Below the pieces are notes generated by a model that made no database searches, was not told where the DNA came from, and saw only the letters and a list, made by a program, of their open reading frames with translations. From positions 806,001-870,000 of the forward strand of contig NZ_CP016776.1 of assembly GCF_002288185.1 (NCBI RefSeq): a stretch of DNA of 64,000 bases, written 5' to 3'. Source of the stretch: Candidatus Planktophila vernalis (GTDB lineage Bacteria; Actinomycetota; Actinomycetes; Nanopelagicales; Nanopelagicaceae). Shown here piece by piece: positions 1 through 64,000 of the stretch. Every line of letters begins with the position of its first letter. The first letter of the stretch is position 1. Made by a program: the position numbers and the translations under genes.

Positions 1-2025
1 GAGGCAGATAAGTTATTAGTCAAAGAGTTAAAGGCCCGTGGTGTTCTCTATAAGCATCAACCATATGAGCACACCTATCCGCACTGCTGGCGCTGTCACA
101 CACCTTTGATGTATTACGCACAACCATCCTGGTATATCCGCACCACGTCAATTAAGGATGCTCTGCTTCGCGAAAACGCAGCTACTGATTGGCACCCAGA
201 GACAATTAAAGAGGGGCGCTATGGCGATTGGCTCAACAACAACATCGACTGGGCACTTTCACGTAATCGTTATTGGGGTACTCCCCTTCCTATTTGGCGC
301 TGTGAAAACAAGCACGAAATCTGTGTTGATTCACTAGCCGAGTTAGGCGCACTTGCTGGGCAAGAGCTCTCAAATCTTGATCCTCACCGCCCATTTGTTG
401 ATGACATTACTTTTGCTTGCGCTGATTGTGATTCCACGATGGTGCGTGTTCCAGAAGTTATCGATTGTTGGTATGACTCTGGAGCCATGCCATTTGCCCA
501 ATGGGGATATCCGCACAAGGAAGGCTCTGTTGAAAAGTTTAAAGAGTCATATCCTGCTGACTTTATTTGTGAAGCTATCGATCAAACACGTGGCTGGTTC
601 TACACACTCATGACTATTGGCACTTTGGTCTTTGATAAATCCTCATATAAGACAGTGCTCTGCTTAGGACACATCTTGGATAAAGATGGTCGCAAGATGA
701 GTAAGCACGTGGGTAACGTCCTAGAACCAATGGCCCTTATGGATCAACATGGCGCAGATGCTGTTCGCTGGTACATGTTGGCTGCAGGCTCACCTTGGGC
801 TGCGCGCCGTGTTGGCCATGATGCAATCAATGAAGTTGTTCGAAAGACACTGCTTACTTATTGGAACACCGTTTCTTTCCACGCCCTTTATGCCAATGCT
901 TCTAACTTTGATTTAAGCCAGCGCACAAAGATTGCAGATCGACCACTCATGGATCGCTGGATTATCTCTGAACTCAATCTCTTGATTGAGGAAGTAGATG
1001 TCGCACTCAGTGATTTTGATTCACAGGTTGCAGGTCGTGCACTAGCAAGGTTTATTGATGATCTTTCAAACTGGTATGTGCGCCGTTCACGACGCAGGTT
1101 CTGGGATGGAGATGTCAGCGCCCTTTCTACTCTTCACGAGTGCCTAGTAACTCTGACTCAACTTCTCTCTCCTATGGTTCCCTTTATTACAGAACAAGTC
1201 TGGCAAGAGTTGGTAATCCCTGCCGATTCTTCTGCAGTTGCTTCAGTTCACCTTTCTAACTTCCCAGTTGCAGATGCAGCAGTCATTGATCGCGAACTTG
1301 GAAAGCAAGTTGCACTCACCCGTCGCATCGTTGAACTGGGTCGTGCATCTCGCGCTGAATCTGGCATCAAGATTCGTCAACCTTTGGGCCGTGCCCTGAT
1401 TGCTGCAAGTGGTTGGGCATCTTTGCCTGAACAAATGCGTGAGCAGATTGCAGATGAGCTCAACGTTATTGATCTCCAAGACATCGCTAGCGCCGATGGA
1501 GATTTAGTAGATATCTCCATTAAAGCTAACTTCAAATCACTAGGTGCAAAATTTGGTGGCGCAGTCCAAGAGATTGCTAAGGCAATTGCGGCCAGTGATG
1601 CAACTGCCCTTGTGAAAACTCTGCGTTCCTCTGGCACAACCCAGCTAGGTAGTTGGGAAATCGCTCTGGACGATCTGGTTATTACAGAAGTTCCAAAGTC
1701 CGGCTGGATGGTGGCCTCTCATGAGGGTGAAAGCGTGGCACTTGATCTAGAGCTCACCCCAGCACTTATTGCTGCTGGGCATGTGCGCGAAGTTATTCGC
1801 TTTATTCAAGAGCGCAGAAAGAGTGATGGTTTTGAAATCTCAGATCGCATTAATGTGAAGTTCAATGCAACTGCCCAAATTGCTGCAGCCATTGCCAGCG
1901 ATGAAGCTCATATTAAGGATGAAGTACTAGCACTCTCCATGGTTCAAGACTCTTCACTTACAGTTGAAGATAATGAACTTGGTATTGCAGTCACACTTAC
2001 TAAAGCGAGCGAACTAACCCCATAA
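1..2025 (+). CDS. ileS: Isoleucyl-tRNA synthetase, 3' part (5' end outside window)
   Basis: Charges tRNA-Ile with isoleucine in the cytoplasm. The reading frame is open from base 1, so the HIGH-motif N-terminus lies upstream of the window. Visible parts are the end of the editing/catalytic region (YAQPSWYIRTT, WALSRNRYWGTPLPIW), the class I signature KMSK in GRKMSKHVGNVLEP, then an anticodon-binding domain (NWYVRRSRRRFW) and a long C-terminal domain. It is followed tail-to-tail by yggT, whose 3' end overlaps by 26 bp. In many actinobacteria ileS sits beside sepF-yggT-divIVA, so the location fits, but no divIVA is seen here. Confidence 0.97.
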   Translation, partial: EADKLLVKELKARGVLYKHQPYEHTYPHCWRCHTPLMYYAQPSWYIRTTSIKDALLRENAATDWHPETIKEGRYGDWLNNNIDWALSRNRYWGTPLPIWRCENKHEICVDSLAELGALAGQELSNLDPHRPFVDDITFACADCDSTMVRVPEVIDCWYDSGAMPFAQWGYPHKEGSVEKFKESYPADFICEAIDQTRGWFYTLMTIGTLVFDKSSYKTVLCLGHILDKDGRKMSKHVGNVLEPMALMDQHGADAVRWYMLAAGSPWAARRVGHDAINEVVRKTLLTYWNTVSFHALYANASNFDLSQRTKIADRPLMDRWIISELNLLIEEVDVALSDFDSQVAGRALARFIDDLSNWYVRRSRRRFWDGDVSALSTLHECLVTLTQLLSPMVPFITEQVWQELVIPADSSAVASVHLSNFPVADAAVIDRELGKQVALTRRIVELGRASRAESGIKIRQPLGRALIAASGWASLPEQMREQIADELNVIDLQDIASADGDLVDISIKANFKSLGAKFGGAVQEIAKAIAASDATALVKTLRSSGTTQLGSWEIALDDLVITEVPKSGWMVASHEGESVALDLELTPALIAAGHVREVIRFIQERRKSDGFEISDRINVKFNATAQIAAAIASDEAHIKDEVLALSMVQDSSLTVEDNELGIAVTLTKASELTP

Positions 2026-2281
2026 GTAATTGCACTCCGAAGAAGAGAACAATAAAAGATAAATCTAGGCTCACTGCTCCAAGGCGAAGTGGCGGGATGT
2101 AGCGTCCGACAAATGCCATTGGCTTATCTGTGATGCTATAAACAAGTTCCACTAGCAGCAGACCAATACCTTTAGGTCGCCAGTTGCGTGCAAACATACG
2201 GACATAATCCAGGATTAAACGAGCTAGTAAAGCAAAGAGAAATAACTGCAGGACGTTAGCAAGTAACGCTCCGATACTCAC
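2000..2281 (-). CDS. YggT family membrane protein
   Basis: A 93-residue integral membrane protein of the YggT family with two hydrophobic blocks, near residues 5-25 and 70-90, separated by a loop containing ARNWRPKG and DKPMAFVGRYIPPL. It is the last gene of the dcw-distal segment ftsZ-pgeF-yggS-sepF-yggT. Its start is a GTG five bases after the sepF stop, so it is probably co-transcribed. In Streptomyces the gene at this position is called sepG/ylmG and is implicated in division; the same role here is inference. The 3' end overlaps the ileS stop on the other strand. Confidence 0.85.
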   Translation of the reverse strand: MSIGALLANVLQLFLFALLARLILDYVRMFARNWRPKGIGLLLVELVYSITDKPMAFVGRYIPPLRLGAVSLDLSFIVLFFGVQLLMGLVRSL

Positions 2282-2286
2282 TGAGA

Positions 2287-2763
2287 TCAGCTCTGATTAA
2301 AGAAGCTTGCTTGAGCTGCAGCTGACTTGTCTTCAACATCGATTGAAACATTAGCTGGAGACAAAAGGAAAACCTTCTTTGTCACTCGCTCAATTGTTCC
2401 GTGCAAACCAAATGCAAGTCCACTTGCAAAGTCAACTAAGCGCTTGTGCTCTGACTCATCCATGTCTGTCAAATTAATGATGACTGGATTGCCTAAACGA
2501 AAGTGCTCACCGATTGTGCGGGCCTCGTTATAAAAACGTGGGTGCAATGTGACGATGCGATCTAGGACTGGTAAATCTAATTGCGGTGCAACTTCTACAG
2601 AAGAGGTTGTCACAACTGAAGAGACCGGACGTGGTGAGCGCGGTTTGATTCGCACATCACTTGATGTCGTTGCTGGAGCAGTTGAAGTTGCAATTGGTGT
2701 ATCGAATTCTGGGTCGTCCATCAAACCTAAGTAGTTCGCGACGCGCTTGAGTGCATTAGCCAT
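2287..2763 (-). CDS. sepF: Cell division protein SepF
   Basis: Membrane-associated FtsZ anchor that stands in for FtsA in actinobacteria. The 158 residues show an N-terminal amphipathic stretch (MANALKRVANYLGLMDD), a low-complexity linker rich in Thr, Ser and Pro (about residues 22-60) and the C-terminal SepF core (PVIINLTDMDESEHKRLVDF, then a GLHGTIERV segment). ATG start 21 bases downstream of yggS. FtsZ in this window ends in the conserved VPDFMK-type peptide that SepF binds, so the two partners are encoded in one cluster. Confidence 0.95.
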   Translation of the reverse strand: MANALKRVANYLGLMDDPEFDTPIATSTAPATTSSDVRIKPRSPRPVSSVVTTSSVEVAPQLDLPVLDRIVTLHPRFYNEARTIGEHFRLGNPVIINLTDMDESEHKRLVDFASGLAFGLHGTIERVTKKVFLLSPANVSIDVEDKSAAAQASFFNQS

Positions 2764-2784
2764 AGGTAAACGGTACCTGTAGCC

Positions 2785-3453
2785 CTAGCGCGAACCCAGG
2801 ATTTGGATACCTATCCGAATATGTGTCGCACCATGGGCAATGGCCTCTTTAAAGTCCCCACTCATGCCAGCAGATAATTTATTTGCCTTTGGAAAATCGG
2901 CCATAAAAGCCTTATGTATCGCTGATAATTTTGAAAATGCAGTTGCAGGATCAACACCTAAAGGAGCAACGGCCATCAGACCTTGAAGTCTGTGGGTCGG
3001 CGATTTCTCTATCTCCTTGGCCAGTTCATAGAGCTTTTGCTCACTTACTCCCCCGCGCCCCTCTGAACCATCCAGTGAAACCTGACAGAAGATATCGAGA
3101 GCATGCGCAGCGCTTTTCTCAATCACTTCAAAATGTCGAATCTCATCCAAAGAATGAATCACATTGGCCCAAGAAGTAATTGATTTCAACTTATTACTCT
3201 GTATCTGGCCTTGAAAATGCCACGTTCCCGAGATTGCAACCGCCTTTGGCGCTGCATCTGAATCTCTATTTTCACCAAAATCACTCACACCTAGGTCCTT
3301 CAAAATCTCAACATCACTTGCTGGAAAAGTCTTAGTCACTGCAATAAGTGTTATCTCATCGACTGACCTGCCCGCACTTTCAGCAGCCTTTGATATCTGC
3401 TCACGAACTGCCTCTAAGTTGCCTGCAATCTCACTTCTGCGATCTATAGCCAC
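2785..3453 (-). CDS. YggS family PLP homeostasis protein
   Basis: A cytosolic single-domain fold-type III PLP-binding protein (YggS/PLPBP/YlmE) of 222 residues; the family buffers pyridoxal phosphate and has no firmly known enzymatic reaction. The PLP lysine lies in LIAVTKTFPASDV near residue 41; GENRDSDA, HFQGQIQSNK and LSAGMSGDF motifs match the family. The GTG start overlaps the end of pgeF by about 10 bp, so translation is probably coupled. Its place between pgeF and sepF is the standard actinobacterial and firmicute arrangement. Confidence 0.93.
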   Translation of the reverse strand: MAIDRRSEIAGNLEAVREQISKAAESAGRSVDEITLIAVTKTFPASDVEILKDLGVSDFGENRDSDAAPKAVAISGTWHFQGQIQSNKLKSITSWANVIHSLDEIRHFEVIEKSAAHALDIFCQVSLDGSEGRGGVSEQKLYELAKEIEKSPTHRLQGLMAVAPLGVDPATAFSKLSAIHKAFMADFPKANKLSAGMSGDFKEAIAHGATHIRIGIQILGSR

Positions 3454-4103
3454 ACCACACCTGCATTTCTTCCCGTGATGTTATGGCGGCGATAGGAGAA
3501 ATACTCATCATTTTCCAAAGTACAGATTGTTGAAGCTTCATAGGTAACACCGATTGCTACTAAATCTGCAATCAAAGCTCTCGGTAAATCCAACGCCGGG
3601 GTTAAGTTGTTAGTCAGAGATGATGCCGCAGGATGCTTAGCAACTACTTCATCGGCTAACTCTTGTGGAACTTCATAACACCGCCCGCAAATAGATGGAC
3701 CTAACTGGGCATGAATTTGATCTGCACCTAGTGTTCGCATCGCATCGACAGCTTTAACCGCCACTGAATTCATGAGCCCACGCCTGCCAACGTGGACTGC
3801 GCCAACAACTGTTGATGATGAGAGCAAAAGCGGAATGCAGTCAGCAACCATCACCGCTAAGGCAATTCCTGGCTCACGTGTAATCAAGGCATCACAGGTT
3901 GGGTCATCACCAATACTCTTTACTTCAACAACTTCATCACGATGGACTTGATTCATAAACTGAATAGGTCCAGTAATTTTCGATAGAAGTTCGCGATTAC
4001 GTGCAACAGTCTCAGCACAATCACCCACATGTTGAGCTAAGTTCAATGACTCATAGGGCGCAAGGCTTGCGCCATTGCGCCTAGTAGTAAAAACGCTAGG
4101 CAA
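3444..4103 (-). CDS. pgeF: PgeF/YfiH family peptidoglycan editing (purine nucleoside-type) protein
   Basis: Member of the YfiH/YlmD 'laccase-domain' family, studied members of which correct misincorporation into peptidoglycan precursors or act on purine nucleosides. The 219 residues contain family metal-site segments: MNQVHRDEV, AVMVADCIPLLL (Cys), AVHVGRRGLMNS (His) and GPSICGRCYEVP. I take a TTG start at 4103, seven bases after the ftsZ stop, because an AGGG-type ribosome site lies just before it at the ftsZ 3' end and no upstream in-frame ATG is available. The exact substrate cannot be read from sequence. Confidence 0.88.
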   Translation of the reverse strand: MPSVFTTRRNGASLAPYESLNLAQHVGDCAETVARNRELLSKITGPIQFMNQVHRDEVVEVKSIGDDPTCDALITREPGIALAVMVADCIPLLLSSSTVVGAVHVGRRGLMNSVAVKAVDAMRTLGADQIHAQLGPSICGRCYEVPQELADEVVAKHPAASSLTNNLTPALDLPRALIADLVAIGVTYEASTICTLENDEYFSYRRHNITGRNAGVVWL

Positions 4104-4109
4104 TTGCCC

Positions 4110-5243
4110 TTACTTCATGAAGTCTGGAACGTCGATCTCATCCTCGGCGACGAGTTCTTCAAAAGTAACTCGGCGGCGTGGAGTTGATTCAGAATCTAAA
4201 TCCAAAGCAACTGAGATTGGGTCATTGCTTGGAATTGGATTAGCAACCCCGCCCAAAGTCGCAGCATCAATAACTGGAGTCACAACCTTGCGCGGTTCCC
4301 CACCTTCAAAGCCAGCTGCAACAACAGTGATACGAACTTCATCACCTAGAGCATCATCAATTGTTGTTCCGAAGATGAACTTGGCATTTGGGTGAACAGC
4401 AGATTGAACTAACTCACAGGCCTCATTGACTTCAAAGAGACCAAGATCAGATCCCCCAGAAACTGAAAGCAAGACTCCCATAGCACCATCAATGGATGCT
4501 TCAAGAAGTGGTGAAGAAATAGCTAACTCAGCAGCACGTAGTGCGCGATTTTCTCCCCGTGCAGAACCAATTCCCATTAACGCAGAACCTGCTCCGGACA
4601 TAACTGCTTTCACATCTGCAAAGTCAAGATTGATTAATCCAGGCTGAGTGATGATCTCTGTAATTCCTTGAACACCAGAGAGTAGAACTTGGTCTGCACT
4701 CTTAAAGGCATCTGCCAAAGTAATGGTGCGATCTGAAATCGCAAGAAGGCGATCATTTGGAATAACAATTAAAGTATCAACTTCTGCGCGAAGTGCTTCG
4801 ATGCCAACATCTGCTTGAGCTGAACGAAGTTTTGCTTCAAATGAGAATGGGCGTGTAACAACACCAATAGTTAGTGCACCAATATCTTTAGCAATCTTTG
4901 CAACGACAGGTGCTGCGCCAGTTCCAGTTCCGCCACCTTCTCCTGCGGTAACAAAAACCATATCTGCACCGCGCAAAATTTCTTCAATGTCATCTGCGTG
5001 ATCAAGTGCTGCTTCGCGTCCCTTATCTGGATCCATACCTGCGCCAAGACCACGTGTTGTTTTTCTACCAATATCTAATTTCACATCTGCATCACTCATT
5101 AATAAATGTTGTGCATCTGTGTTAATTGCAATGAACTCAACACCTTTGAGTCCAACATCAATCATGCGATTGATTGCATTTACTCCACCGCCACCAATAC
5201 CAACAACCTTGATGACTGCCAAATAATTCTGCGGTGAAGCCAC
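4110..5243 (-). CDS. ftsZ: Cell division protein FtsZ
   Basis: Tubulin-like GTPase that forms the division ring. The 377 residues show [15 protein letters not shown] at the N-terminus, the tubulin signature [13 protein letters not shown] (about residues 103-115), NTDAQHL, an acidic variable linker from about residue 320 and the conserved C-terminal peptide ending DVPDFMK that docks SepF. The start is GTG at 5243, with a strong AAGGAGG at 5250-5256 six bases upstream. It follows ftsQ after a 134-bp gap that holds an inverted repeat and probably an internal promoter. Confidence 0.98.
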
Positions 5244-5377
5244 TTGTATCCTCCTTGGGAACCATAAACCTCTACTTGAGCCTTATAATTCAACGTTTTC
5301 TATAAGGCGAACGTAAAGTGCGCAAGGCTCTTAATCAAACACCGACATGATTTATTTATTGTGTCGTTTAAAAAACT
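5244..5377 (-). promoter_or_regulatory. ftsZ leader/promoter region with 8-bp inverted repeat
   Basis: This 134-bp gap between ftsQ and ftsZ is long for a cluster in which most genes overlap. It contains a perfect inverted repeat, GCCTTATA at 5280-5287 and TATAAGGC at 5301-5308 with a 13-nt spacer. Each arm carries a TATAAG/TTATAG hexamer that could act as a -10 element for ftsZ on the minus strand. No good stem plus U-run terminator is seen after ftsQ. I infer an internal ftsZ promoter, possibly with an operator or hairpin; the start site cannot be fixed from sequence. Confidence 0.4.
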
Positions 5378-6019
5378 TTATTTAACGATTGGTGCATGTG
5401 GTGCAGAGAGATCCATCCTCTTTAACTTTGCATTTTCTGGTTGTTCCAATAAAGCCTTATAAACCTTTGCTTTTAACTCATTCTCTGTTGCAAATCCCCA
5501 ACGAACTTCGACCTTTCGGCCCTGCACATCAACGTCCATGACATAAGCCCCTGTGCTTCGAACCTTAAGAATCTTTAGATTCGACCTAATCTCCTCCGGT
5601 AATGATTTCATGAACTCCACGGCCGCCACGGCAATTTCAACTGAGCCAGCCTGAATCTGTGGCAAAGCGGCTGGCAGCTGGCCCTTAACTACAAAAGCTT
5701 TTCCTGAATCATCTATCGCTTGATTTTTGAAGATGGCAACTGGGGTTCTTGATGTAATAGAAATCGTAACTTTGCCTGAAATCCAATTTCTACTCACTTG
5801 TGCATCTTGCACAAATGCAAACTTTTCATAGGTCGCTGCAACTGCCCGCGGTTCCACTCGTGCCAGCTTCTCTCCGACCTTAATACTTTGAGGCAATCTT
5901 TGATCTGTCCCCGTTACTTCAACAGAGCTGACCGTGAAAAGAGTTGACCAACCCAAGGCATAGGAGGCAGCTCCTACAAAGATCGCGGTAGCAAGTGCTA
6001 TGAGGCGTTTGTTTTTCAT
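5378..6019 (-). CDS. ftsQ: Cell division protein FtsQ (POTRA domain)
   Basis: Bitopic divisome protein linking FtsL/FtsB/FtsI to the Z-ring. The 213 residues have a short cytoplasmic start (MKNKR), one membrane helix (about residues 6-24), a POTRA domain beginning FTVSSVEVTGTDQRLP and a beta domain ending near KRMDLSAPHAPIVK. The short cytoplasmic tail contrasts with many actinobacterial FtsQ proteins and fits a compact genome. The start abuts the murC stop directly. Confidence 0.92.
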   Translation of the reverse strand: MKNKRLIALATAIFVGAASYALGWSTLFTVSSVEVTGTDQRLPQSIKVGEKLARVEPRAVAATYEKFAFVQDAQVSRNWISGKVTISITSRTPVAIFKNQAIDDSGKAFVVKGQLPAALPQIQAGSVEIAVAAVEFMKSLPEEIRSNLKILKVRSTGAYVMDVDVQGRKVEVRWGFATENELKAKVYKALLEQPENAKLKRMDLSAPHAPIVK

Positions 6020-7408
6020 TTATCCGAAACGACGGCTCAGACCGTCAACGATGATGGGTGCCAAAGAACTGACATCTCCTGCGCCAAGAGTGATGATCAC
6101 ATCTTGTGGCTCTGCTGAATCAATAACTGAATCTGTGACCTCAATGAAATTAGGTATGTACTCCCCATGGCTCATTGCATCTGTAATCAAACGGGATGTA
6201 ACACCGGCAATTGGTTTTTCACTTGCTGCATAGACCTCTAGAACAATCGCTCGATCTGCCATATCGAGCACTTTGGCAAACTGGGATGAAAAAGCTTTAG
6301 TTCGTGAATAGCGATGTGGTTGGAAGATAACGATTAAGCGTCCATCACCTGCAAAGCGACGTGCAGCTTTTAATGTCACATCAATCTCTGTTGGGTGATG
6401 TCCATAATCATCTATAACTCGGATTCCATGCACTGTTCCCTTGAGTTCAAAGCGTCGTCCTGTGCCCCTAAAGACAGCCAATCCCGTGAGTAATTCAGGG
6501 GCAGCAAAACCAAGATTTAATCCTGTTGCAAGTACCGCAGCGGCATTAAGTAAGTTGTGATGGCCTGGTACTTGAAGTTCAATGAAACCAACGACTTTAC
6601 CCCGCCAAATTGCACGGGCGCGTGAGCCCATTGCCTCTAACTCAATGGAATCTAATCTCAAATCGCACTCTTCGCCAACTCCATAAGAAATCAACGCACA
6701 CGTTGTAATAGTTGAGGCCAAGGCCTTAGCGCCTTCATCATCTGCGCAGTATGTAAGGAAGCCTTCAGCCTTAATAGTTGCAGCAAAATCTTTAAAGGCT
6801 TGGGCGACGTCGGCTGGAGTTGCAAAGAAGTCAACATGATCATGTTCAACATTTGTCACTATTGCGGCATATGGATGATATTCAATAAATGAGCCATCAG
6901 ATTCATCGGCTTCTGCAACAAAGATTTCACCTGTTCCGCGGTGAGCGTTAGAGCCAGAAGCAGTAATTGTTCCGCCTATTGCAAAAGATGGATCAGCTCC
7001 ACATGCCTGTAATGCAACAGCCATCATCGAAGATGTTGTGGTCTTGCCATGGGTGCCTGCCACAGCAATACTCTTTGATTCAGACATCAATATTGAAAGT
7101 GCGGCAGCGCGTGTAAGAGTCATAAGTTTTAACTCTTGGGCTCGCATAAGTTCTGCGTTAGAAGTTGAAATCGCAGTTGAGTAAACAACTAAATCAGCAC
7201 CATCCACATTAGCGGCGGCATGCGTTGTTGAAATAGTTGCACCGAGTGCCTGCAGAGCTTTAACCACTGATGAATCTTTAGCATCTGAACCACTGACAGT
7301 GATTCCGTGAGAGAGTGAAATACGAGCCAAACCGCTCATACCTGCGCCACCAATGCCAATAAAGTGAACGCGCTTGCCAATCAGAGATTGCAACGTTGGC
7401 TTATTCAT
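6020..7408 (-). CDS. murC: UDP-N-acetylmuramate--L-alanine ligase
   Basis: Adds L-alanine to UDP-MurNAc, the first amino-acid step of peptidoglycan stem synthesis. The 462 residues include the Rossmann start HFIGIGGAGMSGLA, the ATP loop AGTHGKTTTSSM (about residue 116), EADESDGSF, NVEHDHVDFF and the C-terminal DDYGHHPTEI and QPHRYSRT segments. The ATG start overlaps the murG stop by ATGA. It is complete with no odd residues seen. Confidence 0.97.
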   Translation of the reverse strand: MNKPTLQSLIGKRVHFIGIGGAGMSGLARISLSHGITVSGSDAKDSSVVKALQALGATISTTHAAANVDGADLVVYSTAISTSNAELMRAQELKLMTLTRAAALSILMSESKSIAVAGTHGKTTTSSMMAVALQACGADPSFAIGGTITASGSNAHRGTGEIFVAEADESDGSFIEYHPYAAIVTNVEHDHVDFFATPADVAQAFKDFAATIKAEGFLTYCADDEGAKALASTITTCALISYGVGEECDLRLDSIELEAMGSRARAIWRGKVVGFIELQVPGHHNLLNAAAVLATGLNLGFAAPELLTGLAVFRGTGRRFELKGTVHGIRVIDDYGHHPTEIDVTLKAARRFAGDGRLIVIFQPHRYSRTKAFSSQFAKVLDMADRAIVLEVYAASEKPIAGVTSRLITDAMSHGEYIPNFIEVTDSVIDSAEPQDVIITLGAGDVSSLAPIIVDGLSRRFG

Positions 7409-8484
7409 CGAGCCTCCAGTGCATGCTGGCCTAAAGCTGCGATTTTTAGAGCTGCATCTGCATCTAGCGTTGATCCCTCAAGGGGTGCTGAGTTACTTGA
7501 AGCAAGTAGGGCATCAATATGAGTGTGCAAATAGCTGGTTGTGAATTCCTTTTGATCAATAACTTCAGCTCGCCCATCTGCGACTAAACCACGTGCATTG
7601 TGGAACTGTTCTCCGTTTCCAATTGGCAGTGGCACAAAAAGAGCGTAACGGCCAAGGGCCCTAAATTCAGCGCAAGTCACTGCCCCACTGCGCGCAATAA
7701 TCAGGTCAGCAGCTAAATAGGCATCAGCCATCTGGTCCACATATGCCACTGGGCGATAGAGATCAGTAGCTGGTGGCAACACATTTGCACGACCCACTGA
7801 ATGCATCACGGCAATACCTTTGGTTGAAAACATCGGCACGCCTTGCTCTATCACTTTATTTATTGCAACCGATCCTTGTGATCCGCCCATGACGAAAACC
7901 AAAGGTGTAGCAGGACTAAAACCCAAACGAATCTTTGCCTCTGCTCTGGCTTTGTGCCAATCAGCTCCAGCGCTCTTGAGCGCAGCGGCAACATCACTTC
8001 GAAGTGGTAAGCCCGTAATCAAAGCTTTACTAAACATGCCTGCGTTAACTCCATGAGCAACTGCTAGATAAGGGGTGAAGAGTGCGCCTAGTCGATTTGC
8101 CCATCCAGGCTTTGCATTGGCCTCATGAATAATCGTTGGAACGCCGAGAATGCGAGCTGCGATATAGGCAGGTGCACTGACATAACCACCAAAGCCAATG
8201 AGTAAATCTGCACCTTTCAAGAGCGAATGGCAGGCCTTTACTGATGCAACTAAGTCAAAGGGAATATTCAACCAAGAAGGCGAAGGCTTTCTTGAAATTC
8301 TAACCTTTGGAATATTGCTAACGCTAAAGCCTGCAGCAGGAATCAAAGTATTTTCTAAACCTTGCGCAGTTCCTAAAAAGCTAATTTCATCTTTTGGATT
8401 AGCGCTTTGCCACACACGTGCCACAGCCAGCGCTGGTTCAATGTGGCCTGCGGTGCCCCCGCCAGCAAGAACTATCGAAGCCAT
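7405..8484 (-). CDS. murG: UDP-GlcNAc:lipid I N-acetylglucosaminyltransferase MurG
   Basis: GT28 peripheral membrane enzyme that converts lipid I to lipid II on the inner leaflet. The 359 residues begin with the glycine-rich acceptor loop LAGGGTAGHIEPALAVA and contain FGGYVSAPA, IIHEANAKPGWANR, FVMGGSQGSVAIN and the donor-site segment IIARSGAVTCAEF. ATG start inside the end of ftsW (13-bp overlap), so translation is probably coupled. Confidence 0.97.
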   Translation of the reverse strand: MASIVLAGGGTAGHIEPALAVARVWQSANPKDEISFLGTAQGLENTLIPAAGFSVSNIPKVRISRKPSPSWLNIPFDLVASVKACHSLLKGADLLIGFGGYVSAPAYIAARILGVPTIIHEANAKPGWANRLGALFTPYLAVAHGVNAGMFSKALITGLPLRSDVAAALKSAGADWHKARAEAKIRLGFSPATPLVFVMGGSQGSVAINKVIEQGVPMFSTKGIAVMHSVGRANVLPPATDLYRPVAYVDQMADAYLAADLIIARSGAVTCAEFRALGRYALFVPLPIGNGEQFHNARGLVADGRAEVIDQKEFTTSYLHTHIDALLASSNSAPLEGSTLDADAALKIAALGQHALEAR

Positions 8485-9647
8485 TTAGGTATTCCTGTTT
8501 TTTCCAGTTCTCTATAAATTGCTGGATCTCTACGGGCCGCACCAATAACAAATGCAATTCCCATATACGTAGCAATCAACGCCGAACCTCCATAGGAAAG
8601 TAGTGGCAAAGTTACACCCACCACTGGAAGAACGCTGACTGCAGAGCCGATGTTGAGCACAGTTTGAACACCTATCCAGCACCCAATGCCTGAACAGACA
8701 TAGCGCACCATGGGATCTTGGGTTCGCAATGCAATTTTAAATATAGAAAACAAAAGTGTTGAAAGCATTAACAAAGTTGCGATAGTTCCAAACAGACCTA
8801 ACTCTTCACCGATGACAGAGAAAATAAAGTCGGTATGGGCTTCAGGAAGATTTCCCCACTTTTGGCGACTAGCTCCAAGTCCCACACCAAATAAGCCACC
8901 ACTAGCTAGGCCTAAAAGGCTGTGAGCAGGCTGCCAACCCACTGATTTGTATTGATCTTCAGCAAATGGATTGAGAAAAACCGAGAATCGAGCAACGCGA
9001 TAAGGAGCCGAAATAATCAATGCTGCAATACCCAAAAATCCCACTGCTGAAATCGCTGCAAATAGTTTGAGGTGGACTCCAGAAACCCAGAGCATTCCTG
9101 CCAAAACAAAGGCAAATACTGAAGCTGTTCCTAGATCTTTTCCAAGTAGAACTAAAAAGATACAAAGTAAGAATGCTGGAGCAATCAGTTTAAGAACATT
9201 AGCTTGAATGTCTCCAGCGCTCTCTCGTTTAGCCAAAATTGAGCCCGCCCACAAGATCATTAAGAACTTGGCGATTTCACTGGGTTGAACATCAGCAAAG
9301 CCAAGTGATATCCAGTTGTTATTACCATTCACACTTTTGCCCACACCAGGCAATTGCACGACAGCAAGTAATCCTACTGAAGCTAGAACACCAAAGCGGG
9401 CAAAGAATTTCCATCTAGCTAATGAAAAGCGAGAGAGCACCCATGCCATAGGAAGTGCTAGAACTAAGAATATGAGTTGGCGAAAGAGAATTGCCCACGT
9501 TGCGCCCTTGTTTTCAAGAGAGTAAATAGAGGAGGCAGAAAAAACCATGATGAGTCCAAAAATGCTCAAGGCCATCGTGCTGCCAACTAACATGTAATAG
9601 AGATTGATGGGGCGTGAGAAAAGCGTGCTTCGCTTTTGTACTTTCAT
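8472..9647 (-). CDS. ftsW: Peptidoglycan glycosyltransferase FtsW (SEDS family)
   Basis: Polytopic SEDS polymerase that builds septal glycan strands with FtsI. The 391 residues contain about ten hydrophobic segments and the family motifs NGNNNWISLG, QPSEIAKF, LGKDLGTASV, YKSVGWQPAHSLLGLASGG and PEAHTDFIFSVIGEELGL, ending with GVTLPLLSYGGSAL. The overlap with murD is ATGA-type. The context between murD and murG identifies it as FtsW rather than RodA. Confidence 0.96.
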   Translation of the reverse strand: MKVQKRSTLFSRPINLYYMLVGSTMALSIFGLIMVFSASSIYSLENKGATWAILFRQLIFLVLALPMAWVLSRFSLARWKFFARFGVLASVGLLAVVQLPGVGKSVNGNNNWISLGFADVQPSEIAKFLMILWAGSILAKRESAGDIQANVLKLIAPAFLLCIFLVLLGKDLGTASVFAFVLAGMLWVSGVHLKLFAAISAVGFLGIAALIISAPYRVARFSVFLNPFAEDQYKSVGWQPAHSLLGLASGGLFGVGLGASRQKWGNLPEAHTDFIFSVIGEELGLFGTIATLLMLSTLLFSIFKIALRTQDPMVRYVCSGIGCWIGVQTVLNIGSAVSVLPVVGVTLPLLSYGGSALIATYMGIAFVIGAARRDPAIYRELEKTGIPKWLR

Positions 9648-11011
9648 TTGCTCACAACCTTCTTCACTGCCGCAGCAAAGCGATCACCGCGATCGGCATA
9701 GGAAACGAATTGATCCATAGAGGCACATGCCGGTGCTAGTAAAACCGTATCCCCTGATTGAGCAAAGCCTTGGGCCGCACTCACTACTTTTTCCATTAAC
9801 TCCTGCGATGAATTACCATCGATTAGAACACGTGGAACATCTGGGCAGAACTTGATAAGTGCAGCTTCAATGAGAGCTCTATCGGTGCCAATGAGAATGG
9901 CAGCTTTAATTCGCTTGGCAGTGCGCTCTACTAACTCTTCCATCGCTGCACCTTTAGCCAATCCCCCAGCAATCCAAATCACTGACTCATGTGAAAGTAG
10001 TGATGCAGTCGCCGCATGCGGATTTGTGGCTTTGGAATCATCGACCCAGTTGATTGAATCAGCTGTATGCACTGTTTCAATACGGTGGCGCCCCGGTCTA
10101 AAGGCCTTGATTGCACTTCGAATATCTTCATGAGAAACACCAACGGTTCTGGCAAGAGCAGCAGCGGCCAAAGTATTGGAAACATTATGTGGGATTGTTG
10201 GTTTTACTTCAGCTAACTCAGCAAACATAGATGCTTCTTGTGGATCTTGAACAAATGCACGATCAACCAGTAGTTCTTCCACCAAGCCAATCTCACCTGG
10301 TGCTGGAGTCTCTAAGCTATAAAAGACTTTGCGGCCCTGCCAATGGCTTGAGCGCTTAAGAATTTCACCATCACTTGCATTTAAAACCGCAGTTGTTGCA
10401 CGATCAAGGATTGTCAGTTTGGCTTTAGCGTAAGCATCAAAGCTTCCATGCCAGTCAATGTGGTCATCGGCAATATTGAGGATTGCACATGCCACAAATT
10501 GAGCCTGCTTAGACCAGTGAAGTTGAAAAGAGGAAAGCTCAAGAACTAGTACATCAAAAGCATCACTGCGATCAACGACTTCAATAACAGTTTCACCAAC
10601 ATTGCCACAGGCCGTTGCCTTGAGCCCACCACTTTTTAGCATTGCTGCAACCATTTCAACTGTGGTGGTCTTTCCATTGGTGCCAGTTAATGCCAGCCAC
10701 TTTTGCCCTGGTGCAATCTCGCTCTTAATCTGCCACGCCAAATCAACTTCATTGAGAAGTGTTAGACCTGCCGACATTGCTGCAACCACCAATGGGTGAT
10801 CTTGTCGCCAGCCTGGTGAAACGACTACTGAATCAAAATCCTTAATTACTACATTCTTAGCATCAATAACTGTGTGTTCTGATTTAGCAGCTGGGTTTTC
10901 ATCAGCGATGCTTACAGCAGCACCTCTTTTCACAAGTGATCGGGCAACAGCATTTCCCGTAACACCTGCGCCAAGAATAAGAATTCTCTGGCCATCAAAA
11001 GAGAGTGGCAT
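9644..11011 (-). CDS. murD: UDP-N-acetylmuramoylalanine--D-glutamate ligase
   Basis: Adds D-glutamate to UDP-MurNAc-L-Ala. The 455 residues start with ILGAGVTGNAVARSLV, carry the ATP loop LTGTNGKTTTVEM near residue 110, NIADDHIDWHG, RPGRHRIETV and WVDDSKATNPHA, and end with a family-typical C-terminal domain (LLAPACASMDQF). Five bases separate it from mraY, so it is part of the same operon. Confidence 0.97.
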   Translation of the reverse strand: MPLSFDGQRILILGAGVTGNAVARSLVKRGAAVSIADENPAAKSEHTVIDAKNVVIKDFDSVVVSPGWRQDHPLVVAAMSAGLTLLNEVDLAWQIKSEIAPGQKWLALTGTNGKTTTVEMVAAMLKSGGLKATACGNVGETVIEVVDRSDAFDVLVLELSSFQLHWSKQAQFVACAILNIADDHIDWHGSFDAYAKAKLTILDRATTAVLNASDGEILKRSSHWQGRKVFYSLETPAPGEIGLVEELLVDRAFVQDPQEASMFAELAEVKPTIPHNVSNTLAAAALARTVGVSHEDIRSAIKAFRPGRHRIETVHTADSINWVDDSKATNPHAATASLLSHESVIWIAGGLAKGAAMEELVERTAKRIKAAILIGTDRALIEAALIKFCPDVPRVLIDGNSSQELMEKVVSAAQGFAQSGDTVLLAPACASMDQFVSYADRGDRFAAAVKKVVSK

Positions 11012-11016
11012 GGTTA

Positions 11017-12081
11017 TTACTTAGCTACCCACTGTGCATAGAACAGACCCAAACCGCCTGCAACGCACAGTCCAGCAATAATCCAGAAACGAATAACAAC
11101 AGTTATCTCAGCCCAACCCTTTAACTCAAAGTGATGATGTAGCGGTGCCATACGAAAAACACGCTTGCCGCCACTGAGCTTGAAGTAAAGAGTCTGAATC
11201 ACTACTGACATTGTGACAATAACAAATAGGCCGCCAAGTGGAATCAAAAGCAGTTCCACTCGAAGCGTTGTTGCAAAGCCTGCAATAGCTGCTCCAAGGG
11301 CTAGTGATCCAGTGTCTCCCATAATGATTTTGGCAGGTGCGGTGTTCCACCAAAGAAAACCTGTGCAACCTCCAGCAAATGCGGCAGCTAGAACAGCTAG
11401 GTCAAGTGGATCTCGAACTTGGTAACAGTTAGCTGTTGTGATCGCATCGATTGAGCAACTTTGACCAAACTCCCATACACCGATTAATACAAAAGCTAGG
11501 AAAGTCATGATGGTTGCACCTGTTGCTAAACCATCTAGACCATCAGTCAAATTCACACCATTACTTGCCGACATCACCATCAGGATTACAAAGGCGATAA
11601 CTAGTCCAGTACCTAGGTAGATTGAAGTTTCTTTAACCGTTGAAAGATATTGCGAAATTGGAGTGAGTTTGTATTGATCAGCAAACTGCAGACCTGCATA
11701 ACCAAAGACACCAGCAAGTGATGCCTGGGCTAGAAGTTTGTAGCGTCCCTTAAGGCCACGAGAGTTTTGACGTGAAACTTTGAGCCAATCATCAAGAAAT
11801 CCAACAAAACCTAAACCAACAACTAAGCCAATAACTAATAAGGCCGAAGCCGTTGTAGGGGTACCTGAAATAAGGTGAGCCATGAGATAACCAAAAATTG
11901 CTGCAAGGATAAAAATGATGCCGCCCATTGTTGGCGTGCCATGCTTTGTTTTATGTGTTGATGGTCCATCGTCTCGAATGATCTGACCGTAACCACGTGC
12001 TGCAAGAATTCGAATGAGAACCTTTGTGCCAAAGAGGGCAAAGGCGAGAGCGAAAGCTCCTGCGATAAGGATCTGTCTCAT
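11017..12081 (-). CDS. mraY: Phospho-N-acetylmuramoyl-pentapeptide transferase
   Basis: Polytopic enzyme that transfers phospho-MurNAc-pentapeptide to undecaprenyl phosphate to give lipid I. The 354 residues show GTPTMGGIIFI, FLDDWLKVSRQNSRGL, ASNGVNLTDGLDGLATG, KIIMGDTGSLALGA and the HHHFE motif in MAPLHHHFELKGW, all diagnostic for MraY. The ATG overlaps the murF stop by ATGA. Confidence 0.97.
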   Translation of the reverse strand: MRQILIAGAFALAFALFGTKVLIRILAARGYGQIIRDDGPSTHKTKHGTPTMGGIIFILAAIFGYLMAHLISGTPTTASALLVIGLVVGLGFVGFLDDWLKVSRQNSRGLKGRYKLLAQASLAGVFGYAGLQFADQYKLTPISQYLSTVKETSIYLGTGLVIAFVILMVMSASNGVNLTDGLDGLATGATIMTFLAFVLIGVWEFGQSCSIDAITTANCYQVRDPLDLAVLAAAFAGGCTGFLWWNTAPAKIIMGDTGSLALGAAIAGFATTLRVELLLIPLGGLFVIVTMSVVIQTLYFKLSGGKRVFRMAPLHHHFELKGWAEITVVIRFWIIAGLCVAGGLGLFYAQWVAK

Positions 12082-13454
12082 GAATCGACTCCACTCTTTT
12101 CTTTCCAGGCACGTTCTAGTGATTCTGCGAGAACTTCAAAACCTTGCGAACGAGATGCTTTCACTAGAACAACATCACCAGGTGCGAAGTAGTCCACTAA
12201 ATCAAGAGCTGACTCAATCGTTGGGCGTTGGTGAATCACCATTGCGCCAACAGGTTCTCCATATTCAGGAGCATTGATTTCAACTAGATGATCAATTCCT
12301 AATTCAACCGCAAGGGCCCCAATTGCAGCGCTCTGTGGTGCCTGTGTCTGGCCAAGTTCATTCATCTTTCCAACAAAAGCCCATGCAGAACCCCCACGTT
12401 CTTGGGCAAAGAGAACAAGTGCGCGCATTGCAGCACTCATCGATTCTGGGTTGGCGTTATAGGCATCATTTATAATGAGTAAATCAGCGCTTTCATGGAG
12501 TTCCATGCGCCACTTACTCGATATTTCAGCTGTAGATAAAGAACTAGCAATCAACTCCAACGGCAGTGCTAACGCAGTTCCCACTGCAGCAACTGCAAGT
12601 GCATTTGCTACCTGATGGGCTCCCACTGCGCGCATTCCCACGGCATCTCTTCCAGCTGGTGTTACTAGATCAAAGTGTGGTCGTCCTTCGCGCATTTCAA
12701 TATCGGCAGCGCGCACCTGAATATCTGCTTTTTCACCAAAGAGAATTACTTGGCCTTGATGCTGAGATGCCATCTTAGGTGTGAACTCATCATATGTTCC
12801 TAGGATTGCAATCCCGTCTTTATCAAGTGATGCAATCAGCTCACCTTTTGTCTGTGCAATTACTTCACGAGATCCAAACTCACCAATGTGAGCAGTTCCA
12901 ACGGTGAGAACAACACCAATGTTAGGTTTTGCAATCTCACACAAACGAGCAATATCACCCATATGTCGCGCACCCATTTCAAGGATACAAAAACGAGTGC
13001 GATCATCACATTGCAGCAAAGTGATAGGTAGACCTAAGTCATTGTTAAATGATCCAGCAGGAGCAACGGTTGGACCCACTGCGCCCAACATGTGAGTCAA
13101 CAAATCTTTTGTACTGGTCTTTCCTTGAGAACCAGTAATACCAATGACCACTAGTTTGTCTAAGCGCTTTCTAACAAAAGCTGCCAGGATAGATAGAGCC
13201 TCCAGAACATCTTTCACAACAATGCATGGGCCATCAATGCGCTGTGATGTAAGGGAGAACATCGCACCGTTTCGATAAGCATCGGCTGCAAATTCATGTC
13301 CATCAGCGTTCTCACCTTTAAGGGCTAAAAAGAAACATCCAGGTGTTGCTAAACGTGAATCAAATACCGGTGCCTTTGAAATCAGTAAATCCCTATCGCA
13401 CAACAGCTCTCCGCCAACTAATAGGGCGATCTCACCTGCAGTTAAAGTGATCAT
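12078..13454 (-). CDS. murF: UDP-MurNAc-tripeptide--D-Ala-D-Ala ligase
   Basis: Completes the cytoplasmic pentapeptide by adding D-Ala-D-Ala. The 458 residues contain FDSRLATPGCFFLALKGENADGH, the ATP loop GITGSQGKTSTKD near residue 108, LEMGARHMGDI, NDAYNANPESM and LVKASRSQGFE. ATGA overlaps join it to murE upstream and mraY downstream. Confidence 0.97.
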   Translation of the reverse strand: MITLTAGEIALLVGGELLCDRDLLISKAPVFDSRLATPGCFFLALKGENADGHEFAADAYRNGAMFSLTSQRIDGPCIVVKDVLEALSILAAFVRKRLDKLVVIGITGSQGKTSTKDLLTHMLGAVGPTVAPAGSFNNDLGLPITLLQCDDRTRFCILEMGARHMGDIARLCEIAKPNIGVVLTVGTAHIGEFGSREVIAQTKGELIASLDKDGIAILGTYDEFTPKMASQHQGQVILFGEKADIQVRAADIEMREGRPHFDLVTPAGRDAVGMRAVGAHQVANALAVAAVGTALALPLELIASSLSTAEISSKWRMELHESADLLIINDAYNANPESMSAAMRALVLFAQERGGSAWAFVGKMNELGQTQAPQSAAIGALAVELGIDHLVEINAPEYGEPVGAMVIHQRPTIESALDLVDYFAPGDVVLVKASRSQGFEVLAESLERAWKEKSGVDS

Positions 13455-14941
13455 TTCTTATCTTCAATCGCTTTAGCTAATTCAATGCGATCATCAAATT
13501 CATGTACTTTTCCATTAATCTCTTGGCCTTTTTCGTGGCCCTTGCCCAAAACCATCACAACATCGCCGGCTTGGGCCAGATTGACCGCTGCACGAATAGC
13601 TTGGGCTCTATCAACGATTACTTCACTAGGTGGCACCACATCTATATCTAAAACCATCTGAACCAGAATCTCTTCAGCTTTCTCAGAACGTGGATTATCA
13701 CTGGTGTAGATAGCAATGTCAGCGCCTTCATGGAGTGCTTGACCCATCAAGGTGCGCTTTGTTTTATCTCTATCTCCCCCGCAACCGAGCACGGCAATTA
13801 CTTTTCCATCACTTATCTCAGCTGCAGCTTCCAATACTCGCTTTACAGCATCTGGTGAGTGGGCATAATCAACGAGTGCTGTGAAGTTTTGTCCAAGGCG
13901 CACAGCCTCTAATCGCCCAGCAGCGCCGGTGAGTGTTGGCAAGATTGCAGCGATATCAATGGGATCAATTCCACTTTCAACTGCAATGGCAACTGCCATC
14001 AAAAGATTGTCATAATTAAATCCGCCATGCAAAGCAGTCTTACCTTCAATAAGAATTCCGCCGCTTCCGCGGATGGAGACTGACGCACCAACATAATCAG
14101 AGGCAATCGATGCATAGTGCCACGTGGCGCTTGTATCTAATCGAGACAAAGTAACCACAGGGAGTTCTGTTTGTGCCGCTAGACGCTTTCCATAAGGGTC
14201 ATCAAGATTGATAACTGCTAAGTCTGCATATTCAAAGGTAAACAGTTTGGCCTTTGCCGCAAAGTAATCTTCCATATCTTTATGAAAATCTAAGTGGTCT
14301 TGCGAAAGATTGGTAAATCCGACAACAGCAAAGTGGCTTCCACGAATGCGCTCTAGCGTTATTGCATGGCTTGAAACTTCCATAATCAGATTGCGCATGT
14401 GGCGCTCACGCATCACTGCAGAAAGCGCCTGCAAATCAGAGCTTTCAGGGGTAGTGCGCTTACTAGCAATGCTCTCAACGCCAATGCGAGTTTCAACGGT
14501 TCCGATTAACCCGCTATCTCTGCCAGCTGCGGTCATGATTTGATGGAGCAAGGTTGTTACAGTGGTTTTGCCATTAGTTCCTGTAACACCAACGCTATAG
14601 AGATCTCGCATTGGTTCTGAGTAAAACCAAGCACTGGCTATTCCAGCAGCTCTGCGAGGATTTGTGGAAACAAGAACTGGAACACCTTTTATCTCTTTAG
14701 CACCGATGGCATCAGTAAGAACTGCAACTGCTCCACGTGAAATGGCATCGGAGGCAAATTGCGCCCCATGGACCTTTTCACCAGGCAGAGCGATAAAGAG
14801 ATCTCCCGGTAAAACTGAATCACTAGCTTGGGAAATTCCGCTGACTTCAATACTTTCTAGCTCTTTAAAAGTTGAATCAGCCCCAACTATGGCGCATAGC
14901 GCAGAGAGTTTTTTCTGATGGCTAGTTATTGGCCGTTGCAT
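13451..14941 (-). CDS. murE: UDP-MurNAc-L-Ala-D-Glu--meso-diaminopimelate ligase
   Basis: Adds the third stem residue. The 496 residues contain GVTGTNGKTTVTTLL (about residues 117-131), EVSSHAITLERI, FTNLSQDHLDFH, VDYAHSPDAV and the TSDNPRSEKAE segment; DNPR is the motif tied to meso-diaminopimelate rather than lysine specificity in this family, so a DAP-type wall is expected. The start lies 20 bp inside the end of ftsI. Confidence 0.96.
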   Translation of the reverse strand: MQRPITSHQKKLSALCAIVGADSTFKELESIEVSGISQASDSVLPGDLFIALPGEKVHGAQFASDAISRGAVAVLTDAIGAKEIKGVPVLVSTNPRRAAGIASAWFYSEPMRDLYSVGVTGTNGKTTVTTLLHQIMTAAGRDSGLIGTVETRIGVESIASKRTTPESSDLQALSAVMRERHMRNLIMEVSSHAITLERIRGSHFAVVGFTNLSQDHLDFHKDMEDYFAAKAKLFTFEYADLAVINLDDPYGKRLAAQTELPVVTLSRLDTSATWHYASIASDYVGASVSIRGSGGILIEGKTALHGGFNYDNLLMAVAIAVESGIDPIDIAAILPTLTGAAGRLEAVRLGQNFTALVDYAHSPDAVKRVLEAAAEISDGKVIAVLGCGGDRDKTKRTLMGQALHEGADIAIYTSDNPRSEKAEEILVQMVLDIDVVPPSEVIVDRAQAIRAAVNLAQAGDVVMVLGKGHEKGQEINGKVHEFDDRIELAKAIEDKK

Positions 14942-16721
14942 CCTGGGCCTTCTTTGCAGCTAACGCTTTTTTATCCAAAGGAATTGGTTCAAATGCTGTG
15001 CCAGTCGGTGCAATATGGCGAGACTGTAAAACAAATGACATTACTTTCTTAAATACTGGCCCACCTAGAACGCCGCCCCAGTGCATTCCTTTTGGATCTT
15101 GAATTGTTACGCTGATTACATAGGCAGGATTATCTGCTGGTGCAAAGCCGATAAATGAAGCGGTGTATCCGCGGTAGCAACCGCATGTGTCATCAATGCG
15201 CTGTGCTGTACCAGTCTTACCTGCCACGCGATAACCAGGAATCGCTGCACTTGGAGCAGTTCCATTTCCAGAAACAACACTCTCCATCATCAAACGCATG
15301 ACCTTTGCAGTCTCTGAACTAACAACCCGCTGACTTGTGCGCCCTGGTGCTGGCGTGAAGTTTCCACTTGCATCTCGAGTTCCTGCAATCACAGTGGGTG
15401 AAACTCGAACACCATCATTTGCAATCGTTGCAAAAATACTTGTTGCTTGCATGGCAGTCAGTGAATAGCCCTGACCAAATGCCATCGTTGGCGCAGAAGT
15501 TCCTGACCAATCGGCTACCTTTGGAAGAATTCCGCGGGATTCACCAGGTAGACCTGAACCTGTTTTTGTACCCACGCCGAATTTAGTTAAGTACTCATAG
15601 AACTTGTCGTTAGATATGAGTTCACCAATTTGAATTGATCCCGTATTACTTGAAACAGCCAACACCCCAGCAGTTGTTAAGTATTGTGTTGGATGCTTAT
15701 CGTGATCATGGAAAACCTTTGTTGAGCGCTTGAGTGCATATGGCACTGTAATAACTGTCTCGGGAGTTACTTTTTTCTCTTCAATAGCTGCAGCCAAAGT
15801 CATAACTTTGCCCGTTGAACCTGGTTCATAGACATCTTGAACTGATGGGTTGCGCATCGCAACTAACGCCACTTTTGACGTGTTATTAGGATTAAAAGTT
15901 GGCGCAGTGGCATGGGCCAAAATTTCACCAGTCTTTGGATCCATCACAATGACAGTTCCACTGAGGGCATTTGAAGATTTAACGGCATCAGAGATAGCTT
16001 GGGATGCAACCCATTGAATATCTCGGTCCACAGTTAAGCGAACAGTTGTGCCAGTTTGTGCTGGAATGATTTCAGATTGAGAACCTGGGATTTCTGCCCC
16101 ATATCCATTAGCAAATGAATACTTGCCATCAATTCCTGAAATCGTTGAATTCATACTTGATTCAAGTCCGGTTGCACCTTTGCCATCACGATTAACAAAG
16201 CCCACTAAAGAGGCGATTAATGAACCAGATGGATACTCACGGATGTAGCCGCGCTCGGGGAAGAAACCAATAATTCGATCTGGACTCATTGCTGGATACT
16301 GAGAGTTAAATTCTGAGATTGATTTAGTGAGTTTCTGCCATAGCGCTGGCTTGGCATTTTGATAGACCATATTCCATTTGCGCTCACCAGTGATGCTGGC
16401 TTGAACTTGGGCAACCGGTAAATCAAGAATCGGTGCAATGAAGTTAGCCACTCGTGCTGGGTTTGTAATCTGAGTTTGATCAACCACGATGCTGGTTGCA
16501 GCAACGCTTCTGGCAAATGCGATTCCATTGATATCGGTGATTTCACCGCGTGGAGCAGGTAGAGATTTAGTATTTTCCATTTCATTCACAGCACGCATGC
16601 GGTAATCCCCCGCCTGCACTGCCTGCACCTGAACTAGGCGCAAACCAAATACGAACATTGCTAATGCCAATAAAAAGATTAGCGCTCTAATTCGGTTATG
16701 AGCTAATGAAAAGTTACCCAT
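14922..16721 (-). CDS. ftsI: Septal transpeptidase, penicillin-binding protein FtsI/PBP3
   Basis: Class B PBP that cross-links septal peptidoglycan with FtsW. It has one N-terminal membrane helix (about residues 8-28), a pedestal domain with RGEITDINGIAFARS, and a transpeptidase domain with SxxK (YEPGSTGKVMTL), SSN (AVSSNTGS) and KTG (AGKTGTAQRID) motifs. I choose ATG at 16721, about 599 residues; an in-frame GTG three codons earlier at 16730 is possible but has a worse ribosome-site spacing. Either way it overlaps ftsL. Confidence 0.95.
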   Translation of the reverse strand: MGNFSLAHNRIRALIFLLALAMFVFGLRLVQVQAVQAGDYRMRAVNEMENTKSLPAPRGEITDINGIAFARSVAATSIVVDQTQITNPARVANFIAPILDLPVAQVQASITGERKWNMVYQNAKPALWQKLTKSISEFNSQYPAMSPDRIIGFFPERGYIREYPSGSLIASLVGFVNRDGKGATGLESSMNSTISGIDGKYSFANGYGAEIPGSQSEIIPAQTGTTVRLTVDRDIQWVASQAISDAVKSSNALSGTVIVMDPKTGEILAHATAPTFNPNNTSKVALVAMRNPSVQDVYEPGSTGKVMTLAAAIEEKKVTPETVITVPYALKRSTKVFHDHDKHPTQYLTTAGVLAVSSNTGSIQIGELISNDKFYEYLTKFGVGTKTGSGLPGESRGILPKVADWSGTSAPTMAFGQGYSLTAMQATSIFATIANDGVRVSPTVIAGTRDASGNFTPAPGRTSQRVVSSETAKVMRLMMESVVSGNGTAPSAAIPGYRVAGKTGTAQRIDDTCGCYRGYTASFIGFAPADNPAYVISVTIQDPKGMHWGGVLGGPVFKKVMSFVLQSRHIAPTGTAFEPIPLDKKALAAKKAQDATANN

Positions 16722-17121
16722 TGTCCACACTCTCTGCTGGTTTTACTGGTGGATTAAGGCTCAAGAACGTTGGGGTTTCAGATGGCTTCATGCCTAAGGC
16801 AGTTGCTGCCTTAGCCAAGTTCTCAGGTGCTGCGATTGCATCAATCTGACGATTGACCGCTTCACGTTGATCACTAACCATCTTTGCCTCAAGCTTTAAA
16901 TGACTAAGCGTGAATGCATCTTGTGCAAGCAATGTATTGATGAAGAGAAGGAACATCAATGCAAGGATGCCTACGACAGATACAAACTTGGCAAAATACT
17001 TACGATTTTCTTGTGTCTGCTCTGAAACATCAGGAACTAGTTTGAGTGCAACTTCTGCAGTCTTAGTTGCGATGATTTCACGTGAGCGCGTGATTGCTGG
17101 AGCAAACGCAGTCATTGCCAT
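16714..17121 (-). CDS. ftsL: FtsL-like bitopic cell division protein
   Basis: A 135-residue protein between rsmH and ftsI, the usual FtsL position. It has a basic cytoplasmic arm of about 50 residues (TRSREIIATKT, QENRKYFAKF), one membrane helix (VVGILALMFLLFINTLLA) and an extracytoplasmic segment predicted to be coiled coil (LSHLKLEAKMVSDQREAVN) with the NLAKAATALGMKPS motif of septum-formation proteins. Primary sequence is poorly conserved, so the call rests on position and topology. The start shares one base with the rsmH stop (TAATG). Confidence 0.85.
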   Translation of the reverse strand: MAMTAFAPAITRSREIIATKTAEVALKLVPDVSEQTQENRKYFAKFVSVVGILALMFLLFINTLLAQDAFTLSHLKLEAKMVSDQREAVNRQIDAIAAPENLAKAATALGMKPSETPTFLSLNPPVKPAESVDNG

Positions 17122-18074
17122 TATGCAGCCACCCTTTCAATTGCACGCAGACGAACAGATGCTGAGCGCGGGTTTTCATTGAGTTCTTCATCTGTTGCAA
17201 CTTCGCTGCCACGAATAACAAGTGAGAACTTGGCAGCAAATTCAGGTAGATCAAATGGCAGACCACGTGGAGTGCCAGAGGTTGTCGATGCGACAAATAA
17301 CTCTTTAACGATGCGATCTTCAAGGGATTGAAATGACATCACGACTAAGCGAGCACCAATATCGAGTAACCCCATAGCTGCAGGCAGAGCGCGAGTAATC
17401 GCACCGAGTTCATCATTGGTTTCAATGCGAAGTGCTTGGAATGTGCGCTTGGCAGGGTTTCCACCTGTGCGACGCGTTGCCGCTGGAATCGCCTCTTTAA
17501 TCAGATCAGCTAACTGAGAAGTTGAGTTAAGCGGTGCAACGGCACGGGCTTTAACAATTCTCTCCACCACTCTGGTTGCAAACTTTTCTTCGCCATATGT
17601 GCGCAAAATCTTTACTAACTGGCCTGGCTCATATGAGTTAACAATCTCGGCAGCAGTTAATGATTGGCTGCGATCCATACGCATATCTAGAGGTGCATCT
17701 TGTGAGTAGGAAAAGCCTCGCTCACTTTGATCTAGCTGCATAGATGAAACCCCAAGATCAAAAAGAGCACCATCTATTTTTGTAAATCCGTGGGATGCAA
17801 CAACATCGGCAATCTGATCAAAGGTTGCATGAGATGTGCGAAGACGATCGGAAAATGGAGCAAGACGACTAGTTGCACTAGCCAGAGCATCGGCATCACG
17901 ATCAATACCGATAACAGTTAAGTGAGGAAACTTGGTAAGAAGGGCTTCTGTATGACCACCTGCGCCAAGAGTTGCATCAACTACAACTGGATGAGCGTTA
18001 GCTTGAATTGCTGGGGTCAGTAAATCAATGCAACGATCTAGCATCACAGATACGTGTGCAAAGTTGTTATTCAC
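17121..18074 (-). CDS. rsmH: 16S rRNA (cytosine1402-N4)-methyltransferase
   Basis: SAM-dependent N4 methyltransferase (MraW) acting on C1402 of 16S rRNA. The 317 residues contain HVSVMLDRCIDLLTP, VDATLGAGGHTEALL, GIDRDADAL, GALFDLGVSSMQLDQSERGFSY and RRTGGNPAKRTFQALRIETN, all diagnostic. The start is GTG at 18074 behind an AGGGGG ribosome site. Its 162-bp leader is occupied by a large structured element resembling the actinobacterial mraW RNA motif. Confidence 0.97.
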   Translation of the reverse strand: MNNNFAHVSVMLDRCIDLLTPAIQANAHPVVVDATLGAGGHTEALLTKFPHLTVIGIDRDADALASATSRLAPFSDRLRTSHATFDQIADVVASHGFTKIDGALFDLGVSSMQLDQSERGFSYSQDAPLDMRMDRSQSLTAAEIVNSYEPGQLVKILRTYGEEKFATRVVERIVKARAVAPLNSTSQLADLIKEAIPAATRRTGGNPAKRTFQALRIETNDELGAITRALPAAMGLLDIGARLVVMSFQSLEDRIVKELFVASTTSGTPRGLPFDLPEFAAKFSLVIRGSEVATDEELNENPRSASVRLRAIERVAA

Positions 18075-18124
18075 TCTCTCCCCCTTTCAACTCATCCGTA
18101 AGTTTTTTCTTTTCTTGCGCTTTA

Positions 18125-18236
18125 CTGCAGTGCTCTCATCTCTGGTCACCGCCGGCCGACGGATCTGTTTTATATCGGCGCCGGGGAAGGGGCGCCGTTA
18201 TTTTCGAAGGGTCGGCGGTGGCCACAAATGAGAGAG
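18125..18236 (-). ncRNA. Structured leader of rsmH, candidate mraW RNA motif
   Basis: The space between mraZ and rsmH contains nested inverted repeats. An outer pair is CTCTCAT (18133-18139) with ATGAGAG (18229-18235). A middle pair is GGTCACCGCC (18144-18153) with GGCGGTGGCC (18214-18223), with one G-U pair in RNA. An inner hairpin pairs CGGCGCC with GGCGCCG (about 18176-18197). An 'mraW RNA' motif has been described from comparative genomics as an actinobacterial structured element directly upstream of mraW, exactly this position. The match to the published consensus is from memory; the GC-rich pairing stands out from the AT-richer surroundings. Confidence 0.6.
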
Positions 18237-18668
18237 TTAGAACAGGCCTGGGAATACCTCCTCTGAAACATCAGCAAATCCCTTTTCGCGATCTGCTAGA
18301 TATTCATTCCAAGAAGTTGCATCCCAAATTTCAACGCGAGTATTTGCACCAATAACAACGCAATCTTTTTCAAGTCCTGCATATGTGCGAAGTCCTTGAG
18401 GAATAGTTACGCGACCTTGACGATCAGGAATTTCATCGTGTGCACCTGCAAACATCACACGCATGTAATCGCGAGCTGATTTTGCAGTGACTGGCGCTTG
18501 TTTTAGCGTCTCTGTAATAACTGAAAACTCTGCTGATGGAAAAACATAAAGACAACGTTCTTGTCCTTTAGTAATTACTAAACCTGAAGAGAGTTCTTCG
18601 CGAAATTTCGCGGGCAAAATTAAACGGCCCTTGTCATCAAGGCGTGGCTCGTGGGTGCCAAGAAACAT
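18237..18668 (-). CDS. mraZ: Transcriptional regulator MraZ
   Basis: First gene of the dcw cluster; a ring-forming DNA-binding protein of the AbrB/MraZ fold that regulates its own operon. The 143 residues contain two MraZ repeats, [23 protein letters not shown] at the start and [21 protein letters not shown] near residue 75. ATG at 18668 has a GGGGG-type ribosome site about eight bases upstream. Repeats typical of an MraZ operator lie 54-97 bases upstream. Confidence 0.96.
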
Positions 18669-18721
18669 TTTTAGCGCCCCCTTCCCCAGGTTCGCTGCGC
18701 TTACTTACCGCGCTTAATCCC

Positions 18722-18765
18722 CCACTTTACTCCACTTTCCTCCTTTTTCAACCACCTTTCGCCAC
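18722..18765 (-). promoter_or_regulatory. Candidate MraZ operator: GTGG repeats at 10-bp spacing
   Basis: On the minus strand, GTGG occurs in register at 18762-18765, 18752-18755, 18732-18735 and 18722-18725 (read as CCAC on the plus strand), with a degenerate copy at the missing 10-bp step. Known MraZ sites are direct TGGG- or AAAGTG-type repeats with about 10-bp periodicity just upstream of mraZ. Two copies here are preceded by AAA, as in the AAAGTG form. The position 54-97 bases before the mraZ start suggests autoregulation of the whole division cluster. Confidence 0.65.
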
Positions 18766-18812
18766 TATTTACCCTTATCCGCCCCACCCCTCCCCACCTG
18801 TTTTTGGGCATG

Positions 18813-18840
18813 AAAAAAGGGCCCCTCAGGAGCCCTTGAA
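18813..18840 (-). terminator. Rho-independent terminator after DUF3040 gene
   Basis: On the minus strand the sequence AAGGGC(TCC) pairs with GGCCCTT and is followed by a run of six T (plus-strand positions about 18813-18840). It begins 18 bases after the DUF3040 stop. It separates the DUF3040 and polymerase genes from the mraZ promoter, so the dcw operon has its own start. Confidence 0.75.
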
Positions 18841-18857
18841 TGAAGAGAAGCGCTTAC

Positions 18858-19208
18858 TTAGTCAGTAGCACCGTTATTGCGCTCATCCCAGCGTTGTTCA
18901 AGGCGAGCGCTGATCGTTGATGAGCCCTTGCGCTTTGGCATAGATGGACGCCCGATAGATGAGATAGCTGTAATGACCCCGCCTAGGGCGATGATGAAGC
19001 CCAATACTCCCACAGGAGTTGTCTTTGAAATCAGACCAGTAAAGAGGACCAGAATTCCAAGGCCAACGAGTCCAAGGCCTAGCAGAATGCGGTTTTTGCC
19101 AAGGGGCTTAACCTCACCCGATAGGGCTGAAACTAGACGTGGATCCTCCGTCATTAGCGCAGCTTCCATCTCCTGGAGCATTCGCTTCTCATGATCAGAT
19201 AAGGCCAT
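18858..19208 (-). CDS. DUF3040 family membrane protein
   Basis: A 116-residue actinobacterial protein with the family N-terminus MALSDHEKRMLQEMEAAL and DPRLVSAL, then two membrane helices (about residues 42-60 and 66-86) and a basic Ser/Arg-rich cytoplasmic tail. Function is unknown. It lies just upstream of mraZ in many actinobacteria, as here, and starts 44 bases after the dinB stop, with a terminator behind it. Confidence 0.88.
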   Translation of the reverse strand: MALSDHEKRMLQEMEAALMTEDPRLVSALSGEVKPLGKNRILLGLGLVGLGILVLFTGLISKTTPVGVLGFIIALGGVITAISSIGRPSMPKRKGSSTISARLEQRWDERNNGATD

Positions 19209-19252
19209 GGCTCAACAATAGAACACCTCTGGGCTTTGTGGCTACTTAAAAG

Positions 19253-20443
19253 CTAATCCTCATCATCTTCACTGGCACTTATCAGCCGGGCAGGACGCAC
19301 AGAACCCTTACCAAAGCGTGCTCGGGCTTGATCTATAGCCCCTTCGGCTTGGCGCCAGCCAACTTCGCGCTCGCCCAGCATCATTTGGTGCGGTGCTCCC
19401 TCACTTAAGTTCTCTAAAGAGACCCCAACAAGGCGCAATCGGGCCCGCTCAATGCGAAGTGCTTGATAGAGCCCCTTCACAACCTCATAGACATCATGGG
19501 TGCTATCAATTGGCAGCGGCAAAGTCTTACTTCGATTAATCGTTGAGAAATCAGCAAAGCGCACTTTGATACTTATTGTCTTTGCAAATAAATCACGATC
19601 GCGCAATCTGGCAGTTGCTCTCTCAGTTAATCTCAAAAACTCAGTCAAGATCTCTTCTGGATTATCTAGATCCTGCGCGAAAGTCTCTGCTGCACTGATA
19701 CTGCGATCAGGCTCTTCCGGTGTGACATCACGGTAATCGCGGCCCCATGCAAGTTCATATAAAGATGCACCATTTGCTTCACCCAGTGCTCTGATCAGTG
19801 TGGCCCGCGGCAGCTTTGCAATATCTTCAATCGTTCGAAGTCCTAATCGCTCTAGAACTTCTGCAGTCTTTGGTCCCACTCCCCACATCGCTTGAATAGG
19901 TAGTGGATGTAAGAAGGTGAGAATGCGATCTGAAGTTATCTCTAACATTCCATTAGGTTTGCAGTTGGCCGATGCTAACTTGGCAATGAACTTAGATGGT
20001 GCGATTCCAACTGAGCAGGTAATGCCCTCTTGCTCCTCTACTTTCTTGCGAATAGCAACTGCAATTTCACGCCCTGTGCCAAGTAGTTTTTGTGAACCGG
20101 TCACATCCAAAAAAGCCTCATCAAGTGATATTGGTTCCACCCACGGCGTGAAACTATGGAAGATCTCCATGACATGTTCTGATACTTCTTGATAGCGGGC
20201 CATATCAACAGGTAAAAAGATTGCATGCGGTGCTAATCGGCGAGCACGGCCCACTGGCATTGCTGAGTGAATACCGAATTTGCGTGCTTCATAGTTTGCA
20301 GCAGAGACAACACCGCGTGCTCCCATGCCAATAACAACGGCCTTTCCCTTTAACTCTGGGTTATCGCGCTCTGCCACGGAGGCAAAAAATGCATCCATAT
20401 CAACATGAAGAATGGTGGCCTGGGTGGCGATTTCCTCACTCAT
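19253..20443 (-). CDS. dinB: Y-family DNA polymerase IV (DinB)
   Basis: Error-prone translesion polymerase. The chosen start is ATG at 20443, which forms an ATGA overlap with the dnaE2 stop (396 residues); an upstream in-frame ATG at 20473 lies inside dnaE2. Catalytic acidic residues are intact: HVDMDAFFASV near the N-terminus and SLDEAFLDVTGS near residue 105. The helix-hairpin-helix region GVGPKTAEVLERLGL and the little-finger domain (AAETFAQDL onward) are present. Intact catalysis separates it from ImuB, the inactive Y-family partner of DnaE2 in mycobacteria. Confidence 0.93.
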   Translation of the reverse strand: MSEEIATQATILHVDMDAFFASVAERDNPELKGKAVVIGMGARGVVSAANYEARKFGIHSAMPVGRARRLAPHAIFLPVDMARYQEVSEHVMEIFHSFTPWVEPISLDEAFLDVTGSQKLLGTGREIAVAIRKKVEEQEGITCSVGIAPSKFIAKLASANCKPNGMLEITSDRILTFLHPLPIQAMWGVGPKTAEVLERLGLRTIEDIAKLPRATLIRALGEANGASLYELAWGRDYRDVTPEEPDRSISAAETFAQDLDNPEEILTEFLRLTERATARLRDRDLFAKTISIKVRFADFSTINRSKTLPLPIDSTHDVYEVVKGLYQALRIERARLRLVGVSLENLSEGAPHQMMLGEREVGWRQAEGAIDQARARFGKGSVRPARLISASEDDED

Positions 20444-23400
20444 ATTGCCAGCGTACTTTCTTTTGTGCGCCAAGATTCATAGGCCGCGCGTAAATCCCAT
20501 GCACCCGTTGCCCGAAGTGAAATACCGCGGGCCCCCGTGCGCCGGGTAATGCCACGAATGAGTAGCAGGGATGAGGAATAGAGGGTGCTGGCAAAGTCGG
20601 TCTGGGCATCGCTAAAGAAAGTTGAATCACTGCATCCATATCCATCATCCAGGCTTACAAAGATGACGCGCTTTCCACTTCGCACCGGCGGGGTTTGCAT
20701 CGCAACTTTTATCCCCGCCACTAATACTGAAGAGCGCGAACGCTGAGCTAGTAAATCACAGGAGCGCACGGCGCCAATAGAGTTAAGGAAATCGCTATAG
20801 AAGCTCACTAAGTGCTCAGACATATCAATACCTAATCGCGCTATCTCATGTTGAACTATTTCAGCAGGGCTCATATCAGGTAGTCCACTGCTAATTAACA
20901 CAGGGGGCGCAAAAGCTAAATTCATCTGCGCTCCTGTTACCCCAGCGTTAGGTGATTTTTGCAGATCAGAGAAATGTAAGAGCAAATCACGGCGGTTAAC
21001 ATCGCTATGCAAGCGATCAAAGGCACCAGTCAAGATTGCACTTTCTGTAACAGGGGCGCTACATCCAGAGCGGCGAACAAAATCAGTTAAATCTATATAA
21101 GGCCGCCCGGCGATAATCGATGCAACTTCCCCATCACTAATCTTTGTAATTGTGGAGAGTGCAATACGAACTGCACTGCCATTTTCTTCCACCCGATACA
21201 CCGAATCAGATTCATTGATATCAAGGGGTGCAACCTTTAACCCCATCTGTCGCACTTCATCAACGATTAAACGCCTTGGATACATCCCAGGATCATGTGT
21301 GAGCACACCAGCTAAAAACGCTGCTGGGTAATGAGTTTTAAGCCAGGCTGATTGATAAGTGGGCAGGGCAAAAGCTGCAGCATGTGCCTTACAAAAACCA
21401 AAGGATGCAAAGGCGCGCAGAACTTCCCAAATCTCATGAACGATAGGTAGTTCATAGCCCTTGGCCGTTGCTGCAGGAAAGAACCAATCGCAGACTTCTT
21501 GTTGTCCATCCCTATCTCCCAGCGCCCGCCGCTTTTCATCAGCGCTAGCTAGTGAGACCCCTGTCATCGTTGCAATGATTTCAATGACTTGCTCATGAAA
21601 AACAACAACACCTTCGGTATCGCGCAAAATCTCATAGAGATCTGGGTGAATGATTTGGGCTTTAGCCCAGCCATGACGGGCCTTTAAAAAGGGCGTAATC
21701 ATGTCGGATTTCACTGGCCCTGGTCGAAAGAGTGAGATATCAATAATCAAATCAGTAAATGTTTTAGGCTCTAACTTTCCAACAAGTTCGCGCTGGCCCG
21801 GAGATTCAATTTGAAACAAACCTAAAGTATTAGTGGATTGGATTAAGGCATAAGTATCAGCATCATCTAAGGGCACGGCATCGATATCAACGTTGAGATT
21901 TTCCGTGCGCTCTATCTCAGTTAAGGCATAAGAAATAGCCGACTGCATCCTCACACCCAAGACATCGAGTTTTAATAGACCAATAGCTTCAACATCATCT
22001 TTATCAAAGACCACCATGGGATAGCCGCTGGCATTAGAAAGAAGTGGCGTTCGATCAAGTAAGCCGCCATCAGATAAAACAATGGCGCATGGGTGCATCG
22101 ATAAATGCCGTGGCAAACCATCAAGGCGCTCAGCTAGTGCAATTGTCATTGCAGTTAATGGCGCAGAGATATTAAGAGAGCGCAGCTCAGGTAAGTTCTC
22201 TAGGGTCTTTGAGATATTACGTGCTCTCACATGCGGCATCGACTTTGCCAACATATCAATCTCCATGCCTGGCAGGCCAAGGGCGGCTCCTGCATCTCGT
22301 ATTGCATGGCGAGCACGGTATGTATCAACCATGGCAACAGTTGCACATCGAGATTGATTGCCCGGCACATCCCAATCAGTATTGCCATAGCGTTTAAAAA
22401 CCATGTCATAGATTTCAAGTCGCCTATGTGATTCAACATCTATATCGATATCGGGCAAAGCTCTGCGCAGCGGTGAACAAAAGCGCTCCATCAATAGACC
22501 ATGTTGCAAGGGATCAACGCCTGAGATTCCAAGTAAGTGACAGATTAAGGAACCGGCGCCACTTCCCCGTGCAGCAACTCGAACACCGGCACCACGTGCC
22601 ATGTCACAGATATCGGCAACAGTTAAAAAATATGATTCAAAGCCAAGGGTTGCAACTGTTGATAGTTCATCATCAAGGCGTGTGCGAGCTTTTTTAATCA
22701 TCGCACTATCGCTATAGCGCCAGTTGATTGCAGCTTCACTGCGAGTGCGCAGCAATACACGCATCTCATGGGCTGAATCTGCCCCCACCACATGGGCTTC
22801 AGGTAGATGCGCACCGCCTAAACCAATATCTCGCTGAGGAGATAACAAAGAGCGCTCTGCCCATGCACGCGTTGTTGCTAGTAACTGGCGTGGTGTTCGC
22901 TCTCCTGCAGCCCGTGCAATTTCACCGGCCAATAAAATCATTTCATCACTTGATTTTAAAAAGCCTTCAGCATTTTGTCGCTCGATATGGCGCGGATGCA
23001 ACGGCACTAGCTGGCGAGCACAATCTAAAACATCTGCCACAGGGCCATCGGCCCTATCGCGCATACGAACTGCGTTAGTAATGAGGGCATCAATATCGTG
23101 ATCACGGGCGAAAATTAAGGACTTTGCTGCATGGGATGTGGAGCGCGGACCTTTACCAGCCACCAGATGTGAAACACATTCAATGGCGTTATCTGCAAAT
23201 AAATCACGGGTTTGGTTAAAGGCGGTGAAAGCTGCATCAATACGGTTATCGGTAATAAGTGAGCCCACTAATGAGTGCGGTCCATGCAGGGCATAGACGT
23301 TAGTGCTGTAATGGCTAAAGCGTTGTAGGAAATCAAGAGTCAGCACAGGGTTGCGGCTATCACTTGTCATTGCAAGAGAAGTCAGCAACCTACAGAGCGA

Positions 23401-23667
23401 GCGCCATCCCCCATCACTATGAGCCAAAAGAGTCAGGCGATTATTACTGCCTCCCATATCAACTGCCAGATTGACTCCAATAATTGGAGCGATACCGAAA
23501 TCAACACAGCTTTGCGCAAAGCGAATAGCACCGGCTAAACCATCACGATCAGTTAACGCCAGCGCCGGCATCTCAAAGGCAGCAGCGCGCTCTACTAAAT
23601 CAGCTGGCTGTGTTGTGCCGTATTTGAGTGAATAAGCACTGGCAACGTTTAAGTGAATAAAGCTCAT
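20440..23667 (-). CDS. dnaE2: Error-prone DNA polymerase III alpha subunit DnaE2 (ImuC)
   Basis: C-family polymerase used in SOS translesion synthesis. The 1075 residues begin with a PHP domain (IHLNVASAYSLKYGTT, LALTDRDGLAGA) and contain the catalytic aspartates in ALPDIDIDVES, then VVFHEQVIEI, GFCKAHAAAFALPTYQSAW and a C-terminal OB-type region. The length of about 1,080 is typical for DnaE2, shorter than the replicative DnaE1. ATGA overlaps link it to the DUF6504 gene before and dinB after, all behind an SOS box. Confidence 0.93.
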   Translation of the reverse strand: MSFIHLNVASAYSLKYGTTQPADLVERAAAFEMPALALTDRDGLAGAIRFAQSCVDFGIAPIIGVNLAVDMGGSNNRLTLLAHSDGGWRSLCRLLTSLAMTSDSRNPVLTLDFLQRFSHYSTNVYALHGPHSLVGSLITDNRIDAAFTAFNQTRDLFADNAIECVSHLVAGKGPRSTSHAAKSLIFARDHDIDALITNAVRMRDRADGPVADVLDCARQLVPLHPRHIERQNAEGFLKSSDEMILLAGEIARAAGERTPRQLLATTRAWAERSLLSPQRDIGLGGAHLPEAHVVGADSAHEMRVLLRTRSEAAINWRYSDSAMIKKARTRLDDELSTVATLGFESYFLTVADICDMARGAGVRVAARGSGAGSLICHLLGISGVDPLQHGLLMERFCSPLRRALPDIDIDVESHRRLEIYDMVFKRYGNTDWDVPGNQSRCATVAMVDTYRARHAIRDAGAALGLPGMEIDMLAKSMPHVRARNISKTLENLPELRSLNISAPLTAMTIALAERLDGLPRHLSMHPCAIVLSDGGLLDRTPLLSNASGYPMVVFDKDDVEAIGLLKLDVLGVRMQSAISYALTEIERTENLNVDIDAVPLDDADTYALIQSTNTLGLFQIESPGQRELVGKLEPKTFTDLIIDISLFRPGPVKSDMITPFLKARHGWAKAQIIHPDLYEILRDTEGVVVFHEQVIEIIATMTGVSLASADEKRRALGDRDGQQEVCDWFFPAATAKGYELPIVHEIWEVLRAFASFGFCKAHAAAFALPTYQSAWLKTHYPAAFLAGVLTHDPGMYPRRLIVDEVRQMGLKVAPLDINESDSVYRVEENGSAVRIALSTITKISDGEVASIIAGRPYIDLTDFVRRSGCSAPVTESAILTGAFDRLHSDVNRRDLLLHFSDLQKSPNAGVTGAQMNLAFAPPVLISSGLPDMSPAEIVQHEIARLGIDMSEHLVSFYSDFLNSIGAVRSCDLLAQRSRSSVLVAGIKVAMQTPPVRSGKRVIFVSLDDGYGCSDSTFFSDAQTDFASTLYSSSLLLIRGITRRTGARGISLRATGAWDLRAAYESWRTKESTLAI

Positions 23668-23939
23668 ACGTTACGGATAATCCATTGACCGCTAACTTCA
23701 TCGCGCTCTAATTCAAATGTTGTCAGCGCCCCAATAGGTGCTGCCTCCACGCGCCACAGCGCACGTGCTTGATCATCAGGCCTGTACTTGCCATCGCTAA
23801 TGCGATTCCACCAACCGCCTGCTTCACACCATCTAGATAAGACTGCATGAATGCGAAAGCGCCGACCCTTGAAAGTAAATTCGATAGGCGTTGTTGCACC
23901 ATCGATCGTGACATCGTGGGCGGGATTGACCTGCATCAT
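23664..23939 (-). CDS. DUF6504 family protein, first gene of the SOS operon
   Basis: A short protein of about 91 residues, small and probably cytosolic. Visible features are PIEFTFKGRRFRIHAVLSRW, an aromatic patch GGWWNRI and the end TTFELERDEVSGQWIIRNV. This resembles the DUF6504 family seen next to actinobacterial DnaE2/DinB genes; no reaction is known. The open frame extends upstream to 24050, but that would run through the SOS box and palindrome, so I take ATG at 23939 (ATG at 23936 is equally possible) behind an AGAAAGG site. Its stop overlaps the dnaE2 start by ATGA. Confidence 0.8.
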   Translation of the reverse strand: MMQVNPAHDVTIDGATTPIEFTFKGRRFRIHAVLSRWCEAGGWWNRISDGKYRPDDQARALWRVEAAPIGALTTFELERDEVSGQWIIRNV

Positions 23940-23963
23940 GGGCTGAGGGGCCTTTCTGAGTAT

Positions 23964-23979
23964 TCGAACAGATGTTCGA
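23964..23979 (-). promoter_or_regulatory. SOS (LexA) box
   Basis: TCGAAC-AGAT-GTTCGA, a perfect dyad with the 6-4-6 layout of the actinobacterial LexA site. It lies 25 bases upstream of the DUF6504 start and directly abuts a candidate -10. LexA bound here would block the promoter, so the polymerase operon should be DNA-damage inducible. Confidence 0.9.
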
Positions 23980-24009
23980 AAAATAGACCCCTGGACTGAC
24001 AAATAGCAA
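23980..24009 (-). promoter_or_regulatory. Candidate promoter of the SOS polymerase operon
   Basis: On the minus strand TTGCTA (24004-24009) and TATTTT (23980-23985) are spaced by 18 bp and resemble -35 and -10 hexamers. The LexA box starts immediately after the -10, the usual repressor position. Start-site mapping would be needed to fix the promoter. Confidence 0.5.
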
Positions 24010-24033
24010 GCGGGTGAGCGTGTCGTGGCTCTG

Positions 24034-24055
24034 AGTAGTTGAAATTTCAACTACT
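24034..24055. promoter_or_regulatory. Perfect 22-bp palindrome, candidate repressor operator
   Basis: AGTAGTTGAAA followed directly by its exact reverse complement. It sits 38 bases upstream of doxX and 55 bases from the SOS box. The right arm merges with TACTAT (24052-24057), which could be the doxX -10. Uninterrupted TTGAAATTTCAA-type dyads are typical of winged-helix repressors of the MarR family, and DoxX-family genes are often under redox or MarR control; the regulator itself is not in this window. Confidence 0.7.
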
Positions 24056-24092
24056 ATTGCCCCTGTTCGTATTCACCAATCTAAGGAGCACC

Positions 24093-24506
24093 ATGGACGT
24101 AGTACTCGTAATCGCTCGCATCTTGTTTGCTGGCATCTTCATCTCTTCAGGAATCAGCCACCTCACCAAATTGGATGCAATGACTGGTTATGCCCAATAC
24201 AAGAAGGTTCCAGCTGCAAAGCTCAGCGTGATCATTTCAGGTCTGATGATTCTTGTTGGCGGCCTCTACATCGCATTTGGTGTCTATGCAGATCTTGGCG
24301 CACTACTTCTCGCACTGTTCTTAATCCCAGCAGCGTTCATGATGCACGCATTCTGGAAAGAGACTGATGCAACTGCAAAGCAAAATGAAACTATTGGATT
24401 CTTTAAAGATCTCTCACTTGCAGGAGCCGCACTCATAATCTTCGTACTAGTTGGTTCTGGTACAGATTTTGGTCCAAGCATTACAGGTGCATTCTTTAAC
24501 CTATAA
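24093..24506 (+). CDS. DoxX family membrane protein
   Basis: A four-helix membrane protein of 137 residues of the DoxX/DoxD-like family. It shows ILFAGIFISSGISHLTKLDAM, GLMILVGGLYIAFG, MMHAFWKETDATAKQNE and FFKDLSLAGAALIIFV. The start is ATG at 24093 behind AAGGAG at 24083-24088; the frame extends upstream without support. Family members take part in quinone or thiol-stress membrane complexes; the function here is not known. It has its own terminator and a palindromic operator candidate, so it is a single-gene unit. Confidence 0.88.
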   Translation: MDVVLVIARILFAGIFISSGISHLTKLDAMTGYAQYKKVPAAKLSVIISGLMILVGGLYIAFGVYADLGALLLALFLIPAAFMMHAFWKETDATAKQNETIGFFKDLSLAGAALIIFVLVGSGTDFGPSITGAFFNL

Positions 24507-24519
24507 ACAATTAGTCAGT

Positions 24520-24558
24520 AAAGCCCCTACGGAGAAATCTGTGGGGGCTTTATTTTTT
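24520..24558 (+). terminator. Rho-independent terminator after doxX
   Basis: AAGCCCCTAC pairs with GTGGGGGCTT (one G-U pair) around a 10-nt loop and is followed by TATTTTTT. It begins 14 bases after the doxX stop and runs into the end of the convergent MFS gene, so it may work in both directions. Confidence 0.85.
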
Positions 24559-25746
24559 AATAATGTGTGATTGATACCCGGCCAAAAGCAACATAAGTAC
24601 CGGATACATCATTGCAACTGGAAGAGTAAGAACTTGCGCAAGAGCCCCGGTCACAGATGGCCCAATGAAATAACCAGCAATACCAATCACGCCAACGCGC
24701 GCAATGGCAATAGATGATGCAATTCCAGGAACTTCAGAGGCTGCCAAAATATAGGCAGGAAACATTGGACCAATACCCAATCCAGCACACGCAAAACCAA
24801 TATTGACGATGACAAAGGCCAGAATTGGTTGTGAGTCAGAGAGTGGCACAGCGATTGCAATGCCAGCACCTAAACCGATACCACCTAAATAACCCCCGTA
24901 GAGCACTGTCTTTCGTGGCCCAAAGTGATCAAGTGCTCTATCACCTAAAAAGCGGGCGGTAATCATTGCTAATGAAAAGACGGCAAAAGCTGAAGCGTTA
25001 ACGCCTATGCCATAGCCCATGTCATCTCGAAGCAAGATTGCGCCCCAATCACTGGCAGCACCTTCTGCAATAAGGCCGCCTAGCAAACCAATACCCATCC
25101 CCCACAGTGGAAGAACTGATTTGCCAAAGAATGGAATCTTGGCATCGGTCTCTTCTTCTCCGCCGCTATGTTCATCTTGATCTGAAGTCAGAAGCATGCG
25201 CACAGCTGGAATAAATAAGAAGAAGCAGACGATGCCGACTCCAACTAAGTTATCGCGCGGTGAAACATAGTTAGCAATTGATCCACCTAAAACTGTTGTT
25301 GCAAAAGCACCTGATGACCACAGGGCATGAAATGAAGACATCACTCTGCGACCTAAGATCTTTTCAATGACAACGGCTTGGGTATTTGATGCGATATCCA
25401 TACTGGAATACCCAAGGCCCATGATAAATAGGCCGAAAATCAATGTAATGGGAGAAGTTGAAAAACCCATCAATATCAAACCAATAGGCATGATGATGAT
25501 TGCCACTCGAATGACCACCTGAGTGCCATAGGAATGAACTAAGCGTCCAGTGAGTTGAGCGCCAAGGATTGCACCAATAGTGCTGGAAATAAGAATTAAT
25601 CCCAGCTGCCCGTTATTTAAACCGTTGGCATCACGAATCTCCGGAATGCGAGCGACCCAGGCCATGGAGACAACGCCCATAAAGAAAAAGGTTGCCAGCA
25701 GCCCTACGCGCGCACGCCTTGCACTTGTGAATAAATCATTGCTCAT
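24550..25746 (-). CDS. MFS transporter
   Basis: A 398-residue major-facilitator protein with about 12 hydrophobic segments and a central acidic cytoplasmic loop (DQDEHSGGEEETD). The first helices (FFFMGVVSMAWVARIPEIRD, LGLILISSTIGAILGAQLTGRLVH) resemble the YbjJ-like subgroup. No substrate can be assigned. There is no clear ribosome site before the ATG at 25746, so the mRNA may be leaderless. It is divergent from the iron alcohol dehydrogenase across 132 bp, in which I see no further gene. Confidence 0.85.
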   Translation of the reverse strand: MSNDLFTSARRARVGLLATFFFMGVVSMAWVARIPEIRDANGLNNGQLGLILISSTIGAILGAQLTGRLVHSYGTQVVIRVAIIIMPIGLILMGFSTSPITLIFGLFIMGLGYSSMDIASNTQAVVIEKILGRRVMSSFHALWSSGAFATTVLGGSIANYVSPRDNLVGVGIVCFFLFIPAVRMLLTSDQDEHSGGEEETDAKIPFFGKSVLPLWGMGIGLLGGLIAEGAASDWGAILLRDDMGYGIGVNASAFAVFSLAMITARFLGDRALDHFGPRKTVLYGGYLGGIGLGAGIAIAVPLSDSQPILAFVIVNIGFACAGLGIGPMFPAYILAASEVPGIASSIAIARVGVIGIAGYFIGPSVTGALAQVLTLPVAMMYPVLMLLLAGYQSHIIKK

Positions 25747-25878
25747 AAGGTGATAACGGTAACTGAGAATGCCCTATTAGTCTGCCTGCACTGCCCATTA
25801 TCCTTCAGGTTCTTCTAACTCTAAAAAGCCTTCAGCGATATAGAATCAAACCCATACCAACTCACCAAGGAGCTCTCC

Positions 25879-27057
25879 GTGGACAACATCACCGCCTTTA
25901 ATAATCATCTTCCAGTCAAGGTTCGCTTTGGAGAAGGTGTGGCAGAGACGTTGCCAGCAGTTGTTGCAGAGCTTGGTGCTAGCAAAGTCTTTTTGATGGT
26001 TGATAAAGATATTGAGAAGTTCAATCCAGCGGCAGCAAAGCTCATTGATCAGATGAAGGCAGCTGCTGGCATCACCGTTACTGTCTTTGAAAAGCCAGCA
26101 GGTGAGCCAACAATTCAAATGGTCGATGATTCAATCGCAGCACTTAAGGCAGCAGGCTCTGATGTTGTTGTTGCACTCGGTGGTGGCTCAATTATTGATA
26201 CAGCCAAGGCTGCGCGTCTGTGCGCCCAACTCAACTGCACATTCCGTGAATTCCAATCAAAGCCACCTGTTTATCCAGCACCAACACTTCCACTTGTTGC
26301 CCTTCCAACATCTGCTGGCACAGGCTCTGAAGTATCTGGTGGTTCTGTTATCTCTGATCCAGAAGCTGGTCGCAAAGCAGGTATTGCTAATGGAAACCTT
26401 CGTGCACAAGTAGCACTGGTTGACCCAGTCCTTACATATTCAATGCCTCCTTCAATGACAGCAAACACTGGTATCGATGCTCTTGCTCAAGCAATCGCTG
26501 GAATCATCGCTAAGTGTTCAACTCCTATTGGAGATGCCATTGGTTATGAAGCAGTGCGCATGATGACTCCAGCTCTAGTTGCTGCCTTTAAAGATGGCAA
26601 TAATAAAGTTGCACGTGCTGGCATGGCATCGGGCAGCATGATGGCCGGTCTAACAATGAATATCTCTGACTGCACAGCAGAACACTCACTAGGTCAAGCA
26701 ATCGGTGGCTTAAAGCATGTTCCACACGGTCTAACAATTGGTTTAGTTCTAGTTGAAACACTGACCCGCGAAGCAAAGATTGTGCCTGAAAAGATGGAGC
26801 GCGTTGCAGATGCGATGGGTGTGCCACAAGATGGCACTAAGGATGGATCTCGATGCGTTAACGCTGTGAGAAAAATCCTTGCAGAGCTGCAATTCCCTGT
26901 GCTTTCATCCCTTGGCTTTGTTGAAGGCGATATCGATGAACTAGCTGAAATCGCACTTAAAGACTTCTTTATTACACAAGCTCCAAAGCCTTGGAGCAAG
27001 CAAGAAGTAGTAGATGCATTTATGTCAGCGCTAAAGCTTGAAAGCCGTGTTGCATAG
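25879..27057 (+). CDS. Iron-containing alcohol dehydrogenase
   Basis: NAD(P)-dependent group III alcohol dehydrogenase (392 residues). The GTG start has AAGGAG at 25867-25872. Seen are the nucleotide-binding ALGGGSIIDTAKAAR (about residues 94-108), LPTSAGTGSEVSG, the metal-site region MPPSMTANTGIDALAQAI and the histidines in DCTAEHSLGQAIGGLKHVPHG. The substrate could be a lactaldehyde-, propanediol- or butanol-type short-chain compound. It heads a plus-strand run of closely spaced genes leading into the carotenoid genes. Confidence 0.9.
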   Translation: MDNITAFNNHLPVKVRFGEGVAETLPAVVAELGASKVFLMVDKDIEKFNPAAAKLIDQMKAAAGITVTVFEKPAGEPTIQMVDDSIAALKAAGSDVVVALGGGSIIDTAKAARLCAQLNCTFREFQSKPPVYPAPTLPLVALPTSAGTGSEVSGGSVISDPEAGRKAGIANGNLRAQVALVDPVLTYSMPPSMTANTGIDALAQAIAGIIAKCSTPIGDAIGYEAVRMMTPALVAAFKDGNNKVARAGMASGSMMAGLTMNISDCTAEHSLGQAIGGLKHVPHGLTIGLVLVETLTREAKIVPEKMERVADAMGVPQDGTKDGSRCVNAVRKILAELQFPVLSSLGFVEGDIDELAEIALKDFFITQAPKPWSKQEVVDAFMSALKLESRVA

Positions 27058-27060
27058 ATA

Positions 27061-27549
27061 GTGGAAGAAGTTCTTAATAACCCTTCAGTTATCCGAGTAA
27101 CTGCCCTACTCAAAGAGTTGGGTTGTTCTGGTGAAGTAACTATTCTCTCTGACTCTGCTCGCACAGCACTCGATGCGGCCAATGCTCTAGGCATTGAGGT
27201 GGGACAAGTTGCATCCTCCATTGTTTTTAAACTCCCTAGTGGCAATCCACTGCTAGTTATTACAAGTGGGCGCCATCGCGTGGACACTGAACTAGTGGCT
27301 AAGAACTTAGGTGTTGAAAAGCTTCACCGCGCAGATGCTGACTTTGTTAAAAACGCCTCAGGCTTTTCCATCGGTGGCGTCTCCCCTGTTGGTTGGGTGA
27401 ACAAGCCAGAAATCATTTTGATTGATCAGGCTCTCAATGATTACGGAGTTGCTTGGGCAGCAGCTGGGCACCCACACTCTGTTTATCCAACATCTTTTGA
27501 AGAGCTTGCGCGCGTAACAGGTGCTACGCCGATGGTTGTTGGAGACTAG
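27061..27549 (+). CDS. YbaK/EbsC family aminoacyl-tRNA deacylase-like protein
   Basis: A 162-residue single-domain protein of the YbaK/ProX/INS superfamily, which removes wrongly attached amino acids from tRNA. Motifs seen are GQVASSIVFKL (with the conserved Lys), GRHRVDTELVAKNLG and ASGFSIGGVSPVGW, then HSVYPTSFEELARVTGA. GTG start three bases after the dehydrogenase stop. The tRNA substrate cannot be told from sequence. Confidence 0.88.
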   Translation: MEEVLNNPSVIRVTALLKELGCSGEVTILSDSARTALDAANALGIEVGQVASSIVFKLPSGNPLLVITSGRHRVDTELVAKNLGVEKLHRADADFVKNASGFSIGGVSPVGWVNKPEIILIDQALNDYGVAWAAAGHPHSVYPTSFEELARVTGATPMVVGD

Positions 27550-27553
27550 TGAA

Positions 27554-27979
27554 ATGAGGAACAAAACTTTTGTAACCGCAGTTTTTGCCTCTTTTGCCTG
27601 GAACCTATATCTAGTTGGCGGTGTCATGCTGGGTGCTTCTTACGCTCTTGATCGCGCGGCAGGTGGCCAATTTGAGGTTTTTCCAACTTACCTCAGAGTT
27701 ATTTATGTTCTAAACTTTGCCTTAATTGTCTATCAGATAGTGATTTTTACTCGCTTCACATATGGACTAGCAATTAAGCCGAAATGGATAGTTAAAGCCT
27801 TTGTTATTCTCGGTGTGTTAGGAATTCTTGCCAATGCAGCATCTCGAAGCGCAAATGAGCGTTGGAACGTTATCCCCGCATTCGTAATTACAGCAGCATT
27901 TTATGGAATCTTGAAGTCTCAAGCGAAAAACACAAGAGTGGCTAAGGTTTCAAAACCCACGGGACATGACAAGTTATGA
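27554..27979 (+). CDS. Unknown membrane protein
   Basis: A 141-residue protein I do not recognise. It has four hydrophobic stretches (about residues 4-30, 45-66, 75-95 and 105-125) separated by short polar loops, and a basic tail (KNTRVAKVSKPTGHDK). I choose ATG at 27554, four bases after the YbaK-like stop, over an upstream in-frame codon inside that gene. The stop overlaps the next start (ATGA), so it is translated with the VOC gene. No conserved catalytic motif is visible. Confidence 0.7.
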   Translation: MRNKTFVTAVFASFAWNLYLVGGVMLGASYALDRAAGGQFEVFPTYLRVIYVLNFALIVYQIVIFTRFTYGLAIKPKWIVKAFVILGVLGILANAASRSANERWNVIPAFVITAAFYGILKSQAKNTRVAKVSKPTGHDKL

Positions 27980-28359
27980 ACACATTAGGCATGATTGCAC
28001 TAGTTATTGATGACTATGACGTGGCTATTTCTCACTACGTTAATGATCTTGGTTTCACTCTTATTGAAGACACAGTCCTGTCTCCTGAAAAGCGTTGGGT
28101 GGTAGTTGCACCTAGCTCACAAGGTGCTCGAATACTGCTGGCTAAGGCTGCTAACGAGGCGCAGGTGGCAGCAATAGGTAATTCAACTGGTGGGCGTGTG
28201 GGGTTCTTTATGTATACAACCAACTTTAATGAAACCTACGAGGGATACAAATCAAAAGGTATTGAGTTCATTGAAACTCCCCGCCAAGAGGCCTATGGTC
28301 AAGTGGTGGTTTTCAAAGACAAATATGGAAATAAGTGGGATTTAATTGAACAGAAATAG
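27976..28359 (+). CDS. VOC superfamily (glyoxalase/bleomycin-resistance fold) protein
   Basis: A 127-residue vicinal-oxygen-chelate domain. It shows MIALVIDDYDVAISHYVNDLGFTLIED, WVVVAPSSQGARILLAKAAN, GRVGFFMYTTNF and the end GQVVVFKDKYGNKWDLIEQ, which carries the conserved metal-ligand Asp/Glu region. Its substrate is unknown. ATGA overlap with the preceding membrane protein. Confidence 0.85.
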   Translation: MNTLGMIALVIDDYDVAISHYVNDLGFTLIEDTVLSPEKRWVVVAPSSQGARILLAKAANEAQVAAIGNSTGGRVGFFMYTTNFNETYEGYKSKGIEFIETPRQEAYGQVVVFKDKYGNKWDLIEQK

Positions 28360-28588
28360 TGATGCCTCTAAGGCAAGAATCTTTGAGTGGCTAGGTGTTG
28401 CAACTGCAATTGTTTACTCACTCCTTGTTGCTGCCAACATCGGAGCTGAGTTCATTGGTTTCACATTACTTCTCACATCCTCTGCCCTGATTGGTATCTG
28501 GGCATATCTTGGCAAACACCGTGGAATTCTTTTCCTGCAGTTCTTTTATGCAGCTGCAGGCATTATCGGAATGATTCGCTGGTTCTAA
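28346..28588 (+). CDS. Small membrane protein of unknown function
   Basis: An 80-residue protein with three hydrophobic stretches (about residues 14-32, 35-54 and 59-79) and little else; I do not recognise it. The only sensible start is TTG at 28346 inside the end of the VOC gene, preceded by a GTGGGA stretch; no in-frame ATG or GTG exists before the first helix. The stop is followed directly by the ATG of the CrtA-like gene, so it is probably translated with it. Confidence 0.6.
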   Translation: MNRNSDASKARIFEWLGVATAIVYSLLVAANIGAEFIGFTLLLTSSALIGIWAYLGKHRGILFLQFFYAAAGIIGMIRWF

Positions 28589-29245
28589 ATGATCGTTGCC
28601 TACTTCTGGACAATTACTCCAAGTCATATTCCCTTTGCTTTAGGTGCAATGGGTATGGACAGATTTTTTCTTCGTTCATCTAAAAATGTTGGGTTCTTTA
28701 AATCCTTAGGCACTGGCAAAGGCGAGACTTTCACTCCTGCAGATGCCAACACTCTTCGCTGGGGTTTGATCGCACAAGTTAAAGACATTGATGCTTTTGA
28801 TCAATCTTTTGTTGTAAAGCAGTGGCGCAAAAATAGTGTGAGTGAATTTCGCGCCGTTCTTGAACCAATCTCATCTCACGGTCAATGGGCAAAGCAGGAA
28901 CCATTTGTTGCAACTGCAAAAGACTGGACTGGCCCAGTTGCTGCAATCACACGGGCACGTATTAAGTGGCATCAGAACTTTCGCTTTTGGAGCTCTGTGC
29001 CACCTGTGACAATGTCATTGAAATCAGCACCTGGATTGATCTCTGCCATTGGAATTGGTGAAGCACCTATTGGTTTGCAGGGCACTTTCTCTTTGTGGGA
29101 GTCAGGGGATGCAATAAAGAACTTTGCCTATAAGGGCGCAGCCCACCAAAAGGCGATTGCAGACACATCTACCTATAAATGGTATTCAGAAGAGCTCTTT
29201 GCACGCTTTGCGCTCAGAGATATTCGCGGTTCGATTAATAGTTAG
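28589..29245 (+). CDS. Spheroidene monooxygenase-like (CrtA-like) protein
   Basis: A 218-residue protein resembling CrtA, the oxygenase that adds a keto group at C-2 of acyclic carotenoids. Recognisable are RFFLRSSKNVGFFKSLGTGKG, ADANTLRWGLIAQV, ITRARIKW and, best conserved, GIGEAPIGLQGTFSLWES followed by a FAYKG, HQKAIADT and WYSEELFARF region. It lies directly before cruF, cruG and the crtD-like gene, so a carotenoid substrate is very likely. I infer oxygenation at C-2' of a 1'-hydroxy carotenoid; heme or iron use cannot be seen. Confidence 0.82.
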   Translation: MIVAYFWTITPSHIPFALGAMGMDRFFLRSSKNVGFFKSLGTGKGETFTPADANTLRWGLIAQVKDIDAFDQSFVVKQWRKNSVSEFRAVLEPISSHGQWAKQEPFVATAKDWTGPVAAITRARIKWHQNFRFWSSVPPVTMSLKSAPGLISAIGIGEAPIGLQGTFSLWESGDAIKNFAYKGAAHQKAIADTSTYKWYSEELFARFALRDIRGSINS

Positions 29246-29271
29246 TAAGGCTTTTAGGGCAGACTTAAGCC

Positions 29272-30075
29272 ATGTCGATCCGTCATTACACACCAAGACG
29301 GCGCCGCCATGGCCAACTATCACCTCGCGCCAATGGCATTTTGAACTCGGTTTTTGGCATCGCAATTGTGCTCCAAGTCCTCTATCCATTAGTTAATGGT
29401 GAGGTTTTGCGTTTGCTCACAATCAATGTTGTCTATTGGGGTGCGGGTGCAATGTTGTTACATGCACTCCTTGCATATGGTGCTCGTTATGCCATTACGT
29501 ACTTCTTCTTTACTTTCTTCTTCGCCCTCATCATCGAACACGTTGGACTCTTAACGCAGTGGCCTTTTGGTAACTATTCATACTCTGGCAATTTAGGGTT
29601 AAAGATTTTTGAAGTACCACTCGTTGTGCCATTCGCTTGGATCATGATGGCCCATCCAGTTTTAACTGCTGCCCGCCGCATCGCAGGTAATTGGGTATTT
29701 CTCTATGGCGGAGTTGCCTTAGCTGCTTGGGACTTGTTTCTAGATCCGTTAATGGTGGCACAAGGTAATTGGACCTGGGTTGTTACTGGTGCACACGTTC
29801 CTTTCCAACCTGAGATTCCTTTATCAAACACTTTTGGTTGGTTACTCAGTGGAATGTTCTTAATCGGCGTTCTGCATGTTATTACCCCGCGTGAAAAGCG
29901 AAAAGGTGGGGCAACCTTTGTAACTACAGATACTTTCTTATTGTGGACTTTGTTCTCAGGCTTTGTTGGCAACTTGTTCTTCTTTAGCCGTCCAGGTGTT
30001 GCCTTCTTTGCCGGAAGCATCTTTGGCATCGTCCTTGCCCCGTATTTCTTTAACCGCTGGTTGGGACGCCCTTAG
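29272..30075 (+). CDS. cruF: Carotenoid 1',2'-hydratase, CruF-like (DUF422)
   Basis: A membrane protein of 267 residues with about seven helices, of the DUF422 family that adds water across the C-1',2' double bond of a psi end group. Key parts are FALIIEHVGLLTQWPFGNYSYSG, WIMMAHPVLTAARRI, AAWDLFLDPLMVAQGNWTW and IPLSNTFGWLLSG. Family relatives are CruF of cyanobacteria and Deinococcus and bisanhydrobacterioruberin hydratase. Neighbouring genes supply a glycosyltransferase, a desaturase and a monooxygenase that act on the same end. Confidence 0.88.
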   Translation: MSIRHYTPRRRRHGQLSPRANGILNSVFGIAIVLQVLYPLVNGEVLRLLTINVVYWGAGAMLLHALLAYGARYAITYFFFTFFFALIIEHVGLLTQWPFGNYSYSGNLGLKIFEVPLVVPFAWIMMAHPVLTAARRIAGNWVFLYGGVALAAWDLFLDPLMVAQGNWTWVVTGAHVPFQPEIPLSNTFGWLLSGMFLIGVLHVITPREKRKGGATFVTTDTFLLWTLFSGFVGNLFFFSRPGVAFFAGSIFGIVLAPYFFNRWLGRP

Positions 30076-30080
30076 AGTCC

Positions 30081-31154
30081 ATGGATTACCTCTTAACAAT
30101 TCCTTCTAGTTTTATTCTCCTTATCTCCTTGATCAACTTCATCACTATTCGTAACCCAAAGAAGAGCGCTCAAATAAATGAATCAATCTCAGTAGTTGTT
30201 CCCCTGCGCAATGAGGCGACAAATGTTGCAGAACTAATTGACTCACTTCGCGCCCAAAAGAACCTTGCTCAAGTTGAGTTTTTGCTTCTAGATGATAATT
30301 CTGAAGATGAGACTCTTGCTCTCTTGCACCAACACACATCTGGTCTATCTAACTTTCATATTCTGAATGGATCCATGCTGCCACAGGGGTGGATTGGTAA
30401 GACGTGGGCGTTGCAACAACTCTTTGAAAGAGCCAGCGGTGAAAACATCGTTTCAGTTGATGCTGATGTGCGATTGGTTCCTGATGCAATAAACCGTGCA
30501 GTTACATTGCTTAAGAACACACAGTTAGATTTTCTCTCCCCTTATCCAAAGCAGTTGGCACATTCTTGGTCTGAACGACTCATTCAGCCACTGCTTCAAT
30601 GGTCGTGGATGTCCACAGTTATCTTACGAATTGCTGAAAAGAGCTCTATCACTTCAATGGTTGTTGCCAACGGTCAGTTCTTTATTGTTAGACGAGCAGC
30701 CCTTGCTCAAGTGGGTGGTTATGAGAGCGTTCGTAACAAAGTTTTAGATGATGTGGAGTTAGCAAGGGCTCTTGTTAAAGAAGGCTCACATGGTTGTGTG
30801 GCAAATGGCGCAGAAATTGCCTCCACTCGAATGTACTCATCATGGAAGGAGATCCAAGCCGGTTACGGTAAATCTCTGCACGCAGCCTTCGGTTCTGTTT
30901 TTGGTTCTGCTATTGCAATCACATTCCTCTTTCTTACAGGTATTGCTCCACTTATCGCCGGCATCACAGGTTCAACTATTGGTTGGTATGCCTATGCCGC
31001 AGTTACTCTTACCCGTGTAATGAGTTCAGTTAAATCTGGCAAAAATCCTCTGGATGCGCTTTTGCATCCCATCTCATCCGCGCTTCTTACGTACCTCATC
31101 ATTTACTCCTGGCTAATGCGTGGGCAAGTGCAATGGAAAGGCCGCACGCTATGA
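30081..31154 (+). CDS. cruG: Family 2 glycosyltransferase, CruG-like
   Basis: A membrane-anchored GT2 enzyme of 357 residues. It has an N-terminal helix, the GT-A start VVVPLRNEATNVAELIDSL, donor-site acidic motifs LLDDNSEDET and VSVDADVRL, ANGQFFIVRR, LDDVELARAL and three C-terminal helices ending GQVQWKGR. The order cruF-GT2-desaturase matches carotenoid clusters where CruG glycosylates the hydroxylated psi end. Sugar and exact hydroxyl are unknown. Its stop overlaps the next start (ATGA). Confidence 0.82.
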   Translation: MDYLLTIPSSFILLISLINFITIRNPKKSAQINESISVVVPLRNEATNVAELIDSLRAQKNLAQVEFLLLDDNSEDETLALLHQHTSGLSNFHILNGSMLPQGWIGKTWALQQLFERASGENIVSVDADVRLVPDAINRAVTLLKNTQLDFLSPYPKQLAHSWSERLIQPLLQWSWMSTVILRIAEKSSITSMVVANGQFFIVRRAALAQVGGYESVRNKVLDDVELARALVKEGSHGCVANGAEIASTRMYSSWKEIQAGYGKSLHAAFGSVFGSAIAITFLFLTGIAPLIAGITGSTIGWYAYAAVTLTRVMSSVKSGKNPLDALLHPISSALLTYLIIYSWLMRGQVQWKGRTL

Positions 31155-32665
31155 AGATAGTTGTCATTGGCGCCGGTATGGGCGGCATGATGTCAGCTGC
31201 GCGTTTAGCTAAAGCCGGTCATGAAGTTAGCCTCTATGAAGCATCAGATCGTGTGGGAGGAAAACTTCACACTGAATGGATCGGCAAGGTTGCCTTTGAC
31301 ACAGGGCCATCTCTTTTAACTCTGCCGGCTGTATATAAAGATTTCTTTGCGCGCACCGGTAAACATTTAGGGCTGCTCTGTGAGATAGAGACTGTGGATC
31401 CATCTTTTGATTATCGATTTGCCGATGGCACATATGTTAACTTCGCTAATCTTTCTAGGCATCACACGCTCAATAATCTTCGCGCAGCCTATGGTGAATC
31501 TGTCTCGCGCCAGTGGGATCAACTGATGCGCAGGGCTGAAAAGATGTGGGATGTTTCCCGTGAGCCATTTATTGAAAATGAACTGCGCTCACCGCTCTCA
31601 TTACTCAAGCGCTTCTCACTTATTAGAGATCTAAAGATTATTGCGCCCTGGAAAACTTTGAGAGATTTTGCGACCGAAGAACTAGCAGATGAACACCTTC
31701 GATACATCCTGGATCGCTATGCAACCTATAGCGGCTCTGATCCACGCAAAGCCCCTGCAGTTCTCTCCACCATCGCATACGTTGAAGAATCTTTTGGTGC
31801 TTGGCATATCAAGGGCGGTCTTGGAACGCTGGCAACACTGGTGCATGAGCGCGCCGAGAAAGTCGGCGTTACTTTCCACCTGAGCTCGGCTGTTGCATCG
31901 ATTAATCTAAAAAGAGGCAAAGCAACTGGAATTACCCTAGAAAATGGTGAAGTAATTAACGCCGATGCAGTCATTGCAAATGCTGATGCATCACTGATCT
32001 ATAACAAGTTAATCACCGGCAAGATTAGAAAGATTAAGAAGGTTCGAAAGAATCTAGAGAAAGCCGATGCCTCACTTGCTGGCTTCTCATTGCTTCTTGG
32101 CATGCGAAAAGATGATTTGGCCCCGCTTAATCACCACACAGTTCTATTTCCAAAGGACTATGACGCAGAGTTCGATGCGATATTTACTCACAAGCAACCT
32201 GTCACAGAACCCACTATCTATATCTGTGCTCCTGGTGATGAGGCAATGTCTAAAGATGAACTACTCGAAGGGTGGTTTGTTCTAGTGAATGCACCTGCCC
32301 ACGGCGCTCATGGCTTTGATTGGAACAACGCAGAGTTTGCACGCACCTATGCCAACAGCATTATTGATCAGATAGAAGCTAGAGGTATTGCTGTTCGCTC
32401 ACGCCTGGAATCAATGACGATTAGAACTCCTGCAGATTTAGAGAACGCTGTTAGAGCACCTGGTGGTTCTATCTATGGAACTTCAAGTAATGGTCCGCGC
32501 GCAGCTTTTATGCGCGCAAAGAATCGTTCTCCAATTAAATCTTTGTATTGCGTTGGTGGTTCAGCCCATCCTGGTGGCGGATTACCTTTAGTCGGTTTGA
32601 GCGCTGAAATGGTTGCTAATGCAATTGGGAGCGCGCAAAACGGACAACCATTAAAAAGCCACTAA
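31151..32665 (+). CDS. CrtI/CrtD-type carotenoid desaturase
   Basis: FAD-dependent desaturase of 504 residues with the dinucleotide fold VVIGAGMGGMMSAARLAKAGHEVSL-type start (read in two parts), GPSLLTLPAVY and the C-terminal GGSAHPGGGLPLVGLSAEMVANAI signature. I use ATG at 31151 (ATGA overlap) rather than the in-frame ATG at 31133 inside cruG. Since a separate crtI lies with crtE and crtB, this copy beside cruF and cruG is most likely a CrtD-like 3',4'-desaturase of a 1'-hydroxy carotenoid. Which bond it attacks is inference. Its last 50 bp overlap the convergent gene. Confidence 0.85.
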   Translation: MKIVVIGAGMGGMMSAARLAKAGHEVSLYEASDRVGGKLHTEWIGKVAFDTGPSLLTLPAVYKDFFARTGKHLGLLCEIETVDPSFDYRFADGTYVNFANLSRHHTLNNLRAAYGESVSRQWDQLMRRAEKMWDVSREPFIENELRSPLSLLKRFSLIRDLKIIAPWKTLRDFATEELADEHLRYILDRYATYSGSDPRKAPAVLSTIAYVEESFGAWHIKGGLGTLATLVHERAEKVGVTFHLSSAVASINLKRGKATGITLENGEVINADAVIANADASLIYNKLITGKIRKIKKVRKNLEKADASLAGFSLLLGMRKDDLAPLNHHTVLFPKDYDAEFDAIFTHKQPVTEPTIYICAPGDEAMSKDELLEGWFVLVNAPAHGAHGFDWNNAEFARTYANSIIDQIEARGIAVRSRLESMTIRTPADLENAVRAPGGSIYGTSSNGPRAAFMRAKNRSPIKSLYCVGGSAHPGGGLPLVGLSAEMVANAIGSAQNGQPLKSH

Positions 32666-33236
32666 TTTGAAGTGCTAAGAAAGCCACGGAGAGCACATAA
32701 ACACCTGGAAGATTTAACTGCCACATAATCAAGACGACAAATAAGAATGATGCGCGCACTGGACGCTCTGCTGGTGTGACAACACCAATATCTTCGACTC
32801 CGAGTGAGACTAATTTGGCTCGTGCGTACTCTTGGAAAGAAGCAACGCACCACAGAGTTATTACTAGCCAGGCTGGAACGCCGATGACATAAAGGGCATA
32901 GAGCCAGAGCGCTTCACTGACACGATCAACTACAGAATCAAGGGTTGCACCCCATGAACTCTGACGCTTTTGAAATATTGCAACGCTTCCATCAATGCCA
33001 TCACAAAAGAGAGAGAAAACTAGAAAACCAACTGCCCACCATGATGTTGCAGTTAGAGCTGTGGCAGCGGCTGAAACAAGACCTAACATTGTTAAAACAT
33101 TGGGTGAAATACGAAGCAGAGTTGCAACTAGACCAAATCGATAGGAGATATTGAGCCACCAAGCAACAACGCCAGTTACAGGGGCATCGTTATGCAACGA
33201 ACTCCATGTAGCGGTGAACTCTTGCTTACTGAGCAT
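32616..33236 (-). CDS. CDP-alcohol phosphatidyltransferase family protein
   Basis: A 206-residue membrane enzyme that would join a CDP-activated lipid to an alcohol. The signature reads CDGIDGSVAIFQKRQ, then WGATLDSVVDR: all four aspartates and the glycines of DxxDGxxAR-G-DxxxD are present, but the Arg after Ala is Ile. The start is ATG at 33236 behind GGGAAGAG; an upstream in-frame ATG at 33293 has no ribosome site. It runs antiparallel inside the carotenoid region and its 3' end overlaps the crtD-like gene by 50 bp. Substrate unknown. Confidence 0.82.
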   Translation of the reverse strand: MLSKQEFTATWSSLHNDAPVTGVVAWWLNISYRFGLVATLLRISPNVLTMLGLVSAAATALTATSWWAVGFLVFSLFCDGIDGSVAIFQKRQSSWGATLDSVVDRVSEALWLYALYVIGVPAWLVITLWCVASFQEYARAKLVSLGVEDIGVVTPAERPVRASFLFVVLIMWQLNLPGVYVLSVAFLALQISGFLMVVRFARSQLH

Positions 33237-33342
33237 TTTCTCTCTTCCCTTTTCTGGCACTTGAGTATTAATAGTATAGAAGTGCAGGCTCACAAGAGCG
33301 GCCAGAATGGCAAAGAGAACTGGGTGAGGGTACCTTTACGCT

Positions 33343-34419
33343 GTGAGTTCAGCGACTAAGTCAGAGTTACAAGAGACGCGCGATTGCGTAGAGATTGAAC
33401 TCACTCAATTCATGCGTGATCAGAGCGCATACCTGCTTTCAATCTCACCTGAATTACAACCAGTTTCCTCCGCTCTCTCATCTTTTCTTCTTGATAGCGG
33501 TAAGCGATTACGTCCTCTCTTTGCCTATGCTGGAATCAAAAGCGCAGGTGGTTCATTAACGCCCGCAACTACTAAAGCCATCTCTTGCCTTGAACTGCTT
33601 CAAGCGTGCGCACTTATTCATGATGACTTAATGGATGGTTCTGACACACGCCGCGGTAAGCCATCTATTCATCGCCACTTTGAATCTATCCATGTGCAAG
33701 ATGCCTTAGAGGGCTTTGCACCTGCATACGGTTTAGCTTCTGCAGTTTTGCTTGGAGATTTAGCACTTGTCTGGTCAAACCAACTTCTTAATACTTCCGG
33801 GATTTCTGCTCACGAGCTTCGCCGCGTCATGCCAATCTTTGATGAGATGCGCGTTGAGTTAATGGCTGGACAGTTCTTAGATATTCATGAGCAAACACAA
33901 AAGAACACAGATCTTGATCGTTCAATGAAGATTGCTCGCTACAAATCAGGTAAATACACAATTGAGCGACCTCTTCACATGGGAGCATTACTAGCCGCAG
34001 ATGCCTCCCCTGCACTTCTCACCGCTCTCTCCGATTATGGATTACCCCTGGGTGAGGCTTTCCAATTCCGCGATGACCTACTTGGCGTCTTTGGTGATCC
34101 CTCTGTTACAGGAAAACCTGCCGGTGATGACCTGCGTGAAGGAAAGCGCACAGCCCTTATCGCTATGACCGATGCCAAATGCACAGATGCCATGAAGGCC
34201 GAGAGCCGTAAATATTTTGGGAAGAATGATATTGATGACAAAGGTGTGGCTATCTTGCAGGAGATGATTGTTTCAACAGGCGCAAAAGCAGCCCTTGAAA
34301 CTATGATTGATGAATTAACCTCAAAGGCATTAAAAGCTATTGAAAATCCAGCAATTGATATCGCTGGACGAGATTTACTCAATGAGCTAGCCCTAATCGC
34401 CACGAAGCGGAGTATGTAA
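33343..34419 (+). CDS. crtE: Polyprenyl (geranylgeranyl) diphosphate synthase
   Basis: Trans-prenyltransferase that elongates to the C20 precursor of phytoene. The 358 residues contain the first Asp-rich motif HDDLMD (in LIHDDLMDGSDTRRGKPSIH, about residues 93-112) and the second in FQFRDDLLGVFGD, with SGKRLRPLFAYAG and KSGKYTIERPLHMG between. GTG start at 33343 follows a GAGGG about 12 bases upstream. TAAATG junctions join it to crtI and then crtB, so it is the first gene of a crtE-crtI-crtB operon. Confidence 0.9.
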   Translation: MSSATKSELQETRDCVEIELTQFMRDQSAYLLSISPELQPVSSALSSFLLDSGKRLRPLFAYAGIKSAGGSLTPATTKAISCLELLQACALIHDDLMDGSDTRRGKPSIHRHFESIHVQDALEGFAPAYGLASAVLLGDLALVWSNQLLNTSGISAHELRRVMPIFDEMRVELMAGQFLDIHEQTQKNTDLDRSMKIARYKSGKYTIERPLHMGALLAADASPALLTALSDYGLPLGEAFQFRDDLLGVFGDPSVTGKPAGDDLREGKRTALIAMTDAKCTDAMKAESRKYFGKNDIDDKGVAILQEMIVSTGAKAALETMIDELTSKALKAIENPAIDIAGRDLLNELALIATKRSM

Positions 34420-35904
34420 ATGGTTGCCAGAGTTAAAGGCCCCACAGATCACGTTGTAGTTGTGGGCGCAGGCCTTGCTGGATTAAGCGCAGCACTTCGA
34501 CTCGCTGGTGCTGGTCGAAAAGTAACTGTATTAGAGCGCGAAAGTGTTCCTGGTGGGCGAAATGGTTTGCTCAACAAAGATGGCTATGCATTTGATACTG
34601 GACCATCAGTTTTAACTATGCCATCTCTTATCAATGATGCCTTCAACTGCGTTGGCGAAGATATGAAAGATTGGTTGGAGCTCACTCCACTCACACCTCT
34701 CTATCGCGCCTTCTATGCTGATGGCTCACAGTTAGATGTTCATGCAAATACCGGTGAGATGGAAGCAGAGATTGCAAAGCACATCAGTAGCCAAGAAGCT
34801 GCTGGATATCGCAGATACGTAGATTTTGTTACAAAACTCTATAAGTATGAGATGAATGATTTCATCGATAGAAACATAGACAGTCCCCTGAACTTGCTCA
34901 CACCTAACCTTGCCCGCTTAATTGCACTCGGAGGCTTTCGCAGACTCTCTCCTAAAGTAAATCAATTTATGAAAGATCCTCGCCTACAAAAGGTTTATTC
35001 ATTTCAAGCTATGTATGCAGGAGTAAGCCCGCAGCAAGCTCTAGCTATCTACGCAGTCATTGCATACATGGACTCTGTTAATGGAGTTTTCTTTCCTAAG
35101 GGTGGAATGCACGCAGTTCCTCGCGCACTAGCAGCAGCTGCAGAAAAGCATGGAGTGGTCTTTAAATACAACACAACCGTGACAAATGTTGAAGTCAGCA
35201 ATGGCCGTGCAAAAGCTGTTATCACCGAAGCTGGTGAGCGCTATGAGTGCGATGCAGTGATTTTGAATCCAGATCTACCTGTTGCCTACCGCGAGTTACT
35301 CGGCAAATCACCAGTATCAATTAAGCGCCTGAAGTATTCACCTTCTTGTGTGACTCTATTGATTGGTTCAAGTAAGAAGTATGACTTTGCAGCACACCAC
35401 AACATCCACTTTGGTCACTCTTGGGATGGCGTTTTTGATGAACTCATCAAAAAGAAGCAGTTAATGAGTGATCCCAGTATCCTGGTCACCATTCCCACTC
35501 ATGATGATCCGAATTTAGCTCCCCCAGGTAAGCATTCTTATTATGTTTTGTTCCCAACGCCTAACTTAGATAGCAATATCGATTGGACTAAACAAGCCGG
35601 TCCATACCGTGATCAAATGATTAAGACCATTGAAGAGCGCGGCTACACGGGCTTTGGTGATTCCATTGAAACTGAAGTGATGACCACTCCCCTTGATTGG
35701 AAAAATCAAGGGATGGAGATGGGTGCACCTTTTGCTAGCGCACATACATTCTTCCAAACTGGTCCCTTTAGACCACGCAACATGGCACAAGGAATTGAAA
35801 ACGTTGTCTTTGCCGGTTCTGGAACACAACCTGGCGTTGGAGTTCCCATGGTTTTGATCTCTGGACGACTTGCTGCAGAGCGAATTGTGGGACCTGTTAA
35901 GTAA
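34420..35904 (+). CDS. crtI: Phytoene desaturase
   Basis: FAD enzyme that converts phytoene to lycopene by successive desaturations. The 494 residues start VVVGAGLAGLSAALRLAGAG and continue RNGLLNKDGYAFDTGPSVLTMPSL, AIYAVIAYMDSVNGVFFPKGGM and the C-terminal FAGSGTQPGVGVPMVLISGR signature. The ATG directly follows the crtE stop, and its own stop directly precedes crtB. Confidence 0.93.
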   Translation: MVARVKGPTDHVVVVGAGLAGLSAALRLAGAGRKVTVLERESVPGGRNGLLNKDGYAFDTGPSVLTMPSLINDAFNCVGEDMKDWLELTPLTPLYRAFYADGSQLDVHANTGEMEAEIAKHISSQEAAGYRRYVDFVTKLYKYEMNDFIDRNIDSPLNLLTPNLARLIALGGFRRLSPKVNQFMKDPRLQKVYSFQAMYAGVSPQQALAIYAVIAYMDSVNGVFFPKGGMHAVPRALAAAAEKHGVVFKYNTTVTNVEVSNGRAKAVITEAGERYECDAVILNPDLPVAYRELLGKSPVSIKRLKYSPSCVTLLIGSSKKYDFAAHHNIHFGHSWDGVFDELIKKKQLMSDPSILVTIPTHDDPNLAPPGKHSYYVLFPTPNLDSNIDWTKQAGPYRDQMIKTIEERGYTGFGDSIETEVMTTPLDWKNQGMEMGAPFASAHTFFQTGPFRPRNMAQGIENVVFAGSGTQPGVGVPMVLISGRLAAERIVGPVK

Positions 35905-36777
35905 ATGGATGAGCTAGAGGCATCCTATGCCGAGTGCAAAAGATTAAATTCTCTTCACGGCAAAACCTATTACTTAGCCACACTTCTTCTACCTAAAGCT
36001 AAACGCAAATATGTTCACGCCCTTTATGGTTTTGCCCGCTATGCCGATGAAATCGTTGATGATCTTGCATCAACACTGACTGTGCAGGAAAAAGCAGATG
36101 CTTTAGGTGTGTGGGGTGCCAAGATTTTGCAAGATCTCAAAAGCGGCAAAAGTGATGATGCAATCGGACGAGCGCTAATAGACACCGTGAACACATTTGC
36201 AATCCCCCACGAGTACTTTGAAGCATTCTTACATTCCATGACTATGGATTTAACTGTGCAGGAATATCAAACATATGAAGATCTCTTGGAGTATGTCTAT
36301 GGATCAGCTGCCGTTATTGGTCTTGAGATGGTGCCGGTGCTTGGAGTTCTTCAAGACGGTGCCCATGAGTGCGCCGAGAAGCTAGGTATTGCTTTTCAAT
36401 TAGCTAACTTCATCCGCGATGTGGGAGAAGATTTAGATCGTGGCCGTATTTATCTGCCTATAACTGAGCTTGCCGAGCATGGTGTTACACGTGAAATGCT
36501 TGAAGAGCGCGTCCTCACGCCACAAATCATCAGCGCACTTAAGTTTCAAATTGCCCGTGTGCGCCAACTACAACAAGAGGCAACTCCAGGAATTCAAATG
36601 CTTGCAGCATCTAGTCGCCCATGTATTGAGGCAGCAAGTGAGCTCTACTGCGGCATTGTTGATGAGGTAGAAAAGATTGGTTATGACATCTTTAACAAAC
36701 GTGCCAAGACTTCTACTGCGCGCAGATTACGCGTCTTTATTAGCGCTTATTTGAAGCGCCTAGCCGTATCCAATTAG
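35905..36777 (+). CDS. crtB: Phytoene synthase
   Basis: Joins two geranylgeranyl diphosphates into phytoene. The 290 residues include the Asp-rich YADEIVDD (about residues 46-53), MDLTVQEYQTYEDLLEYVYGSA split around the conserved YxxxDLxxY region, and the second Asp motif FQLANFIRDVGEDLDRGRIYLP. Its last 38 bp overlap, tail to tail, the crtYd gene on the other strand. Confidence 0.94.
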   Translation: MDELEASYAECKRLNSLHGKTYYLATLLLPKAKRKYVHALYGFARYADEIVDDLASTLTVQEKADALGVWGAKILQDLKSGKSDDAIGRALIDTVNTFAIPHEYFEAFLHSMTMDLTVQEYQTYEDLLEYVYGSAAVIGLEMVPVLGVLQDGAHECAEKLGIAFQLANFIRDVGEDLDRGRIYLPITELAEHGVTREMLEERVLTPQIISALKFQIARVRQLQQEATPGIQMLAASSRPCIEAASELYCGIVDEVEKIGYDIFNKRAKTSTARRLRVFISAYLKRLAVSN

Positions 36778-37039
36778 TTAAAACGCCAAGCACTAGCGCA
36801 AAACCAAAGAGCAGGTCTTCCACTGGAGCTGATGCTATTCGCCAGCCAATAATGGCATCTGGGCTATACATCACGATATTTCTTGAAGTCAGCCACCAAT
36901 TCGTAAGTAGCTGGAACCCAACAATGATTGCGTATGAAGTCCAAAAGACTCGGCGCCTAAGTAGCTGTGTATTGAATAGATAGAGATCAAAGGAAATAGC
37001 AAAGAGCACTGCAAAGATTGCGATTTGTGTGTAGGTCAT
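36740..37039 (-). CDS. crtYd: Lycopene cyclase subunit CrtYd-like
   Basis: A 99-residue, three-helix membrane subunit. It carries the APVEDLLFGF motif of the second half of heterodimeric lycopene cyclases and the NWWLTSRNIV region. ATG at 37039 overlaps the crtYc stop by ATGA; an in-frame ATG five codons earlier is less likely. With CrtYc it should close one or both ends of lycopene. Ring type (beta or epsilon) cannot be told from sequence. Confidence 0.85.
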   Translation of the reverse strand: MTYTQIAIFAVLFAISFDLYLFNTQLLRRRVFWTSYAIIVGFQLLTNWWLTSRNIVMYSPDAIIGWRIASAPVEDLLFGFALVLGVLTNWIRLGASNKR

Positions 37040-37362
37040 TTGTAGACCTGCCAATGTTTCTTGACTGTGCGCACAGCTTCAATAGTCATGAGCGCTGCAA
37101 TAGGAACAACGATGAAGAACAAATACTCTTCCAGCGGTATACCGAATGGACCAAAAATGCCAAGGATCTGAGCTTTATCAAAATACCAATGCCCACTTGC
37201 AATCGCGTATTTGTCCCACGCGATGAATAGAAAAGCTACTGGAGCAATTGCAAGCACTACTCGCTTAAACTGCTTGAGAACCCCAACCTTTAAAAACACT
37301 TCTAGCCAGAATGAGCCAACGACGGTGAAAACAATCATGGCTAGGTATCCATACTTTTGCAC
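37036..37362 (-). CDS. crtYc: Lycopene cyclase subunit CrtYc-like
   Basis: A 108-residue, three-helix membrane subunit with WDKYAIASGHWYFDKAQILG and the IPLEEYLFFIVVP motif typical of CrtYc. The GTG start at 37362 has no clear ribosome site; a later in-frame ATG at 37338 would cut the first helix. It is divergent from the riboswitch-controlled pnuT unit, so promoters for both must lie within about 25 bp between 37362 and the aptamer or overlap crtYc. Confidence 0.85.
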   Translation of the reverse strand: MQKYGYLAMIVFTVVGSFWLEVFLKVGVLKQFKRVVLAIAPVAFLFIAWDKYAIASGHWYFDKAQILGIFGPFGIPLEEYLFFIVVPIAALMTIEAVRTVKKHWQVYK

Positions 37363-37380
37363 GAGATAACGCTACTCTAA

Positions 37381-37465
37381 TAACCACGGGAGCCGCATGC
37401 GGCTGAGAGGGTTTGAAATTCAAACCGACCGATTGACCCGTCCGGTAATGCGGACGTGGAAAGGA
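37381..37465 (+). promoter_or_regulatory. Thiamine pyrophosphate (TPP) riboswitch
   Basis: Clear THI-box aptamer. P1 pairs CCAC (37384-37387) with GTGG (37456-37459). The GGGAGCC start, CTGAGAGG, a GGTTTGAAATTCAAACC hairpin arm, the pyrophosphate-sensing GACCCG region and CCGGTAATGCGG follow in order. The ribosome site AAAGGA (37460-37465) begins immediately after P1 and the ATG is at 37470, so there is no room for a terminator. Control is most likely translational: TPP binding should lower translation of pnuT and the kinase. Confidence 0.93.
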
Positions 37466-37469
37466 AACT

Positions 37470-38045
37470 ATGTCATTCACCCTTTTTACAGCGTGGGGCT
37501 ATGAAGTCTCGACTCTTGAATTCATTGCAGCAATTACTTCCATTACTGGCGTCTGGCTTGGCACAACTGGAAAGCGCATCACTTGGCCTTGGTGGGCATT
37601 GAGCAGTGCTCTCTATATGGTCTTCTTTTATCAAGTTGATCTCTTTGCAAGTGCAGCTCTGCAAATAGTTTTCATTGTTGCCGCCATTTGGGGCTGGCGT
37701 GATTGGGCACCAACTGGTGCAACCCCTGGCTATCTAAACAACCGTCATCGCTTATTCATTGGCGCAGGAACCTTGATTGCTGTCTCTGTACTTTCTCCCC
37801 TGCTCTCGCGCGCAGGTGCTGCAGCAACATGGTCTGATGCATTTTTACTTGTTGGCTCACTTGCTGCGCAGATTCTTATGGTTTACCAAAAAGTTGAAGC
37901 GTGGATGCTCTGGCTCATCATTGACTTAGCCGGAACGATTCAATACGCCTATTTGGGTTATTGGTTTACTGCCGCGCTATACGCACTCTTCACACTCGTT
38001 GCGATAGTTGGCTGGAAGCGTTGGTATGTCCTTAATCGCAATTGA
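37470..38045 (+). CDS. pnuT: PnuC-family thiamine transporter (PnuT type)
   Basis: A membrane protein of 191 residues with about seven helices, of the PnuC family (FIAAITSITGVWLGTTGKRITWP, ALYMVFFYQVDLFASAALQ, then a C-terminal QKVEAWMLWLIID and YLGYWFTAALYALF). PnuC transports nicotinamide riboside, but members under TPP riboswitches are assigned to thiamine (PnuT), and here the aptamer abuts the start codon. PnuT works by facilitated diffusion and needs intracellular phosphorylation to trap its substrate, which fits the overlapping kinase gene. Confidence 0.88.
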   Translation: MSFTLFTAWGYEVSTLEFIAAITSITGVWLGTTGKRITWPWWALSSALYMVFFYQVDLFASAALQIVFIVAAIWGWRDWAPTGATPGYLNNRHRLFIGAGTLIAVSVLSPLLSRAGAAATWSDAFLLVGSLAAQILMVYQKVEAWMLWLIIDLAGTIQYAYLGYWFTAALYALFTLVAIVGWKRWYVLNRN

Positions 38046-38523
38046 TGGCAGAGCAGGAGCTGGTAAAACAACGTTAGCTGCCAGCTTCTTTGAAGAACTA
38101 TCTGCCGATAAACCCGTCGCGGTTATCCATATGGATGATCTCTATGACGGCTGGGAAAATGCTCTGAGTGAGCGCCTCACTCAAACTTTAGAGTCAATTG
38201 TGAAGTCACATCAGGACAAGGTTGCTTTTGAAATAGATATCTTCAACTGGCAATCGATGTCCTTTGATTCAAAGCGAGTGATACATCCTGTTGATATCTT
38301 GATTTTAGAAGGCGTAGGAGCGGGGCAAAAAGTAGTACGTGATGCTGGTGCAACCTTGTATTGGCTAGATATTGATGCCGAAGTTGGAATACAAAGGGTT
38401 TTGAATCGAGATGGCAACCAGATTGCATCGCAGATGAAGCAGTGGCAGATTGCTCAAGAAATTCATTTTTTGCGAGATAAGACACGCGAAAACGCGGAAC
38501 ACATTCAAAGCTCACCAGCTTAA
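38026..38523 (+). CDS. Small P-loop kinase (uridine kinase-like), candidate thiamine-salvage kinase
   Basis: A 165-residue P-loop protein: Walker A GRAGAGKTTLA (about residues 7-17), VIHMDDLYDGWE, FNWQSMSFD, Walker B ILILEGVGAG and a late RDKTRENA segment. This is the uridine kinase/phosphoribulokinase-like fold. I choose ATG at 38026, giving a 20-bp overlap with pnuT. Translation coupling puts it under the same TPP riboswitch, so I infer a role in phosphorylating thiamine or a precursor; direct substrate evidence is absent. Alternative: a nucleoside kinase or an unrelated passenger. Confidence 0.75.
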   Translation: MSLIAIDGRAGAGKTTLAASFFEELSADKPVAVIHMDDLYDGWENALSERLTQTLESIVKSHQDKVAFEIDIFNWQSMSFDSKRVIHPVDILILEGVGAGQKVVRDAGATLYWLDIDAEVGIQRVLNRDGNQIASQMKQWQIAQEIHFLRDKTRENAEHIQSSPA

Positions 38524-38542
38524 AAGCCCTAAAATCGCCCAT

Positions 38543-40444
38543 ATGTCAGATCTATCGGGTGAGCTCATTGATGGGCGTTATCAACTCACTCGCCAGGTTG
38601 CCAATGGTGGAATGGCCAGCGTCTATGAGGCTATCGATACCCGCTTAGATCGAAAAGTTGCAGTAAAGATTATGCATCCGCATTTAGCCCAAGATGAAGC
38701 TTTCGTTAATCGCTTCATTAGAGAAGCTAAAGCCGCAGCCGCACTCTCACATCCCAACATCGTTGCTGTTCAAGATCAAGGGTGGAATCAAAACGGAGTT
38801 CCGGCTGTCTTTATTGTTATGGAGTTAATCGAAGGTCACACGCTTCGTGAATACTTAAATGAGCGTGGCAGGTTTGAAATTAAAGATGCCATGAACTACC
38901 TCACTCCCATTCTTAGCGCACTTGCTGCAGCCCATGATTTAGGAATTGTTCACCGCGACATGAAGCCTGAAAACATTTTGATTTCAAAAGAAGGTCGCGT
39001 AAAGATCGCAGATTTCGGTTTAGCGCGCGGAGAACTCATTGGTTCAACTATGACGGCTGAATCAAGTGTTATCTTGGGTTCAGTTTCATACCTTTCTCCT
39101 GAGCAAGTCCAGCGCGGTGTTGCAGATTCTAGAAGTGATGTCTATGCAGTTGGCATCGTGGCATTTGAAATGCTGACAGGTGAAAAACCATTCCTAGGCG
39201 AGACACCTATTCAGATCGCCTATATGCATGTGAATCAAGAGATTCCTTCCCTTCGCTCTAAGCGCAAAGAGATTCCAGAGGCTCTGGATACATTGATTTT
39301 GCAAGCAACTAACCGTGATCCAGATAAGCGCCCCCGCACAGCAGGTGAATTCCTTAAAGCGCTGGAATCTATTCAAAATGAAATTGACCCAAAGACAAAT
39401 CAGATGAAGTTAGCTCTTGATCTTCCCGTGGAGCCTATTAAGGAAAAGCCACGAGGAAAGATGAAGAAGCAGGTAGAGGAAGAAAAAGAAGAGAGCATTG
39501 AGATTAAAGAGACAACTAAAGAGATTAGAGCTGCCAAGGAAGAGAAAAAGAAGGCGAGCAAGCGTGTTCGCCGTAACCGCAAAGTTGCCATCATTTTGGC
39601 TATCGCACTTGGTATTGGTGGTTGGTACACATTGGTGGGGCCTGGTTCGCGCGTAGTTGTTCCATCGGTAGTTGGTGGAACATATGAGGAAGCAGTTTCT
39701 ACTCTTACCCCTCTTGGTCTAACAACAGTTATTTTAGAAAAGCGCTTTGATGAAGATATTGCCAAGGGTGCAATCATTGAAACTGATCCCCCAGGTGGTG
39801 GACGTGTTTCATCTGGTGGGCAGGTCAAGTTAATCCTTTCAAAGGGCCCAGAGCGATACATCATCCCGCCAGTTACAGGACTTACTCCTGAGGCTGCCAC
39901 CACTGCCCTCGAGAAATTCCCATTAATAGTTGGCGCAAATACCGAAGTCTTTAACACAGAGATTCCTAAAGGTTTTGTGATTTCTACATCCCCTGCATCT
40001 GGCACACAAGTTAAACGTGACACTCCAGTTTCACTAGTTATAAGCAAGGGTGTTGAGACGGTGGCACTTGTTTCTTATTCCGGTAAGAGTGGTGAACAAG
40101 CACTTAACGAATTAAATGATTTGGGATTTAATGTTGAATCAACCTATGCCTTTAATGAAAAGGTTTTATCGGGAGTGGTTATTTCTCAAAGCCCAACCGG
40201 TGTGGAAGTTGCACCGAAGGGTTCAACTGTATCTCTGGTTATTTCTAAGGGCTCACAGTATGTCTTTATCCCTAACGTCTTTTCACTTGATCAACTCAAG
40301 GCAACTCAAGCGTTGCAAGACCTGCAGCTCAAGGTAGTAGTGAAGAAATTAGGAACTAAGAAGGTCAAGAAGGTTACAAATATCTCTCCTAAGGTGGGTA
40401 GCAAAGTTAAACGTGGCAGTACGGTCACAATTACCGTAGGGTAA
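38543..40444 (+). CDS. PASTA-domain Ser/Thr protein kinase
   Basis: Membrane kinase of 633 residues. The kinase domain spans about residues 10-275, with VANGGMASVYEAID, the catalytic loop IVHRDMKPENILI and IADFGLARGE. Next comes a charged juxtamembrane linker rich in Lys and Glu, one helix (about 345-366) and four extracellular PASTA repeats to the end, the last very basic. Start is ATG at 38543; the upstream frame lies inside the previous gene. PASTA repeats bind muropeptides or lipid II in relatives. A kinase between a prenyl synthase and class II aroG recalls pknL of mycobacteria. Confidence 0.92.
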   Translation: MSDLSGELIDGRYQLTRQVANGGMASVYEAIDTRLDRKVAVKIMHPHLAQDEAFVNRFIREAKAAAALSHPNIVAVQDQGWNQNGVPAVFIVMELIEGHTLREYLNERGRFEIKDAMNYLTPILSALAAAHDLGIVHRDMKPENILISKEGRVKIADFGLARGELIGSTMTAESSVILGSVSYLSPEQVQRGVADSRSDVYAVGIVAFEMLTGEKPFLGETPIQIAYMHVNQEIPSLRSKRKEIPEALDTLILQATNRDPDKRPRTAGEFLKALESIQNEIDPKTNQMKLALDLPVEPIKEKPRGKMKKQVEEEKEESIEIKETTKEIRAAKEEKKKASKRVRRNRKVAIILAIALGIGGWYTLVGPGSRVVVPSVVGGTYEEAVSTLTPLGLTTVILEKRFDEDIAKGAIIETDPPGGGRVSSGGQVKLILSKGPERYIIPPVTGLTPEAATTALEKFPLIVGANTEVFNTEIPKGFVISTSPASGTQVKRDTPVSLVISKGVETVALVSYSGKSGEQALNELNDLGFNVESTYAFNEKVLSGVVISQSPTGVEVAPKGSTVSLVISKGSQYVFIPNVFSLDQLKATQALQDLQLKVVVKKLGTKKVKKVTNISPKVGSKVKRGSTVTITVG

Positions 40445-40448
40445 GCCA

Positions 40449-41318
40449 ATGCCTAAGGAGTCCAAGAAGCCACGTATTGGTGCCCACGTCCCAACAACTG
40501 GCGGAATGGCAAAGCGCTCCATTGAATACGCCCAAGAAATTGGTGCAAGTGCTATCCAAGTTTTTGCTTCAAGTCCACGTATGTGGGCAATGCCAGCAGC
40601 AAAGCCTGAACTTGATGTGGCTTACAAAATCAAAGCAGCAGAGATGGATCTTGAAACCTATGTCCATGCTCCCTTTCTTATTAACTTAGGCTCACCAACT
40701 GAGGCCACATACATCAACTCATTAGCTTCAACTAAATATTCTCTCCAACGTGCTGCAGATATTGGAGCGTTAGGCGCAGTTATTCACACTGGATCTGCTG
40801 TGGATGTAAACCACGTTGAAAAAGCGTGGAAGCAGATTCATGAAGGCATGATGCCAATTCTTAACGCTCTGCCTGATGATGCTCCATATTTGTTATTAGA
40901 ACCAACTGCAGGTCAAGGCCAATCCTTAGTTAAGAAGCTAGATGATCTTGAAAACTATTTGAAGGCTCTGGAGTATCACCCAAAGGTTGGTATCTGTCTT
41001 GATACCTGTCACGTATTTGCCGCAGGCCATGACATCTCTGTTAAAGGTGGAATGACTGCAACTATTGATTTACTCGTTCAAATCGCTGGCGTTGAGCGTT
41101 TTCAATTAGTTCATGCCAATGACTCGATGGATGTGTGCGGAGCACTCAAAGATCGTCACCAAAACATTGGCGATGGCCACATTGGCGTAGAACCTTTTGC
41201 TGAGCTTCTTGCTCACCCAGCAGTAGCGAATGCCCCATTGATTCTTGAAACACCAGGCTTGGAGGAAAAGCACAAGCCTGAAGTTGCGCTACTAAAGAAA
41301 CTTCGAGATAAGAAGTGA
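40449..41318 (+). CDS. nfo: Endonuclease IV (AP endonuclease)
   Basis: Trinuclear-zinc AP endonuclease of base-excision repair, 289 residues in a TIM barrel. Seen are RIGAHVPTTGGM, AIQVFASSPRMWAM, VHAPFLINLGSP, AVIHTGSAV, LLEPTAGQGQ, CLDTCHVFAAGHD, LVHANDSMDVCG and GDGHIGVEPF, which together hold the His/Asp/Glu metal ligands. It starts four bases after the kinase stop. Confidence 0.95.
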   Translation: MPKESKKPRIGAHVPTTGGMAKRSIEYAQEIGASAIQVFASSPRMWAMPAAKPELDVAYKIKAAEMDLETYVHAPFLINLGSPTEATYINSLASTKYSLQRAADIGALGAVIHTGSAVDVNHVEKAWKQIHEGMMPILNALPDDAPYLLLEPTAGQGQSLVKKLDDLENYLKALEYHPKVGICLDTCHVFAAGHDISVKGGMTATIDLLVQIAGVERFQLVHANDSMDVCGALKDRHQNIGDGHIGVEPFAELLAHPAVANAPLILETPGLEEKHKPEVALLKKLRDKK

Positions 41319-42181
41319 GCGAAACAAAACATCTCTTTAGAATGAAGTTGGCCCCTTGGGCACTTCTTGCAGTTGCTGCAGCATGGGGCTGGGCATTTGT
41401 GATCATGAAGGATGCAATCCAGCGTCAGAGCGTTAATAACTTTCTTTTCACCAGATTTTTACTCGGCGCAGTGGTTATGGTGCTTATCCGTCCGAAGGTT
41501 TTAAGTCTTCTCAATAAAGACATTCTGATGCGTGCTGGAGCTGCCGGCACTTTTCTAGGTCTTGGATTCATATTCCAAACCCTTGGACTAGATCGCACGG
41601 GGGCTGCAATTACAGGTTTTGTGACTGGCCTCTATGTTGTTTTAACACCACTGATTGCCTGGTTAGTCCTAAAACAAAAGGTGAATAGATTTACTTGGAT
41701 TTGTATTGCTATTGCAACTGTTGGACTTGGGTTGCTTTCTATTCGTGGGTTCACTGTGGGAATCGGTGAGCTCCTAGTATTTATGAGCGCAATTTGTTTT
41801 GCCTGCCACATCATTTCACTGAGTAAATGGAGTTTGGGCCGCGATGTCTATGCCATGACAGTGGTGCAGTTGTTTATGTGTGCCGCACTGGCTGGTATCG
41901 CATCTATTCCAGAAGGTTATTCACCGCCGCCTGATGCAGGCGTGTGGGGTGTAGTGATTTTTACGGCAGTTTTTGCAACTGTCATCGCTTTCATTATTCA
42001 AACCTGGGCTCAGGCACATATGAGCCCAACTAAAGTAGCCGTTATTTTGACGATGGAAGTTGTCTTTGCCGCCTTCTTCGCAATCATCTTTGGTGGTGAG
42101 CGCTTAACGCTACAGAGCGCGATCGGTGGAATCCTTGTCGTGACTGCGATGTATTTGATAGTTATCAAAGAATCAAAGTAG
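41315..42181 (+). CDS. DMT superfamily (EamA) transporter
   Basis: A ten-helix EamA-type permease of 288 residues with two repeated halves (LLAVAAAWGWAFVIMKDAI near the start and a second EamA domain from about residue 155 ending GGILVVTAMYLIVIKE). The GTG at 41315 overlaps the nfo stop; ATG at 41342 is an alternative start and would remove nine residues. Substrate unknown; family members export amino acids and other metabolites. Confidence 0.87.
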   Translation: MSETKHLFRMKLAPWALLAVAAAWGWAFVIMKDAIQRQSVNNFLFTRFLLGAVVMVLIRPKVLSLLNKDILMRAGAAGTFLGLGFIFQTLGLDRTGAAITGFVTGLYVVLTPLIAWLVLKQKVNRFTWICIAIATVGLGLLSIRGFTVGIGELLVFMSAICFACHIISLSKWSLGRDVYAMTVVQLFMCAALAGIASIPEGYSPPPDAGVWGVVIFTAVFATVIAFIIQTWAQAHMSPTKVAVILTMEVVFAAFFAIIFGGERLTLQSAIGGILVVTAMYLIVIKESK

Positions 42182-42191
42182 GCTCACATCT

Positions 42192-43226
42192 ATGGCAATT
42201 GATCTTCGTTCAGACACAGTTACTCGCCCATCACAAGGCATGCGTGATGCGATTGCATCTGCGCCAGTTGGCGATGATGTTTACAGCGATGATCCAACGG
42301 TTAACTCACTTGAAGAGCGCGTAGCTGGGATGTTTGGCAAAGAAGCTGGTCTGTTCACACCAACGGGTTCACTTGCCAATCAATTAGCAATTCGTATGCT
42401 GGTTAATCCTGGCGAGGAACTCATTGCCGAGACTAATTCACACATCGTTCGCGCTGAACTCGGCGCTGCTGCAGTATTTAGCGGCATCACTACACGCACC
42501 TGGCCCGCTACACATGGATTACTCAAGGCAGCCGATGCACTTGAGATTGCCCGTCCAGATTCAGGGCCATATTTAGTTTCAACCACAGCAATAGCTGTTG
42601 AAAATACGCATAACTTTGGTGGCGGAACTGTGCAACCAATAGATGAGATTAAGGCTTTGCGCAAAGGTGCAGATGCGATGGGATTAGCCCTTCACTTAGA
42701 TGGTGCCCGCATCTGGAACGCACATGTTGCAAGTGGTGTTGCATTCAATGAATACGGAAAATACTTTGACACCATCAGCGTCTGCTTGTCCAAAGGACTT
42801 GGTGCTCCTATTGGTTCAGTAATGCTTTCAACTAAAGAGCGTGTTGCTAAGGCACGTGTGTGGCGCAAGCGCTATGGCGCTGGCATGAGACAAGTGGGAT
42901 TGCTAGCAGCTGGTGCTCACTTCGCACTCGATAACAACATCAATCGCTTATCTGAAGATCATCGCCGAGCTAAAGAGATTGCCGTTGCAATTGCTGCTAT
43001 TGATTCTTCTCTTATTGACCCAACAACAGTTCAAACAAATATTGTGGGATTAGATCTGGCTCACCTACCAATAAGTGCAGCTGAACTAGCAACACGTTGT
43101 CGTGAAAAGGGCTTGTGGATTAGTGCGCTGGGACCAAAGTATGCGCGCCTAGTAACTCATTTAGATTTTGATGATGCTCAATGCAAAGAAGCTATTGAGA
43201 TTTTAAAGGTAGCCCTCGTGGCGTAG
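42192..43226 (+). CDS. ltaE: Low-specificity L-threonine aldolase
   Basis: PLP enzyme that splits threonine or allo-threonine to glycine and acetaldehyde. The 344 residues begin DLRSDTVTRPSQGMRDAI and DDVYSDDPTVNSLEE, with LHLDGARIWNAHVASG and the PLP lysine in SVCLSKGLGAPIGSV (about residue 200). Start 11 bases after the DMT gene. Its 3' end overlaps the ogt gene on the other strand by 24 bp. Confidence 0.93.
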   Translation: MAIDLRSDTVTRPSQGMRDAIASAPVGDDVYSDDPTVNSLEERVAGMFGKEAGLFTPTGSLANQLAIRMLVNPGEELIAETNSHIVRAELGAAAVFSGITTRTWPATHGLLKAADALEIARPDSGPYLVSTTAIAVENTHNFGGGTVQPIDEIKALRKGADAMGLALHLDGARIWNAHVASGVAFNEYGKYFDTISVCLSKGLGAPIGSVMLSTKERVAKARVWRKRYGAGMRQVGLLAAGAHFALDNNINRLSEDHRRAKEIAVAIAAIDSSLIDPTTVQTNIVGLDLAHLPISAAELATRCREKGLWISALGPKYARLVTHLDFDDAQCKEAIEILKVALVA

Positions 43227-43676
43227 TAGCCACTCCTTCTTGTTAACTCCGTAAGCATAATTTCCTAACGCTCCCCCAGTTTTAACAACTCGGTGACATG
43301 GAACAACCAACATAATGGCGTTATTGGCGCATGCACTTCCTGCTGCACGCACCGCTGCTGGAGATCCAGCACGCTGGGCAATATCAGAGTAAGAGAGAAC
43401 TTTGCCACCAGATATCTTGCGCATTGCTTTCCATGCAGCTTGTGAAAACGGAGCACCTGGTTGGCTGACTTTGATGCCATTAATGGCAGTGATGTCCCCG
43501 TCAAAATAGTCATTGATTAAATCACTAATGACAGGAATGGACTTAACAATCTTTATATCTTTGCCAGCTTTAAATGCACTGATTGTTAAAAGATTGGCAC
43601 CAATTAAAATCTGATCATCAGCTATGAGATTCAGATTTCCCACAGGAGTCTTATGGGTTGTTACTAATAATGTCAC
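43203..43676 (-). CDS. ogt: Methylated-DNA--protein-cysteine S-methyltransferase
   Basis: Suicide repair protein that takes alkyl groups from O6-guanine. I choose GTG at 43676 (157 residues), because the product MTLLVTTHKTPVGNLNLIADD then begins like the family; the open frame extends back to an ATG inside aroG. Seen are FSQAAWKAMRKISGGKVLSYSDIA in its usual place and the active-site VPCHRVV. It lies 10 bases after aroG, so probably is co-transcribed. Confidence 0.9.
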   Translation of the reverse strand: MTLLVTTHKTPVGNLNLIADDQILIGANLLTISAFKAGKDIKIVKSIPVISDLINDYFDGDITAINGIKVSQPGAPFSQAAWKAMRKISGGKVLSYSDIAQRAGSPAAVRAAGSACANNAIMLVVPCHRVVKTGGALGNYAYGVNKKEWLLRHEGYL

Positions 43677-43686
43677 AAGGAGAAAA

Positions 43687-45033
43687 TTAGCGGTCGCGCA
43701 ACATCTCAGCAACCAGGAAGGCAAGCTCCAAGGACTGAGAGTGATTTAAGCGCGGATCGCATGCAGTCTCATAGCGAGAAGCAAGGTCCTCATGTGAAAT
43801 CTGCTCGCCACCACCAACGCATTCAGTGACATCATCGCCGGTTAGTTCAATATGAATTCCACCTGGATGTGTACCCAACGCCTTATGGACTTCAAAGAAT
43901 CCCTTTACTTCATCCATAACATCATCAAATTTACGGGTCTTATAACCTGTTGGTGCCTCATATGTATTGCCATGCATTGGATCGCAGACCCACAAAACCT
44001 TTGCACCCGACTTAGTAACACCATCAACAAGTGCTGGCAAGGCTTCGCGAATCTTTCCAGCACCCATACGAGTAATAAAAGTAATGCGTCCTGGCTCACG
44101 ATTTGGATCTAGCTTGTCAATGAGTGCAAGTGCGTCATCAACTGTGGACTTAGGTCCAAGCTTGATACCAATTGGGTTTCGAACCTTTGAAGCAAAATCA
44201 ACATGAGCACCATCTAATTGACGTGTGCGCTCACCAATCCAGATGAAGTGACCTGATACATCGTATGGATTTCCGGTACGTGAATCGATACGTGTTAGCG
44301 CCTTCTCGTATTCAAGAATCAAGGCTTCATGACTTGAGAAGAAATCAACAGATTTAAATGACTCAGGATCTACTCCTGCTGATTGCATAAATGAAAGCGC
44401 ACGGCCAATTTCATTAGCCATCTTTTCATAGCGCTCACCAACGGATGAATCGCGGATGAAGCCCTTGTTCCACTCATGCACCTGGCGAAGATCAGCAAAA
44501 CCACCTTGTGTGAAGGCGCGTACTAAGTTCAAAGTTGAAGCTGATGTGTTGTAAACACGAACTAAACGGTTTGGATCTGGAGTTCTAGCAGCCTCATTGA
44601 ACTCAATAGCATTGACTGCATCTCCGCGGTAAGCAGGAAGAGTTACATCCCCACGAGTCTCCATGTCATTAGAGCGTGGCTTAGCAAACTGACCTGCCAT
44701 GCGTCCAACTTTTACAACTGGCAATGATGAGTAGTACTGCAGAACTGCAGCCATCTGCAAAATAGTTTTAATGCGGTTTCTAATTGAATCTGCAGTTGCT
44801 GCAGCAAATGTCTCTGCGCAATCTCCACCTTGTAACCAGAAAGCTTTTCCTTCTGCAGCAAGTGCAATACGTGCCTTTAAATCATCACATTCACCAGCAA
44901 AGACAAGTGGAGGAAAAGATTTAAGTTCAGCAACTGCTGCCTTGATTGGAGCACCCTCTGGACCGCCAGGCCACTGTGGTTGCTGGGCAGCCACAAGGCC
45001 AGGCGTGAAGAGATTATCTAGAGGAGAAGTCAT
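43687..45033 (-). CDS. aroG: Class II (type II) DAHP synthase
   Basis: Condenses phosphoenolpyruvate and erythrose-4-phosphate, first step of the shikimate pathway. The 448 residues show QQPQWPGG at the N-terminus, FWLQGGDCAETFAA, VGRMAGQFAKPRSND, RTPDPNRLVRVY, GERTRQLDGAHV, WVCDPMHGNTYEAP and HPGGIHIELTGDDVTECVGG. This is the plant/actinobacterial type II fold with metal Cys, His, Glu and Asp in those motifs. It follows the phosphofructokinase by 41 bp, so may share its transcript. Confidence 0.96.
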   Translation of the reverse strand: MTSPLDNLFTPGLVAAQQPQWPGGPEGAPIKAAVAELKSFPPLVFAGECDDLKARIALAAEGKAFWLQGGDCAETFAAATADSIRNRIKTILQMAAVLQYYSSLPVVKVGRMAGQFAKPRSNDMETRGDVTLPAYRGDAVNAIEFNEAARTPDPNRLVRVYNTSASTLNLVRAFTQGGFADLRQVHEWNKGFIRDSSVGERYEKMANEIGRALSFMQSAGVDPESFKSVDFFSSHEALILEYEKALTRIDSRTGNPYDVSGHFIWIGERTRQLDGAHVDFASKVRNPIGIKLGPKSTVDDALALIDKLDPNREPGRITFITRMGAGKIREALPALVDGVTKSGAKVLWVCDPMHGNTYEAPTGYKTRKFDDVMDEVKGFFEVHKALGTHPGGIHIELTGDDVTECVGGGEQISHEDLASRYETACDPRLNHSQSLELAFLVAEMLRDR

Positions 45034-45074
45034 GGGTTAAGGATAGAGAATCAATTGATAATCGCGTACCGCAA

Positions 45075-46100
45075 TTATCCGAAGAAGATCTCTGACTCCT
45101 TATAGCGCTCTAGGGGAACGAGTTTGAGCTGTTCTGTGGCAGATGCCAGCGGAACACGCACGATATCGGTGCCATGAAGTGCAACCATCTTGCCCCAGTC
45201 ACCTTCGTGAGCGGCAGTAATCGCCTGGAGACCAAATCGTGTAGCAAGAACACGGTCAAATGCTGTTGGTGATCCACCACGTTGGATGTGCCCCAGAACA
45301 GATGTGCGTGCTTCCTTGCCTGTGCGTGTTTCAATCTCATTAGCTAGCCAATCGCCAATTCCTGAAAGCTTGACGTGACCAAATGAATCAAGTGTCTGAT
45401 CCTTTGTGACCATGTCGCCCTCTTGAGGAATAGCACCTTCTGCAATAACGATGATGGGTGCGTAATGAGATTTGAATCGAGATTCAACCCATTCGCATAC
45501 CTTTTCGATTGAGAACTTTTGCTCTGGAATCAAAATACAAGCTGCTCCGCCTGCAAGGCCTGAGTGAAGTGCAATCCAGCCAGCATGGCGACCCATTACC
45601 TCAACGATTAATGCACGGTGATGTGACTCTGCTGTTGTGTGTAGACGATCGATTGCTTCAACTGCGATGTTCACCGCTGTATCAAATCCAAATGTGTAGT
45701 CAGTATTGTTCAAATCATTATCAATTGTCTTTGGAACACCAATAACTTTAACTCCCAGTGAATCCAGCTTTGTTGCAACACCCAAAGTATCTTCGCCACC
45801 GATTGCAATAAGCGCATCGATTCCAGCTTTAGCTAGGTTGTCCTTAATCTTTTCTACGCCGCCCTCAATCTTGAAAGGGTTAGTACGAGAAGATCCCAAG
45901 ATTGTTCCGCCGCGAGGCAAGATGCCACGAGTTGTTTCAATATTCAGAGGCATTGTTAAGCCCTCTAGTGGACCTTTCCAACCATCGCGGAAACCGACAA
46001 ATTCATGTCCGTACTCTTTTACGCCTTTACGAACTACGGCACGGATCACAGCATTTAGACCTGGGCAATCTCCGCCACCAGTAAGCACACCAATACGCAT
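45075..46100 (-). CDS. pfp: 6-phosphofructokinase with pyrophosphate-type signature
   Basis: Phosphorylates fructose-6-phosphate. The 341 residues start RIGVLTGGGDCPGLNAVIRAVV. The phosphate-donor site reads IGGEDTLGVA and VPKTIDNDLNNTD: Asp in place of Gly in GGxGT and Lys in place of Gly in PGTIDND are the two residues known to mark pyrophosphate-dependent enzymes, as in the Amycolatopsis methanolica type. I therefore call it PPi-dependent, pending assay. The start is ATG at 46100 behind GGAG six bases upstream; an in-frame ATG at 46112 is less supported. Confidence 0.85.
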   Translation of the reverse strand: MRIGVLTGGGDCPGLNAVIRAVVRKGVKEYGHEFVGFRDGWKGPLEGLTMPLNIETTRGILPRGGTILGSSRTNPFKIEGGVEKIKDNLAKAGIDALIAIGGEDTLGVATKLDSLGVKVIGVPKTIDNDLNNTDYTFGFDTAVNIAVEAIDRLHTTAESHHRALIVEVMGRHAGWIALHSGLAGGAACILIPEQKFSIEKVCEWVESRFKSHYAPIIVIAEGAIPQEGDMVTKDQTLDSFGHVKLSGIGDWLANEIETRTGKEARTSVLGHIQRGGSPTAFDRVLATRFGLQAITAAHEGDWGKMVALHGTDIVRVPLASATEQLKLVPLERYKESEIFFG

Positions 46101-46196
46101 TATTAACTCCATTGAAAAGAAAATGATGAAGGGCTCGAGCTATCAAAAGCGCCCGGCCTGTGGTCAACGCTGACTGGAACAGTCTAGCCTTGCCAC

Positions 46197-47600
46197 ATGG
46201 CCAATCAACAAATTATCGCCGGCGTGGATTCATCCACTCAGTCGGTAAAAGTAGTGATGCGCGATGCCCACACGGGTCAACTCGTGCGCCAAGGCCGAGC
46301 AGCACATCCAGAAGGTACTGAAGTTGATCCCACACATTGGAAAAACGCCCTCGATAGTGCAATAAAAGATGCGGGCGGATTAGAAGATGTTCAAGCAATT
46401 TCTATCGCAGGACAACAACACGGCATGGTCGCACTCGATAGTAATGGTGAAATTATTAGACCAGCGCTTCTATGGAATGACACACGTTCTGCAAAAGCTG
46501 CCGAGGATTTAAACCGCGAAGAAGGCGGTAATGCTGAAATTGCTCGAAAAGTTGGTTCAGTATTAGTTGCATCATTTACTGCTTCAAAGCTTCGTTGGAT
46601 GGCAGATAACGAACCAGAAAATGCCGCCCGTGTTGCATCTGTGGCCCTTCCCCATGATTGGCTCTCATGGCAACTGCAAGGTGGCAAAGATTTCACCACA
46701 CTTTTCACAGATCGAAGTGATGCATCTGGAACTGGATACTTTGATCCAACAACTTCTCATTACCGCGAAGACATCTTGCGCCTTGCACTGCGCCATGACT
46801 CTGAACTGCGACTACCAAAAATTATTGCACCGAACTCTTTTGGCGGAACAACGACAACTGGAATACCAATTGCTGCAGGTGCTGGTGATAACGCAGGAGC
46901 AGCTCTAGGTGTGCAGGCACAACCAGGAGATGTTGTAGTTTCACTTGGAACATCTGGCACAGCATTTGCAGTCTCTGAAACTGCCACCCATGATGCAAGC
47001 GGAGCAGTTGCAGGTTTTGCTGATGCAACTGGTCGCTTCTTACCTCTTGTCTGCACATTAAATGCTGCACGCATCATGGATGCTGCAACAAAGATTCTTG
47101 GAAAAACACATGATGAAGTGGGAGCACTTGCACTATCTGCAACTGCTGGTGCAAATGGCTTAACTCTTCTGCCATATTTTGAAGGAGAGAGAACTCCTAA
47201 CCGCCCAGATGCCACTGGAGTTTTCTCTGGGATGAACCTGAATAACTCAAATCCTGCCGATATTGCACGTGCCATGATTGAAGGAATGTTGGCTGGATTA
47301 GCTGATGCTGTTGATGCATTGATTGCACTTGGTGTGAACGTCAATCGCATACTTTTAATCGGAGGCGCTGCAAAGAACCCAGCAATTCCAACAATTGCTA
47401 GCGCACTCTTTGGCCGCGAAGTTTTGGTTCCGCCAGCCGGTGAATATGTTGCAGATGGCGCAGCTAAGCAAGCAGCATGGGCACTGCTGGGACAGATGCC
47501 AACGTGGGATTTAGGAAAAGTTTCACATCACGAATCTAAAGCCACACCACACGTAATGGATAAATACCGAACGCTGCGAGATAACACCGCAAATTGGTAG
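46197..47600 (+). CDS. xylB: Xylulokinase (FGGY family)
   Basis: Phosphorylates D-xylulose for entry into the pentose phosphate pathway. The 467 residues contain IAGVDSSTQSVKVVMRDA, ISIAGQQHGMVALD, LLWNDTRSAKAAEDL, GAGDNAGAALGVQ, VSLGTSGTAFAVS and the C-terminal LIGGAAKNPAIPTIAS. No xylose isomerase or sugar transporter is adjacent. No ribosome site precedes the ATG, and TAGCCT at 46185-46190 would suit a leaderless start. Confidence 0.9.
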   Translation: MANQQIIAGVDSSTQSVKVVMRDAHTGQLVRQGRAAHPEGTEVDPTHWKNALDSAIKDAGGLEDVQAISIAGQQHGMVALDSNGEIIRPALLWNDTRSAKAAEDLNREEGGNAEIARKVGSVLVASFTASKLRWMADNEPENAARVASVALPHDWLSWQLQGGKDFTTLFTDRSDASGTGYFDPTTSHYREDILRLALRHDSELRLPKIIAPNSFGGTTTTGIPIAAGAGDNAGAALGVQAQPGDVVVSLGTSGTAFAVSETATHDASGAVAGFADATGRFLPLVCTLNAARIMDAATKILGKTHDEVGALALSATAGANGLTLLPYFEGERTPNRPDATGVFSGMNLNNSNPADIARAMIEGMLAGLADAVDALIALGVNVNRILLIGGAAKNPAIPTIASALFGREVLVPPAGEYVADGAAKQAAWALLGQMPTWDLGKVSHHESKATPHVMDKYRTLRDNTANW

Positions 47601-47604
47601 AACT

Positions 47605-48828
47605 TTAAGCTGTAACGCGAACACCCTTACCAACAACAATGATTCCACCAGGACTAATAGTGAATCGAGCACGATCTCGCTCTAAATCAACACCAATCTG
47701 TGCACCTGGCTCAACAACAACGTTCTTATCCAAAATGGCATTGCGTACGATTGATCTATCACCAATTCGAACTGATGGCATCAATACAGAGCCTTCAACA
47801 AGAGCGCCTCTTCCAACTGAAACATCATAGGAAACCACTGAGCCATTCAAGACTCCTCCAGAAATAATGGAGCCAGCGCCGACGATGGAATCATTTGCGC
47901 CACCGTTTTCGCTGAATTTGGCAGGTGGCAATGATGGTGGATTAGTAAGCAAAGGCCATTCGCGGTTATAAAGATTAAAGATTGGATGAACTGATACTAA
48001 ATCCATGTGTGCGTCATAGTAAGAATCAATTGAACCCACATCGCGCCAGTAACCCTTATCGCGATCAGTCTCACCTGGCACCACGTTATTGGCAAAGTCA
48101 TACACCTTTGCTTCACCATTTTTGGTTAGGAAAGGAATGATATTTCCACCCAAATCATGGCGTGACTCAATATCTTCAGAATCAATAATCAATGCTTCTT
48201 CCATGACACTGCGCTTAAAGATGTAGTTACCCATTGAAACCAAAGAGAGATCAGGATGACCTGGCATTGCAGGAGGATCAGAAGGCTTTTCATGAAATGC
48301 CTTAATTGTGATTCCATCTTCAGCTAATTCAATAACGCCAAACTCATGTGCTTCAGAGCGTGGAATGCGAATGGCTGCAACAGTTATTCCTGCACCTGTT
48401 TCAACATGTTGAACAAACATCTGACCTGGATCCATGCGATAGACGTGGTCTGCACCAAAGACCAAAACATGCTCAGGATTTTCATCATGGATTAAATTAA
48501 AGTTCTGCAAAATCGCATCAGCACTACCTGTATACCAACGTGGACCTAAGCGCTGTTGGGCAGGAACCGGGGTGATGTAGTTGCCAAGAAGAGCTGACAT
48601 TCGCCACGTTGTTGTGATGTGACGGTCAAGTGAGTGAGATTTGTATTGAGTGAGCACGGCAATCTTTAACATGCTGGCATTTACTAGGTTAGATAAAACA
48701 AAATCAATCAGGCGATATGAACCACCAAATGGAACTGCAGGCTTTGCGCGATCTGCAGTTAGAGGCATTAAACGCTTTCCCTCACCGCCGGCAAGGACAA
48801 TTCCAAGGGGAAGTTTAAGTTTTGCCAT
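47605..48828 (-). CDS. glgC: Glucose-1-phosphate adenylyltransferase
   Basis: Makes ADP-glucose for glycogen or alpha-glucan synthesis. The 407 residues show [70 protein letters not shown] and a left-handed beta-helix C-terminus ([16 protein letters not shown]). It is divergent from glgA with 45 bp between, and its stop is five bases from the xylB stop. Confidence 0.95.
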
Positions 48829-48873
48829 GCGCTAACGATAGCCTGTACCTCTTGATGCGGGTAGGGGGTTGAT

Positions 48874-50034
48874 ATGAGCGAGCTAAAAGTTGGCATCGTT
48901 ACCAAAGAATGGCCCCCTGCAATCTATGGCGGGGCTGGTGTCCATGTACTCCAGTTAACGCAAGCCCTTCGCACAAACAAAGATGTCCATGTTGATGTTC
49001 ACTGCTTTGGTGGAAAACGCGATGATGCTTTTGGATATGAGACTCCATCAGAGTTCACTTCATCAAATCCTGCAGTGCAAGCTATTGCCACTGATCTTGA
49101 AATCGCAACAAATTTGTCTAACGTTGATCTAGTTCACTCTCATACTTGGTATGCAAACATGGCAGGCCACTTTGCATCGTTGCAGTATTCAATCCCCCAC
49201 ATTGTTAGCGCCCACTCACTTGAACCACTTCGTCCTTGGAAAGCTGAACAACTTGGCGGGGGTTATGCGATTTCATCGTGGGCAGAAAAAACTGCCTATG
49301 AAGGCGCTGCAGCAATCATCGCCGTGAGTGAAGGAATGCGCGCAGATGTTTTAGCTGCCTATCCATCAGTTGATCCCAGCAAAGTTGTAACAATCCGCAA
49401 CGGTGTTGATACAGCAAAATTTGCCCCAAATAATGATGCAGCCGTGCCAGCTAAATACGGCGTTACCGGTCCTTATGCAATCTTTGTTGGTCGCATTACT
49501 CGCCAAAAAGGTTTGGCACATTTGCTTCGTGCTTGGAAAGAGGTTCCTTCCGAGTATGGCCTTGTACTAGCTGCAGGTAGTCCAGATGAAGAAGGCATCG
49601 GCAAAGAAGTTGCTGATTTAATTGCAGAGCTTCAAAAAACCCGCAGCAACATCTGGTGGATTAAGGACATGCTCCCTCACGCTGAACTCACTGCGATGTT
49701 GACCCAAGCCCAGCTATTTCTATGTCCCTCAGTCTATGAACCACTTGGAATTGTTAATTTAGAGGCGATGGGCTGTGAAACAGCCGTTCTGGCATCTCGT
49801 GTGGGCGGAATTCCAGAAGTTGTTGCACATCAAGTGAGCGGTGAGTTGGTTGACTACAACGGTGATGGCCCAGCTTTTGAAGCCGCGTTCACGCAATCCA
49901 TTACGCGTTTAATGTCACAGCCAGAACTGCTAAAAAAGTATGGAACTGCTGGCAGAGTACGCGCCATGAGCGAATTTGGTTGGGACGCAGTAGCTGCGGC
50001 AACCATTGCTCTCTATCGCCGTGTGATTGCATAA
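48874..50034 (+). CDS. glgA: Actinobacterial glycogen synthase / alpha-maltose-1-phosphate synthase (GT4)
   Basis: ADP-glucose-using GT4 enzyme of 386 residues: TKEWPPAIYGGAGVHV at the start, LVHSHTWYANMAGH, VSAHSLEPLRPWKAEQLGGG, FVGRITRQKGLAHLL and the catalytic EX7E-type CPSVYEPLGIVNLEAMGCE. Divergent pairing with glgC is the mycobacterial glgM-glgC arrangement; GlgM forms maltose-1-phosphate for the GlgE pathway. Whether this copy extends glucan directly or makes maltose-1-phosphate cannot be told here. Confidence 0.9.
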   Translation: MSELKVGIVTKEWPPAIYGGAGVHVLQLTQALRTNKDVHVDVHCFGGKRDDAFGYETPSEFTSSNPAVQAIATDLEIATNLSNVDLVHSHTWYANMAGHFASLQYSIPHIVSAHSLEPLRPWKAEQLGGGYAISSWAEKTAYEGAAAIIAVSEGMRADVLAAYPSVDPSKVVTIRNGVDTAKFAPNNDAAVPAKYGVTGPYAIFVGRITRQKGLAHLLRAWKEVPSEYGLVLAAGSPDEEGIGKEVADLIAELQKTRSNIWWIKDMLPHAELTAMLTQAQLFLCPSVYEPLGIVNLEAMGCETAVLASRVGGIPEVVAHQVSGELVDYNGDGPAFEAAFTQSITRLMSQPELLKKYGTAGRVRAMSEFGWDAVAAATIALYRRVIA

Positions 50035-50898
50035 ATGACTCGTAAATCCTGGATTCAATTCGGCATTGTCGGCTTTTTGTGGGGAATTCCTTATCTTCTT
50101 ATGAAGGTAGCCGTTGCTGATATTCCACCTGCGCTCATCGTTGCTGGGCGCACGCTCATTGGTGCTGCAATCTTGATCCCTATTGCAATGAGGAAAAATA
50201 CTTTCAAAGATGCGATTAAGGGTATTAAGTATGTTGCCCCGTATGCAGCACTTGAAATGATTGGTCCATGGATTCTCATAACAAGTGCTGAACAAGAGAT
50301 TTCTTCTGGTCTTGCAGGATTACTTGTTTCAACTGTTCCTATTTTTTCAACTATTTTCTCTTCACTTCGTGGGGATCACAGCGTCTGGCAGCCAAAGAGA
50401 ATCTTTGGTCTAGTTGTTGGCTTTGTCGGAATTATTGCCTTGGTTGGAATTGAATCTATAACTGGGAGTAGTAATCCAAAAGCCATCGCAATGGTGATTC
50501 TGGCTTCAATTCTCTATGCCTACGCCGTGCTGATGATCACCGCTAACTTGCCAGGTGTTGATGGAATTGCAATCAATGGTGTGGCAATGGGAATCACCTG
50601 TATTTTCTACACACCAATCGCCATTGCAGTATGGCCAAGTAATCCAGTTTCAGTAGAAGCAATATCAGCCCTCGTGGCACTTGGTGTATTTAGCACCGCT
50701 ATCGCCTTCATGCTCTTCTTCATAGTCATCGTTGAAATCGGTGCAGCCCGTGGCTCGCTCACTACCTATGTAAACACCGCTGTTGCTGTGGTTCTTGGAA
50801 TTATTATCTTGGATGAGCCAATTACTCTGGGAATTATTGTGGGTCTGCCTATGGTTGTTTTAGGTTCTTTTCTTGCAAGTCGTAAAGAAAAAGTCTAA
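50035..50898 (+). CDS. DMT superfamily (EamA) transporter
   Basis: A second EamA permease (287 residues, about ten helices), with FGIVGFLWGIPYLLMKVAV and PPALIVAGRTLIGAAIL in the first half and a second domain from about residue 150 (AIAMVILASILYAYAVL). ATG directly follows the glgA stop. Not closely similar to the copy at 41315. Substrate unknown. The stop overlaps the era stop by four bases. Confidence 0.87.
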   Translation: MTRKSWIQFGIVGFLWGIPYLLMKVAVADIPPALIVAGRTLIGAAILIPIAMRKNTFKDAIKGIKYVAPYAALEMIGPWILITSAEQEISSGLAGLLVSTVPIFSTIFSSLRGDHSVWQPKRIFGLVVGFVGIIALVGIESITGSSNPKAIAMVILASILYAYAVLMITANLPGVDGIAINGVAMGITCIFYTPIAIAVWPSNPVSVEAISALVALGVFSTAIAFMLFFIVIVEIGAARGSLTTYVNTAVAVVLGIIILDEPITLGIIVGLPMVVLGSFLASRKEKV

Positions 50899-51821
50899 CG
50901 ACGCTCTTCAAAACCTAGTTTGTCGAGCATGCGAGCATCACGCTGCCACTCTTTAGAAACTTTAATGTGTAGACCTAGGAAAATCTTGGCAACAAGTGCG
51001 CGCTCAATATCTGCGCGAGCTCTGATGCCAATCTCCTTTAAGCGGGTACCTTGATGGCCAAGCAGGATTGCGCGCTGTGTGTCACGTTCAACGTGGATAG
51101 TTGCGTGAACATCATAAAAGGGGCGAGATCCCTTTTCTTCTCGCTCACCAAACTCATCAATTGTTACAACGATGGAGTGAGGCAGTTCTTCTCGGACATC
51201 CTGTAGCGCAGCTTCTCGGATGAATTCACAAATTAACTGCTCGATTGCTTGATCACTAGTTGTGCCCTCTGGGTAATAGGCAGGACCAGTAGGAAGCGCG
51301 GCTCCGATGAGGCTATTGAGCAAATCGATTTGATCATGAATAGCAGCTGAAACAGGAATGATTTCATCCCACGTAAAGCCCTGAGCTAACTCCATGATTC
51401 CAGTTAAGCGAAGCGCCAGCTTTTCTTTAGACAATAAATCAGTCTTTGTAATAACTGCAAACTTCTTTGCCCGTGGATGCTTAGCGATTTCTTGTGCGAT
51501 GTATACATCCCCAGCACCTGATGTTTCATCAGCTGGAATACACAAAATCACAACATCAACTGAATCCATAGATTGATCGACAACTGCGTTAAGGCGATGG
51601 CCTAATAAAGTCTTTGGCTTATGAACTCCAGGTGTGTCAACCAAAACTGCTTGGAAGTTATCTCCATGAACAATGCCGCGAATAGCACTACGGGTGGTGT
51701 TGGGATGATGCGAAGTAATTGCAATCTTGCTACCAACTAAAGCGTTAATGAGAGTGGATTTTCCAACGTTAGGGCGGCCAACAATGGCAACGAAGCCCGA
51801 ACGGAAATCACTCATAGGCAT
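50895..51821 (-). CDS. era: GTPase Era
   Basis: Ribosome-assembly GTPase that binds 16S rRNA. The 308 residues contain the G1 loop AIVGRPNVGKSTLINALVG, G3 VDTPGVHKPK, G4 ITKTDLL and the C-terminal KH domain (TIHVERDTQRAILLGHQGTRLKEIG). dprA stands directly upstream, six bases away; ybeY, often beside era, is not in this window. Confidence 0.95.
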   Translation of the reverse strand: MPMSDFRSGFVAIVGRPNVGKSTLINALVGSKIAITSHHPNTTRSAIRGIVHGDNFQAVLVDTPGVHKPKTLLGHRLNAVVDQSMDSVDVVILCIPADETSGAGDVYIAQEIAKHPRAKKFAVITKTDLLSKEKLALRLTGIMELAQGFTWDEIIPVSAAIHDQIDLLNSLIGAALPTGPAYYPEGTTSDQAIEQLICEFIREAALQDVREELPHSIVVTIDEFGEREEKGSRPFYDVHATIHVERDTQRAILLGHQGTRLKEIGIRARADIERALVAKIFLGLHIKVSKEWQRDARMLDKLGFEERR

Positions 51822-51827
51822 ATTCTC

Positions 51828-52712
51828 TCATTGATTTGCACCTATGAACTCCACTGCATCTGCAACGGATGTGATCAACTCAGCGGCACGTTCACTAATT
51901 AAGCGATGACATCCCTGACTCATTGCAGAGTTAATTGGTCCAGGAATTGCCATGACTGGGCGAAGAAGTTCGGCGGCATCGTGTGCGGTGCGAAGTGAAC
52001 CACTTTTATAGGCCGCTTCAACCACCAAGGTTGCTTTGGCAATCGATGCAATCAAACGATTTCGCACAAGAAACCTAGATGGCATAGCGCTCTCATGTGG
52101 CATGAGTTCACTAATGAGTGCGCCATGTGCACTCATCTCATTAAAGAGTTTTTGATTCGATTTCGGATATGCCACTTCAATCCCCGTTGCCAGAACTGCA
52201 ATCGTTCTTCCATTTGCATGAAGGGTTGCACGATGGGCATAGGAATCAATTCCATATGCTCCCCCGCTAATAATCGTCCACCCTAAATCTGAGAAACCAC
52301 GAGCAAATTCACTAGCAACGTTGGCCCCATAGTTTGTGGGTTTGCGAGAGCCTACGATTGCTAATGAGTCAGTTATCAAGCAGGTTGAATCCCCTTTAAC
52401 AATTAACCCGATGGGTGGATTTACAAGTTGGTTGACACCTATTGGCCAATGCTCGTGCTCAGGAGTTAAGAACTGCGCCCCAGCTTTTTCAATCTCATAG
52501 AGAATCTGACCTACATCAGCCACACGTATAGAAGTAATAATGGCCCTTGTTTTCTCCGCTGGGTAGCTTGCAGAAAGTATGGATTCCAAAACTTTAAGTG
52601 GACCGTGCGCAGAGATCTCAGCGCTCCAGAAGAAATGTCCAGGTTCAATGCATGAGAAGAGAATGGCGCGGGCTTCAAAGGGGGTCAAAAATGCTGGTGT
52701 TTGTATGTACAT
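51828..52712 (-). CDS. dprA: DNA processing protein DprA
   Basis: Loads RecA on incoming single-stranded DNA in transformation. The 294 residues show a Rossmann-like DprA domain: GDSTCLITDSLAIVGSRKPTNYG, GWTIISGGAYGIDSYAHRATL, TIAVLATGIEVAYPKSNQKLF, ISELMPHESAMPSRFLVRNRLIA and VEAAYKSGSLRTAHDAAE. No comM or yraN is present beside it, unlike the usual actinobacterial rnhB-yraN-comM-dprA order. It alone does not prove competence. Confidence 0.93.
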   Translation of the reverse strand: MYIQTPAFLTPFEARAILFSCIEPGHFFWSAEISAHGPLKVLESILSASYPAEKTRAIITSIRVADVGQILYEIEKAGAQFLTPEHEHWPIGVNQLVNPPIGLIVKGDSTCLITDSLAIVGSRKPTNYGANVASEFARGFSDLGWTIISGGAYGIDSYAHRATLHANGRTIAVLATGIEVAYPKSNQKLFNEMSAHGALISELMPHESAMPSRFLVRNRLIASIAKATLVVEAAYKSGSLRTAHDAAELLRPVMAIPGPINSAMSQGCHRLISERAAELITSVADAVEFIGANQ

Positions 52713-52758
52713 AAGGCGCCACGTTAAATCTGGCGGGTGATAAAAAACTTAGATCAAA

Positions 52759-53370
52759 CTACTGCTTGTGAATAAGTGCAGCTACATTTGAAAAGGACTG
52801 ACGGTGTTGTGCACAAGGCCCATGTTCATTCAGGGCTTGTGTGTGAGCTGCAGTGATGTATCCCTTATGTCCAGCAAAACCATAGAGCGGAAACTCTGTA
52901 TCCATCTGACGCATAATGCGATCACGAGTTACCTTTGCAATGACCGAGGCAGCGCTAATGCTGACAACTACTTGGTCGCCTTTCCACACAGCTAAATTAG
53001 GAAGACCTAAACCTTCAATGGCATAGCCATCAGTTAAAACATAGGCCGGTATTACATCTAGGCCATTGACTGCTCTGCGCATGCCATCAAGATTTGCTGC
53101 GTGAACACCGCGTGCATCAACTTCCTCAGCTGGCACAATCACCACACTAATACTTGATGCAATGGATTCAATAAGTTCAAAGACTTCTTCGCGCTTGCCT
53201 TCACTAATCTCTTTTGAGTCGCGCACAGGTGCAAGCTCTGGTGCGAAAGGATCTTTTAAAACAACGGCTGCGATAACTAATGGACCAGCACATGCCCCGC
53301 GTCCTGCTTCATCAACGCCGGCAATAGGAGAGATTCCTGATTGAATGAGCAGCTGCTCAATAACCTTCAT
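52759..53370 (-). CDS. rnhB: Ribonuclease HII
   Basis: Removes ribonucleotides from DNA and RNA-DNA hybrids. The 203 residues contain GVDEAGRGACAGPLVIAAV with the catalytic DE pair, DSKEISEGKREEVFE, LTDGYAI and ISAASVIAKVTRDRIM, ending in the GYITAAHTQAL region. It follows lepB after six bases, so is part of the rplS-lepB-rnhB operon. Confidence 0.95.
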   Translation of the reverse strand: MKVIEQLLIQSGISPIAGVDEAGRGACAGPLVIAAVVLKDPFAPELAPVRDSKEISEGKREEVFELIESIASSISVVIVPAEEVDARGVHAANLDGMRRAVNGLDVIPAYVLTDGYAIEGLGLPNLAVWKGDQVVVSISAASVIAKVTRDRIMRQMDTEFPLYGFAGHKGYITAAHTQALNEHGPCAQHRQSFSNVAALIHKQ

Positions 53371-53376
53371 GTGGAA

Positions 53377-54030
53377 CTACTTTAAAACGTTAATTTGTGG
53401 AACATAAGTAATGTGTTTGAACGGCCAGATAACTGCAACAACTCGGCCAGTAATGCGAGAGAGTGGAACAAAACCCTTATTGATATCGTCTTGGTGATAT
53501 CTGGAGTCGGCACTTGCATTGCGGTGATCTCCCATAACCCAGACTTTTCCCTTAGGCACGGTGACATCAAAATTCATTTCACTGGCCTTATTTCCAGCAA
53601 AGATGTAAGGCTCTTTGATCGCCGTGCCGTTAACTGTTAACAGGCCAGCCTTGTCGCAGCAAATGACTCGATCTCCCCCAACGCCAACTACACGCTTGAC
53701 CAAGTACTGCTTAGCTGGATTAGGCAACACACCAACTGCAACTAATCCTGTCTTTAACTTAGAAACATATTTGTTTGTTGAATAATCTGTGATTTCAGGT
53801 AGCCAACCTGCGGGATCGCGGAAAACTACAACATCACCACGGGCGATATTGCGCGAGAGGAATGGAATTTTATTAACAGCAACTCGGTCTTTGATCTGCA
53901 GAGTGTTTTCCATTGAGCCCGAAGGAATATAGAAAAACTGAACAAGGAAAGTCTTTATAAGCAGGGAGACAACAAGTGCTACTACAACAAGGATTGGGAG
54001 CTCCCGAAGGAGGGAACCCTTACGACGCAT
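53377..54030 (-). CDS. lepB: Signal peptidase I
   Basis: Membrane serine-lysine peptidase that removes Sec signal peptides. The 217 residues have one N-terminal helix (about residues 10-30), the nucleophile Ser in FFYIPSGSMENTL (about residue 38), the general-base Lys in YLVKRVVGVGGD and the box E region VWVMGDHRNASADSRYH. It lies eight bases after rplS, the standard actinobacterial order. Confidence 0.95.
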   Translation of the reverse strand: MRRKGSLLRELPILVVVALVVSLLIKTFLVQFFYIPSGSMENTLQIKDRVAVNKIPFLSRNIARGDVVVFRDPAGWLPEITDYSTNKYVSKLKTGLVAVGVLPNPAKQYLVKRVVGVGGDRVICCDKAGLLTVNGTAIKEPYIFAGNKASEMNFDVTVPKGKVWVMGDHRNASADSRYHQDDINKGFVPLSRITGRVVAVIWPFKHITYVPQINVLK

Positions 54031-54038
54031 GGAGCTGA

Positions 54039-54590
54039 TTATTCGGCTTTAGGAGTTTCTTCAACAACTTCTTCAGCAACTGGAGCTTCAACAACCGCTT
54101 CAACTACTGGAGCCTCTACAACTTCTTCAACAACAGGTGCCACTGCTACTTGCGCTTCAACAACTTCCTCAACAACAGCAGCTGCTGGAACTACCGCTGC
54201 GATTGGTTCTGGTGTTGAAAGAATTCCATCACCGTAACCTTCAACGCCATCGCGCTTTTCGCGAATCTTTGCAGCCTTACCGCGTAGATCGCGTAGGTAG
54301 TAAAGCTTGGCGCGACGTACTTCGCCCTTCTTTACTAATTCAATCTTTTCAATAACTGGAGTGTGAACTGGGAATGTGCGCTCTACGCCAACACCGTAAG
54401 AAACTTTACGGATTGTGAAAGTCTCGCGAACTCCATCACCTTGGCGACGGATAACGATTCCCTGGAAAACCTGAAGACGGCTCTTGCTACCTTCGATAAC
54501 ACGGACGTGAATCTTGAGCTCATCACCAGCACGAAACTGTGGGATGTCTTTGCGCAGCGATGCTGCATCTACGGCGTCAAGAATGTTCAT
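54039..54590 (-). CDS. rplS: Ribosomal protein L19 with acidic Val/Glu/Ala C-terminal extension
   Basis: Large-subunit protein at the 30S-50S interface. Residues 1-115 or so are a normal L19 ([20 protein letters not shown], then [43 protein letters not shown]). The remaining residues, about 65 and far beyond the usual length near 115, form a low-complexity acidic tail built from [10 protein letters not shown]-like units. Ribosome site AAGGACG precedes the ATG at 54590. The tail is in frame with no stop or frameshift seen. Its role is unknown. Confidence 0.95.
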
Positions 54591-54692
54591 GGAATTCGTC
54601 CTTTTTTATCTTCATCTCTTAAGCACCGGCTTTGGCAGGTGCAGACTGCGTATCTTGCCACAGAAGGGGCCTTGAGCCTAAATCGGGTACAT
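54591..54692 (-). promoter_or_regulatory. rplS promoter/leader with small hairpin
   Basis: The 102 bp before rplS holds a short stem, GCACC (54623-54627) with GGTGC (54638-54642), 10-nt loop, ahead of the ribosome site. The rplS-lepB-rnhB promoter must lie here or in the end of the upstream gene. No clear -35/-10 pair is seen. An autogenous r-protein leader is possible but not shown. Confidence 0.3.
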
Positions 54693-55457
54693 CTAGGCGG
54701 GAATCTCCCGCATGAGCCCAGCATGCAGGTGGGCACCGCCAGCCACCGTTAACTCCATCCCCCGCCATGAATGCGTGGTGACAACTGCCCCAGCCTCAGT
54801 GGCAATCAGAGCTCCAGCCGCTAAATCCCACTCCTTTAATCCAGTTTCGATATAGCCATCCACCATTCCCGTTGCCACACAACACAGATCAGTTGCAGCA
54901 GCTCCCATTCGGCGAATATCTCTAATCTTTGGAACTAATTGATTGACTAAATCTAATTGGTTAATTCGATCTTTGAGTTCATATGCAAAACCAGTTGCAA
55001 TTAAAGCTCGGTTTAATTCAATGGGTTCATTGCAGGAAATCGGTAGGTTATTGAGGAAAGCACCGCCACCACGGGTTGCATGCCATGTGGCATCAATCGT
55101 GGGTGCGTGCACCACACCTGCCACTGTTCCTTCAGAATCTTTAACGGCAATACTGATGTTCCAACCAGGTAGGCCATAGAAATAGTTAACAGTTCCATCT
55201 ACTGGATCTATCACCCAGGTGTAACCGGATGTACTCACCCTATCTGCGCCTTCTTCACCAATGATCCCATCATCTGGGCGGGCGGCAAGAATGGCGTTAA
55301 CAATGAGTTTTTCACTTGCAATATCCATCTGTGTTGCAATATCTATCGCAGTTGATTTAGAAGTTAACTCCCAAGAGGCTGGTCTATCAACAAGTAATCG
55401 GCCAGCTTGCTTGGCAATATCCAAAGCCAGCGCTAAGAGTTCATCATTAATACTCAC
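54693..55457 (-). CDS. suhB: Inositol monophosphatase family protein
   Basis: Mg-dependent phosphatase of the IMPase/SuhB family, 254 residues. Seen are IIGEEGADRVS, the metal motif WVIDPVDGTVNYFYGLP (DPxDGT), GAAATDLCCVATGMVDGYIE and the second metal site EWDLAAGALIATEAGA. I choose the GTG at 55457, because AGGA then lies seven bases upstream; a GTG at 55463 is too close to it. Substrate may be inositol, histidinol or another phosphate. Confidence 0.88.
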   Translation of the reverse strand: MSINDELLALALDIAKQAGRLLVDRPASWELTSKSTAIDIATQMDIASEKLIVNAILAARPDDGIIGEEGADRVSTSGYTWVIDPVDGTVNYFYGLPGWNISIAVKDSEGTVAGVVHAPTIDATWHATRGGGAFLNNLPISCNEPIELNRALIATGFAYELKDRINQLDLVNQLVPKIRDIRRMGAAATDLCCVATGMVDGYIETGLKEWDLAAGALIATEAGAVVTTHSWRGMELTVAGGAHLHAGLMREIPA

Positions 55458-55462
55458 GAGCA

Positions 55463-55485
55463 CATCCTAACCCTGCAATAGGATG
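55463..55485. promoter_or_regulatory. Inverted repeat joining two head-to-head ribosome sites
   Basis: CATCCTA (55463-55469) and TAGGATG (55479-55485) are exact reverse complements separated by 9 nt. Each arm includes the AGGA ribosome site of one of the two divergent genes, whose start codons are only 34 bp apart. Promoters for both must overlap the opposite coding region, unless the mRNAs are leaderless. It may be chance symmetry of the two ribosome sites. Confidence 0.35.
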
Positions 55486-55491
55486 TCTCAC

Positions 55492-56733
55492 ATGTTCTCG
55501 GCATATACAACCCTGTTTCGCACTCCGGGAGCGATGAAGTTTTCTATTTCAGGCCTCATCGGCCGAATGCCGATTTCTATGGATTCATTAGCCCTAATTT
55601 TTATTGTTGTGGCAGTCAGTGATTCCTATGCATTAGCTGGGGCGCTAAGCGCAGTTGCCTCCATTGTTATCTCTATTGCAAACCCATTTTGGTCAAGGCT
55701 TGCAGATCGCATTGGGCAACGAAAGATGTTAATGAGAGTCGTGCCAATGAAAATCATTGGTCTTTCACTCTTTATCGCACTCGTGATGAATGGAGCACCG
55801 GTCTGGACTTGGTTTGTATCAATCATTTTGGCTGAGCTTGCTGCAATCAACACTGGCGGCTTAGTACGCCGCCGTTGGCTTCATGTCTTAAGTCCTGATA
55901 AATCAACAACGGCTGAAGATGAAACAGATAAGCATGTGGTGAATACCGCTTACTCCTATGAAGCTTTAATGGATGAAGTTGTATTTATCGTTGGTCCAAT
56001 TACTGCCACCGCATGTGCAACATCGATTGCACCAGCTGCAGGTCTAATCGCTGGAATGATTTTGATGTCTATCGGTCTGCCACTCTTTGCAATGCAACGG
56101 GCAACTGAGCCGCCACCATCACCGGTGCGCGTTAAGGATCCTCATCCCCCAGTTATTGGAATACCAATCGTTCAGGCCATTGCACTTGCCACCACTTTCA
56201 CTGGCGGCTTCTTTGGAGCTATCTCAATTACGGTTGTTGGATTTGCCGAAAGCCAAGGAGCCAAGTCTTATTCTGGTTTGCTCCTAGGCATTTGGGCATC
56301 TGGCAGCGCAGTCATGGCCATCATTAATGGACTGATTAAATGGAAAACTCCATACGTTGGCCGTTTTCTAATCTTCTTAACTGCGCTGACTACATTATCG
56401 ATTCCATTTATATTTGTGGATTCAATATTCTGGCTAGCCATAGCCCTGTTCTTTAATGGCTTTGCTATCGCGCCATTGATTGTTAATGCCTATGGTGTTG
56501 TGCAAGAGGTAGTGCCCAGTGAACAGATCACTGAATCATTTACTTGGGTCGTTGCCGGTATGCCGTTAGGTGGTGCAATCTCTAGCGCACTCGGCGGATG
56601 GATCATCGATACCTACGGGGCGCAAACGGCTTTCTGGGTGCCCCTGGGATTTATGTGTGCAGCTTTATTAGCCACACTGCCCTACTTTCGCGTTTATAAG
56701 GGGCTCATCCATTACTCTCTGAACCGTGACTGA
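55492..56733 (+). CDS. MFS transporter
   Basis: A 413-residue major-facilitator protein of about 12 helices: TPGAMKFSISGLIGRMPISMDSL-type first helix region, SRLADRIGQRKMLMR between helices 2 and 3, and a central loop FAMQRATEPPPSPVR. I choose ATG at 55492, which has AGGA nine bases upstream; the ATG at 55483 lacks space for a ribosome site. No substrate can be assigned. Its stop overlaps the sepH start by eight bases. Confidence 0.85.
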   Translation: MFSAYTTLFRTPGAMKFSISGLIGRMPISMDSLALIFIVVAVSDSYALAGALSAVASIVISIANPFWSRLADRIGQRKMLMRVVPMKIIGLSLFIALVMNGAPVWTWFVSIILAELAAINTGGLVRRRWLHVLSPDKSTTAEDETDKHVVNTAYSYEALMDEVVFIVGPITATACATSIAPAAGLIAGMILMSIGLPLFAMQRATEPPPSPVRVKDPHPPVIGIPIVQAIALATTFTGGFFGAISITVVGFAESQGAKSYSGLLLGIWASGSAVMAIINGLIKWKTPYVGRFLIFLTALTTLSIPFIFVDSIFWLAIALFFNGFAIAPLIVNAYGVVQEVVPSEQITESFTWVVAGMPLGGAISSALGGWIIDTYGAQTAFWVPLGFMCAALLATLPYFRVYKGLIHYSLNRD

Positions 56734-57505
56734 GCTTCGATTAAACGGCAAGAATGAGGACGGTACTCACTTGTCCCTGCACGACAATGATGGCAATGAG
56801 TTCACTGTTCGCATTAGCGACACATTGCGTGCCACAGTTAATCAACCTCGTCTTTCTGCAGTTCCAGAACAAGAAGCCGACACAATTTCTATCAAAGAGA
56901 TTCAACGTCGCTTGCGTGCTGGTGAGTTAGCTGAAGAGTTAGCACGCGAAAATAATATTCCGATTGAAAAAATCGAACGCTTCTCCGGTCCAATCTTGCA
57001 AGAGCGCATCTACATCATTGATCAAGCCCAACAAGTCTCTGTTCGCAAAGAAGGAAGCCGCGATCCAGTTAACTTGTTGGGCGTAGTTGTTTCTCGTCTT
57101 GCCCCGCGCAATATCGATCTTTCAGATCTTTCCTGGAACACATGGCGCCATGAAGATTCAACTTGGACAGTTGAACTGCATTACCCAAACACCAGTGGTG
57201 TGGGAATTGCGCAATGGAACTTTGACACAACTCGTCGTGTGCTCACATCTATGGATGAGAATGCGCGTTGGATGATGGGCGATGAGCCACCAGCACGTCA
57301 GATGAGCGCACCGGGTCTTGTCTATTCAGATGCAAATCACCCTTCTTTGCGTGAAGACATCACCCCTATGCCAGAAGTTCCACGCTTGGCAGTTATTCGT
57401 GAACTCCCAGATGATGAGGCTGCGCGCGATGGTGTTGTTGCACGAGCAAAGGTTCCTAGCTGGGATGAAATTATGTTCGGCATCAAACCTACTGAAGATC
57501 AGTAA
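56726..57505 (+). CDS. sepH: Septation protein SepH (DUF3071)
   Basis: Actinobacterial FtsZ-assembly regulator. The 259 residues begin with the DUF3071 domain (DNDGNEFTVRISDTLRATV), a helix-turn-helix-like region with IQRRLRAGELAEELARENN and IEKIERFSGPILQER, then a domain ending RRVLTSMDENARWMMGD and a Pro-rich tail. GTG start. The location outside the dcw cluster, beside an MFS gene, is also seen in other actinobacteria. Its stop abuts the convergent phosphodiesterase gene. Confidence 0.9.
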   Translation: MTELRLNGKNEDGTHLSLHDNDGNEFTVRISDTLRATVNQPRLSAVPEQEADTISIKEIQRRLRAGELAEELARENNIPIEKIERFSGPILQERIYIIDQAQQVSVRKEGSRDPVNLLGVVVSRLAPRNIDLSDLSWNTWRHEDSTWTVELHYPNTSGVGIAQWNFDTTRRVLTSMDENARWMMGDEPPARQMSAPGLVYSDANHPSLREDITPMPEVPRLAVIRELPDDEAARDGVVARAKVPSWDEIMFGIKPTEDQ

Positions 57506-58618
57506 TCAACTTAACGTTGTAGTTAATAACCCAACTTCAGACTCCATCTGACTATCTCCGCCGTGGTGTCCCACCATCGCACCTTCCTTATCAGCGCGCT
57601 CTGGATCAAGTAAAACAACTGCGCTTTGAGCAATAGCTATCACTTCACCCATGCGATCTAATGCATCAGCACTCACATCACTTCCAAATAGCTCTAAAGT
57701 GATTGCACTTTCGCGAGTAAGAACTGTTGCTCTTTCGCCCAAATACTCCTGCCACCTGCTGGCTAATTCACTTCGTGCACTCACGCTGTCGTTATCTGGT
57801 GAGAGATAGAGATGTCTTGCTCTTGGTTCTCCCCCAATGACTGCCACACCCTCTAACAATGGATTGTCTTGTCCAATAATTATCTTCTCACTTGCATTGA
57901 CCATTCCATGATCTGAAGTGAGCCAAATGCGGGTGCCATGTGGCATCTCTTTCATGAGGTTTGAAAACATTTGATCAATCATTCCAAGTGCTGCTAACCA
58001 CTTCTCACTTCCAACGCCATCACTATGTCCTGCTACATCTAAATCATTGACATAGAGATAGACAAAAGAAGGTGTCTTTTGTAGTGCTGCTTTAGTCTCT
58101 GCAATTAAATCTGTTGAAACATTTGCACCCTTGTAGTTGGCTCCGCGAAAGACTGCTCGTGTGAAGCCAGAGTTCTCATAGCGTTTGGCTGCAACATGTG
58201 TGACGTTGATGTTTTCGGCAACTGCGCGCTCAAACAAAGTGGGAACTGGCTGCCAGTTGATGGGATCAACGCGCTCATCCCATTTAAGAGCGTTAAGGAT
58301 TCGACCGCCACTGCGTGGAACTTGCACGGTGTATCCGAGCATTCCGTGCACGCCAGGCAAAGTTCCAGTCATGAGCGTTGCTAATGAGGTGGCAGTAGTT
58401 GATGGAAAAGAAGTTTGAATAGTTGAAAACTTTGTGAGCCGGGCGATAGTTGGCATGACATCTGCGTATTTTTCAATAACATCTGCGCCAAAGCCATCGA
58501 TAAGAAATAGAAGTTCACGCCCGCTGGGTGAAGGCCCAATCGCTAAAAGGTCTTCAGAAGTCGATAGCCCCAAGGATGTAAAGATCGATGGAGTTATCTG
58601 GGATAAATGCACGTTCAT
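57506..58618 (-). CDS. Alkaline phosphatase superfamily / nucleotide pyrophosphatase-like protein
   Basis: A 370-residue type I phosphodiesterase family protein with no obvious signal peptide. The metal-site Asp lies in LFLIDGFGADV, the nucleophile Thr in SFPSTTATSLATLMTG, then GVHGMLGY, YVNDLDVAGHSDGVGSE and WLTSDHGMVN, all at the expected order. Relatives hydrolyse nucleotide pyrophosphates or phosphodiesters; substrate unknown. It is 31 bp from the divergent psuG gene. Confidence 0.88.
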   Translation of the reverse strand: MNVHLSQITPSIFTSLGLSTSEDLLAIGPSPSGRELLFLIDGFGADVIEKYADVMPTIARLTKFSTIQTSFPSTTATSLATLMTGTLPGVHGMLGYTVQVPRSGGRILNALKWDERVDPINWQPVPTLFERAVAENINVTHVAAKRYENSGFTRAVFRGANYKGANVSTDLIAETKAALQKTPSFVYLYVNDLDVAGHSDGVGSEKWLAALGMIDQMFSNLMKEMPHGTRIWLTSDHGMVNASEKIIIGQDNPLLEGVAVIGGEPRARHLYLSPDNDSVSARSELASRWQEYLGERATVLTRESAITLELFGSDVSADALDRMGEVIAIAQSAVVLLDPERADKEGAMVGHHGGDSQMESEVGLLTTTLS

Positions 58619-58649
58619 ATCTTCTCATTACATCGGCTAAGGTTGTCCC

Positions 58650-59552
58650 ATGAAGAGTGCAATTAAGTATTCAACGCAGGTTTCTGCTGCAATTGCAGCC
58701 GGAACACCCATCGTTGCACTCGAATCTACGATTATTAGCCATGGTTTGCCACGCCCATCCAATCTTTTAGTTGCCCAAGAGTGCGAAAGCATTATTCGAG
58801 CACGCGGAGCCGTCCCGGCCACAATCGCACTCCTTGATGGCGTTGTTCATATCGGTCTTGAAGCAAGTGAGCTTGATGCCATTGCTAATCGTGATGATAT
58901 TTCTAAAGCTTCCAGTCGTGATTTAGCCATCATCATTGCTCAAGGCAAGAGCGCGGCAACAACAGTTGCTGCCACAGCTCACATTGCAGCAATTGCTGGA
59001 ATCAAAGTATTTGCAACCGGTGGTCTTGGCGGTGTTCACAGAGGTGCCAATGAATCATTTGATGAATCTGCAGATTTAACTGCGCTCTCACAGTTAGATA
59101 TGACCGTTGTCTGTGCCGGAGTGAAATCAATTCTTGATGTTCATGCCACGCTAGAGCGCCTTGAAACCTTAGCTATTGGCATCGTTGGTTATAAAACCAA
59201 CCGCTTCCCTGGTTTCTACTTAACTGATTCAGGCTTTGAAATCGAACACCGCGTTGATTCAGCCGAAGAAATCGCCGCAATCGTTAATGCTAGAAGCCAA
59301 GTTGCAACTTCTAACCACGCATTGATTGTTACTAACCCAGTTGAGAAGCAGATGGATAAAGCGCGCCATGATGAAATCTTGGCAACTGGTATGGCAAATG
59401 CTGCCCGCGATGGAATTGATGGAAAGTATGTAACACCATACTTACTTGAGCATTTTCACACCGCGAGCAAAGGTGAATCACTTGCCATTAATACTGAAAT
59501 CATTAAATCTAACTGCGCATTAGCTGCAGATATTGCGATGGCGCTTAAATGA
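58650..59552 (+). CDS. psuG: Pseudouridine-5'-phosphate glycosidase
   Basis: Splits pseudouridine 5'-phosphate to uracil and ribose 5-phosphate. The 300 residues show VALESTIISHGLPRPSN, GAVPATIALLDGVVHIGL, ATGGLGGVHRGANESFD, ADLTALSQ, CAGVKSILD, KTNRFPGFYLTDSG and TPYLLEHFHTASKGESL. It overlaps the next kinase gene by ATGA, making a two-gene pseudouridine catabolism unit that salvages modified nucleosides from RNA. Confidence 0.94.
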   Translation: MKSAIKYSTQVSAAIAAGTPIVALESTIISHGLPRPSNLLVAQECESIIRARGAVPATIALLDGVVHIGLEASELDAIANRDDISKASSRDLAIIIAQGKSAATTVAATAHIAAIAGIKVFATGGLGGVHRGANESFDESADLTALSQLDMTVVCAGVKSILDVHATLERLETLAIGIVGYKTNRFPGFYLTDSGFEIEHRVDSAEEIAAIVNARSQVATSNHALIVTNPVEKQMDKARHDEILATGMANAARDGIDGKYVTPYLLEHFHTASKGESLAINTEIIKSNCALAADIAMALK

Positions 59553-60430
59553 AAAAGATTTTGTGTATTGGCGATCTAGCCCTAGATGTTATTTCCCAGC
59601 TCAAAGAGCCAATCAACTACGGCAATGACACTGCCAGCAGAATTTCTAGCCACCCAGGCGGACAAGCTGCAAATGTTTCAACGTGGATTACTCGCACACA
59701 CTCCAAAGCTCAGTTAGTTGCCCGTGTTGGCAATGATCCTGTTGGTTTTGCCCTTATCTCTGATTTAGATAAATACGGCGTGGAGCACATGAATTTGATG
59801 CACTCAGGCCGCCCAACCGGTGTTGTAGTTATTTTGGTCGATGCCAATGGTGAGCGCACAATGTTTCCAGACAACGGTGCTAACGCCGACCTTGAAGTAA
59901 GTGACTTGCCTCCGCTAGATGATGTCGATGGCGTGTATTTGAGTGGTTATGCACTTCTAGATTTTCGCAGTCGTGACGCCGTTCTTTCTATGATTGCAAA
60001 GATCAAGGCAGCTGGAAAGCCAATTTATTTTGATCCAACTACAACTGGAGCGATGAAGATTGTTTCCCGTGATGAAGTTTTATCCTGGGTCAAACTCATG
60101 GATGGAATTCTTCTTAACTCTGAAGAAGCTCTCTATCTAGGTGATGCTAAAGATGTTGAAACGGCAGAAAAGAATCTAACTGCTTACACACCACTTGTTG
60201 TCATCAAATTAGGTTCTCGTGGCGCTATGGCTGTTCATGGCGACATCGTTGCAAAGGTGTCTGCCGTCACTACCAATGTGGTCGACACAACAGGTGCTGG
60301 AGATTCATTTGCTGCTGGATTTATTCCAAAGTGGCTAGAAACAAATGATTTACAGGCATCCCTTTCAGCCGGAACTGCATTGGCGGCAAAGTGTGTAGCA
60401 ACTGTTGGGGCGCGCCCTCCCCTAGATTAA
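59549..60430 (+). CDS. psuK: PfkB family sugar/nucleoside kinase, probable pseudouridine kinase
   Basis: A 293-residue ribokinase-family enzyme: ILCIGDLALDVISQL, GGQAANVSTWI, VARVGNDPVG, a donor/anion hole VDTTGAGDSFAAGFIP (catalytic Asp) near residue 245. Translation-coupled to psuG, so the substrate is most likely pseudouridine, which it would phosphorylate for PsuG. PfkB proteins are hard to assign from sequence alone. Confidence 0.85.
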   Translation: MKKILCIGDLALDVISQLKEPINYGNDTASRISSHPGGQAANVSTWITRTHSKAQLVARVGNDPVGFALISDLDKYGVEHMNLMHSGRPTGVVVILVDANGERTMFPDNGANADLEVSDLPPLDDVDGVYLSGYALLDFRSRDAVLSMIAKIKAAGKPIYFDPTTTGAMKIVSRDEVLSWVKLMDGILLNSEEALYLGDAKDVETAEKNLTAYTPLVVIKLGSRGAMAVHGDIVAKVSAVTTNVVDTTGAGDSFAAGFIPKWLETNDLQASLSAGTALAAKCVATVGARPPLD

Positions 60431-60455
60431 GCAACTCTCTTGGCACAATGCTCCA

Positions 60456-61988
60456 ATGGCAACTGCGAAGACTCCCGCGAAAACTGCGGCAAAGGGGAAA
60501 AAACCCGTCGGTCCAAAACCTGGTGAATACCCAGGCAAGATCGTTGATATCGATGTTTCAAAGGAAGTTTCAGAATCTTTTCTTGAGTATGCATACTCAG
60601 TAATTTATTCACGCGCACTTCCTGATGCACGTGATGGTTTAAAGCCAGTTCACCGTCGCATCTTGCATCAGATGGCAGATATGGGACTTCGCCCAGAGCG
60701 CGGACATGTTAAGAGTGCACGTGTTGTTGGTGAAGTAATGGGTAAGTTGCACCCTCACGGAGATGGCGCAATTTATGACGCACTTGTTCGTATGGCGCAA
60801 TCTTTCTCAATGCGCCTTCCACTCATTGATGGTCACGGAAACTTTGGATCACTTGATGCCGGTCCTGCAGCAATGCGCTATACCGAAGCCCGCCTTGCAT
60901 CTGCTGCAATGGCAATGGTTGCAGAAGCTGATGAGAACACCGTTGACTTTGGTCCAAACTATGACGGTCAGTTAGCTGAACCTCTTGTTCTTCCTGCTGC
61001 TTATCCCAACCTGCTTGTTAACGGCGGTTCTGGAATTGCTGTGGGAATGGCAACCAACATGGCTCCACATAATCTGGGTGAAGTCATCGCTGCAACTAAG
61101 TTCTTAATTGAAAACCCATCTGCCACAGTCAAGCAGTTAATGAAATTCGTTCCTGGTCCAGATTTTCCAACGGGCGGAGAACTTGTTGGCCTTGATGGCG
61201 TGCGCGAAGCGTATGCAACAGGTAAGGGCTCCTTTAAAGTCCGTGCAAGTGTTGAGATCGAAAAGGTCTCCACACGCAAAATGGGAATTGTTATTAAAGA
61301 ACTTCCCTTCACAATCGGACCTGAAAAAGTCGTTGAGCGCATTGCAGCCCTTGTTAAAGCTAAGAAGATCCAGGGAATTAGCGACATCATCGATCTAACT
61401 GATGGCCAGACTGGCACCAACGTAGTTATTGAGATTAAGAACGGCTTTGAGCCAGAAGCCGTCCTAGAACAGCTCTATGCCTTAACTCCAATGGAAGATG
61501 CCTTCTCCATCAATGCTGTGGCATTGGTGAAAGGAAAGCCTCAGACTCTTGGATTAAAAGAGCTGCTTAAAGTCTTCATTGAACACCGCATTGAAGTTGT
61601 GCGTCGTCGCTCTGAGTTCCGCAAAGCAAAGGCTGAAGGGCGCTTAACTCTTGTTGATGGACTCTTAAAGGCGATTATCGATATCGATAAGGTCATCAAG
61701 ATTATCCGTGGCAGCGATGATGCAGCAGCTGCTAAAGAGAAGTTAATGAAGGACTTTAAGTTAAATGATGAACAAACTACCTATATCTTGGATATGCCAC
61801 TTCGTCGTTTAACAAAGATGAGCAAGCTAGAACTTGAAACAGAGCAAAAAGAGTTAAAAGCAACGATTGCAGAACTGGCTAAACTGCTAAAAAGTGAAGA
61901 TGCGATCAAAGCACAGGTTTCAGATGAATTAACCGCAGTTGGTAAGTCATTTGCGACCGCCAGAAAAACTCGAATTGGCGCTGCCTAA
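60456..61988 (+). CDS. parC: Topoisomerase IV subunit A (ParC type) lacking the C-terminal domain
   Basis: Breakage-reunion subunit of a type IIA topoisomerase. After a basic Ala/Lys tail (residues 1-22) come YSRALPDARDGLKPVHRRIL, HPHGDGAIYDALVRMAQ, the active-site Tyr in AAMRYTEARLASAAM, GIAVGMATNMAPHNLGE, the tower domain and coiled coil with ILDMPLRRLTKM. It stops at residue 510, just after the coiled coil, with no pinwheel C-terminal domain of about 300 residues; 22 bp later the next gene starts, so no remnant exists. The Gly at the place of GyrA Ser83 matches streptomycete ParC. Confidence 0.92.
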   Translation: MATAKTPAKTAAKGKKPVGPKPGEYPGKIVDIDVSKEVSESFLEYAYSVIYSRALPDARDGLKPVHRRILHQMADMGLRPERGHVKSARVVGEVMGKLHPHGDGAIYDALVRMAQSFSMRLPLIDGHGNFGSLDAGPAAMRYTEARLASAAMAMVAEADENTVDFGPNYDGQLAEPLVLPAAYPNLLVNGGSGIAVGMATNMAPHNLGEVIAATKFLIENPSATVKQLMKFVPGPDFPTGGELVGLDGVREAYATGKGSFKVRASVEIEKVSTRKMGIVIKELPFTIGPEKVVERIAALVKAKKIQGISDIIDLTDGQTGTNVVIEIKNGFEPEAVLEQLYALTPMEDAFSINAVALVKGKPQTLGLKELLKVFIEHRIEVVRRRSEFRKAKAEGRLTLVDGLLKAIIDIDKVIKIIRGSDDAAAAKEKLMKDFKLNDEQTTYILDMPLRRLTKMSKLELETEQKELKATIAELAKLLKSEDAIKAQVSDELTAVGKSFATARKTRIGAA

Positions 61989-62010
61989 GCCCTAAGCGTT
62001 AAACTACGGC

Positions 62011-63609
62011 GTGATTTCAACCCAAGCGCTAGAACTTCGAGCAGGTGCTCGCCTGCTGGTTAAAGGCGTAACTGTGCGTATCAATAGCGGTGACCGCATT
62101 GGTTTTGTGGGTAGAAACGGTGCAGGTAAATCCACTCTTGCAAAAGTATTAGCAGGTGAAACTATGCCTGCAGGTGGTGCGGTAAATCGCACAGGAAAAA
62201 TCGGTTACCTGCCACAAGATCCACGCACTGGCGATGAACCTGGCACAGTAATCGAGCGCATTCTCTCTGCCCGTGATTTAGATCAGATTTCACATCGCAT
62301 GCGCGCTGTGGAAGAAGAGATGGCAACTGCCCAAGGTGAAGCCCTTGAAAAAGCAATGGATCGCTACACCCGCGTTGAACATGAGTTCAGCGCTGCCGGT
62401 GGTTATGCAGCAACTGCTGAAGCAGAAGCGATTGCAACATCTTTAGGTGTTACAGAGGCAGTCTTTGCGCACGAGCTCTCCACACTCTCAGGTGGTCAAC
62501 GCCGCCGTATTGAATTAGCACGCATTCTCTTTAGTGGCGCTGAGACTTTGCTTCTTGATGAGCCAACTAACCACTTAGATGCTGACTCCATTATGTGGCT
62601 GCGCGAGTTTTTAGCTAAATACTCCGGCGGCCTTGTCATCATCTCCCACGATGTGAACTTGATTGAAACCGTTGTTAATAAAGTTTTCTATCTCGATGCC
62701 AACCGCAACGTGATCGATGTCTATAACTTGGGTTGGAAGGCATACCTTCTCCAGCGCGAGCAAGATGAGCACCGTCGTAAGAAGGAGCGCGCTAACGCTG
62801 AAAAGCGTGCAGAGATTTTGCAGAAGCAGGGCGAGAAGATGCGTGCAAAGGCATCGAAGGCAACTGCTGCCCAAGGCATGTTACGTAGAGCTGAAAAACT
62901 TCGCAGCGGTCTAGAAGATGTGCGCGTCAATGACAAAGTTGCACGTCTACGCTTCCCAACTCCTGCCCCATGTGGCAAGACTCCCCTTTCTGGTGAAGAG
63001 CTTTCAAAGTCTTATGGCTCACTTGAAATCTTTACCGATGTTTCCTGTGTGATTGATAAAGGCTCTCGTGTTGTAATCCTTGGACTTAACGGTGCTGGAA
63101 AGACAACACTTCTTAGAATTCTGGCCGGCGAACTTGAATCTGATACCGGAAAAGTTGAACAAGGCCACGGTCTAAAGATTGGTTACTACGCCCAGGAACA
63201 TGAATCCCTGGACTTTGAGCGCACAGTTCTAGAAAACATGATGTCTGCAACGCCAGATCTGCGTGAACCAGAAGCCCGTAACACTTTAGGTTCATTCCTT
63301 TTCATCGGCGATGATGTTCACAAGCCCGTCAAGGTTCTCTCCGGTGGTGAGCGAACACGCCTTGCTCTAGCTGTTCTCGTTGTCTCTGCAGCAAATGTAT
63401 TGCTCCTTGATGAGCCAACAAATAACTTAGATCCAGCATCTCGCGCTGAAATCCTTGGAGCACTTGCTGAGTATCAAGGCTCAGTCATCATGGTTTCTCA
63501 CGATGAGGGCGCTGTGCAATCACTAAAGCCTGAGCGCGTTATCTTGTTGCCAGATGGCGATGAGGATCTATGGAAAGAAGAGTACTTCGACTTAGTTTCT
63601 ATCGACTAA
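62011..63609 (+). CDS. ABC-F family ATPase
   Basis: A soluble protein of 532 residues with two ABC domains and no membrane helix. Domain 1 has GRNGAGKSTLAKVL, LSGGQRRRIELARIL and LLLDEPTNHLD; domain 2 has GLNGAGKTTLLRIL, LSGGERTRLALAVL and LLLDEPTNNLD. A basic linker (REQDEHRRKKERANAEKRAE) joins them. ABC-F proteins act on the ribosome as translation factors or antibiotic-protection proteins; which one is not clear. GTG start 22 bp after parC, and the stop overlaps parE by four bases. Confidence 0.92.
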   Translation: MISTQALELRAGARLLVKGVTVRINSGDRIGFVGRNGAGKSTLAKVLAGETMPAGGAVNRTGKIGYLPQDPRTGDEPGTVIERILSARDLDQISHRMRAVEEEMATAQGEALEKAMDRYTRVEHEFSAAGGYAATAEAEAIATSLGVTEAVFAHELSTLSGGQRRRIELARILFSGAETLLLDEPTNHLDADSIMWLREFLAKYSGGLVIISHDVNLIETVVNKVFYLDANRNVIDVYNLGWKAYLLQREQDEHRRKKERANAEKRAEILQKQGEKMRAKASKATAAQGMLRRAEKLRSGLEDVRVNDKVARLRFPTPAPCGKTPLSGEELSKSYGSLEIFTDVSCVIDKGSRVVILGLNGAGKTTLLRILAGELESDTGKVEQGHGLKIGYYAQEHESLDFERTVLENMMSATPDLREPEARNTLGSFLFIGDDVHKPVKVLSGGERTRLALAVLVVSAANVLLLDEPTNNLDPASRAEILGALAEYQGSVIMVSHDEGAVQSLKPERVILLPDGDEDLWKEEYFDLVSID

Positions 63610-64000
63610 GCGTCGATATGTTCGCGATCAATCTCAGCATTGGCAATGAATTCCTTACGTGGGGCAACATCACTGCCCATCAATAGTTCAAACATCGCCT
63701 CGGCTGCTGTGGCATCTGAGACTGTGATGCGACGAAGTGTGCGGGCATCTGGATCCATGGTTGTTTCGCGCAGCTGATCTGCATCCATTTCGCCCAGACC
63801 TTTATAGCGCTGAATAGGCTCTTTCCAACGCTTTCCGCTCTTCTTTAAATCTGCAGTAATTTTCTTCATCTCATCATCGCTATAGGTGTAGATGTATTCA
63901 CCCTTCTTTCCTCCCCCGCCCATTACTTCAATGCGGTGCAGAGGTGGAATAGCTGCAAATACACGGCCAGAATCAATCAGAGGTCGCATGTATCGATACA
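63606..64000 (-). CDS. parE: Topoisomerase IV subunit B (ParE), 3' part (start outside window)
   Basis: Open to the window edge: the frame continues upstream as YRYMRPLIDSGRVFAAIPPL. Then come the TOPRIM/C-terminal segment KKGEYIYTYSDDEM, KRWKEPIQRYKGLGEMDADQLRETTMDP and LRRITVSDATAAEAMFELLMG, which are diagnostic for the end of GyrB/ParE. It faces parC across the ABC-F gene. That pairing supports ParE over GyrB. Confidence 0.92.
   Translation of the reverse strand, partial: YRYMRPLIDSGRVFAAIPPLHRIEVMGGGGKKGEYIYTYSDDEMKKITADLKKSGKRWKEPIQRYKGLGEMDADQLRETTMDPDARTLRRITVSDATAAEAMFELLMGSDVAPRKEFIANAEIDREHIDA

Follow-up and report, generated by a model that had tools for sequence, protein, structure and literature searches.

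The stretch of DNA analysed here (the window; 64,000 nucleotides, bases 806001-870000 of a single-contig, 1.36 Mb genome that is 99.95% complete) carries a compact plus-strand unit made up of a THI-type aptamer, a transporter gene (pnuT) and a gene for a P-loop kinase. Judging by its gene content and its fit to published descriptions, the organism appears to belong to the freshwater acI Actinobacteria. The aptamer core spans 37384-37459, and a Shine-Dalgarno-like AAAGGA (37460-37465) lies directly 3' of its last paired base (37459), in agreement with a preliminary description in which the aptamer abuts the ribosome site of pnuT. The pnuT gene (37470-38045) encodes a Pnu-type transporter of 191 amino acids, and the gene for the kinase, a candidate thiamine kinase of 165 amino acids (38026-38523), starts inside it, so that the 20 bp overlap described earlier is borne out by the coordinates (38026 versus 38045). 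A Ser/Thr kinase gene, PknB/PASTA-like by eye (38543-40444, plus strand), begins 19 bp downstream of the candidate kinase and is possibly part of the same transcript. Between 37200 and 38700 no sigma-70-like promoter site was observed, against 2.1 expected. Directly upstream of the THI element lies a carotenoid cluster (33343-37362). By eye, its genes encode a polyprenyl synthase, a phytoene desaturase and a phytoene synthase; the two halves of a lycopene cyclase (PF18916 and TIGR03462) are encoded on the minus strand.

Parts of this arrangement are known already. Four acI strains have been described as thiamine auxotrophs in which "nearly all" thiamine enzymes are missing, and a pnuC candidate that a THI element precedes in acI was interpreted as PnuT (Kang et al. 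2017, PMC5301498, as excerpted). The transporter and its THI element are therefore not new; the passages of that account dealing with pnuT and the THI element in acI make no mention of the downstream kinase.

An Rfam scan of the window at the gathering threshold returned no match, and the THI element appears only at a lower threshold: RF00059 scores 45.7 bits at 37376-37479 (E = 8.8e-8, 601 bases searched), short of the gathering score of 54.3, and this is the sole RF00059 match in the genome. The element is nevertheless more than a chance similarity, since the same RNA precedes pnuT at all 32 congeneric loci with readable upstream DNA (among them those of G001, G006, G012, G014 and G036, all overlooked by the Rfam search) and shows covariation. 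Like the TPP riboswitch, it retains P2, P3, the pyrimidine-sensor junction J3-2 (UGAGA) and the UAAU of L5, and it stands directly before a thiamine-type transporter gene. Its CUGAGA (37403-37408), whose role we take from the excerpted text of PMC3764141, is present in all 32 rows of the congeneric alignment, and L5 is equally invariant. According to the same excerpts, J3-2 (U39-A43), U59, A80, G60, C77 and G78 are highly conserved in TPP aptamers, and the pyrophosphate sensor helix includes P4.

It is in this second half of the binding site that the window element departs from RF00059. The J4-5 pyrophosphate-sensor loop (G60, C77 and G78, with U59 and A80 beside it) is absent: both AU positions of the J4-5 consensus are missing, U is found at the place of U59 in none of the 32 congeneric rows, and the G found at the place of G60 in 24 of them is paired. 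The internal loop has lost two bases and its remainder is paired, so that the P4-P5 arm (37437-37459), which an internal loop interrupts in canonical aptamers, is continuous save for one bulge (U37457). Among 30 distinct rows, the inner replacement pair is GC in 12, GU in 10 and AU in 8, and the outer one is CG in 18, GC in 7, AU in 2 and unpaired in 3. Across the whole aptamer structure, 99.0% of the cells pair and eight pairs have changed on both sides; neither value was reached by any of 500 shuffles, which ignore kinship. Of the five measures, one did no better than the shuffles: further pair types numbered 13, a value reached in 364 of the 500. Sliding the pairing partners abolished the covariation signal. 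RNAalifold, unprompted, recovered the same P4-P5 stem and predicted no P1, a further difference from RF00059. We had considered that the weak RF00059 score reflects decay, and rejected this reading given the compensatory pairs that replace the loop.

Canonical and variant aptamers coexist among these bacteria, and they are sorted by the gene that follows. RF00059 matched 27 of 37 same-genus genomes, none above the cut-off. Of 201 genomes sampled from the order, 188 gave a match to a covariance model built on the variant RNA (R1); all of the R1-matched genomes listed belong to the same genus or the same family, and part of the weak R1 matches turned out to be canonical aptamers. In a panel of 37 genomes, RF00059 gave 31 matches, of which 16 were variant and 15 canonical in shape: every variant match precedes pnuT, whereas the canonical-shape matches all precede other thiamine genes and none precedes pnuT. 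None of the 16 variant matches attains the gathering score, which means that annotation with Rfam defaults passes over them. Nine genomes of this panel lacked any RF00059 match. Six of them carry R1-type RNA (G014, G036, G061, G075, G203 and G217, the last as a cut piece), the contig of G139 ends in pnuT, and neither R1-type RNA nor pnuT was seen in G189 and G211. The lengths of the arms separate the two forms as well. Counted outward from L5, uninterrupted pairs number five to eight at 81 of 82 pnuT-linked loci and four at the other (at least two of the 82, L221/L133 and L223/L136, duplicate another contig, judging by length), compared with three or four at all 18 canonical loci of the family; these two sets were chosen by hand, and the RF00059 count over 37 genomes is less selected. 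In other Actinobacteria the number is four in 19 of 21 aptamers; the other two, unreadable for the automated count, look canonical by eye.

Some aptamers depart from the canonical form in other ways. In six otherwise canonical THI aptamers (L178, L179, L059, L061, L067 and L070) the J4-5 strand is one base shorter (CCUGUCCGG), possibly representing another sub-variant. The aptamer before a thiB-like gene in G142 (L263) is degenerate (38.5 bits), has lost the CG at 77-78 and is not paired in the manner of the pnuT variants; it is perhaps decaying. Among papers on variant or altered TPP riboswitches in the openly available literature, no title or abstract opening reports the pnuT-linked variant.

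These features bear on what the riboswitch senses. The preliminary description had a TPP aptamer beside pnuT, with pnuT and the kinase probably under TPP control. A THI-type aptamer is indeed present, although as a variant rather than a canonical TPP aptamer, and control by TPP cannot be assumed now that the pyrophosphate-sensing loop is seen to be gone. With that loop turned into paired bases, the variant may, going by its sequence, read thiamine or TMP rather than TPP; these two ligands leave one half of the usual two-part site unoccupied (PMC4775224, in excerpt). In its full form, this proposal would have the pre-pnuT aptamers of the order respond to thiamine in its unphosphorylated form (or to TMP) and control a P-loop thiamine kinase that closes the gap in B1 salvage, and we advance it tentatively, as a possibility that falls well short of probable. 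To the alternative that TPP is still bound through a rearranged pocket, the altered loop entailing no change of ligand, we give slightly less than even weight. The pyrimidine sensor and L5 are conserved, TPP remains the end product of the pathway, and the CG at 77-78, which 17 of the family's 18 canonical loci and all 19 readable canonical loci outside it possess, persists together in 22 of the 82 variant loci, paired as it is in the window. Against retention of TPP, the loop gave way to compensatory pairs and not to random drift, and the same family keeps canonical loops before other genes. If the ligand has changed, a THI aptamer with its pyrimidine pocket and without its pyrophosphate pocket would illustrate how a riboswitch class changes ligand, and the change would be directly testable, because both aptamer forms occur within a single family of bacteria, divided according to the gene that follows.

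The assignment of the transporter to its family is clear (PF04973, 126.4 bits against a cut-off of 27.3). Members of the PnuT family work by facilitated diffusion. A profile search found PnuC (4qtn, E = 1.8e-11) as the only solved relative, and thiamine as the substrate is suggested by the THI-type aptamer and by the absence of other routes found. A strong PnuT match is present in 33 of 37 same-genus genomes (G009, G016, G019 and G029 are without one). Pairing of a Pnu-type carrier with a phosphorylating enzyme has precedents: PnuC pairs with nicotinamide riboside kinase, which resembles our unit in joining a Pnu-type facilitator to a P-loop trapping kinase and differs in its riboswitch and probably in its substrate. 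In Bacteroides, pnuT is joined by tnr3, whose product we take to be a pyrophosphokinase. As excerpted, PMC5613172 describes these pnuT-tnr3 operons as associated with a TPP riboswitch, pnuT being followed by a gene for thiamine phosphorylation as in our unit; there the partner is tnr3, termed thiamine pyrophosphorylase, whereas here it is a P-loop kinase, and ThiL is encoded elsewhere. Second, distant Pnu-type paralogs (24-28% identity) occur in some congeners (G010, G011, G013, G016, G021, G023, G024, G027 and G030) and are possibly the riboflavin-type PnuX of PMC5301498, as excerpted.

The kinase belongs to the phosphoribulokinase/uridine kinase family (PF00485, 31.8 bits, cut-off 22) and lies far below the cut-off for uridine kinase proper (TIGR00235, 39.7 versus 220.3 bits). 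Its best NCBIfam match, spanning nearly the whole protein, is PRK06547 (NF005115, hypothetical protein), a family that carries no assigned function and whose cut-off the kinase does not reach (83.3 versus 173 bits). An AF2 model built on 24 rows has a mean pLDDT of 95.9 and matches human UCK2 best (Z 18.8, rmsd 2.3 Å over 163 residues), followed by pantothenate kinases, phosphoribulokinases and NRK1 (Z 12.1); the modelled fold is uridine-cytidine kinase-like. Eleven residues are invariant in the 33 same-genus kinases: K14 of Walker A, D37, Y40, G42, W43, W75, E95, W113, R124, R128 and W140. Position 93 of Thermus thermophilus UCK (His/Tyr) is presumably the residue that reads the nucleobase. 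The site aligned with this Tyr93 holds Met in the window kinase, and Tyr or His occurs there in one of the 33 same-genus rows and one of six outside.

What the kinase might phosphorylate is suggested by the gaps in the pathway around it. The preliminary description saw no classical thiamine pyrophosphokinase (TPK) in the window, and for model TIGR01378 this holds genome-wide, with no match in the window genome or in any of the 37 same-genus genomes, although 7 of 14 control genomes match. None of 60 genomes of a class sample passes the TIGR01378 cut-off (12 of 23 other-family genomes have partial matches below it), so the absence of TPK is not peculiar to the genus. The wider genome search that had been proposed turned up ThiL, whereas TPK and ThiE gave no match: ThiL lies at C1:513617-514411 (207 bits, above cut-off) and is above cut-off in 30 of 37 same-genus genomes, none of the other seven being more than 92% complete; this count covers the genus, whereas that for TPK covers the class sample. 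ThiE is above cut-off in 6 of 45 family genomes. With ThiL but neither TPK nor ThiE, imported thiamine must first become TMP, and thiamine monophosphate should therefore be the product of the kinase. Escherichia coli uses such a route, ThiK and then ThiL (PMC12632268, in excerpt), by which ThiL without TPK implies a thiamine kinase. In the openly available literature, no title or abstract opening reports such a kinase beside PnuT or, in Actinobacteria, alongside ThiL.

Our data suggest that the unit is probably the thiamine-salvage operon of a thiamine auxotroph and that the P-loop kinase is its missing thiamine kinase, converting thiamine to TMP. Thiamine would enter through PnuT by facilitated diffusion, the overlapping kinase would phosphorylate it to TMP and thereby trap it, and ThiL would form TPP from the TMP, while the THI-type aptamer next to the ribosome site would control translation of at least pnuT and the kinase. 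We infer the substrates of PnuT and the kinase, the kinase product, the aptamer ligand and the mode of control, the thiamine kinase activity itself following from the operon, the pathway gap and the phylogenetic profile. Gene order, the gaps in the pathway and the presence/absence profiles all lend support to the earlier proposal of a thiamine-salvage kinase with a uridine-kinase fold, whose activity is that of a candidate.

The distribution of the kinase is consistent with this role. Within the genus it occurs in 34 of 37 genomes, and at all 33 congeneric loci where both genes are readable it lies behind pnuT on the same strand, its start codon (ATG or GTG) lying 17-35 nt ahead of where pnuT ends. 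The conservation of the pair that the preliminary description had asked about is accordingly complete at these 33 loci, with the THI RNA upstream at all 32 that can be read. Across a 40-genome family panel, in which other genera and misses were chosen from the R1 results and not at random, 34 genomes have a full-length kinase. Twenty-four of these have pnuT, adjacent in 23 and at the end of another contig in G203. The remaining ten (G065, G100, G113, G130, G134, G142, G158, G163, G173 and G179) carry the kinase in the same place before pknB without pnuT, and all ten have a canonical-shape THI aptamer before a thiamine import gene: nine are thiB-like (the six tested all pass TIGR01254; those of G065, G142 and G173 were judged by eye) and one encodes a PF09819 permease, which we take to be YkoE. 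Six genomes lack a full-length kinase, namely three of g31, one of g38, G189 (79% complete) and G211 (73% complete). The g31 and g38 genomes are all ThiE-positive and have thiO behind a THI aptamer (G091 tested, the rest by eye); two of the three g31 genomes were also judged to have a CytX-like gene (205 bits, below the cut-off of 310). No PnuT-, ThiB- or YkoE-type gene was found in any of the six as seen via THI aptamers, the sole means by which importers were sought there.

The resulting association of kinase with importer (34/0 versus 0/6) gives a Fisher p of 2.6e-7, of 1.9e-5 for genomes at least 85% complete and of 0.008 with one row per genus, all of these ignoring kinship; among complete genomes the kinase is absent from two lineages (g31 and g38), so few independent events underlie these values. 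The kinase tracks thiamine import, not PnuT alone. An earlier working view, in which the kinase occurs with pnuT alone, was rejected on finding it also without pnuT, and "thiamine-import partner" took its place. A tree of 87 kinases made by a quick method shows at least eight changes of pnuT linkage, three of them forced by starred branches; L275 and L241 sit on very long branches and their placement is unsure.

The pnuT-free loci also speak for the strongest rival to this reading of the kinase, which holds that the kinase is a general nucleoside-type enzyme, or a partner of pknB, and that pnuT was merely inserted upstream. We regard it as unlikely, though it accounts for several observations: the uridine-kinase fold, the ten kinases at the pknB locus without pnuT, and the adjacency of pknB at all 32 family loci checked. 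It is also favored by relatives elsewhere with no visible link to thiamine, a judgement made partly by eye. Of 23 genomes from other families, 6 carry the kinase; the libraries searched assign the wider protein family no function, and no thiamine link was seen beyond the order. Outside the family neither pnuT nor a THI-like core was seen at 17 of at least 23 named kinase loci, whose flanks are at most 4 kb and shorter in several. ORFs inspected by eye in the six other-family genomes included no thiamine gene in reach of the kinase; a distant Pnu-type gene about 9 kb away in G054 and a THI aptamer about 24 kb away in G038 were not counted as linkage. The preliminary description had named relatives with no link to pnuT or TPP as evidence that would tell against its proposal, and such relatives do in part exist. 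The kinase is not specific to PnuT, as the ten pnuT-free family genomes and the outside relatives without thiamine neighbors show, but the cases within the family still track thiamine import. Against this rival, a THI aptamer precedes the thiB- or ykoE-type gene in all ten pnuT-free genomes, and the nucleobase-reading His/Tyr is not kept. Moreover, a Nanopelagicales MAG (L228) keeps the variant aptamer, pnuT and the kinase together with no pknB match and another gene downstream (L227, with a similar neighborhood, has the kinase without pnuT); that aptamer, pnuT and kinase stay linked in two different contexts speaks against positional inertia as the sole cause.

Outside the family, one relative of the kinase has an unusual architecture. 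On the minus strand of L109 (G038, 6051-8159), a single reading frame joins the kinase domain to a long C-terminal region resembling, by eye, aminodeoxychorismate/anthranilate synthase, with a low-molecular-weight phosphatase-like gene upstream.

A second rival assigns the thiamine kinase step to a ThiK-like enzyme encoded elsewhere and gives the P-loop kinase some other task. ThiK (YcfN), which we take to have the APH/choline-kinase fold, would share with our candidate the reaction from thiamine to TMP upstream of ThiL and differ from it in fold. The window genome has four matches to PF01636, and some match above cut-off was present in all 12 genomes checked. The protein L284 of this genome (C1:1343289-1344263 of G000) is choline-kinase-like (83.8 bits for choline kinase) and weakly similar both to ThiK (ycfN_thiK, 61.2 bits) and to a guanitoxin-pathway kinase model. 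The three proteins tested nevertheless fall far below the ThiK cut-off of 299 (29.3, 15.3 and 61.2 bits), and L219 adjoins a gene that by eye is acyl-CoA dehydrogenase-like. In the family genomes G060 and G080, both 99% complete and equipped with pnuT and the kinase, PF01636 is represented solely by one short fragment each (18.7 and 19.5 bits, or 27.1 and 35.3 with neighbors) in frames of more than 500 amino acids. On this evidence we consider the second rival improbable. Least credible of all, to the point of being very improbable, is that PnuT and the kinase serve to take up and trap a different ring vitamin such as nicotinamide riboside, as PnuC does with NRK: PnuC is the only solved relative of the transporter, NRK1 is structurally related to the kinase and the aptamer is altered, but that aptamer is of THI type with an intact pyrimidine sensor, relatives without pnuT carry thiB- or ykoE-type genes instead, and no further THI-linked importer was found in the ThiE-negative window genome.

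If the thiamine-salvage reading is right, a thiamine kinase of the uridine-kinase fold fills the gap between import and ThiL, and it would constitute an alternative both to ThiK and to thiamine pyrophosphokinase, in lake bacteria that are seemingly very abundant and unable to make vitamin B1. The unit may reach further downstream, too: the pknB gene, whose PASTA-like repeats were recognized by eye, was matched at 79 of the 82 aptamer loci, and vitamin-dependent control of this cell-envelope kinase is conceivable.
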